A DNA stretch of 33,198 nucleotides, taken from NCBI GenBank assembly GCA_947587615.1, contig CANPYC010000023.1, positions 1 to 33,198 of the forward strand, read 5' to 3'. How positions within the stretch are numbered: the first letter of the stretch is position 1; each line of letters opens with the position of its first letter. Shown in pieces: positions 1 to 33,198 of this stretch. Under the pieces are notes generated by a model. That model worked only from the letters and a program-made list of their open reading frames with translations, had not been told where the DNA came from and made no database searches. Origin of the DNA: Candidatus Gastranaerophilales bacterium (lineage in GTDB: Bacteria; Cyanobacteriota; Vampirovibrionia; Gastranaerophilales; Gastranaerophilaceae). The position numbers and the translations under genes are program-made.

Positions 1-1
1 T

Positions 2-139
2 AACGATAGTGAACCCGTCTGTTTGAGAAGGCTTATGAAGCGACTAAAACCGATAGGTTTTAAAAGCGAAGTGCTAAGTCTACGAGTTGTCGGTAATCCA
101 AGAGGCGGATTCCGAGAACATATAGTTAAATTAAATTAA
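2..139 (+). CDS. C-terminal end of an unidentified protein (5' end outside window)
   Basis: The frame is open from the left edge to a TAA at 137-139 and gives about 45 residues, starting NDSEPVCLRRLMKRLK and ending GGFREHIVKLN. I do not recognise a domain. The first 27 bases recur with one mismatch on the minus strand at 29062-29088, and similarity continues to about base 40, so this is part of a repeated element. In that second copy the same frame reads GGFRLGRNDSEPVCL. A long inverted repeat follows at 167-240. A mobile-element ORF tail, for example an IS200/IS605-type TnpB with a variable tail, is possible but is only a guess. It could also be non-coding repeat sequence that happens to be open. 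Confidence 0.3.
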   Translation, partial: NDSEPVCLRRLMKRLKPIGFKSEVLSLRVVGNPRGGFREHIVKLN

Positions 140-166
140 TATAGATATACAAACTGAAGTAAAAAC

Positions 167-240
167 AGATTAGGTATTCTTGTCTAACAAAATAAAATAC
201 AAAAATGATTTTTTGATTGTTTAGCAAGAATACCCAATCT
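167..240. repeat. 22-bp imperfect inverted repeat
   Basis: The left arm at 167-188 begins AGATTAGGTATTCTTG. The right arm at 219-240 ends CAAGAATACCCAATCT. The outer 16 bp pair with one mismatch and the inner bases pair loosely, leaving a loop of about 30 bases. There is no T-run on either side, so it does not look like an intrinsic terminator. Its place just after the ORF tail at 2-139 fits the end of a mobile element. The rest of 241-345 shows nothing I can name. Confidence 0.5.
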
Positions 241-346
241 GCAATTTATTCCTTGTAAACACTTTACCCCTAAGGCGCAAAACCAAACATTACAAACCTT
301 ATATCAATCCTTTACAATTTAAAACACATTTAAATTTCATAAAAAA

Positions 347-374
347 TTGTTTTAATTTTTGTTTTTGTTATGAT
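347..374 (+). promoter_or_regulatory. Predicted promoter of the birA-oad operon
   Basis: TTGTTT at 347-352 and TATGAT at 369-374 are separated by 16 bases. Only six bases separate the -10 box from the ATG at 381, and there is no Shine-Dalgarno sequence, so the transcript is probably leaderless or nearly so. Confidence 0.4.
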
Positions 375-380
375 TTTGTT

Positions 381-947
381 ATGCGCAATATTATATATTT
401 TGATGAGCTGAATTCTACAAGTGTCTATTCTCATCAACACTTAGGGGAATTAAAGAATTTTGACATTATCTCATGCGATTTGCAAACGCAAGGGCATGGG
501 CAATTTGAGCGTGTTTGGTTTTCTTCAAATAAAAACGGCGGTAATGTTTACTTATCAATTATTCTAAAACCTCAAAACCTTGAACATTTAAGCGAGTTAA
601 CAAGATATGTTGCCTTAATTGGCGCTAAAACTCTTGAAGAATACGGACTTGAACCAAAGTTTAAATATCCTAATGATATTTTAATTAACGGGAAAAAGAT
701 TGCAGGCTTTTTGGCTGAATCAGAGTTTTTAGGGCAAAAGCTTAAAGGGGTAATAGTAGGCTGCGGAATTAATTTAAACTTAGATGATGATGAGCTTAAA
801 AATATTGATATTCCCGCAACTTCAATTTATATGGAAACAAACAAAAAAGTTAATAAGGATGAATTTATTAATAAATTCTTAGATAACTTTGAAAACAATT
901 ATAATGACTTTTTATTAAACGGTATAAAAGGAGAAGAAAAGCTATGA
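381..947 (+). CDS. birA: Biotin--[biotin carboxyl-carrier protein] ligase, catalytic domain only
   Basis: A cytoplasmic enzyme that activates biotin with ATP and transfers it to a lysine on biotin-carrier domains. The biotin-loop region is Q35-TQGHGQFER-V45-W46, so the usual GRGR is GHGQ here. The ligase motif KYPNDI is at residues 95-100, followed by NGKKIAGFLAES, which carries the expected lysine, and by GCGINLN. At 188 residues it lacks the N-terminal HTH of E. coli BirA, making it a non-regulatory class I enzyme, and it stops before a normal C-terminal SH3-like domain. Its stop overlaps the next start in an ATGA (944-947). The obvious substrate is the biotin lysine of the OadA protein encoded 0.25 kb downstream. 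The ATG at 381 is the only sensible start and has no Shine-Dalgarno sequence. Confidence 0.9.
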   Translation: MRNIIYFDELNSTSVYSHQHLGELKNFDIISCDLQTQGHGQFERVWFSSNKNGGNVYLSIILKPQNLEHLSELTRYVALIGAKTLEEYGLEPKFKYPNDILINGKKIAGFLAESEFLGQKLKGVIVGCGINLNLDDDELKNIDIPATSIYMETNKKVNKDEFINKFLDNFENNYNDFLLNGIKGEEKL

Positions 948-1171
948 ATCCGCAATTAATGGATGGCGTATCGGCAATGTTTGTCGGAATGAGCGTTGTA
1001 TTTTCATTTTTAATTATTCTGGTTTTTGCAATTTCAATTACAACAAATGTTGTAAATTGGCTGAATAAAGTATTCCCGCCAAAAGAACCACAGCCAAAAG
1101 CAGTTAAAAAACAAACAACGGATGAATCGGAGATTGCTCTTGCAATCGCATTGGCTAAAAAAGGTATATAA
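944..1171 (+). CDS. oadG: Sodium-pump decarboxylase gamma subunit (OadG family)
   Basis: A 75-residue protein with a short N-terminus, one membrane helix at about residues 12-37 (AMFVGMSVVFSFLIILVFAI), then a proline- and lysine-rich linker and a short helix ending EIALAIALAKKGI. This is the layout of OadG/MmdC-type gamma subunits, which tie the biotin-carrying alpha subunit to the membrane beta subunit. It has little sequence signature of its own, so the call rests on size, topology and position between birA and oadA. Translation is probably coupled to birA through the 4-base overlap. Confidence 0.85.
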   Translation: MNPQLMDGVSAMFVGMSVVFSFLIILVFAISITTNVVNWLNKVFPPKEPQPKAVKKQTTDESEIALAIALAKKGI

Positions 1172-1195
1172 ATATAATTTAAAGAGGATAAGATA

Positions 1196-3019
1196 ATGAC
1201 AAAAAAACAAATTAAAGTTATGGATACGTCATTTCGTGACGGTTTCCAATCAATCTTCGGGGCTAAAGTTTTAGTTGATGACTTTATCCCTGCACTTCAA
1301 GCAGCGGTTGACGCAGGAATTAACCACTTTGAAACAGCGGGCGGCGCTCGTTTTCAAGCTCCGATATTTTTCTGCAACGAAAACGCTTTTGAAACAATGG
1401 ATAAAATTAGAGCTGCGGTTGGGCCCGATATTAAACTTCAATCACTCGCAAGAGGGGTTAACGTTGTCGGTTTAAATTCGCAACCAAGAGATATTATTGA
1501 CCTTCACGCTAAAATGTTTGCTAAACATGGCGTTAATGTAATCAGGAATTTTGACGCATTAAATGACGTTAATAACTTAATAGACAGTGCTAATTCAATT
1601 AAAAAATACGGATTATCTCATGAAGTAACAATTACTATGATGGAGCTTCCTTACGGTTGCGAAGGAGCGCATGACGTTGCTTTTTATGAAAAAGTTTTAA
1701 GAAATATTTTAGATTCGGGGCTTCCTTTTGATTCTTTAGCATTTAAAGATGCTTCAGGAACATCAAACCCCAAAAAAGTTTATGAAACGGTTAAAATGGC
1801 TCGTACGTTATTGGGTGAAAATGCTCATATTCGCTTCCATAGCCATGAAACAGCAGGTACAGGCTTATATGCTTATATTTCAGCTCTTGAAGGCGGAGCA
1901 GACGGAATTGACCTTGCTATGAAACCTGTATCGGGCGGAACGGGTCAACCTGATATTATTTCAATGTGGCATGCTCTAAAAGGTACGGATTATGACCTTG
2001 GTTTAGATATTAAGAAAATTATGGAAACCGAAGAAATCTTTAAAGAATGTATGAAAGATTATCCGATTTCTCCGATATCACTTGCCGTTAACCCTATCTT
2101 AATTCAAGCACCTCTGCCCGGGGGCGCTACCGCAACAACGGTTAACCAATTAAAAGATATGGGTATGCTTGATAAATTCCCCAAATTAATTGCAAATATG
2201 AAAGAAGTAGTAGAACGTGGCGGTTTTGCAACAAGTGTTACACCTGTTTCACAATTCTATGCTCAACAATCATTCTTAAATGCAATTTCTGATAAACCTT
2301 GGAGTCAGGCTAACCCCGGTTATGCTAAAATGCTTTTGGGGTATTTTGGTAAAACTCCTTGTGAACCCGATCCTGAGCTTGTTAAGTGGGCAAGCGAAAA
2401 AATGAAAATGGAACCGACAACTGAGCGTGTTGTTGATATTAACGAAAAAGACCCCGATAAAGGTATTGAAGCCGCTAAGAAAAGACTGGCTGAAGCCGGA
2501 CTTGAAGCAACAGAAGAAAATATCTTTATTTCAGCCGCTTGTAAAGACGGTAATGTTGATAAAGGTATTGAATTTTTACTTGGCAAGGGTGTAGTTTCGG
2601 TTAATAAAGTATCACCCGATAAAAAAGCCGCTTCAACAAACGCTTCAAGCAGTAATTCCGACAGCTACACAGTTACAATTAATAATAAAAAATACTCTGT
2701 TAAACTTGACGGAGCAAAAGCAACGGTTAATGGTAAAACTTATGATGTTGCAATTAAAGAAGGTATTGAAGAAGGTGCATCATCAACAGGTGCTTCAAAT
2801 TCAAAAGGACAGGAAATTAAAGCGGCTCTACCCGGAAATGTTTTAAGAATAGAAGTTTCGGCAGGGGATGAAGTAGCGGAAGGCGATGTTTTACTCGTTA
2901 TTGAAGCTATGAAAATGGAAACGGAAATCAAATCTCCCGCTTCAGGTAAAATTGTTTCAATTGAAGTAAGTCAGGGAGACGCCGTTAAAAATGGTCAAAC
3001 ATTGGTAGTTATAGGTTAA
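1196..3019 (+). CDS. oadA: Biotin-dependent decarboxylase/carboxyltransferase alpha subunit (OadA-like)
   Basis: The N-terminal carboxyltransferase TIM barrel starts with DTSFRDGFQS (residues 10-19), the family's DTTLRDxxQS metal site. It also carries the lysine that is normally carbamylated (K184 in FKDASGT) and the metal-binding HSH at 215-217. A conserved carboxylase region follows, then a Ser/Ala-rich linker from about 480, and a C-terminal biotinyl domain with EAMKM, the biotin acceptor being K573. The family moves CO2 from oxaloacetate (or a related acid) to biotin; the beta subunit then decarboxylates carboxybiotin and exports Na+. Here the usual EVWGGATF reads ETAGGARFQA, so substrate identity is less certain than the fold. 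A good Shine-Dalgarno (AGAGGA) precedes the start. It sits in one operon with birA, oadG and oadB. Confidence 0.9.
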   Translation: MTKKQIKVMDTSFRDGFQSIFGAKVLVDDFIPALQAAVDAGINHFETAGGARFQAPIFFCNENAFETMDKIRAAVGPDIKLQSLARGVNVVGLNSQPRDIIDLHAKMFAKHGVNVIRNFDALNDVNNLIDSANSIKKYGLSHEVTITMMELPYGCEGAHDVAFYEKVLRNILDSGLPFDSLAFKDASGTSNPKKVYETVKMARTLLGENAHIRFHSHETAGTGLYAYISALEGGADGIDLAMKPVSGGTGQPDIISMWHALKGTDYDLGLDIKKIMETEEIFKECMKDYPISPISLAVNPILIQAPLPGGATATTVNQLKDMGMLDKFPKLIANMKEVVERGGFATSVTPVSQFYAQQSFLNAISDKPWSQANPGYAKMLLGYFGKTPCEPDPELVKWASEKMKMEPTTERVVDINEKDPDKGIEAAKKRLAEAGLEATEENIFISAACKDGNVDKGIEFLLGKGVVSVNKVSPDKKAASTNASSSNSDSYTVTINNKKYSVKLDGAKATVNGKTYDVAIKEGIEEGASSTGASNSKGQEIKAALPGNVLRIEVSAGDEVAEGDVLLVIEAMKMETEIKSPASGKIVSIEVSQGDAVKNGQTLVVIG

Positions 3020-3035
3020 TTGAGAGGAGAAAAAG

Positions 3036-4226
3036 ATGAGTATAGCTGAAACTTTCGCTAACCTATGGCATACAACGGGCATATACAGCTTTGCGCAAAC
3101 TGCACAGGCAACATTAGACGGAAATTGCGTTGAACAGTTTTTAACCCATTTCGGTCAACCGATAATGCTTGTTATATGCGTATTTTTAATGTGGCTTGGT
3201 ATTAAAAAACAATATGAACCTTTGCTTCTTGTACCAATTGCTTTTGGCGGATTTTTGTCAAATATTCCCATGCCTTTGGGAGAAGAAATCGCAGGCCCTA
3301 ACGGATTTTTAGGAATTATATTTTCCTTTGGTATTGATAAAGGTATTTTTCCTTTAATTATCTTTATGGGCGTGGGCGCTATGACAGACTTCGGGCCATT
3401 GTTAGCCAATCCTAAAACATTGCTTTTGGGAGGTGCTGCTCAATTTGGTATATTCGGCGCATTGTTGTTAGCTCTTGTATTAGGGTTTGATATGGCTTCT
3501 GCCGGTTCAATCGGTATAATAGGAGGAGCTGACGGCCCGACATCAATTTATGTTACATCTAAGCTGAATAAAGATTTATTAGGTTCAATTGCCGTTGCTG
3601 CTTATTCTTATATGGCATTGGTGCCCGTAATTCAGCCTCCTATAATGAAACTTTTAACAACCGATAAAGAACGCAAAATTCAAATGACACAATTAAGAGA
3701 AGTTTCAAAACGTGAAAAAATTGCTTTTCCGATTGTTGTTTTGACTCTTTGCTTAATATTATTACCTTCTGCCTGCCCTCTTGTAGGCGCTTTAACTTTC
3801 GGTAATTTATGTAAAGAATGCGGAGTTGTTGAAAGACTTTCTGATACAATGCAAAATGCGCTCATCAATATTGTTACGATATTCTTAGGCTTAACAGTAG
3901 GTTCAAAACTTCAAGCAGACCACTTTTTAACGCTTGATACGCTTAAAATATTATTCTTAGGTATTGCCGCTTTCTCGCTTGCAACTGCTGCGGGTGTTAT
4001 AATGGCAAAGATTATGAACCTGTTCTTAAAAGAAAAAATCAATCCGCTTATAGGTTCTGCGGGTGTATCTGCCGTACCTATGGCAGCAAGGGTATCTAAC
4101 AAGGTAGGTTTAGAGTATAACCCTAATAATTACCTTTTAATGCACGCAATGGGTCCAAATGTTGCGGGTGTTATCGGTTCAGCGGTAGCCGCAGGGGTGT
4201 TGCTTGCGGTTTGTAAACCTATGTAG
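3036..4226 (+). CDS. oadB: Sodium ion-translocating decarboxylase beta subunit
   Basis: A 396-residue polytopic membrane protein. The conserved carboxybiotin/Na+ motif GGADGPTSI contains D166, and the later [19 protein letters not shown] block is typical of OadB/MmdB/GcdB. It decarboxylates carboxybiotin on the alpha subunit and couples this to Na+ export, giving a primary sodium-motive force. The gene follows oadA by 16 bases with an AGAGGAGA Shine-Dalgarno and ends 22 bases before a strong terminator, so it closes the operon. Length and motifs are normal for the family. Confidence 0.95.
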
Positions 4227-4248
4227 AAAATATTAAATAAGACTCTAT

Positions 4249-4283
4249 AAAATGCCAATGTTAAAATACATTGGCATTTTTTT
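4249..4283 (+). terminator. Intrinsic terminator after oadB
   Basis: AAAATGCCAATGT (4249-4261) pairs perfectly with ACATTGGCATTTT (4268-4280) around a 6-base loop, and a T-run follows. It ends the birA-oadGAB operon. Confidence 0.9.
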
Positions 4284-4316
4284 AAACGACTTTACGTGTT
4301 AATTTTAACTTTTTTT

Positions 4317-4815
4317 GTTACATCTTATGTTAACAATTAAAAACGGTAGACTAAAGTCTACCCTACGGCGGCTCTGTACTTGCGTTTACTTGCTTTTTTT
4401 CTGTTAACAAGATTGCCATGAGTTTTTGAACTGCTTACGGCAATGATATTGTAAAATAGTAGGGTAGACTTTAGTCTACCATCTACTACCCTGTAGGGTT
4501 TTACGCAATAAAAATTTTATATTGACAATTAAGAATGGTGGTGCCAAAACAGCAGGGTAGATTTTAGTCTACCAACAAAAAGGCTTGCAGTAATAATTGT
4601 AAAATCAGCAGGGTAAACTTCAGTCTACCCTCTGCCGCATATAGCAATGATATTGTAAAATAGTAGGGTAGACTTTAGTCTACCATCTACCGCCTGCTTT
4701 CAAGCTTTAGCGCATACCAATCTTAACAAAATATATATTTCTTCTTTTATCAAAGATACAATTTTCAGCATTACATCTTATATTAACAATTAAGAACGGT
4801 AGACTAAAGTCTACC
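4317..4815. repeat. BIME-like palindrome cluster A (six copies)
   Basis: Six 18-bp palindromes with 8-bp arms around an AA or TT core. Forward (AA core, followed by CCTRC): 4345-4362 and 4798-4815. Reverse (TT core): 4463-4480, 4556-4573 (one change), 4612-4629 (GGTAAACTTCAGTCTACC) and 4667-4684. Both forward copies share a left flank containing ACATCTTAT and TTAACAATTAA. The copies at 4463 and 4667 share about 25 bases of left flank (GCAATGATATTGTAAAATAG). A stretch at about 4405-4420 (GTTAACAAGATTGCCATG) matches, inverted, a flank found in clusters D and E. The rest of 4284-5026 is AT-rich sequence leading into the next gene's Shine-Dalgarno, with no gene visible. Confidence 0.9.
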
Positions 4816-5026
4816 CTACAGTTTTGCGCAATAAAAATTTTTAGAAAATTCAAAACCTTTTTGTTTAAAAAAATAAATTTGAAAAAATTTAAAAAATACT
4901 TGAAAAATATTGTTAAAGGACTAGAATTTTTTTGTCAGTGTTAGCTTAAATTTTGAAGCCTTAAAACTGAAATCTGAAATTGAATTTTGAAGCATAACAA
5001 TTAAATGAATAGAATAAGGAGAAAGT

Positions 5027-5905
5027 ATGTCAAATCAAGTAATTGATAACAAAGATTGTCTTGCGCCAAACGAAGTAGCGCACGGGTTTTCTGAAAAGGT
5101 AATGCCCGCAAAAGCAAGTTATAGAAAATCTAAAATGTTTGTTTTAGCAATTGCCGCAGGTGCGTTTATCGCCTATGGTGCGCAAGTAAGCTTAACCGTT
5201 ATGACGGGAACGGCTGAAAATCTTAGCTGGGGCTTATCAAAATGGATTGGCGCAATGGTTTTTGCAACAGGACTTATGATGGTTGTTTTAACGGGCGCCG
5301 AACTGTTTACGGGTAATGTTATGATGATGTTTTCCGTTTTGGAAAAGAAAATATCATGGATGAAATTATTTAGAAGCTGGACAATTGTATACATAGGAAA
5401 CTTTGTAGGTTCAATTCTTTTAGCGGGATTGGTTTATTATTCGGGTGCTTGTCACAACTGCTCGGACGCTCTTGGCGTTATGGGTATTACAACCGCTGCG
5501 GGTAAAGTTTCTCTAACATTCGTTGAAGCATTTACAAGGGGTATTCTTTGTAACTGGTTAGTTTGTCTTGCCGTTTGGATGGCAACAAGTTCAAGAAGAG
5601 TTATTGGTAAAATATTTGCAATATTCTTCCCGATTATGACTTTCGTTGCTTCGGGATATGAACACAGTGTCGCAAATATGTTCTTTATTCCAAACGGAAT
5701 ATTTATGAAATCCGTTCCATCGGTTGTTGCTGCTTCGGGCTTAACCCCTGAGCAATTAAATCTTCTAACTTGGAAAGGTTTTATATTCCATAACCTAATC
5801 CCCGTAACTTTGGGTAATATTGTCGGTGCGTTTGTTTTTGTTGTTTTATTGTTCTGGATGGCATATTTAAAAGACGACCACAAAGCTCAACAGGAAGAAA
5901 ATTAG
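5027..5905 (+). CDS. Formate/nitrite transporter family channel (FocA/NirC/FdhC type)
   Basis: A 292-residue inner-membrane protein with six predicted helices that would form a pentameric channel for small monovalent acids (formate, nitrite, or a relative such as acetate or hydrosulfide). Family marks are AELFTGN, with T95 on the gating loop, CNWLVCLAVW in mid-protein, and GYEHSVANMFFIP, with the pore histidine H213. It stands alone between a repeat cluster and a terminator, with a strong AAGGAGA Shine-Dalgarno 5 bases before the ATG. Its neighbours do not settle the substrate. Formate is the simplest guess for an anaerobic fermenter. Confidence 0.9.
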   Translation: MSNQVIDNKDCLAPNEVAHGFSEKVMPAKASYRKSKMFVLAIAAGAFIAYGAQVSLTVMTGTAENLSWGLSKWIGAMVFATGLMMVVLTGAELFTGNVMMMFSVLEKKISWMKLFRSWTIVYIGNFVGSILLAGLVYYSGACHNCSDALGVMGITTAAGKVSLTFVEAFTRGILCNWLVCLAVWMATSSRRVIGKIFAIFFPIMTFVASGYEHSVANMFFIPNGIFMKSVPSVVAASGLTPEQLNLLTWKGFIFHNLIPVTLGNIVGAFVFVVLLFWMAYLKDDHKAQQEEN

Positions 5906-5920
5906 TTTAACACACAATTT

Positions 5921-5959
5921 GAGCGGCTTTTATAATTTAATAGAAAGCCGTTCTTTTTT
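5921..5959 (+). terminator. Intrinsic terminator after the FocA-like gene
   Basis: GAGCGGCTTT (5921-5930) pairs with AAAGCCGTTC (5944-5953), with one G-T pair and a 13-base loop, followed by TTTTTT. Confidence 0.8.
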
Positions 5960-5976
5960 ATTTTAAAATTTAAAGT

Positions 5977-7215
5977 ATGAAAAGATTATTTTTAATATTA
6001 GCTTTATTATTAACAACATCTCTTTGCTCTCTTGCGCTTGATGAAGAAGTAAATAAGAGCGAAAAAGAACCGATAAGTGAAGAGGTAATTCTTCTTCCTG
6101 TGCCTTCAGATAGCGAAGATGCTACAAATGGTACAAATAGCGGTGAACATAAAGTTATTTTAGAACCAGAGGAAACACCCAAAGAGCCTGAATTTAACCC
6201 TTATTCAAAAGAGACTCTAAAAGGTATAATCACAAAAGATTATGATATTAAATCTCCCGAAGGGATGTTTAAAGAGCAGTTAAAATTCCGCTCAAAACGA
6301 GGTATTATAAAAGAAGCGGGTGCGCAATTTAACTTTCAAAGCAATTTTAGCGAAACAATCGGTAATGAAAGCAATTTAAAATTTAAACCTTCTTTAATAA
6401 ACATCGGCTTTAAAGGCAAATTCAAATCAGGTCGTGACGGCTTTAATTTTCTTTTTGATACAACCCCTGATATTGAAGAAAATTTCTTCCATAGGCTTGT
6501 ACTTGATGCTTGGGTTGAAACAGTAAGAATACCTCATCATACTTTAATGTTTGGTACATCTCGCCCCAATGTTGGTGTTGAAGGCGGTCAAAGCCCTTAT
6601 ACACTGCCTTTTGTTTCACGTTCTCAAACGGCAAGAACTTTTGGTAATATCAGAAAAACAGGTTTAAGATTAAAAGGCGATTATAAATATATTGATTATG
6701 ATTTAGGGGGTTATAGCTCGGACACTTGGTATAGTGAATTTTTCCCGGGAGTTGAAACGGATTTGTGGGTTAATTTTAAACCCTTAGCAAATGTTAGCGA
6801 CAAATTCGGCAAATTAAACCTTGGGGGCGGTTATCAGGTCGGCACAAGAAACTCTCATGATTTTATGGTTGAGCTTGCTTCCGTTGGTTATGAATATAAA
6901 AACTTTTGGATGAGAGCGGAATACGCTAACGCTGACGGTTATAACGGCGGGGGCGGACTGTCAGAGAAAAAAGCGTGGGGCTATAACGTTACTTTAGCAT
7001 ACAGGCTGACAAAAAAGCTTGAGCTGCTTTTAAGGTATGATGATTTTGATTCAAACAAGCAAAAAGCAAATAATAATTCAAGAGAATACAGCGCAGGCAT
7101 AAATTACTATATCTTAGGGCAATGTTTGAGGTTGATATTTAACTATGTTTACTGTCAAAACGAAGCCTCAAGCGATAGTCATAAGATAATTGTAGGCGGG
7201 CAGTTGTTGCTGTAA
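5977..7215 (+). CDS. Outer-membrane beta-barrel porin-like protein
   Basis: A 412-residue protein. Residues 1-20 form a signal peptide (MKRLFLILALLLTTSLCSLA). An acidic, proline-rich linker follows to about residue 80. The rest is alternating aromatic/polar beta-strand sequence with Gly- and Asn-rich turns, including NLGGGYQVGTRNS, RAEYANADGYNGGGG and LELLLRYDDFDSNK, and it ends in a strand, IIVGGQLLL. The barrel half resembles phosphate-selective porin O/P-type proteins, but solute specificity cannot be read from the sequence. The final residue is Leu rather than the common Phe/Trp. The start has no Shine-Dalgarno sequence; TAAAAT at 5964-5969 lies seven bases before the ATG. It is convergent with the pncC operon across a repeat cluster. 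Confidence 0.75.
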   Translation: MKRLFLILALLLTTSLCSLALDEEVNKSEKEPISEEVILLPVPSDSEDATNGTNSGEHKVILEPEETPKEPEFNPYSKETLKGIITKDYDIKSPEGMFKEQLKFRSKRGIIKEAGAQFNFQSNFSETIGNESNLKFKPSLINIGFKGKFKSGRDGFNFLFDTTPDIEENFFHRLVLDAWVETVRIPHHTLMFGTSRPNVGVEGGQSPYTLPFVSRSQTARTFGNIRKTGLRLKGDYKYIDYDLGGYSSDTWYSEFFPGVETDLWVNFKPLANVSDKFGKLNLGGGYQVGTRNSHDFMVELASVGYEYKNFWMRAEYANADGYNGGGGLSEKKAWGYNVTLAYRLTKKLELLLRYDDFDSNKQKANNNSREYSAGINYYILGQCLRLIFNYVYCQNEASSDSHKIIVGGQLLL

Positions 7216-7238
7216 TATCAAGGTATTTTGATTTTATA

Positions 7239-7456
7239 GACGACTGTTCAGGTCTAAGAGGAATGCCGAGCGTAATGCTTGCCATTGTATACCTTGCTCC
7301 ACCTGCCATTAACGAGGGTATGGTACGAATGTATAAATTGGGTTTATCATGAACAAATATACCGATAGCGACTTCGGGATTTAAAACAGTCGTCTCCATC
7401 GTCATCGCAACGGATGCTTCAGCCCTTAGCAAAGTTATGAGCCTTGATATCCGCAG
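7239..7456. other. Repeated ORF-like segment, probably decayed
   Basis: Short inverted repeats (GACGACTGTT at 7239-7248, AACAGTCGTC at 7385-7394) flank a GC-richer stretch. The part at about 7395-7450 recurs inverted at 19474-19530 (for example AGGCTCATAACTT and TGAAGCATCCG), so it is not unique sequence. Read on the minus strand it gives a peptide including HDKPNLYIRTIPSLMAGGAR. Read on the plus strand it gives a different open frame including DASALSKVMSLDIRR. I recognise neither and cannot tell which strand, if any, is coding. It runs straight into the palindrome array. Confidence 0.4.
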
Positions 7457-7783
7457 GGTGGACTTTAGTCCACCGTTTATAACTAAGCTAAAAATCAAAA
7501 ACCTAAAAGTCAGTTTCGAGATGGTAGACTAAAGTCTACCCTACGGCTTTTTATTTTCATCTTTTTATAATTCTTCACCCTTGTTAATGACAGAGATGGT
7601 AGACTAAAGTCTACCCTACAATTATAATTCTCCACTGTATCAGTTTGGTATCCGTAGGGTGGACTTCAGTCCACCATGCACTAAGTTAGAAACTAAAAAA
7701 CCCGTAAATCAGGTTTCGAGATGGTAGACTAAAGTCTACCCTACGGCTTTTTATTTTCATCTTTTTATAATTCTTCACCCTTG
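7457..7783. repeat. BIME-like palindrome cluster B (five copies) with a 71-bp perfect duplication
   Basis: Palindromes: 7457-7474 (reverse, GGTGGACT type), 7523-7540 (forward), 7598-7615 (forward), 7658-7675 (reverse, GGTGGACTTCAGTCCACC) and 7723-7740 (forward). Two spacer types alternate. An AATTATAATTC...TTTGGTATCCG spacer of 42 bases lies between 7615 and 7658. A second spacer of about 47 bases containing AACTAAG...TTTCGAGAT precedes each of 7523 and 7723. The 71 bases at 7513-7583 are identical to 7713-7783, exactly 200 bases apart. The region lies between the convergent porin and pncC genes. From 7784 to 8013 I see only a degenerate half-copy near 7866 and AT-rich sequence, with no clear terminator for pncC. 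Confidence 0.9.
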
Positions 7784-8013
7784 CAATAACACAAAAAGAG
7801 CAATAAAGACGAGATAAAATAAGGTTTAACGTGATTAATACAGGCTAAAAACACTATAAAATAGCAGAGTAAAGTCCGCCAAGCTAACTTTAAAGCAAGT
7901 GTTATGTTTAATTAAGAAACTGATTTTTTAATAAAATTAACTTTTAAAATTTCTTTAAATTTAACCTTTCAAAACCGGCATTCAAGCTTTAAAATTATCT
8001 TCAAAACTAACCT

Positions 8014-8502
8014 TCAAGTCGTTTTTAAAAATTCGTAAAGTTCAAACAATGCCTTTTTTGCGATATCTTTTTTAATTTTATGGCGATTATTTGTCAGAGC
8101 AAATTTAGAAATATATTTTACAACTTTAATTTTATCTTTACAGCTAAGACCGATATATACAAGCCCTATCGGTTTTTCTTTAGAACCACCCGTTGGACCT
8201 AGAATACCCGTTGTACAAGCGCCGATATCAGCATAATTTAAAAGCCCCAAAGCCATCTCACTTGCTGTTTGCTCGCTTACAGCTCCAAAAGTTTCAAGAG
8301 TTGGCTTTTGAACATTCAAAAACTTTTCTTTTGCAGAGTTTGAATAAGTAACAAAATTTTGAAAAATAAAATTACTTGCCCCGTCAATATCCGTTAAATA
8401 AGAGCTTAATAGTCCTCCCGTACAGCTTTCAGCCGTTGCAAGAGATAATTTTTTCTCAATTAAAATTTCTTTAATTTTGCATAAAATTTCATATTTATTC
8501 AT
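8014..8502 (-). CDS. pncC: Nicotinamide-nucleotide amidohydrolase (CinA C-terminal family)
   Basis: A 162-residue single-domain protein. It has ATAESCTGGLLSS, with the catalytic serine expected at S26, then NFVTYSNSAKEKFL, GAVSEQTASEMA, and GILGPTGGSKEKPIGLVYIG. These are the PncC/CinA-C hallmarks. The family deamidates nicotinamide mononucleotide to nicotinate mononucleotide in NAD salvage. There is no N-terminal COG1058 domain, so this is the stand-alone form. It is the last gene of the six-gene minus-strand operon, 22 bases downstream of the secreted unknown. Confidence 0.9.
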   Translation of the reverse strand: MNKYEILCKIKEILIEKKLSLATAESCTGGLLSSYLTDIDGASNFIFQNFVTYSNSAKEKFLNVQKPTLETFGAVSEQTASEMALGLLNYADIGACTTGILGPTGGSKEKPIGLVYIGLSCKDKIKVVKYISKFALTNNRHKIKKDIAKKALFELYEFLKTT

Positions 8503-8524
8503 AATTTTTATTTTTTATTTAAAG

Positions 8525-9214
8525 TTATGAAGGTATATCCAATTTAGAAAGAATTATAATATCAAACGGTGTATCTTTTTTGATTAATATTTCATCACCA
8601 TGCCTGAACATATCGGCAAAAACACTATAAACGCTTGAACCTACGCAAGCAACACTCCCGCCGATTGCAGCAAGAGGAACAAAGAGAATTTTTGCCCCTT
8701 TAAAAAGGTCATCCCCCGAGGTCTTGCCCCAATTAACCGTCCTTGGGACAATTGTACCCGCTTTTTTAATATCTCTTCCGACAGCTTTAAAATAGTTTCC
8801 GTTTGTTGTAAGTGCGCCATCAGGTTTTAAGACATAATCAAAATTGCTTGCAATTCCTGAGTTAATAGGCAATTGCGTCCCGTTTTTCGTAACAAAGTGA
8901 TCAAGCGTTAAATATAAAACAGCAGGTCTTGAAAAGCTTTTTGAATATTTAACCTCTGAAATTCTGCCTCTAAAAAGAGTTTTTGAAGGCAAAACAAGTT
9001 TATTGTTGACATAAATATCTTTAGCTAAGTATGCCTGAAACATATCACCGTTTACAATGTTTTTTGTTGTAATATCCTGAGCCATGGTAAGCTCAAGCTT
9101 TGTTCCGTAAGGCAGACTTATTCCGTCAATATCCGCATAGAGTTGATGAGCGGCAAAAGCATTTAATGAAAACAATAAACAAACAACGATAAACAATATC
9201 CGCAAAAATTTCAT
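8525..9214 (-). CDS. Secreted protein of unknown function
   Basis: A 229-residue protein. Residues 1-22 are a signal peptide ending NAFAA. The mature part is beta-rich: LPYGTKLELTMAQDITTKNI suggests a small barrel-like domain, followed by a plausible second repeat with LPSKTLFRGRISEVKYSKS. A Gly/Ala-rich hydrophobic stretch (KILFVPLAAIGGSVACVGSSVY, residues about 174-195) could be a membrane anchor. It ends KKDTPFDIIILSKLDIPS. I do not recognise a named family with certainty. It lies 4 bases after the YhaM-like gene, so it is transcribed with envelope and RNA-turnover genes. Confidence 0.65.
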   Translation of the reverse strand: MKFLRILFIVVCLLFSLNAFAAHQLYADIDGISLPYGTKLELTMAQDITTKNIVNGDMFQAYLAKDIYVNNKLVLPSKTLFRGRISEVKYSKSFSRPAVLYLTLDHFVTKNGTQLPINSGIASNFDYVLKPDGALTTNGNYFKAVGRDIKKAGTIVPRTVNWGKTSGDDLFKGAKILFVPLAAIGGSVACVGSSVYSVFADMFRHGDEILIKKDTPFDIIILSKLDIPS

Positions 9215-9218
9215 TTAT

Positions 9219-10067
9219 CTATCCTTCTTTAGCTAAATTCCTTACGTCATTTACTCTTGTAGCGCCAAACTTTGCGCTTAAATCGTCAACATGATGAATT
9301 ATATAATAAAAAGGTTCTAAATCTCTTTCGCCAAGATCAATCATAGCGCCCCATTCAGTCCTTGCGTGGTGAGCAGCTATCATTTTTGCCATATTCAAAA
9401 AGCCGTTTGACATACACAACGTATAAGCCCACTGTGAATGGGATATCCAATCTTTTCTAAATTGCTCATTATACTCAATCATGCCCGAGTCAAGGTTGAT
9501 ATCGTATTCAAAAATTTTACCCATGTCATGCAAAGTTGCAGCTGCCAAGACTTCTTCTTTGTTCAAATACTTTTTAACTTTCGGTAAAACCGCCTGTGCC
9601 ATCTCAATACATTCCCATGTATGCAACACAAGCCCGCCTATATAGTTATGGTGCATTTGTTTTGCAGCCGGAGCAACAAGAATTTTTTCTTTATTGTCTT
9701 TTAGAATTTTCAAAACGAAGTTTTTAAGTTTTTCATCTTTAAAACCTTCAATAACATTTAAAATTTTATTAAAATATTTTTCTCTGACTTCTAAATCTAT
9801 TCCAAGTATAGCTTGCTCTATCACTTCAAAATTATTCAAAAGACAATTGTTATATTTCTCATTATAACTAGCCGTTATAATTTTAATAATATTCCCGACT
9901 CTTGTTGAAATATCGGAAATTCTATTCAGCGCTTCTTCCCAAAGTACACAGTTTAAAATTGAATTATCTTCAATATTTTTAAGCTGCATTTTGCCCATTT
10001 TTGTACCTGCCTTGGTGTCCCCAATTGAAAAAGACAGGATTTCATATTTTGCTTTTAAATCTAACAT
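9219..10067 (-). CDS. OB-fold/HD-domain 3'-5' exoribonuclease, YhaM-like
   Basis: A 282-residue protein. Residues 1-85 look like the OB-fold nucleic-acid binding domain of YhaM/CBF1 proteins (GKMQLKNIEDNSILNCVLW). The HD phosphohydrolase domain follows with HNYIGGLVLHTWECIEMA, the metal site LHDMGK, WISHSQWAY, AAHHARTEWGA and HHVDDLSAKFG. Known YhaM proteins degrade RNA and single-stranded DNA from the 3' end. The C-terminus is slightly shorter than in Firmicutes YhaM (about 310 residues). A possible oligoribonuclease (nrnA-like) lies in the same operon, so the two may act together in RNA decay. Confidence 0.8.
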   Translation of the reverse strand: MLDLKAKYEILSFSIGDTKAGTKMGKMQLKNIEDNSILNCVLWEEALNRISDISTRVGNIIKIITASYNEKYNNCLLNNFEVIEQAILGIDLEVREKYFNKILNVIEGFKDEKLKNFVLKILKDNKEKILVAPAAKQMHHNYIGGLVLHTWECIEMAQAVLPKVKKYLNKEEVLAAATLHDMGKIFEYDINLDSGMIEYNEQFRKDWISHSQWAYTLCMSNGFLNMAKMIAAHHARTEWGAMIDLGERDLEPFYYIIHHVDDLSAKFGATRVNDVRNLAKEG

Positions 10068-10079
10068 ATTTTAATTTTA

Positions 10080-11129
10080 CTACAAGGCATTTTTTAGCGC
10101 CATAATTTTTTTATAAGAATTATCAATATCTTCTTCTTTAATATTTCCTTTTTTAATTTCTTCTTTTATAATTTTTTTAATTTTTAAAGGTAAATTTTTA
10201 TCCTTATAGCCTAAGTTATTTGAAAAAAGAAGAATATCAACCCCCGCATTAATTGAATTTACAACAATTTCTCGAAGCGTATAGTTATCTCTTATTGCTT
10301 TCATGTCATAATCATCAGACACTATAACTCCCTTGTAGCCGATTGAATTAATAAGCATATCTTTAATACATTTTTTAGATAAGCTTGAAGGAAATTCAGG
10401 GTCAAAATTTGAATTATAAACGTGTGACACCATAACCATATTAAGCTTTGAATAGTTACTAAGTTCAAAATATGGCATAATTTCATCTTTAATAAAAGTA
10501 TCGGTTGAATCAACAAAACCTTTGTGCGTATCACCAACAGGAGAGCCATGCCCCGGAAAATGTTTAATTGAAGTTATGATGTTTTGTTTATTGTGTTCAT
10601 CTATGAAAATTTTAGCGTATTTTACAACTTTTTTATAGTCATCCGAGTAGCTTCTTTGTTTTTTTGCTATTATTGAGCTTTTATTAATTTCTAAATCAAC
10701 GCAGGGCGCAAAATTCAGGTTAAGTTTAAGTTCATGCTCTAATTGTGCCATTTTTTTATACTCTTCTTTTGCAAACTCTTCTTTATCTTTATTTAAGGCA
10801 ACTTCTTTTGCGGAAGGATGTTTTATAAAATCATACCTTTGAACATATCCTCCTTCATTATCAAGCGCAATAAAAGGAGGGGTCGAATTTGCTTCAAGCA
10901 TTTTTTCATTCATTAAAATTAAATCGTCTTTGGATTTAATATTTTTTGAAAACAGTATAACTCCCGTAATTTCATTATTTTTAACCTGTTTAAGCGCTTT
11001 TTTATAACCTCTTGTATTGATAGTATTTCCCTCAAAACCTATCATTATCATAGACCCTATTTTTAAATCAAGGTCGCAAGCAAAACACCATGAATTTAAA
11101 AATAAGACTAAAAGAATAAGTTTTTTCAT
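10080..11129 (-). CDS. Glycoside hydrolase family 3, NagZ-like beta-N-acetylhexosaminidase
   Basis: A 349-residue protein with the NagZ-type GH3 fold. Motifs are FIALDNEGGYVQRYD (residues 86-100), KHFPGHG (189-195), D200-T-H202 (the mobile-loop Asp/His acid-base dyad, usually DSH) and VIVSDDYDMKAI, with the nucleophile at D272. The family removes N-acetylglucosamine from anhydromuropeptides or wall fragments. Unlike cytoplasmic E. coli NagZ it begins with an export signal (MKKLILLVLFLNSWCFA), so it probably works in the periplasm. It starts directly against the stop of the YihY-like gene (11130). Confidence 0.85.
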   Translation of the reverse strand: MKKLILLVLFLNSWCFACDLDLKIGSMIMIGFEGNTINTRGYKKALKQVKNNEITGVILFSKNIKSKDDLILMNEKMLEANSTPPFIALDNEGGYVQRYDFIKHPSAKEVALNKDKEEFAKEEYKKMAQLEHELKLNLNFAPCVDLEINKSSIIAKKQRSYSDDYKKVVKYAKIFIDEHNKQNIITSIKHFPGHGSPVGDTHKGFVDSTDTFIKDEIMPYFELSNYSKLNMVMVSHVYNSNFDPEFPSSLSKKCIKDMLINSIGYKGVIVSDDYDMKAIRDNYTLREIVVNSINAGVDILLFSNNLGYKDKNLPLKIKKIIKEEIKKGNIKEEDIDNSYKKIMALKNAL

Positions 11130-12005
11130 CTATTCCCCTTGTTTTTGCTTTTTCTTTTCCAGAATAATCAGTTTTCTTAAGGTTTGGTTGTTAATTTGTC
11201 CTCCCGCCAAAAGAATAATGGAAGAATAATAAAGCCAAACCATTAAAATTGCAAATGTACCGATTGTTCCGTATACTTTGTTATAAGTTCCAAGTGCATT
11301 AATATAAAGAGAAAATGCCCATGAACCCAATAACCAGAATACACAGAAAAATAATGCCCCCGGAATTACGCTTTTTCTTTTTGCGCTAAAATCTCTTGCA
11401 GGTAATACATAGTAATTAATTGAAGCCAACAAAAAGAGCATTAGAAAGGCAATCGGCCATCTTAAAATTAAAATTGTATCTATAATATGTTGCGGGATTG
11501 ATAAATACATCCCGATAAAGTTTAAAATTACTTCTCCTAAGATAATTAAGTTAATGCTGATAAACAGAAAAAATGTATTAACAAAAACCATTAAAATTGC
11601 TAAAAACCTTACTTTTAAAAAGCTTCGATTTTCAACAACATTATTTGCTCTATTTAAACCTTTAATAATAACGGCAATAGCGTTTGATGTCAGAAACATT
11701 GTTGCAAAAAAACCGACAAAAGCAACAAGCTTTCCGCTTTTAAAGATTACAACTTCCGCTAAAACATTGTTAATTAAATCTATCACCCCTTGAGGAGCAA
11801 TTGTTGAGAGTGAAAAAATTATTTTATTAATAAAAAAAGTCTTACCAAGCCAGCCAAAAACAGCCGTTAAAAAAAGCATAAAAGGAAAAATCCCTAATGT
11901 TGTCATATATGCCATCTCGCCTGCGGCGTTACCAAAATCATCCCTTATTATGCTTTGGGTCAGATTGGTAATATATTCTTTTATGACCTGTAATACTTTA
12001 TTCAT
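11130..12005 (-). CDS. YihY/BrkB family inner-membrane protein
   Basis: A 291-residue protein with about six membrane helices. It shows the family's early AGEMAYMTTLGIFPFMLFLTA and late YKVYGTIGTFAILMVWLYYSSIILLAGGQIN. Old annotations as ribonuclease BN are wrong for this family; its function is unknown, and transport or envelope roles have been suggested. It lies 2 bases after the DHH-family gene and directly before the GH3 gene. The basic tail (KLIILEKKKQKQGE) is expected on the cytoplasmic side. Confidence 0.9.
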   Translation of the reverse strand: MNKVLQVIKEYITNLTQSIIRDDFGNAAGEMAYMTTLGIFPFMLFLTAVFGWLGKTFFINKIIFSLSTIAPQGVIDLINNVLAEVVIFKSGKLVAFVGFFATMFLTSNAIAVIIKGLNRANNVVENRSFLKVRFLAILMVFVNTFFLFISINLIILGEVILNFIGMYLSIPQHIIDTILILRWPIAFLMLFLLASINYYVLPARDFSAKRKSVIPGALFFCVFWLLGSWAFSLYINALGTYNKVYGTIGTFAILMVWLYYSSIILLAGGQINNQTLRKLIILEKKKQKQGE

Positions 12006-12007
12006 GG

Positions 12008-12961
12008 TTAAATTAGAGTTTTTGCTTCTTCTAAGAGTTTTTCTAATGCCACATTAACTGTGGCTTTTATGGTACAGCCTGCCGCCCTTTTATGTCCTCC
12101 GCCATTAAATTTTTGGCTTATTTTTGTTGCGTCCGCTTCTTTTGTTCTGATTGAAATTTTTGAACCCAAATCTGTTTCTTTAATTACAAAAGCAATTTCG
12201 ACTCCTTTAATTGTTCTTAGGGTTTCGCAAATTCCTTCTGTATATTCATCTTTTGCGCCGAATTTTTCAATTATTTCTTTTGTAATTATTGTATAGGCGA
12301 TTTTATCGCTACAACAAAATTTTGCATTTTCAACAAGATAGCTTTGAAAGAGTATAAGGTTTTTGGGCTTGTTTGTGTAGCATAAATCCGCAATTTCAGA
12401 GGTATTTATACCTGTTTTTGAAAGTTTTGAAGCAATATTGAATGTATGAGAGGTCGTACTTTCATATTTAAAACAGCCTGTATCGGTTAAAATTGCGCAG
12501 TATAAACAAAGCGCCATTTCTTTTGTAATTTCAACGTTTAATTTTTCAAATAAGTCAAATAAAACTTCGCCCGTTGATGATATTCCGCCTCGAATATGGT
12601 TAATTTTAGCATAACCCTTATTTGTTTTATGATGGTCAATTAAAATTGTATTTTGCGCTTTATCAAATATTTCTCTTGCGCTTTCAACAAGCCTATCAAC
12701 GGAAGCTGTATCAACCACAATTATTAAATCATATTCATCTTTAATGTTTGTAAGGTTTTTAGCCTTGTTTAGATGAGGCAGGAAACTGTATGTTGAAGGG
12801 AATTGAAAATTATCTTTTATTTGAAGCAGAATATCTGCCTTATCACCTATAAAAGATTTCATTGCGCATGCGCTTCCTAAAGTATCGCCATCAGGATTAA
12901 CATGTGTTATTATAAGAATACGGTTTGAGTTGTTTATTAAATTTAAAATTTCTCTTTCCAT
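12008..12961 (-). CDS. nrnA: DHH/DHHA1 phosphoesterase, NrnA-like oligoribonuclease / pAp phosphatase
   Basis: A 317-residue cytoplasmic enzyme. The DHH domain has THVNPDGDTLGS, VVDTASVDRL, the signature LIDHHKTN and AILTDTGCFKYE. The C-terminal DHHA1 domain ends FNGGGHKRAAGCTI. NrnA proteins degrade nanoRNAs and dephosphorylate 3'-phosphoadenosine 5'-phosphate. This is the first gene of the six-gene minus operon and is divergent from the antiporter gene at 12998, with 36 bases between starts. Its ATG has no clear Shine-Dalgarno sequence, so a very short leader is likely. Confidence 0.9.
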   Translation of the reverse strand: MEREILNLINNSNRILIITHVNPDGDTLGSACAMKSFIGDKADILLQIKDNFQFPSTYSFLPHLNKAKNLTNIKDEYDLIIVVDTASVDRLVESAREIFDKAQNTILIDHHKTNKGYAKINHIRGGISSTGEVLFDLFEKLNVEITKEMALCLYCAILTDTGCFKYESTTSHTFNIASKLSKTGINTSEIADLCYTNKPKNLILFQSYLVENAKFCCSDKIAYTIITKEIIEKFGAKDEYTEGICETLRTIKGVEIAFVIKETDLGSKISIRTKEADATKISQKFNGGGHKRAAGCTIKATVNVALEKLLEEAKTLI

Positions 12962-12997
12962 TTGTTAATAGAATAACAAAAATTAAAGGAAAAATAA

Positions 12998-14011
12998 ATG
13001 ATTTTTTTAGTGCATTTATTTTATGTTGTTTTTTATATATCGGCAATTATTTATACTTGTTTTTTGTTTACTAATGCAATTGAGCATTTAGGTTTAAAAT
13101 TAAAGCTTGGAAATAATGCAACAGGTTCAATTCTTGCTGTTATCGGAACAGTGTTACCTGAAACAATTATTCCTTTGATTGCAATTTTTGGTTCTTACTT
13201 TTTTTCAAAAGATATTTCAACAGGGCAAGATATTGCACTGGGTGCAATTATCGGTTCTCCTTTTATGCTTTCAACTTTAGCTTTGTTTTTGCTTGCAATT
13301 GTTTTGATTATTCAAAAAAGAAAAGAGCTTAATGTTGACTATACCAATATTTTAAGAGATTATAAATATTTTATTCTTGCTTATATTGTTGCGATTTGTA
13401 CTTCATTTGTTGATATAAAATTGATTAAAATTTTAACGATAATATTTTTATTAGCACTTTATTGCTTTTTTGTATATAGAACAATAATTAAATCAAAACA
13501 AAATTTTGTTGAAGAAGAGCTTGAAGAACTTGTTTTTTGCAGGCTTTTAAAATGCAAAATTAAAGACGAGTTTAGCTGTGTCATAGTTCAGCTTGTACTT
13601 TCTTTTTTGGCTTTGGGGCTTTTTTCTCATTTGTTTGTTGATGAAATAAAATATTTTTCAACCTTTTTAAATGTAAGCCCCGTAATTTTAAGCCTTGTTA
13701 TTACTCCTTTTGCAACGGAATTACCCGAGTGCTCAAATAGCGTTATTTGGACTTTTAAAAGGAAAGATGATTTAGCGTTGGCTAATGTTATTGGTGCGGT
13801 TGTTTTTCAGGCAATGATACCAATGTCAATAGGGATTGCTTTAACACCTTGGAAATTTAGCCCTGTAATATTGCTTAACATTTGTTTTGTTATAATTAAT
13901 TCAACTCTTTTTGTAATGTTTGCAAGGCTTAATAAAAGCGTCAAACTTTATCCTTTATTCATCAGCGGGATTTTTTATTTTATTTTCTTAACTTATCTTT
14001 TTTTAAAATAG
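12998..14011 (+). CDS. Sodium/calcium exchanger (CaCA) family membrane protein
   Basis: A 337-residue protein with about ten membrane helices in two related halves. The alpha-repeat motifs are recognisable though diverged. The first half has TGSILAVIGTVLPETIIP and the second has VILSLVITPFATELPECSNS. Both keep the LPE glutamate that binds the cation. ANVIGAVVFQAMIPM takes the place of the usual GNxxGSxxFN. It probably exchanges Ca2+ or a related cation for Na+ or H+. AAAGGAAAAA serves as Shine-Dalgarno. With the sodium-pumping decarboxylase in the same window, Na+ coupling is plausible but not shown. Confidence 0.8.
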   Translation: MIFLVHLFYVVFYISAIIYTCFLFTNAIEHLGLKLKLGNNATGSILAVIGTVLPETIIPLIAIFGSYFFSKDISTGQDIALGAIIGSPFMLSTLALFLLAIVLIIQKRKELNVDYTNILRDYKYFILAYIVAICTSFVDIKLIKILTIIFLLALYCFFVYRTIIKSKQNFVEEELEELVFCRLLKCKIKDEFSCVIVQLVLSFLALGLFSHLFVDEIKYFSTFLNVSPVILSLVITPFATELPECSNSVIWTFKRKDDLALANVIGAVVFQAMIPMSIGIALTPWKFSPVILLNICFVIINSTLFVMFARLNKSVKLYPLFISGIFYFIFLTYLFLK

Positions 14012-14058
14012 CAAAATTATAAATTCACACTCCTTTAATATTAAAAGAGGATAAAAAA

Positions 14059-14673
14059 ATGAACATAGGAAAAATTAACGGCGCATACTTTTCAGCCAAT
14101 TTAAGAAGTAAAAAAACAAAACCGCAGCAGCAAAAAGCAAAAACAGTGCTGGGAGCTAAATATGATTTAAATGTTATTACCGCTCAAAACCCTAAAAGCA
14201 CGGATGATATTATCAACTATTTGCAATATAGAAACGGGATGAAAATATCTCAAACTTCATCAAAAAAATATAAAGAAAGTTTAGAAGCGGAAAATATTCG
14301 CCTTGAAGCGCTTAAGGAATTGGACAGTGATAAATTTCTTAATTTAATTCCACCGATTGCTTACATAAAAGCTTCTAAAACTTGCGAAGACGGCGAACTT
14401 TTAAGGGATAATATAAAAAGTTTAAATTCTTTGGATGAAAAAATAGCTTCAAAAATAAATTATATGTATCTTGATAAATTGCTGCAAAGCGATGATTTTT
14501 GTTTCAGGTCATTGCTTTTATCAAGATTTGAAGATGATGAAATTGAAAAAATGGATAATGATGATGTTACTAAGTATTTGTTAAATATTGATAAAGAAGA
14601 TGATATTGTAGCGCAAGGACAAGAACATGACGCTTATAAAAGCATATTTTTGCTTGCTTATAAACCGCATTAG
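14059..14673 (+). CDS. Hypothetical protein, lysine-rich, no recognised domain
   Basis: A 204-residue soluble, charged protein with no signal peptide. The first 40 residues are basic and low in complexity (NLRSKKTKPQQQKAKTVLGA). The rest looks alpha-helical (KKYKESLEAENIRLEALKEL, DDEIEKMDNDDVTKYLLNI). AAAGAGGATAAAAAA before the ATG supplies the Shine-Dalgarno. It follows the antiporter by 47 bases and may share its transcript. Its final residues (YKSIFLLAYKPH) have a decayed look-alike about 550 bases downstream at 15189-15236. I do not know its function. Confidence 0.6.
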   Translation: MNIGKINGAYFSANLRSKKTKPQQQKAKTVLGAKYDLNVITAQNPKSTDDIINYLQYRNGMKISQTSSKKYKESLEAENIRLEALKELDSDKFLNLIPPIAYIKASKTCEDGELLRDNIKSLNSLDEKIASKINYMYLDKLLQSDDFCFRSLLLSRFEDDEIEKMDNDDVTKYLLNIDKEDDIVAQGQEHDAYKSIFLLAYKPH

Positions 14674-15188
14674 TTTTGTTGTTGGAATAAGCTTTAGTCT
14701 GACGACTTAGCTTGAAACATCTGACCCCAAAAGTTATTGTGCAACGCTTCCTTATATCGTTAACAAGGATGCAGCTTTAACATCCGACTTAAATTTATCA
14801 TAAAATAAATACACCCGTGACAATCTTTAACCTTTGAATAAAGAAGCAGGGTGGACTTCAATCTGTCATTACACTTAAAGTAAGTACATATTGAGCAAAT
14901 ATTGCCATAGGTTAAACCTTGATATGACGGCAGACTAAAACCTACCCTGCAATTATAATTCCCTGTCGTAGTTTCAATGGCAGACTAAAGTCTACCCTGC
15001 AATTATAATTCTCCACCATCTCAGTTTGATATTTGCAAGGTAGACTTTAGTCTAACGTTACGCTGATTGATTGTTAAAATTGCTTAACAATTAAGAGAAA
15101 TACGGCTACCCGTTCTCATACTTTTCTAAAACACCCGAACAAATTAGAGATTATATAATTATGATATTGAGCATTTTTTGGCATGCAA
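14674..15188. repeat. BIME-like palindrome cluster C (four copies, mostly decayed)
   Basis: Copies: 14849-14866 (GGTGGACTTCAATCTGTC, degenerate), 14929-14946 (GGCAGACTAAAACCTACC, degenerate), 14979-14996 (forward, GGCAGACTAAAGTCTACC) and 15039-15056 (reverse, one change at the end). The last two form the same composite as 7598-7675: forward copy, AATTATAATTC...CAGTTTGATATTTG spacer of 42 bases, reverse copy. A flank at about 14817-14840 (GTGACAATCTTTAACCTT) recurs inverted near 28540. There is no gene here. The cluster sits between convergent genes. Confidence 0.8.
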
Positions 15189-15236
15189 AATTCTTACAAA
15201 AGAGCATTTCTTTTTACGTATAAACCGCTTTATCAA
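15189..15236 (+). pseudogene. Decayed duplicate of the 3' end of the gene at 14059-14673
   Basis: The frame reads NSYKRAFLFTYKPLY. It aligns with the last residues of the upstream gene (DAYKSIFLLAYKPH) without gaps, matching at the Y-K, F-L and YKP positions. No more of the gene is visible upstream, because the palindrome cluster occupies that space. This looks like a remnant of a tandem duplication or repeat-mediated rearrangement. The match is short, so chance cannot be excluded. Confidence 0.35.
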
Positions 15237-15261
15237 TTTTTACCATTCACACACTTATTTA

Positions 15262-16364
15262 TTATACAAATACCTGCTCGGCACTATAATCATAATCCAA
15301 TTTTGCTTCAATCTTTCCATCAACCCTATTGATTGTAAAACATCCGGTTAATAAATTTTTGTTGAAATAATAGTCTTTACCGGCTTTATTATCCGTGCAA
15401 CTTTTTTTATACGCAAGTAAATAATCATCATTCCAAGTATAGCTTTCATGGGCTTTATCAGGCATATCCTTAACTGATTCAAATTTTGTTTGATAATTAC
15501 ATAATTTACCTTTATAAAAACCATACTTTTCGGCTGCTTGAGTCGTATTTTCCGTTATTTTCAGTTGTTTTTGGCACTGTAGCAACGTGCCATCATTGTT
15601 AAAATTATATTTAGCTTCGCACATCTGCACTTTGGGCTCAGGCTCTTTTATACCCAGACTGCATTCCGAGAGTTTAGCTTTTACATATTTATATTCATTT
15701 TTTACTCCGTCAATATATTGCGTTATTGTCGAAGATTTGAAGTCTGAAATATCCGTTTTTCTTATTACGGTTCCGTTTTTCGTTTCTATAAGTTTAGTTG
15801 GAATTATTTTACAATCATCTGTTGTTATGGTTTTAAATCTTCTTATAATATCTTCCCCTTCGGTTGGAATATTGACAAAATTTTTACTTTCACCTTTTGT
15901 TATATACGACAAGACTTCGTTATACAAATTCATTGATTCTTCTTTAATTTGTTCAGCTTCTTTTTGAACGTCTTGCGCTTTTTTATTGATGATATTTGCA
16001 TTATTTAAAATTTCAGCTGCTTTCTGTTTAATTTTTTGCGGTTCCGGGGAGGTGTTTTTTACTGTTGTAGTATTTTTCTTGTAAGCATTATTGCACCCAG
16101 CGCTAACGCCCCTATGCCAATTGCCGCAGCGGCACCAAAGGCAAGATTTTTATTTGTTTGCTTATCTGCTTTATTATCTTTATTGTCCGACTTATTGCCC
16201 GTATCATTACTTATTTGATTATCCGTTTGGCTGTTTGTATTATCAGCTTTATTTATACTATCTTCATTTGAAGTATTTTGCTTTGCATTACTTATTTTTG
16301 ATTCACTATTTTTAATAAAATTTGCGCTTAAAGAATTAACAAGTTCCTTAATTAAACTATTTAT
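15262..16364 (-). pseudogene. Frameshifted surface/secreted protein gene, function unknown
   Basis: Two overlapping minus-strand frames appear to be parts of one gene. The upstream part (16364 to a TAA at 16061-16059) has no start codon. It is Asn/Asp/Lys-rich (NTNSQTDNQISNDTGNKSDN) and ends with a hydrophobic helix (FGAAAAIGIGALALGAIMLTRK). The downstream part is open from about 16149 to 15262. It continues with a lysine/glutamine helix (QKIKQKAAEILNN, KKAQDVQKEAEQIKEES) and a C-terminal region with six or more cysteines, ending YDYSAEQVFV. An internal ATG at 15933 gives a 223-residue frame, but coding-like sequence clearly extends upstream of it. The shift lies in or near A-runs at about 16053-16080. 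A sequencing error, programmed shifting or a true pseudogene are all possible. The missing start argues for decay. Confidence 0.55.
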
Positions 16365-16445
16365 TTATAGTTTTACAAAACAGATGAATAAAAAATTGTC
16401 TTAGGTGTTTATTGATATTAAACATATCTTGAGCAATTTTAATTT

Positions 16446-16934
16446 CTACATTCGATTTGAGATGGAAATTATTTTTGCTCTTCCGAATTTATCTACCTTA
16501 ACCCTTGCATAACCGCCTTTTGTTAATTCTCGCTCAAGCCTTTTTGCTTCTTTTGATTTCACAAACCAACTTTCAATTCCATATTTAATTTGCCTGTTTC
16601 CAAATATCGACCAACCTCCGTATTTGCCTTTTATAAAAAGTTCGTCCTTTGGTTTTTCATACTGCACCCTTTTAATTTGAGCAATATTATTTTCATCAGG
16701 CTCTAAAACAACATAAAGAGTTTTTTTATAGTTTATCGGGTTTTTGTCATGATTAAAAGTAGAAATATTAAAACTTAAATTTACATAATCACCCCTTAGA
16801 ATGTCCTTAGGGTCAATCGGCTTTGTTTGAAGAACAACATCCTGCCCGATTAAAACAATTGATTCTTGAGAAAATACAAAAACGCAAATAATTAAAAACC
16901 AAAAAAGTATAATCAAAAGAGTATTTTTTTTCAT
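16446..16934 (-). CDS. GDYXXLXY-family membrane-anchored protein
   Basis: A 162-residue protein. The N-terminal membrane helix (residues 5-24) is followed by the motif that names the family, here RGDYVNLSF at about residues 47-55, after PIDPKDILR. The rest is beta-rich and ends in VKVDKFGRAKIISI. The family is known for sitting next to DUF2157/DUF4401 membrane proteins, as it does here: its ATG directly abuts the stop of the DUF2157 gene. Function is unknown. GGAGAA provides a Shine-Dalgarno inside the upstream gene. Confidence 0.85.
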   Translation of the reverse strand: MKKNTLLIILFWFLIICVFVFSQESIVLIGQDVVLQTKPIDPKDILRGDYVNLSFNISTFNHDKNPINYKKTLYVVLEPDENNIAQIKRVQYEKPKDELFIKGKYGGWSIFGNRQIKYGIESWFVKSKEAKRLERELTKGGYARVKVDKFGRAKIISISNRM

Positions 16935-18080
16935 TTAATTATTCTCCTTTTCATCTTTTCTTTTCATTTTTTCATTTCTAACTCCGAAATAAAGAAGAAT
17001 TATTCCCGCAACTATTAACAAAATTGCGCCATGAAAATATTTTGAGCCTATCCTGAAATAGTTAATTATTAAATATAAATATAAAAATTTTCTTGCTAAA
17101 TCGACTATTCTTTTATTATCAAGCGAAAAGCCATATTTATACATAAGATAAATCATTAATATTATTAAAGCATTTGCAAAAAACCCGATAATATAATTAT
17201 CAATATTTGAAAAATATAATAAAGGCAAATTCAACAAAACAACAAAAGAAATAAAACCCGCTTCCGCTTTAACTAAGCCTGTTTTTTCCTTCTCTTTTGT
17301 ATAATTAAAAAGATTAAGCCCCAAAATTGCCAATAGCGGCATATAAAGACTGCATTCATTTGCTTTTATTTTTGTATCATCAACGAAAGTTAAAATAAAA
17401 AGCATTATAAATATAAAAAACAAACCCGTTGTTTTATAGGTCATAGAAAAATTATTAAATTTTTCCTTAATTATTCCGATATTACCAAAAGAATACAACA
17501 CTCCGCCTACAATTAAGCCAACTGTTGCAAACAGGCAGGATGTTTCATCATATATAGCGCAATTATAATAAAACATATAAACGGTTGAAATATATAAAAC
17601 GGTTGATAAAATATTAATCGCATTGTTGTTATAAACAAAAGCCATTGGATAAACACTTATAAACCAAAGCAAAGTAATTAAAAAGGAATTTGCTTCGATA
17701 TGATAAATTTGCCCCAAAAGCGCCCAAACCCCGCCTATTAAAAGGGTCGACAGAAAAGTTAAAGATACACCGAGTTTAGGGAATTTTGAATTTTCTTCGC
17801 TGAATTTATACCCGCCATACAATGCCCCTGAAGCAAGAAGAGAGCACAGAGCAACTTTTAAAAAATTATTCCTTTGGAAAAATTCAATAAGCCAATCGTT
17901 TGCCTGAATAAAAACAATTACCCCAAACCCGAGCAAAATTGCACCGATTATATATAAAGTTATTTGAACTTTTGCCTTTTGGGATTTTTCCTTTTCTTTT
18001 TTTAAATCTTCAAGCAAATTAAGATATTGAATTTTATCAATCAAACCCTTTTCAAGCCACTTTGCAAGCGCTTTTTCCAT
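16935..18080 (-). CDS. DUF2157-family polytopic membrane protein
   Basis: A 381-residue protein. A soluble N-terminal segment (LAKWLEKGLIDKIQYLNLLEDLKKEKEK) matches the start of DUF2157 proteins. About ten membrane helices follow, starting at ITLYIIGAILLGFGVIVFI. It ends in a basic tail (RNEKMKRKDEKENN). It is paired with a GDYXXLXY gene, the usual partner in other bacteria; the DUF4401 member of the trio is absent. Function is unknown, and a membrane complex is inferred from the conserved pairing. GGGAGAG precedes the ATG. Confidence 0.85.
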   Translation of the reverse strand: MEKALAKWLEKGLIDKIQYLNLLEDLKKEKEKSQKAKVQITLYIIGAILLGFGVIVFIQANDWLIEFFQRNNFLKVALCSLLASGALYGGYKFSEENSKFPKLGVSLTFLSTLLIGGVWALLGQIYHIEANSFLITLLWFISVYPMAFVYNNNAINILSTVLYISTVYMFYYNCAIYDETSCLFATVGLIVGGVLYSFGNIGIIKEKFNNFSMTYKTTGLFFIFIMLFILTFVDDTKIKANECSLYMPLLAILGLNLFNYTKEKEKTGLVKAEAGFISFVVLLNLPLLYFSNIDNYIIGFFANALIILMIYLMYKYGFSLDNKRIVDLARKFLYLYLIINYFRIGSKYFHGAILLIVAGIILLYFGVRNEKMKRKDEKENN

Positions 18081-18274
18081 TTTTCTCTCCCGTTAAAATT
18101 TAATTTTGATATTTCATCTTTCTATAGTTCAAAAGGCTGACAATAAATTTTATCAGAATTTATATTTAAAATAATTATATATTTTTAAACGTTTTTTGTA
18201 AAACAAACCCTACAACATTCTAACTAGTATTATCGGATGATTGAAAAAGAGCAAAAAAAATATATAATCCGAAT

Positions 18275-18391
18275 ATGCTAAAAACTATGATTTTAGAAAT
18301 ATGGAATAATTTACATCCGATGACCCATTTTTGGATTATCATAAGTACTGTTGGTGTTCTTGCCCTGTATGGATTAATGTATTCCTTATAA
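18275..18391 (+). CDS. Possible 38-residue single-helix membrane protein
   Basis: ATG at 18275 and TAA at 18389-18391. The peptide starts MLKTMILEIWNNLHPM and has one hydrophobic helix (FWIIISTVGVLALYGLMYSL). TATAAT lies at 18262-18267, seven bases before the ATG, matching the leaderless start pattern of other genes in this window. There is no Shine-Dalgarno. It is too short for composition to decide. The rest of 18081-18274 holds the promoter region of the DUF2157 gene, and 18392-18600 shows nothing clear beyond short GATTGCCAT-type fragments of the repeat family. Confidence 0.4.
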   Translation: MLKTMILEIWNNLHPMTHFWIIISTVGVLALYGLMYSL

Positions 18392-18589
18392 AGGATTGGT
18401 TAAAACTTAATATATAGAGTCTTGATTGCCATAAGGGAATGATAACAAAAAAATCATTGCCATTCTTTCTATGTCATTAACAAACACAGGATTAATAAAA
18501 GGTAAACTTGGGAAAAATAGGTTTGGTTCGTAGGAATCGTGGAAAATCTCACTTCCTCCTCACTTGGCATTGCAAAAAAAAGGGGGAAT

Positions 18590-19139
18590 AAAAACCCGTG
18601 GCAATCTTGGCGAATGAGTGCTTGTTCTAAGTGCAATGACATACTGAAGTCCACCCTACGACGGAGAACTGTAATTGTAGGGTAGACTTTAGTCTACCAT
18701 CTTACCCATCACATCATTAGCAAGGGTGTAACAGTAGGGTAGACTTTAGTCTACCATCCCAAAACAGAATAGGTACATGTTCCAAAATAAAAAAGCGTTT
18801 TTAATTAAATTTTTATTATACATAATTACTTTTTAAACAGCAGGGTAGACTTTAGTCTACCATCCTAAAACTGCTTCTTACGCCTTTGTTGATGACATGA
18901 AAAAAAGAAAGCATTGGTTATAAATGGTGGATAAATGGTGGAGCGAAGTCCACCCTACGGATACTACAGTGAAGAATTATAATTGCAGGGTAGACTTTAG
19001 TCTACCATCCCAAAATTACGGTTGATTATAACTATTTGAAAGAGCAGCCGCAGGGTATACCGTTTTATCAGGGTTTAACCCATGGCAATTGTGCTGAATG
19101 TATATTTGTTTCAAGCGTAATGCCAGGCTAAAGTCTACC
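18590..19139. repeat. BIME-like palindrome cluster D, first part (seven copies)
   Basis: Copies: 18638-18655 (forward, degenerate left arm), 18681-18698, 18738-18755 and 18844-18861 (reverse), 18937-18954 (forward, GGTGGAGCGAAGTCCACC), 18989-19006 (reverse) and 19122-19139 (forward, degenerate). The pair 18937/18989 is the reverse complement of the composite at 7598-7675, with CGGATAC next to the first copy and AATTATAATTG next to the second. A longer left flank with TGGCAAT, then GAATG, then TTGTT, then AAGYGTAATG precedes the copies at 18638 and 19122. The same flank is found at 19409 and 28632. Confidence 0.9.
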
Positions 19140-19148
19140 CTGCTTTCT

Positions 19149-19406
19149 ACATCAACAGGTATAGATACAAAAGATAAAGATAAAGGTTTTAGCCTTGTAG
19201 ATATTGCAAAAGGCGAAGGTGGAGATGGCGATAAAGCAGTAACAGACTTTTCAGACGCATTAGATAAACTTGATGATGCAATTGATAACATTACAGACAG
19301 AAAATCAATAATTGGTGCTGCACAAAACAGATTATCTTCAGCATTAGAAACATTAACTATTCAACAAGAAAACTTATCAAGTGCTAAGTCAATTATTAAG
19401 GTGTGA
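19149..19406 (+). pseudogene. Flagellin C-terminal fragment
   Basis: In-frame sequence of about 85 residues. It includes KGFSLVDIAKGEG, LDKLDDAIDNITDRKSIIGA, AQNRLSSALETLTIQQENL and SSAKSII. The last three are the D1/D0 helices of bacterial flagellins (compare typical IGAxQNRLxxxxxNL...NLxxAxSRI). It has no N-terminal half and stops at KV-TGA just where the final helix of about 40 residues should follow. Both breakpoints fall at flanks of the palindrome family. No other flagellar gene is in the window. It is a remnant, and it implies that this lineage once had, or elsewhere has, flagella. Confidence 0.75.
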
Positions 19407-19533
19407 CCCATGGTAGTTTTACTGAATGTATACTTGCTTCAATCGTAATGGTAGACTAAAGTCTACCCTGCGGATACCAAGGCTCATAACTTCGCCAAGG
19501 GTTGAAGCATCCGCCGCAATGGCGGCAGAATAA
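19407..19533. repeat. BIME-like copy plus segment shared with 7395-7450
   Basis: CCATGG-type left flank from 19409, palindrome at 19450-19467 (forward), then CTGCGGATACC running into a stretch of about 55 bases (AGGCTCATAACTTCG, TGAAGCATCCGCCGCAATGG) that matches 7395-7450 inverted. From 19534 to 19694 I see only AT-rich sequence. Confidence 0.75.
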
Positions 19534-19694
19534 GTGTTTCAAATTTAACTTTAAATAATTATCACCAATACTCAATTTATCCACTCCTTGACATTTCAAA
19601 AAGTTTACTTAAATACTGCTAATAATTTACTTTTATTTAAACACCCCGCTTTTTCATCATTCAATAATTTTACCAACCAAAAATTTTGCAAAAT

Positions 19695-19724
19695 AAAACT
19701 TTGATAATTTCTTATCAAAGTTTT
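19695..19724 (-). terminator. Intrinsic terminator of the rpsF-ssb-rpsR operon
   Basis: AAAACTTTGATAA (19695-19707) pairs perfectly with TTATCAAAGTTTT (19712-19724) around a 4-base loop. T-rich sequence follows on the minus strand, 23 bases past the rpsR stop. T's also follow on the plus strand, so it may work in both directions. Confidence 0.8.
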
Positions 19725-19747
19725 TAACAGATTATGAATTAAAATTT

Positions 19748-19981
19748 CTAATTTTCAAAAACATATCCCATTAAAGAAGACTCTCTTGCTTTTTTAACGG
19801 CATTTGAAAGCATTCTTTGATGTTTAGCGCAAGTGCCTGTAATTCTTCTTGGAAGAATTTTTCCCGCTTCAGACAAAAATCTTTTTAATTTAGACACGTC
19901 TTTGTAATCTAAAGTATCGATTTTATCATTACAGAATGCGCAATTTTTTTTCTTTTTTACATCCTTGTTATCTTTTGCCAT
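19748..19981 (-). CDS. rpsR: 30S ribosomal protein S18
   Basis: A 77-residue basic protein. The N-terminal [11 protein letters not shown] has a CxxC pair, as in zinc-binding S18 variants. [22 protein letters not shown] and [20 protein letters not shown] are the core rRNA- and S6-binding blocks. It binds 16S rRNA as a pair with S6, encoded two genes upstream. It is the last gene of the classic rpsF-ssb-rpsR operon and is followed by an intrinsic terminator. Confidence 0.97.
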
Positions 19982-20044
19982 TTTTTTATTTTTTCCTTTT
20001 CTAGTTTTTTAATAATTTTTTATTTTTTATTAAAATCGACCCCG

Positions 20045-20452
20045 TTAAAACGGTATTTCGTCCTCATCAATTAAATCTTGAGCGATTTCATCCTGATTAA
20101 AACTTACAATGTTTTCGCCATTGCTATTTGGTGCATTAGAAGCAGCAGCGAGGGAATTTGCAGATATTTTTTCAACAGAATTTGCGTTAACTTCAAATAT
20201 CTTCTTATCTTTACCATTGGGTAATTTATAAGTATTTGTCTGCAACCTGCCTTCAACAGCAACACTATCACCTTGAGCAATCGTAGAAGCAACTGTATCT
20301 GCCAATTGTCCAAAAGCAATAACCCTTATTAAGGTTTCGGTATTTTTATCAATATTAATACTAAAACCTGCTATTGCCATATCATTTTGAGTAAATCTTT
20401 TCTCGGGAGCTTTTGCAACAACCCCTGTTAAAAACGCTTTTGCTAAAGTCAT
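20045..20452 (-). CDS. ssb: Single-stranded DNA-binding protein
   Basis: A 135-residue protein with an N-terminal OB fold (LAKAFLTGVVAKAPEKRFTQ, VAVEGRLQTNTYKLPNGKD), a short Ala/Asn/Ser linker and the acidic tail DEDEIPF, which recruits replication and repair proteins. It is shorter than E. coli SSB (178) because the linker is short. It lies between rpsF and rpsR, with the rpsF stop directly against its start. Confidence 0.95.
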   Translation of the reverse strand: MTLAKAFLTGVVAKAPEKRFTQNDMAIAGFSINIDKNTETLIRVIAFGQLADTVASTIAQGDSVAVEGRLQTNTYKLPNGKDKKIFEVNANSVEKISANSLAAASNAPNSNGENIVSFNQDEIAQDLIDEDEIPF

Positions 20453-20743
20453 TTATGCACATTCCTTTGTGGTAAACATTATACGAATTACAGACTCATT
20501 AAGTCTTAATTGTCTTTTAAGTTCGGAAACCTTATCTGAAGGAACACTTAAAATTTGATTAACCATAAAACCGTCGGTAAAACCGCCAACTTCATAAGCA
20601 AGTTTTTTTCTGCCCATTTTGTCACTTTCGATTATATTACCGCCTAAAGTTTTTACGGTTTCTTCAATTTTAGCTACAACTTTATCCGCTTCTTCATTAT
20701 CAAGATTTGGTTTTATAATTGTGAACAGTTCATATTTTTTCAT
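20453..20743 (-). CDS. rpsF: 30S ribosomal protein S6
   Basis: A 96-residue protein with the S6 ferredoxin-like fold: KKYELFTIIKPNLDNEEADK at the start, MGRKKLAYEV in the middle, and LRLNESVIRIMFTTKE at the end. It is the first gene of the operon, with an AAAGGAGA Shine-Dalgarno (20748-20755). The predicted -10 box is so close that the leader would be only about 15 bases, leaving no room for the S6:S18-binding leader RNA known in many bacteria. Confidence 0.96.
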   Translation of the reverse strand: MKKYELFTIIKPNLDNEEADKVVAKIEETVKTLGGNIIESDKMGRKKLAYEVGGFTDGFMVNQILSVPSDKVSELKRQLRLNESVIRIMFTTKECA

Positions 20744-20764
20744 TTTTTCTCCTTTGGTGAAACA

Positions 20765-20773
20765 ATTATAGCA
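20765..20773 (-). promoter_or_regulatory. Extended -10 promoter of rpsF
   Basis: On the minus strand TGC precedes TATAAT (20773 down to 20765), an extended -10 box. No good -35 is visible. The predicted start is near 20757, 14 bases before the rpsF ATG. The rest of 20774-21039 is AT-rich with no gene visible. Confidence 0.6.
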
Positions 20774-21039
20774 TAAATCGTAGCATAAGCACGTTCTAAA
20801 AACAAGAAAAAATTTGATACTTTAACGTTTTTTAATATTATTTATAAGAGGTTAAATTATAAAGATAGAATTAAAAACCCGCAAGAACAAAAGTTTTAAA
20901 GCATGGTTTACAATTTTGTTTAGATTTATTTATTACATCGCTTTACAAGTTTTCTTTAAGTCTTAAATTTTATTTTTTAACATTATAAGAATAAAAACTG
21001 CAAGGAAAATTAAGTATAAATTTTAAAAAATAGCATGAT

Positions 21040-21075
21040 TTTATAATTAAGCCATGTAAAATGTTTAATTATAAA
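21040..21075 (-). terminator. AT-rich inverted repeat downstream of pyrG, possible terminator
   Basis: TTTATAATTAA (21040-21050) pairs perfectly with TTAATTATAAA (21065-21075). It lies 39 bases beyond the pyrG stop. It has no GC pairs in the stem and only a weak T-run, so terminator function is uncertain. Confidence 0.35.
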
Positions 21076-21113
21076 CTTGCATATTTTAAAATATTTTTTC
21101 TTTAAGCTTGCGT

Positions 21114-22754
21114 TTATTTAACAGTTTCAATTGTGTTTAGAGATTTTCTTTTTTCTTTCATTTTAGCGGAAGCTTCAATCAGACCTTTAAATAAAGGGTG
21201 CGGCTTGTGCGGTCTGGATTTAAATTCAGGATGAAATTGGCATGCTACAAACCAATCATTTTCAGGTATTTCAATTATCTCGGCTAACAGTCCGTCCGGA
21301 CTTGTACCTGAGATTTGCATGCCGTTTTCTTTAATTAAATCTCTATATTCATTATTAAATTCAAAACGATGTCTATGGCGCTCAAGTATTAATTCACAAC
21401 CGTATACCCCATGAGCTTTTGAGCCCGGAACAATTTTGCAAGGGTATGATCCAAGGCGCATGGTTGCTCCATAGCCTGCAATATTTTTTTGTTCTTCCAT
21501 TAAATCAACGACTTTGTAATTTGTTGTTTTATCAAATTCTGTTGAATTTGCGTTTTCAAGCCCTAAAACATTTCTTGCATATTCAATTACAGCGCATTGC
21601 ATGCCAAGACAAAGCCCCAAAAAAGGTACGTTATTTTCTCTTGCGTATTGAATTACTTTTAATTTTCCTTCAATACCTCGAACTCCAAAACCACCGGGGA
21701 CAACAATGCCATCTACATCTGCAAGATGTGCTTTTGTGTCTTCGTCGCTCAGAATATCTTCAGAAGCAATCCATTTAATATTAATTTTTGCACTTGCTTC
21801 AAAGCCGGCATGTTTTAAGCTTTCAACGACGGATATATAAGCGTCGTTTAATTCTGTATATTTACCCGCTAAGGCAATAGTTAACTCTTGTTTAGGGTGT
21901 TTGATATTATAAACCATTTCCTTCCATTCGGTTAAATCGGCATGCCTTGGCTCAAGATTAAGAGTTTTAAGCACCTGCTCGGTTATATTTTGTTTTTCAA
22001 GATATAGCGGTACTTCATAAATCGAGTCCATATCCTTGCATTCAATTACACTATCTTTATTAACCGAGCAAAAAAGCGAAAGTTTTTCTTTTTCATTCTT
22101 TCCGATAGGCACCTGTGTTCTTAAAACAAGCATTTCAGGCTGGATTCCATAGCTTCTTAAAACATTAACGCTGTGCTGTGAAGGTTTTGTTTTAAGTTCG
22201 CCCGAAGTTGGCAAATAAGGTAATAGTGTTACATGGATTGACATTGAATTTTGAGCGCCGATTTCAGCTCTGAATTGCCTGATTGCTTCAATAAAGGGCA
22301 ATCCTTCAATATCTCCTACCGTTCCTCCGATTTCAGCTATTAAAATATCGGGGTTTGCTCTTTTTGAAGCCATTATAAGACGTGATTTAATTTCACCGGT
22401 AATATGAGGTATCATTTGAACGGTTGCGCCTAAGTATTCGCCCGCTCTTTCTTTATTTATAACGGTTTGATAAACGCTTCCCGAGGTAACATTGTTAATT
22501 TGAGATAAATAAGCGTCAATAAAGCGCTCGTAGTGTCCTAAATCTAAATCTGTTTCAGCGCCATCCTCGCAGACAAAAACCTCACCATGCTGAAAAGGGC
22601 TCATTGTCCCGGGGTCAACATTAATATAAGGGTCAAATTTTTGAATTGAAACCTTATAACCTCTATCAACAAGTAATCTTCCCAAGGAAGCCGCAACTAT
22701 CCCTTTGCCGAGCGAGCTTACAACACCGCCCGTTATAAATATATATTTTGTCAT
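21114..22754 (-). CDS. pyrG: CTP synthase
   Basis: A 546-residue enzyme that makes CTP from UTP, ATP and glutamine. The N-terminal amidoligase domain begins [14 protein letters not shown] and has [36 protein letters not shown] and the [12 protein letters not shown] region. The C-terminal class I glutamine amidotransferase domain has GGFGVRG, the nucleophile elbow GLCLGMQ near residue 380 and the catalytic His/Glu in [10 protein letters not shown]. Length and motifs are normal. It follows gatC by 8 bases with an AGAGG Shine-Dalgarno, so the two are co-transcribed. Confidence 0.98.
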
Positions 22755-22762
22755 TTAACCTC

Positions 22763-23044
22763 TTAGTTAATTTTAGGTACTTTGAAAAATTCACCTTCAA
22801 CATCGGGCGCATTTTGCATAAGTTCTTCTCTGGTATTTTCGTAAATTTTTACGTCTTCTCTTGTAACATTTGAAAAATCAATCGAATGATTCATTGGTTC
22901 AACATTTGTCGTGTCAACTTTATTCATCTTTTCAACATGTGCTAAAACATCGCCTAATTGATGAGTAAACATTTCCTTTTCATCTTGCGTTAACTCAAGT
23001 CTTGCTAATTTTGCAACATGTTCAACATCTTTTACAGTTATCAT
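22763..23044 (-). CDS. gatC: Asp-tRNA(Asn)/Glu-tRNA(Gln) amidotransferase subunit C
   Basis: A 93-residue small subunit of GatCAB, which amidates mischarged Glu-tRNA(Gln) and Asp-tRNA(Asn). Typical blocks are VEHVAKLARLELTQDEKE, LAHVEKMNKVDT, VEPMNH and the C-terminal GEFFKVPKI. gatA and gatB are not in this window. It is preceded by AAGAGG and transcribed away from the response-regulator operon across a short symmetric intergenic region. Confidence 0.95.
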   Translation of the reverse strand: MITVKDVEHVAKLARLELTQDEKEMFTHQLGDVLAHVEKMNKVDTTNVEPMNHSIDFSNVTREDVKIYENTREELMQNAPDVEGEFFKVPKIN

Positions 23045-23058
23045 AATTTACCTCTTAT

Positions 23059-23115
23059 TTATAACTTAACAAAATAATAAAGATATTGCAATTTATTATT
23101 AAGTTAATTTATAAT
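23059..23115. promoter_or_regulatory. Divergent promoter/operator region with a 23-bp dyad
   Basis: 23059-23081 and 23092-23114 are inverted copies that match at 20 of 23 positions. The inner arms AATAATAAA and TTTATTATT are perfect. For the plus-strand operon, TTGCAA (23086-23091) and TATAAT (23110-23115) are spaced by 18 bases, with the ATG seven bases past the -10 box. The symmetry could hold an operator shared by gatC-pyrG and the regulator operon, or could simply be two facing AT-rich promoters. Confidence 0.5.
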
Positions 23116-23122
23116 TTTAACC

Positions 23123-23779
23123 ATGGATAAGAAGAAAAATATCTTAATAGTTGAAGACCATGCCCTTACATCCTTTGCGCTTAAAACTTCTCTTGGCACG
23201 CTTAGTTTTGTTGGGGAGATTTTTGAAGTTGGGTATGCAAAGTCTGCTGTTGAAATATTAAAAAAAAATAATATAGATTTAATTCTCTTAGACCTCGGGC
23301 TTCCCGATATTGACGGGGTTCAGCTCGCAAAAGAAATCAGAAAAATTAATAATGATACTAAAATTATCATTCTGACTTCGCATTGCGACAAAGAAGAAGT
23401 GCAAAGTTGTTTGGAAGCGGGTATAAACGCATATTGTACAAAAGACATTAAGCCCGACAAGCTTTCCAACGTTATTAAAGATGTTTTGGACGGCTCAATG
23501 TATTTTGATTCAAGCGTATCGGCTTATGTTATGCAGACAACGGCAAGAAAACAGGAAAACGACAATTCGACGATAAAAGATTGTTACAATTTGACCCAAC
23601 AGGAAAAAAGAGTGTTAATATTATTGGCAAGCGGAAATAATAATTCTCAAATTGCTCATAAATTATCAATTTCAATCAACACAACAAAAGTACATGTCTG
23701 CTCGATTTTACAAAAATTAAACGTCGAAGACAGAACGCAAGCCGCCATTAAAGCTATTAGAGAAAGTTTAATCGTATAA
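23123..23779 (+). CDS. NarL/FixJ-type response regulator
   Basis: A 218-residue protein. The receiver domain (about residues 5-120) has ILIVEDH, the phosphoryl-acceptor D57 in LILLDLGLPD, the IIILTSH switch threonine and YCTKDIKP with the conserved lysine. The C-terminal LuxR-type HTH (about 150-218) has LTQQEKRVLILLASGNNNSQ, IAHKLSISINTTKVHV and LQKLNVEDRTQAAIKAI. It is a DNA-binding regulator activated by phosphorylation. No histidine kinase is encoded nearby. It has no Shine-Dalgarno; TATAAT ends seven bases before the ATG. It leads an operon with a second regulator and a pentapeptide-repeat protein. Confidence 0.92.
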   Translation: MDKKKNILIVEDHALTSFALKTSLGTLSFVGEIFEVGYAKSAVEILKKNNIDLILLDLGLPDIDGVQLAKEIRKINNDTKIIILTSHCDKEEVQSCLEAGINAYCTKDIKPDKLSNVIKDVLDGSMYFDSSVSAYVMQTTARKQENDNSTIKDCYNLTQQEKRVLILLASGNNNSQIAHKLSISINTTKVHVCSILQKLNVEDRTQAAIKAIRESLIV

Positions 23780-23787
23780 GGAAAATA

Positions 23788-24408
23788 ATGACTTCACTGG
23801 GTAAGATTTTAATAATTGATGATAATGCAAAACTTTTGCAAGACGCGCTTCCTCTGTACGGATATGAAGTACAAAGCGCCAATGACGGTCTTTTGGGGTT
23901 AAAGCTTTTGGATGAAAACCCGGATTTTGACTTGGTTTTGTTGGATGTCGTCATGCCCAATTTGGACGGCTGGGAAACGCTCAAGGCAATCAGGCAAAAT
24001 GCAAAAATTTCAAAAATACCGATAATAATGTTAACTTCGGTTAGTGAAACAGCAAATCAAATATCCGGACTTAAATTTGGCGCTGATGATTATGTTGTTA
24101 AGCCTTTTGTCTTGCCAAACCTTTTGGCTCGAATCGAAGCTCTTTTAAGGCGCTCCAATTGGAATAAAAGCGAAAAACACGGCAACATTCTGCCTTTTGT
24201 CAGCGGAGAAAAAATTTCACCTCTTACGCAAAGAGAAAAAGAAATTTTAACTCTTGTTGCAAAAGGAAGTTCCAATTCTCAAATAGCTCAAAAACTTTTT
24301 GTAAGAGAAGTAACGGTAAAAACGCACCTGAACAGTATTTATCGAAAATTAAACGTTGATAACCGGGTTCAGGCGGTTTTATTGGCACAACAAACGGAAA
24401 TAATTTAA
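23788..24408 (+). CDS. Response regulator with OmpR-like receiver and LuxR-type HTH
   Basis: A 206-residue protein. The receiver has LIIDDN, acceptor D53 in LVLLDVVMPNLDGWE, IIMLTS and FGADDYVVKPF, which is more like OmpR/PatA receivers than NarL receivers. The HTH has LTQREKEILTLVAKGSSNSQ, IAQKLFVREVTVKTHL and YRKLNVDNRVQAVLLA. This receiver and HTH combination resembles regulators found in cyanobacteria and plastids (Ycf29-like). It starts 8 bases after the first regulator with an AAGGAAA Shine-Dalgarno. The two HTHs are related but the receivers are not close, so this is not a simple tandem duplication. Confidence 0.9.
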   Translation: MTSLGKILIIDDNAKLLQDALPLYGYEVQSANDGLLGLKLLDENPDFDLVLLDVVMPNLDGWETLKAIRQNAKISKIPIIMLTSVSETANQISGLKFGADDYVVKPFVLPNLLARIEALLRRSNWNKSEKHGNILPFVSGEKISPLTQREKEILTLVAKGSSNSQIAQKLFVREVTVKTHLNSIYRKLNVDNRVQAVLLAQQTEII

Positions 24409-24426
24409 ACATAAAAAGGAAAAAAT

Positions 24427-24948
24427 ATGACAACCGAAAATTTAGTAGATTTAATCATAAATGATTACGATAAATTTGAACAATATCACTCGGAAGACAA
24501 TAACATGGAAATTCAGGAAGCCGATTTTTCGCATGCGACTTTGGCGGATGCGGATTTTACAAACATCGACTTTTCGGGAACCTCCTTTCAGGAAGCGGTA
24601 TTGTCAAACATTAAATTTGTTGACTGCGACTTAACAAGCGTGGATTTTTCAAGAGCACAGATTACCGAATGCGATTTTTCGGGAAGTATTTTAAACGGCG
24701 CAACGTTCAGCTATGCTACCGTTTCTTTTTGTAATTTTTCCGAAGCCGATACGGCGGGCGCTAACTTTAGCGAAGCAAATCTGGCGGATAGCGATTTTTC
24801 AACAAGCGAAAACCTTGACTCATGCAGGTTTGACGAAAGTACAATTTGGCCCGAAGCGGAAAAATTACCCGAAGATTTTGACTGTACTTATAATTACGAC
24901 CTTTCTTCCTTAAGAGAAGAAGAGGAGAATAACAGCGAAATTTATTAG
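24427..24948 (+). CDS. Pentapeptide-repeat protein
   Basis: A 173-residue protein. From about residue 35 to 145 it is built of five-residue repeats with Phe/Leu at the centre: ADFSHATLADADFTNIDFSG, TSFQEAVLSNIKF, CDFSGSILNGATFSYATV and ANFSEANLADSDFS. These fold as a right-handed quadrilateral beta-helix. The tail is acidic (LREEEENNSE). There is no signal peptide, so it is probably cytoplasmic. Some such proteins mimic DNA and bind gyrase, but most have unknown roles. It is co-transcribed with two response regulators (18-base gap, AAAAGGAAA Shine-Dalgarno), which suggests a signalling partner role. That last point is inference. Confidence 0.88.
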   Translation: MTTENLVDLIINDYDKFEQYHSEDNNMEIQEADFSHATLADADFTNIDFSGTSFQEAVLSNIKFVDCDLTSVDFSRAQITECDFSGSILNGATFSYATVSFCNFSEADTAGANFSEANLADSDFSTSENLDSCRFDESTIWPEAEKLPEDFDCTYNYDLSSLREEEENNSEIY

Positions 24949-25000
24949 AAATATTTTAAGAAAGCTTTAAATATAAATATTCTGTCGAAATATTAATTTA

Positions 25001-25028
25001 AAAATGCACTTTAAAAAGTGCATTTTTT
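25001..25028. terminator. Bidirectional intrinsic terminator
   Basis: AAAATGCACTTT and AAAGTGCATTTT pair around a 3-4 base loop, with T-runs on both strands. It lies between the convergent pentapeptide-repeat and panD genes and serves both; the last bases overlap the panD stop. Confidence 0.85.
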
Positions 25029-25380
25029 ACGGTTTTATAAGCTTATTGTTTTTGTCAACATGCGCAATTTTCGGCTTAAAATTCTTTTGTTCTTCGTCAT
25101 TCATAAGAGCGTAAGCAACTATAATAATTTTATCATTAATTTGCACTTTTCTGGCTGCTGCGCCGTTTAGACAAATAACGCCCGAGTTTTCCCTGCCTTC
25201 AATAACATAGGTTGAAAAACGCTCTCCGTTATTCACATCCAGTATTTCCACTTTTTGATTTTGTTTTATGTCAACTTCGCAAAGAAGCTTTTTATCAATA
25301 GTAATAGAGCCGACATAGTCAAGATTTGCTTCGGTTACGGTTGCTCTGTGTATTTTTGCGTATAAAAATTCTTTTAGCAT
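25027..25380 (-). CDS. panD: Aspartate 1-decarboxylase proenzyme
   Basis: A 117-residue enzyme that makes beta-alanine from aspartate for pantothenate and coenzyme A synthesis. [20 protein letters not shown] is the family start. YVGSITID carries the self-cleavage site G24-S25, which produces the pyruvoyl group. [12 protein letters not shown] and [10 protein letters not shown] follow. Length is normal. No other pan genes are nearby. The ATG has no Shine-Dalgarno, and a -10-like box lies just upstream. Confidence 0.96.
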
Positions 25381-25386
25381 AAGTTT

Positions 25387-25397
25387 ATTTTATCATA
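25387..25397 (-). promoter_or_regulatory. Predicted -10 region of panD, leaderless type
   Basis: On the minus strand TATGATAAAAT occupies 25397-25387. Depending on whether TATGAT or TAAAAT is used, 11 or 6 bases separate the box from the ATG at 25380. The same 11 bases, followed by AA, precede the gene at 30182. Confidence 0.45.
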
Positions 25398-25431
25398 AAA
25401 AATATTTTCAAGATATTTAATTAAAAAAATA

Positions 25432-25454
25432 ATGCGGTTTATTATAAACCGCAT
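25432..25454 (-). terminator. Perfect 11-bp hairpin upstream of panD
   Basis: ATGCGGTTTAT and ATAAACCGCAT pair perfectly around one base. On the minus strand it is followed by TTATTTTTTT, so it has terminator form. It could be a second terminator for the EF-hand gene or close a short transcript between 25570 and 25430. Confidence 0.6.
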
Positions 25455-25570
25455 AAGTCAAGAAAGGAATGGTTAGACTATTAACTATTCATGATTATTA
25501 CATAAAAAAAATTACTAGTGCAAATATATTACTAAATTGTTACATATACTATACAATTTGTATAATAATA

Positions 25571-25598
25571 AAAGTACCTCACAAAGAGGTACTTTTTT
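25571..25598. terminator. Intrinsic terminator after the EF-hand gene
   Basis: AAAGTACCTC (25571-25580) and GAGGTACTTT pair around ACAAA, with a T-run on the plus side and T-rich sequence on the minus side. It lies 24 bases past the stop of the minus-strand gene ending at 25622. Confidence 0.8.
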
Positions 25599-25621
25599 AC
25601 AAGTTATTCAAATTACGTTGC

Positions 25622-26599
25622 TTAAATTTGCCAGTCATCAGGCAAGTATATTTTTCCGCCCGCCAGAATTATCGGGTTACCTTGTTCATCGCTGGTTCCC
25701 GTTATAGCGCTGCCTTCTTTACCGCTGTTTGCTTCAAGAATCTTTTTCCAGAAGTCCTGCCCTTCTTTGGTTTCATATTCAACACCGTTAAGGTTTCTGG
25801 TTATTCTTGCAGCGCAGTCTAAATTACTTGCTTGCTGCGCATCAAAAGTATCAGCAAGTAAATATCTTCCGTTTTCGTCTGCTTGCGGTGTATATGAAGC
25901 AAATTTGTCCTGATTTATTGCATTGGCTGCTTGTGTTTCCGCTGAACCATCTATTTGTTCAATCATACCATCCGCAGCTTGTGTTTCCGCAGAATTATCT
26001 GTTTGTTCAATCATACCACTTGCAACTTGTAATTCAGCCTGATCTGTTGCTTGCATACCTTGAGAATCCAACATATCACCTGCTGCAGCAAGTTCATCTT
26101 GAGAAGAATTTGCACTCACCGCAGAAAGTGCTGCTCCAACTTCCGAATCAATTGCTGCAAGAGTATCGATATCCGCATCGGCAGCATAATTAATTAGTTC
26201 ACGGGGCGTAATATAACCATCGTCTCCGCCAACTCCGTGGTTTTGAAAAGCTTGCATTGAAGCATTGTACTCATCGTTTGAGATACCATCAGAACCATCA
26301 ACATCCATGACATTGAGAATCATTTCCGCTTCATTTGCAGAAAATCCGTAAGTATCCGTAAGTGCACTTTTTTGTGCATCTCTTTTTGTTGCGTCTCCTG
26401 CTGCTTGAGCGTTAAATATATCGCTGCCTTGAAGTTGATTAATATTTACGGCTTGATTATCGTTAAAATTTTCTAAGTTACCAACTACTTCATTCAATTT
26501 AGCCGGATCTTGCTCACTTTTACCCGTGTTAGGATCAATACCTTTATATGTATAACCCAAATTCTGCATTGGTCCTATTTGTGGTGTATTTGACGACAT
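25622..26599 (-). CDS. EF-hand-containing protein with short internal repeats, function unknown
   Basis: A 325-residue acidic protein with no signal peptide. Around residue 105 it carries a calcium-loop motif, DVDGSDGISNDE, which keeps the coordinating D1, D3, S5 and E12. A second, degraded loop (VGGDDGYITPRE) lacks the first aspartates. In the middle third, SGMIEQTDNSAETQAA and DGMIEQIDGSAETQAA are adjacent near-perfect repeats. The C-terminal part (YLLADTFDAQQASNLDCAAR ... GGKIYLPDDWQI) may form a small domain that I do not recognise. AAGGAGAAAG is a strong Shine-Dalgarno. It is a single-gene unit with its own terminator. Confidence 0.7.
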   Translation of the reverse strand: MSSNTPQIGPMQNLGYTYKGIDPNTGKSEQDPAKLNEVVGNLENFNDNQAVNINQLQGSDIFNAQAAGDATKRDAQKSALTDTYGFSANEAEMILNVMDVDGSDGISNDEYNASMQAFQNHGVGGDDGYITPRELINYAADADIDTLAAIDSEVGAALSAVSANSSQDELAAAGDMLDSQGMQATDQAELQVASGMIEQTDNSAETQAADGMIEQIDGSAETQAANAINQDKFASYTPQADENGRYLLADTFDAQQASNLDCAARITRNLNGVEYETKEGQDFWKKILEANSGKEGSAITGTSDEQGNPIILAGGKIYLPDDWQI

Positions 26600-26831
26600 T
26601 TTTCTTTCTCCTTATGCATTTACCTGAACATGTTTACGGACGTTTAATCAAACACTTTAGAAAAAACAAAAAATTTATTAAATTATTTTTACAAAACTTA
26701 AAATTTACAACAAATGATGTATTGCAAAAAACTCAATAAGGCATGCTTTAACCTTTGATTTTATAAAAAATTAAAATTTAAAAATTGAAAAATACCCCTC
26801 AAGTCGTTGTTGAACAATGATTAACGTTTTC

Positions 26832-26860
26832 TTGACTTTAATTTTATTTGGATGTAGATT
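26832..26860 (+). promoter_or_regulatory. Predicted promoter of the HTH gene, with a short dyad downstream
   Basis: TTGACT (26832-26837) and TAGATT (26855-26860) are spaced by 17 bases. The leader of about 70 bases contains an inverted repeat, TGTAAT (26891-26896) and ATTACA (26905-26910), that could be an operator for the regulator itself. The rest of 26600-26831 is AT-rich and holds the EF-hand gene's Shine-Dalgarno at its left end; I see nothing else there. Confidence 0.45.
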
Positions 26861-26934
26861 AAACATATTGAAGTCAGCTACAACGTATTATGTAATTAAT
26901 TTGTATTACATTACTACTTTATGGATGACGATAC

Positions 26935-27315
26935 ATGCAAACAAAAAACGATGACAAGATTGCTGCTGAAATTAAATTGATTGCCGGTTATATTCTAAAA
27001 GGCTTTTCTAATAATGAAATAGCAAACAAATTAAATTATTCAAAATCAACAATTAATAACAGAATAAATGTTTTATTCAACTCTTACAGGGTCAAAACAC
27101 GCTCAGAGTTTGTTATAAAATTTTGCAAGGCTGCTTTAAATACAAGCAAGCAAATTTTACAAGATTACAGAATAAAAATAAAAAATCTAAAGAAAACGAA
27201 TGAACAAATGAATTTTATTTTAACACAGCTGATAAAGTATAAATCTTGCAAAGAAAAAACCAACCTTATAATAGACAAGGTTGAAAAATATTTGAATAAT
27301 GTTTCCAATCACTAA
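26935..27315 (+). CDS. Small LuxR-type HTH DNA-binding protein without receiver domain
   Basis: A 126-residue protein. Residues 8-65 form a GerE/LuxR-type HTH: IAAEIKLIAGYILKGFSNNE, IANKLNYSKSTINNRINVLF, then YRVKTRSEFVIKFCKAAL. The C-terminal half is a lysine-rich helix (ILQDYRIKIKNLKKTNEQMN) that may be a coiled-coil dimerisation segment. There is no receiver or ligand domain, so activity must be set by level or by a partner. It is monocistronic, with a weak Shine-Dalgarno (GGATGA). Confidence 0.75.
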   Translation: MQTKNDDKIAAEIKLIAGYILKGFSNNEIANKLNYSKSTINNRINVLFNSYRVKTRSEFVIKFCKAALNTSKQILQDYRIKIKNLKKTNEQMNFILTQLIKYKSCKEKTNLIIDKVEKYLNNVSNH

Positions 27316-27335
27316 CTCTTCAATTTATTATAGTT

Positions 27336-27371
27336 GACCCGATGTATATTTTTTACAAAGGGTCTTTTTTT
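27336..27371 (+). terminator. Weak intrinsic terminator after the HTH gene
   Basis: GACCC (27336-27340) pairs with GGGTC (27360-27364) around a 19-base loop, followed by seven T's. It lies only 4 bases from the 3' end of the opposing tRNA gene. Confidence 0.55.
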
Positions 27372-27375
27372 AAAA

Positions 27376-27450
27376 CTGGGTCCGGTGGGATTCGAACCCA
27401 CGACCAAGAGATTAAGAGTCTCCTGCTCTACCAGCTGAGCTACAAACCCA
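27376..27450 (-). tRNA. tRNA-Lys (anticodon CTT)
   Basis: A full cloverleaf on the minus strand. Acceptor stem TGGGTTT/GGACCCA. D arm AGCTCAGCTGGTAGAGC. Anticodon stem GGAGA/TCTCT with loop CTCTTAA, so the anticodon is CTT. T arm GTGGGTTCGAATCCCAC. The discriminator base is G and no CCA is encoded. Confidence 0.95.
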
Positions 27451-27550
27451 AAAAGTGCACAAAAATATAATAAAATAAGTTTTAAATAAAATCAAGAATA
27501 TTTTTATATGAACCCGAATAAACATTTTAGCAATAAATTGTAATAATAAC

Positions 27551-27625
27551 AAAAAAAAGCCGTCATAAGGCGGCTACTAGACTTGGGGAGGAGGTTTTGA
27601 ATAAGGGGTAAACCCTTATCAAATA
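27551..27625 (-). ncRNA. Candidate small RNA with anti-Shine-Dalgarno stretch
   Basis: Read on the minus strand. A hairpin ATAAGGG/CCCTTAT (27619-27601) comes first. An unpaired stretch follows with CCTCCTCCCC (27594-27585), complementary to Shine-Dalgarno sequences. A strong intrinsic terminator closes the RNA: AGCCGCC/GACGGCT with a 4-base loop and eight T's (27575-27551). No gene ends here on the minus strand, so the terminator needs its own transcript. A start site near 27620-27650 is guessed, and no clear -35 is visible. Read on the plus strand, the same bases would give GGGGAGGAGG before a tiny TTG-start frame, which I think less likely. Confidence 0.5.
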
Positions 27626-27746
27626 TTTATATTTGTATTTTCGACACTTAAAAATAAACCTTTAGATTAATTTTTAAATATTCATCCAAAAGAAGTAATT
27701 TTTAAAAAAAAGAAAAAAATTATATCATATTTGTTAAAATTAATGT

Positions 27747-28502
27747 ATGAAAAAAAGACTAGTATGTATTTTTCTGCTTGTGTTTGCGCTATTTAACAGC
27801 ATAAGCGCAACAGCCGCAACAAAATCAGCCAAAAAGAAAAATGCTCCGATAAAACATAAAATCGAATTTACAACAAGAGATAAATTTATTCTCGTAGGGG
27901 ACTTGTATATGCCGCAAACGCCAACATCAAAGCCTTTAGTCGTTTGTCTGCATTCTTATTCCATGAATTCTCTTGTGTGGACTAACCTGGCTCAAGCCCT
28001 CAGAAACAAAGGCTATAACGTTTTAGCAATGGATTTAAGAGGTCATGGCAGAAGTGTTTATAATGAAGACTTAAAGCTAAAATCAAGATTTTATTTTAAA
28101 ACGGAAGTTTGGCAGCGCCTGCCGAAAGATGTTATCGAATCAATAAATTATGTTAAACAAAACTATCCGAGAGTTAACACAAATCAGGTAATAATAGTCG
28201 GCTCGGATGTTGGCGCAAGCGCAGGAGTTATTGCAGCACTTACAATGAGAGAAGTGCCTAAAAAAATGGTTTTAATTTCACCCATGCTTGAATTTAAGGG
28301 GCTTGGTATGCCGGTTAGAACGCCGAAATTTTATGATACTAAAATTATGATATTAATTCCCAAGACAGATAGAATTATGATTAATTTTTATACTAAAACC
28401 CCTATGACAATCAAACAGTATCAATCGGGAGGTCCGGGTAATCAGCTTTTAAAGGTAAACCCTGATAGCATTAATGAAATTGTGAATTTTATAATTAATT
28501 AA
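27747..28502 (+). CDS. Exported alpha/beta-hydrolase-fold protein with altered catalytic residues
   Basis: A 251-residue protein. Residues 1-24 are a signal peptide. The fold is clear: PLVVCLHSYSMNSLVW (oxyanion region), GYNVLAMDLRGHGRS, then the nucleophile elbow VIIVGSDVGASAGV and the late strand KKMVLISP. The elbow reads G152-S-D154-V-G156, so aspartate occupies the usual serine position. The region where the catalytic histidine normally sits (GHG) reads GGPGNQLL, with P230. Haloalkane dehalogenases and epoxide hydrolases use Asp but keep the His, so this protein may be inactive or work differently. There is no Shine-Dalgarno; TAAAAT (27735-27740) lies six bases before the ATG. Confidence 0.75.
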   Translation: MKKRLVCIFLLVFALFNSISATAATKSAKKKNAPIKHKIEFTTRDKFILVGDLYMPQTPTSKPLVVCLHSYSMNSLVWTNLAQALRNKGYNVLAMDLRGHGRSVYNEDLKLKSRFYFKTEVWQRLPKDVIESINYVKQNYPRVNTNQVIIVGSDVGASAGVIAALTMREVPKKMVLISPMLEFKGLGMPVRTPKFYDTKIMILIPKTDRIMINFYTKTPMTIKQYQSGGPGNQLLKVNPDSINEIVNFIIN

Positions 28503-28527
28503 AGGATAGATCTTTAACTTAAGACCT

Positions 28528-29000
28528 ATACGTACTTAAGGTTAAAGATTGTCACAGTACTCACTTAGTCTCACACACGTCATCAGCAGGGGTGCGGAAT
28601 TATAAAAGGATAAGAATAAAAAAGGGTAACCCATGGCAATCTTGCTGAACCGGTACTCGTTCTAAGTGTAATGGTAGACTAAAGTCTACCCTGCTTTCTA
28701 TACCTTATCTAATGATATAGAATTACAAACGGTGGAGCGAAGTCCACCCTGCGGATACTAAACTGCTGCGGTGCAGAATTATAATTGTAGGGTAGACTTT
28801 GGTCTGCCATCCTAAAACAGACACTCACAATCACAGTGCAGAGGTGTTCCAAACCGTAGGGCAGACTTTAGTCTACCATCACAAAACTACGGATACTAGG
28901 GCAGAGAATTGCAATTGCAGGGTAGTTATAAACGGTGGACTAAAGTCCACCCTACGACGGAGAACTGTAATTGCAATTGTAGGGTAGACTTTAGTCTACC
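28528..29000. repeat. BIME-like palindrome cluster E (six copies)
   Basis: Copies: 28673-28690 (forward), 28731-28748 (forward, GGTGGAGCGAAGTCCACC), 28791-28808 (reverse, two changes), 28860-28877 (reverse, GGCAGACT), 28934-28951 (forward, GGTGGACT type) and 28983-29000 (reverse). A broken half-copy (AGGGTAG) sits at 28919-28925. Composite pairs 28731/28791 and 28934/28983 repeat the arrangement seen at 18937/18989 and 18638/18681. The CCATGGCAATCTTGCTGAA flank at 28631-28649 recurs in cluster D. No gene is visible. The cluster separates the hydrolase from the convergent YitT gene. Confidence 0.9.
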
Positions 29001-29108
29001 ATTCTAAAACCTGGCTTGAGGGTTTTTGGTTTTTAACTTAGTTATAAACTTCGTAAGTCTACTCAAACAGACGGGCTCACTATCGTTACGCCCTAGTCGG
29101 AATCCGCC
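29001..29108 (-). repeat. Second copy of the element found at the window's left edge
   Basis: 29062-29088 matches bases 1-27 inverted with one mismatch, and similarity extends to 29049. GGCGGATTCCGA (29108-29097 on the minus strand) also occurs at 104-115. The adjoining 29001-29048 matches the AACTAAG...CAAAAACC spacer at 7475-7505. So the element and the palindrome array are joined here. From 29109 to 29248 there is AT-rich sequence with nothing recognised. Confidence 0.6.
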
Positions 29109-29248
29109 CAAATGGTAAGCGAAGACAAGGTAACACAATGATATTTAAAGTATTTCAACCTTACATTATTACAAAGACAAAGAAACTAAAAATAAACAAA
29201 TAATAAAACTACAATCAAGCCCCTGACAACCTTAAACCCATACATACA

Positions 29249-29282
29249 AAAAATGCACCTCGTTTAAAGCAGGTGCATTTTT
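29249..29282. terminator. Intrinsic terminator after yitT
   Basis: AAATGCACCT (29251-29260) and AGGTGCATTT (29271-29280) pair perfectly around a 10-base loop, with A/T runs on both sides. It is about 45 bases past the yitT stop and can act in both directions. Confidence 0.8.
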
Positions 29283-29327
29283 ACATCTGGCAAATACAGT
29301 GGATTTCTTTAGTTATATTCCACTGAC

Positions 29328-30158
29328 CTATTTTTTATAACGTTTTCCATACACTTCATGTACATCTTCAATCGAGAAAAACGCATCTTTATCAACACTC
29401 GACACAATTTCTCTCAACTTATAAAGCTCAATTCTCGGTACAATACAATAAACCATTGTTTTTTTAGCCTTTGAATAACCCCCTTGAGCTTCAATATATG
29501 TTACAGTTTTATTAAGATTATCAATTATCGCCTGACCCAATTCATGCCCTTTATCGGTAATAATTCTTATGGATTTTTCCTCGCTTAGTCCCTGAATTAC
29601 GGTATCGATTGCCCGAGAAGCGATTAAATATGTCAAAGTTGAATACATTGCCTGTTCCCAACCATATACAACACCTGCCGTTAAAAATATAAAGACATTG
29701 ATAAACATTATAATTTCACCGACGGAATAGGGATATTTTTTGGACAGTTTCATTGCCAATATCTCCGTTCCATCCATACAAGCGCTGTTTTTTAAAACCA
29801 AACCGACACCCACACCGAGTATTCCGCCTCCAAACAATGCCGATAATAAAAGGTCGTTTGTAATTACGGGAATATTATTTGAAGCAAAGTTAACAAATAA
29901 AGCAAGCATGCCGACGCTATAAAAAGCAAGGACAATAAATTTTTTGCCGAACTCGCTGAAAGCAAGAAATAAGAAGGGAATGTTTAAAACAACCAAAAAA
30001 GCGCCAAGGTTAATATGGGTTTTGTAGCTTGCCATAATTGAAATGCCGACAACTCCGCCATCAATTATTTGATTGGGCACTAAAAAACACTCAAGCGCAA
30101 ATGCGGCTAAAAATGCGCCAATTGTATTAAAAACCAAATTTAAACAAAATTCTTTCAT
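29328..30158 (-). CDS. YitT family membrane protein (YitT + DUF2179)
   Basis: From the preferred start this is a 276-residue protein. About five membrane helices come first (LNLVFNTIGAFLAAFALECF, FLVPNQIIDGGVVGISIMAS, LLSALFGGGILGVGVGLVL). A cytoplasmic DUF2179 domain ends it, with SIRIITDKGHELGQAIID, VTYIEAQGGYSKAKKTMVYC and FFSIEDVHEVYGKRYKK. Transport function is unknown. The frame stays open to an ATG at 30242, but that would add 28 atypical residues and overlap the divergent gene. The start at 30158 (MKEFCLNLVF) begins at the family's usual place and lies seven bases past a -10-like TATCAT. Confidence 0.85.
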   Translation of the reverse strand: MKEFCLNLVFNTIGAFLAAFALECFLVPNQIIDGGVVGISIMASYKTHINLGAFLVVLNIPFLFLAFSEFGKKFIVLAFYSVGMLALFVNFASNNIPVITNDLLLSALFGGGILGVGVGLVLKNSACMDGTEILAMKLSKKYPYSVGEIIMFINVFIFLTAGVVYGWEQAMYSTLTYLIASRAIDTVIQGLSEEKSIRIITDKGHELGQAIIDNLNKTVTYIEAQGGYSKAKKTMVYCIVPRIELYKLREIVSSVDKDAFFSIEDVHEVYGKRYKK

Positions 30159-30164
30159 GTCTTT

Positions 30165-30175
30165 TATGATAAAAT
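30165..30175. promoter_or_regulatory. Overlapping divergent -10 region shared by yitT and the lipoprotein gene
   Basis: The core TTTTATGATAAAAT is nearly palindromic. Rightward it offers TATGAT (30165-30170) or TAAAAT (30170-30175). Leftward it offers TATCAT (30171-30166), seven bases before the yitT ATG. The two start codons are only 23 bases apart and neither has a Shine-Dalgarno sequence. Confidence 0.45.
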
Positions 30176-30181
30176 AACCGT

Positions 30182-30964
30182 ATGAAAAAGTATATAGTTT
30201 ATTTAGTTTTATTATTTTTTTCAATGTTTGCTTTTTGTGCATGTTTAAAGCAGGAAAAGCATTTATCCGATTTGGAGGTAATTAAAAAAAGAGGTTATTT
30301 AATTGTCGGGGTTAAAGACGATTCACCGCCCTTCGGTTTTTATAAAGATGATATTCTGCAAGGAATAGATATTGAAATTGCAAATGAAATTGCGACGCAA
30401 ATTTTTGGAGAATACTCGCCTGCAAATATTAAATTTATAACAATCAACCCGCAAAATCGAATTGAAAAACTAAACTCAAAAGAAGCGGATATTTTAGTTG
30501 CAACAATGAGTATAAACGAAAAAAGAAAACTTATCTTAAACTTCTCTGCGCCATATTTCACAACTTCTCAAAAAATTATGGTTAAAAAAAATTCAAAAAT
30601 TACAAGTCTGAATTACTTTTCAAAAACCGGAAAATTAGCTATCGTACTTGGAACAACCGGAGAAAAAATTTTAAAACTTGTATCTCCCAATGCTCAGGTT
30701 ATAGGCGCAACTTCATATAAAGAAGCCTACAACATGCTCTTAAACAATCGGGTTGATGCAATTTTAGGTGATGATTGCATATTGAGCGGAATTAACGACA
30801 ACAAATTTAAAATCTTATCTCGTGCATATTCTAATGAATACTATGCCGTTGCACTTAGAAAAAGTGAAGATTCTAAAGAATTGTTAAACAAGGTAAACTC
30901 CGCCATAGTACAAGTTTTAGATGAAAAGAAAATAAATCTTTACAAAAAACGCTTCATGAAATAG
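30182..30964 (+). CDS. Substrate-binding lipoprotein (amino-acid-type, family 3)
   Basis: A 260-residue protein. The lipoprotein signal ends FAFCAC, with lipidated C20. The family 3 solute-binding fold follows: LEVIKKRGYLIVGVKDDSPP (start of lobe 1), FGFYKDDILQGIDIEIANEI, ADILVATMSINEKRKLILNF (ligand region) and SAPYFTTSQKIMV. Lobe 2 has KTGKLAIVLGTTGEKIL and NNRVDAILGDD. It would bind an amino acid or similar ligand for an ABC importer or a sensor. The usual Arg of the MTITxxR motif is present as MSINEKR. No permease or ATPase gene is adjacent, so it is an orphan component. The next gene starts 54 bases later. Confidence 0.88.
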   Translation: MKKYIVYLVLLFFSMFAFCACLKQEKHLSDLEVIKKRGYLIVGVKDDSPPFGFYKDDILQGIDIEIANEIATQIFGEYSPANIKFITINPQNRIEKLNSKEADILVATMSINEKRKLILNFSAPYFTTSQKIMVKKNSKITSLNYFSKTGKLAIVLGTTGEKILKLVSPNAQVIGATSYKEAYNMLLNNRVDAILGDDCILSGINDNKFKILSRAYSNEYYAVALRKSEDSKELLNKVNSAIVQVLDEKKINLYKKRFMK

Positions 30965-31017
30965 TTTTTAGCTTTGTTTTTTATATAATAATGCTATAAA
31001 TTTTATTTGGAATTTTT

Positions 31018-33105
31018 ATGGATAGAAAAAATAATAATAAAAAAATCTTTTGGTATTTAATTTTCCTGATTTTTTTAGTAATATCAATTTATCAATCCTA
31101 TTTTGTTTATTTTACGGATATAACTTCGACAAAATCAAAATGGATAGCGTTAATCTCGGGTGTTTTAGGGTTACTTTTTTCATCCTGCAAAGTACTTGAA
31201 TTTTTATTCGTAAACTCCGAAAACAAAGAAACCGATAAAATCGAAAACTGTTTTTTAAACGGATTTAAAATTCTTTTTAAAAAAAGTTTTTTAACGATTT
31301 TACCTTTAGGAATTGTAATTTGCCTGTTATTAATTAAATATTTCGGTAAAATTTACGCTCTATCTTTCGCTTGCGGATTATTTTTATCATATCCCTGCAT
31401 AATTTTAACAAATTATCTATCCCTGAAAGCTTCGATTATAAATCAATACAATTCCAAAAATTCAAAAGATTTTATTTTTAAAATTTCAAAAGAATCTTCG
31501 ATTTGCTGCGCTTTTTTATTTACTGCTGCGCTTAATATACCGATTGTAATTTTATATCACCTCTCAAAAGATTATCAGGTTTTATATTCCTTTCTTGCGG
31601 GAATTGCGCTAAGTTCGCTAAGTTGCGCAATATGCCCGGTAATAATTAAAAAGGCAGCAAAAAGCGCAAACAACGTTATCAACAAAATTACCGACAGCAT
31701 GGAAGCAAATGATATCAGAAATCCTCTTTTATTACTGCATGGTGTAAGCGAGCTGGGGTTTAACCACACTCCTTTTAACTTTGATTTACTTTTATCTTTT
31801 GCCTGCGTAATCGTTGCGGCAATAAGCGTCGGGGCTATGACATTAAACCTTATGGGTGCTTTTTTGCCTTTGATAATTGTTTCTAATATTATATTTTGCA
31901 CAATTATATCAATATTATTTATAGAAGCATTTAAACCAAAGGATATTAAAAGAACATTCCTTTTGATAAATATTCTAACTTCCCTGAGCACAATTATTCT
32001 GACAAGTGTTTGTATAAAGTTTTGGTTTTTAGAAACGCTCTGTCTCACACTGCCTTTTGCACTCGGGGTTATTGTTGCAGCTGTTTTAAAATATTCGGGT
32101 TCAAAAAACTTTTCAATTAATTCACTATCTGTCATTAATACCGTTAACGCTTCATATTTAGGACAGCAATATATTTTCTTTCAAACACTCAAAGAAAGCT
32201 TTAAAAGGTCTATTGCACCTTTGTTTATCCTGCTTTTTGGTTTTGTGTCATCATTCTTTTTAGCAAGAGGCTTAACCACCCCTCTTTTTGGAATATACGG
32301 TATGATAATTTTTATTATGGGATACTTTGTACCTTCAATTAATATAATTATTAAAAATACTTTTGGTAATATTGTTTCTGATTTTGATTACACCAACTCG
32401 GCTTATGAAGGAAAAACAACGGAATATAAAAACAAATTCAAAGTCGAAGGTCGTTTCTTTTCTTCAAGCGTAAAGAATTACATAAACGGTGCGTCTTTTT
32501 TGTCGTTTTTAGCATTATTTATTGCTTTATATATAATTTCATCCGTTTTAGAGATAAATATTTTAAATCCGTATACTTTAACAAGCATATTTACAGGCTC
32601 TATTGTTCCTTTTTTAATTTGTGCTTTAGTAATGAGTATTACCGCAAAAACAACAACAAGGCTTGTTTTGGAGATTAAAAGACAATTCAGAAGATATCCG
32701 CAAATACTGGGGTTTAAAATGCGCCCAAAGTATGAAAACTGCATTGATACGGCTTATAACATTTCTTCTTTTGCCGTAATTTTTTATATGGTTTTAATTA
32801 TCGTAATATTTGCTTTAATTTTCAAATATTTTAAAATTGATTCAATAGAAGGATTAATTTTAGGTATTGCAATATCGGGATTCGGATTTATATTTTTTAT
32901 ATCAAATTCATCTGAAATTGCCCTTGGTGCTCTAAACTATTCGCAAAAAGAATATCCTGATTTATACAGTTCTAATGAAAGTGAAATAATTAAAACAAAC
33001 AACCTGCTTTTTTCAATAAACAACGAGCTGCTTTGTGTTTGCTTAAATTTTGCAGCTAAATTTTTTGCAATTGCGGCTATGGTTTTTCTGCCTTTATTTA
33101 TGTAA
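31018..33105 (+). CDS. Membrane pyrophosphatase-like protein lacking the catalytic residues (pseudoenzyme)
   Basis: A 695-residue protein with about 16 membrane helices, the length and topology of ion-pumping membrane pyrophosphatases (HppA). By eye it aligns almost without gaps to three family blocks. KAAKSANNVINKITDSMEAN-DIRNP (212-236) matches KAADVGADLVGKVE...DDPRNP, and GIYG...NTFGNIVSD matches GLYG...DAYGPIADN. EIKRQFRRYPQ...PKYENCID (552-577) matches EVRRQFRE...PDYARCVD. The C-terminus LNFAAKFFAIAAMVFLPLF also matches. The pyrophosphate/Mg-binding residues are replaced: Asp to K215 and N219, Glu to T225, then H241, E245, N249, N447, S454, L636, N662, S666 and E670, and Lys to N581 and N669. 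D577 and K681 remain. The frame is intact, so the protein is maintained but should not hydrolyse pyrophosphate. GGA lies about 8 bases before the start. Confidence 0.8.
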   Translation: MDRKNNNKKIFWYLIFLIFLVISIYQSYFVYFTDITSTKSKWIALISGVLGLLFSSCKVLEFLFVNSENKETDKIENCFLNGFKILFKKSFLTILPLGIVICLLLIKYFGKIYALSFACGLFLSYPCIILTNYLSLKASIINQYNSKNSKDFIFKISKESSICCAFLFTAALNIPIVILYHLSKDYQVLYSFLAGIALSSLSCAICPVIIKKAAKSANNVINKITDSMEANDIRNPLLLLHGVSELGFNHTPFNFDLLLSFACVIVAAISVGAMTLNLMGAFLPLIIVSNIIFCTIISILFIEAFKPKDIKRTFLLINILTSLSTIILTSVCIKFWFLETLCLTLPFALGVIVAAVLKYSGSKNFSINSLSVINTVNASYLGQQYIFFQTLKESFKRSIAPLFILLFGFVSSFFLARGLTTPLFGIYGMIIFIMGYFVPSINIIIKNTFGNIVSDFDYTNSAYEGKTTEYKNKFKVEGRFFSSSVKNYINGASFLSFLALFIALYIISSVLEINILNPYTLTSIFTGSIVPFLICALVMSITAKTTTRLVLEIKRQFRRYPQILGFKMRPKYENCIDTAYNISSFAVIFYMVLIIVIFALIFKYFKIDSIEGLILGIAISGFGFIFFISNSSEIALGALNYSQKEYPDLYSSNESEIIKTNNLLFSINNELLCVCLNFAAKFFAIAAMVFLPLFM

Positions 33106-33116
33106 AATAAAAAATT

Positions 33117-33198
33117 ATGAGTATAAAAATTGAAAAGTTTAATATATTAACAAAAGGTTTTAATGATACTATTGATTTAACCTCCAAAATTGAAACGA
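33117..33198 (+). CDS. YjbQ/UPF0047 family protein, N-terminal fragment (runs off the window)
   Basis: 27 residues are visible, starting MSIKIEKFNILTKGFNDTID. This resembles the start of YjbQ (secondary thiamine-phosphate synthase, UPF0047) proteins, where an initial strand is followed by TKGxxDIIDIT. It starts 11 bases after the membrane pyrophosphatase-like gene, so it is probably co-transcribed. The fragment is short and the call is tentative. Confidence 0.5.
   Translation, partial: MSIKIEKFNILTKGFNDTIDLTSKIET

Follow-up and report, generated by a model that had tools for sequence, protein, structure and literature searches.

A conserved small RNA gene with a sigma-28-type promoter in the Gastranaerophilales

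The DNA that we analyzed (33,198 nucleotides from a Candidatus Gastranaerophilales genome; hereafter, the window) almost certainly contains a real and previously undescribed regulatory RNA gene, and the conservation and structure of the locus are far beyond chance. The RNA gene, its structure, and the type of its promoter are well supported by comparisons of sequences. The product is probably a stand-alone trans-acting sRNA of about 80 nt that depends on FliA (sigma-28) and blocks ribosome binding; we infer its transcription, its pairing, the direction of its regulation, and its putative target, fliA. A first-pass annotation of the window had proposed a minus-strand small RNA at this site, and the proposal has held up: the sequence is present and conserved across the order, its structure is kept, and it has both a promoter and a terminator. 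That annotation did not note the sigma-28 promoter, the extent of conservation across the order, or fliA as a candidate target.

Results

The RNA gene

On the minus strand, from 27664 to 27551, we find in order TAAAGGTT, an 11-bp spacer, GTCGAAAA, a hairpin, the unpaired ACCUCCUCCCCAAGUCUAGU, and an intrinsic terminator (Table 1). The seed core CCUCCUCCCC (27594-27585) is entirely unpaired in the predicted fold, which agrees with the earlier description of a CU-rich single-stranded stretch ahead of the terminator. The terminator itself had been described as a 7-bp stem with a 4-base loop and eight T's. There is indeed a terminator, and the eight T's are present (27558-27551), but the stem AGCCGCC-TTAT-GACGGCT (27575-27558) is not an unbroken 7 bp, as a C.A mismatch interrupts its 6 pairs, and the T run includes the T that pairs with A27575. 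Similarly, the hairpin before the seed (27623-27596), which was thought to have 7 bp, has 11 pairs and one bulge.

Table 1. Features of the RNA locus in the Ca. Gastranaerophilales window.
Feature	Position	Strand	Basis
Sigma-28-type -35 element TAAAGGTT	27657..27664	-	Position and sequence kept in 140 copies; TAAAG consensus
-10 element GTCGAAAA (consensus GCCGATAA), 11-bp spacer	27638..27645	-	C and G kept at positions 3-4 (136-138 of 140 copies)
Putative small RNA transcript, ~80 nt	27551..27631	-	Predicted from promoter and terminator; start placed ~7 nt past the -10 element
5' hairpin, 11 pairs and one bulge	27596..27623	-	Fold; hairpin kept in copies of differing sequence
Unpaired conserved seed ACCUCCUCCCCAAGUCUAGU, 20 nt	27576..27595	-	No change across families except A/G at two positions
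Intrinsic terminator AGCCGCC-TTAT-GACGGCT and T run	27551..27575	-	Fold; upper pairs covary
Imperfect dyad, ATTACTTCTTTTGGATGAATATT region, ~15-20 bp upstream of -35; possible regulator site	27677..27697	-	Conserved; by eye

Within the whole window genome, GGGGAGGAGG occurs once, in the RNA gene itself. There are 19 sites that match CTCCTCCC, and only the RNA locus both lies outside of long open frames and has the hairpin and terminator layout. No plus-strand open reading frame of 40 or more amino acids crosses the site. A hydrolase-like gene on the plus strand, starting at 27747, is divergent from the RNA gene, and this arrangement is kept in 25 of 27 congeners. We also noticed two other features of the window. 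A cluster of short palindromes (GGTAGACTAAAGTCTACC, GGTGGACTTCGCTCCACC) at 28540-28800 resembles a dispersed repeat, and there is a similar one near position 466 of G000:C33. At 26935-27315 on the plus strand, a gene that adjoins tRNA-Lys encodes a 126-aa protein with, by eye, a LuxR/sigma-like helix-turn-helix region (FSNNEIANKLNYSKSTINNRINVLF).

The window's RNA folds with z = -2.9 relative to dinucleotide shuffles, and none of 200 shuffles folded as well. For the 42 nt that precede the seed, the mean z over 140 distinct copies is -3.8, as compared to -0.2 for a control stretch upstream. The first-pass annotation had suggested looking for covariation in related genomes, and pairing is indeed maintained. 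In the terminator, both members of pairs 32-45 and 33-44 vary, and pairing across it is 88.6%, dropping to 67% or less if the partner is slid. In the 5' hairpin, when the pairs are tabulated for copies grouped by equal length, G-U and two-sided changes are seen that preserve pairing despite changes in sequence. It is the seed that is invariant and not the stems. Since automatic alignment at first misplaced the 5' hairpin, our covariance model includes only the seed and the terminator, and the 5' hairpin is supported by folding and by pair counts.

Distribution and conservation

The covariance model identified the RNA in 282 of the 382 genomes in our sample of the class: in 265 of 276 genomes from the window's family (whose titled congeners are Ca. 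Gastranaerophilales), in all 10 genomes sampled from four further families in the order, and in 7 of 96 genomes from outside the order (families f9 and f15). These last seven have E-values of only 5e-5 to 6e-4. Read by eye, they are clear distant homologues: the seed is again AACCUCCUCCCCAAGUC, and they have a 5' hairpin, a sigma-28-like promoter, and a terminator whose sequence differs. In a phylum-wide sample of 386 genomes, matches were confined to the order, with none in the sampled genomes of other classes. By blastn against 58 related genomes, the element is found in every genome of the same genus, and a core of about 50 nt is found in other families of the order. A 24-nt core pattern matched more than 115 stretches in public genomes, and nearly all of the titled records are Ca. 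Gastranaerophilales or Melainabacteria; the few other titles (a Clostridia, a Fusobacterium, an Acinetobacter, and a Muribaculaceae bin) are, we presume, mislabelled bins.

The core AACCUCCUCCCC(A/G)AGUC is invariant across copies, and the stretch from A27595 to C27580 (ACCUCCUCCCCAAGUC) is kept outside of the order as well. Some genomes have tandem copies, and every such copy has a promoter and a terminator of its own: three at L049 (G049) and two at both L041 (G055) and L056 (G046). L052 (G041) likewise appears to have two or three. Searches of Rfam 15 at gathering and relaxed thresholds found only tRNA-Lys in the window and no family in six homologous loci.

A second CU-rich RNA candidate, CCCCAA-AUCUCCUCCCAAGAUU with a terminator after it, is present as a single occurrence in 15 of the 58 relatives, with none in the control. 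It lies in relatives outside of the window's genus (L293-L307 and L284), its upstream region differs (TGTAAATTTTT..TTAA), and it is present in two genomes that lack the first RNA (G030 and G356). It looks similar to the first seed and is possibly a paralogue.

A sigma-28 promoter

Ahead of the copies of the RNA lies a sigma-28 (FliA/WhiG) promoter, TAAAGTTT-N11/12-GCCGATAA, which in the window reads TAAAGGTT-N11-GTCGAAAA. Across copies, the upstream pattern is TAAAG(TTT)-N11/12-(G)(C/T/A)CG(A)(T/A)A, which is the known form of promoter for FliA/WhiG sigma factors, and a TAAA(GTTT)-N11/12-GCCGATAA promoter lies at the right distance from the RNA. Of 140 copies, 63% have a promoter score of at least 16, while shuffles reach it in 0.18% of cases and reversed sequences never do. 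Positions 3 and 4 of the -10 element are C in 138 and G in 136 of the 140 copies. In part of the family the promoter drifts, with, for example, TCAAGAAA or AAAAGTTT at -35 and CCGTATAA at -10. As a positive control, the flagellin genes of several relatives have the same promoter (for example, TAAAGTTT-N11-GCCGATTA in G039). A search of the entire window genome for the sigma-28 pattern, with up to 3 mismatches, gave no excess over the reversed control, so our identification of the promoter rests on its conservation and not on its rarity. Nor did the genes near the best genome-wide sites form a clear regulon.

In most copies we also see an imperfect dyad (such as CTCCTCCATTTGGAGGAG, TCATACATTTGTATGA, or TTTTGGATGAA) about 15-20 bp upstream of the -35 element, and in some relatives it is palindromic (CTCCTCCATTTGGAGGAG, for one). 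A similar sequence, TTTAGATGATGACA, lies upstream of fliA in L224 and L229-L263. The dyad is possibly a site for a regulator common to the RNA gene and fliA, or a promoter element.

The window genome encodes a FliA/WhiG protein (243 bits; the curated cut-off is 189.6), as do 324 of the 382 genomes in the class sample at that cut-off. FliA was found in 279 of the 282 genomes with the RNA (the exceptions are G013, G367, and G397), and the RNA was found in none of about 54 FliA-negative genomes from outside the order, but this co-occurrence is confounded with phylogeny. Four families (f10, f11, f12, and f14) have FliA and lack the RNA. If we set aside the outgroup G057, then 7 of 58 relatives have no match to flagellin, which was the sole flagellar gene that we searched for (G010, G028, G029, G030, G033, G034, and G047). 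All seven have FliA and six of them keep the RNA.

Candidate targets

That the RNA blocks ribosomes is suggested by its complementarity. In the window genome, 42% of leaders have a Shine-Dalgarno-like word, as compared to 2.7% of controls, so an exposed CCUCCUCC would be expected to compete for these sites. The exact 10-nt complement GGGGAGGAGG, considered as a target site, occurs in the window genome only at the RNA gene itself.

Within the window's family only, fliA is a reasonable candidate target, and we would not quite bet on its being a direct one. The fliA leaders of the same genus have a conserved GACA(U/C)UGGGGA element (GACAUUGGGGAA-type) about 16 nt before the start codon, which is too distant for a normal Shine-Dalgarno sequence and is complementary to UCCCCAAGUC of the seed. 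In 21 of 23 genomes of the genus, whose leaders are not independent of each other, fliA comes first among about 10-21 local leaders; its weak rank in G045 and G040 comes from the use of a wrong start codon. In the window genome, where about a fifth of the genome was ranked, fliA is 9th of 406 leaders and its leader co-folds with the RNA with a predicted binding energy of -12.4 kcal/mol. UUGGG is found in the fliA leaders of 17 of 23 genomes from the genus and 14 of 18 from other genera of the family, against a background of 6 in 374. Only 1 in 300 shuffled seeds paired as well on average with the leaders of the genus, and 2 in 300 did with those of the other genera. Outside of the family, just 2 of 15 fliA leaders contain UUGGG and 69 of 300 shuffled seeds pair as well. 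Target prediction against leaders, which had been suggested at the outset, yielded fliA as a candidate within the family, but fliA fails beyond it, and we reject it as a target for the order as a whole. Because the seed is invariant even where the fliA complement is absent, fliA cannot be the sole reason for its conservation, and other targets must exist.

Several other leaders of the window genome match or exceed that of fliA in their pairing with the seed. For example, that of a secreted 139-aa protein contains AGACUUAGGAGG and has a predicted pairing energy with the seed of -20.0 kcal/mol. The leader of a FlgG/FlgF-like rod gene (L340:1517; CUUGAUGGGGAGAAUAAAAUG) pairs at -14.2 kcal/mol, which makes it a possible flagellar target. 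Separately, the fliA leaders of family f3 (L235, L178, L175, L179, and L182) share GGUGUUGGUCUA / GGUAUUGGUCUA. The f3 RNA has AGACCAUACC in its 5' hairpin, the complement of which is similar to this shared sequence, and an alternative pairing is possible there.

Discussion

Alternative explanations

Could the locus be something other than an sRNA gene? A tRNA-Lys gene (27376-27450, minus strand) follows on the same strand after about 100 nt, so the RNA might be its leader, an attenuator, or a processing product, or the terminator might serve a minus-strand gene that we did not recognize. But the terminator stands between the RNA and the tRNA, the neighboring tRNAs (including tRNA-Lys) are not conserved beside the RNA in 27 congeners, and other genomes have the RNA in tandem copies. 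We reject a link to tRNA-Lys for lack of this synteny, and the first-pass annotation was right to treat the two as separate. It was also right that the terminator has no gene to end, as we found no minus-strand open reading frame upstream. This family of explanations seems very improbable to us. We give even less credence to a small-protein gene. An open frame of about 19 codons that starts with UUG can be read through the seed, but it has no ATG, the lengths of the hairpin and of the terminator loop differ by single bases between close relatives, which would break any frame, and what is conserved is the structure and the seed.

If it is an sRNA, then what does it act on? A trans-acting sRNA with an anti-Shine-Dalgarno seed, as first proposed, is supported by the invariant unpaired seed, the structure that is kept as the sequence changes, the presence of a promoter and a terminator in every copy, the tandem copies, and the lack of synteny with tRNAs. 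A FliA-dependent sRNA of this kind might be a general repressor that acts on many mRNAs with purine-rich ribosome sites, similar to Yfr1, with fliA not being a relevant target. This would fit with a seed that is invariant across orders while the match to fliA is confined to one family, and with the several leaders noted above that pair with the seed as well as or better than fliA's does. On the other hand, the UUGGG element in fliA leaders is strong, family-wide, and rare in the background. We consider this a serious possibility but do not favor it. More doubtful is that the RNA binds a protein or acts as a sponge for another RNA, with the likeness to an anti-Shine-Dalgarno sequence being a side effect. 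The conservation of the unpaired motif is very strong, as in Yfr1, which one would not usually see in a plain antisense RNA (PMC2190773), and Yfr1 itself is antagonized by another RNA, Yfr2 (PMC6778093). However, the window genome has no perfect 10-nt complement elsewhere, the A/G changes in the seed preserve pairing with U, and we have no candidate for the protein. We think that this is improbable.

Proposed mechanism and implications

Under the mechanism that we favor, a FliA-dependent sRNA that blocks ribosome binding, RNA polymerase with FliA would start at TAAAGGTT-N11-GTCGAAAA and stop at the intrinsic terminator. The two hairpins would keep the 20-nt CU-rich seed open, and the seed would pair with G-rich ribosome-binding regions of mRNAs and prevent the loading of 30S subunits. 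In the window's family, the RNA might damp the synthesis of FliA via the fliA leader, which would form a negative feedback loop (FliA would activate the RNA and the RNA would repress FliA). We also speculate, and this is rather unlikely, that the RNA is an ancient sRNA of the Vampirovibrionia that exerts post-transcriptional feedback on its own sigma factor and that persisted in several lineages after flagella were lost, with FliA and the RNA now having a non-flagellar role.

In the open-licence literature, we found no description of sRNAs, or of any regulatory RNA, for the Gastranaerophilales, which are abundant in the gut and almost uncultured. A seed that is invariant across orders offers a first handle on their post-transcriptional control. 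The promoter of the RNA could give a sequence-based read-out of FliA activity, which could be sought in existing gut metatranscriptomes. Also, the retention of FliA and the RNA in genomes without detectable flagellin raises the question of what a flagellar sigma factor does there. Finally, the RNA is a non-photosynthetic counterpart to Yfr1, and we can ask whether the phylum evolved such RNAs a single time or more than once.

Comparison to known systems

Yfr1 is nearly universal in the photosynthetic cyanobacteria, a neighboring branch of the same phylum (PMC2190773, PMC6778093). As in our RNA, two stem-loops, of which the 3' one is the terminator, flank an unpaired, CU-rich, and ultraconserved motif (PMC2190773, PMC6778093). 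Yfr1 is defined by a 5' stem-loop, an unpaired section of 16-20 nt, and a GC-rich 3' terminator hairpin (PMC2190773); our RNA has all of these, with an unpaired section of 20 nt. However, the Yfr1 motif is the undecanucleotide ACUCCUCACAC, while our RNA has ACCUCCUCCCC(A/G)AGUC. The undecanucleotide is absent from the unpaired section, where all copies read CCUCCUCCCC(A/G)AGUC, so we do not classify the RNA as Yfr1: it is at most Yfr1-like in its action. Also, Yfr1 is not known to be sigma-28-dependent.

Other sRNAs resemble ours in their link to sigma-28, and none of the tests that we ran indicated homology to those of Campylobacter or E. coli. In Campylobacter, CjNC1/CjNC4 and CJnc170/FlmR are likewise independent short RNAs from sigma-28 promoters (PMC4626219, PMC11187230), and for CjNC1/4 the prediction is that they give feedback on flagellar genes by pairing with ribosome sites (PMC4626219, PMC11187230). 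These RNAs differ from ours in sequence and in phylum, and the predicted targets of CjNC1/4 are sigma-54 genes instead of fliA. CJnc230/FlmE, also from Campylobacter, acts on a regulator of FliA (flgM), but it depends on RpoN/RpoD, is processed from the flgE transcript, and has CCUU as its anti-Shine-Dalgarno sequence (PMC11187230). The sRNAs MotR, FliX, UhpU, and FlgO of E. coli are also sigma-28-dependent and belong to the flagellar regulon (PMC10578931). Those are derived from UTRs, associate with Hfq, and have other targets, whereas the RNA that we describe here is a stand-alone gene with its own terminator.
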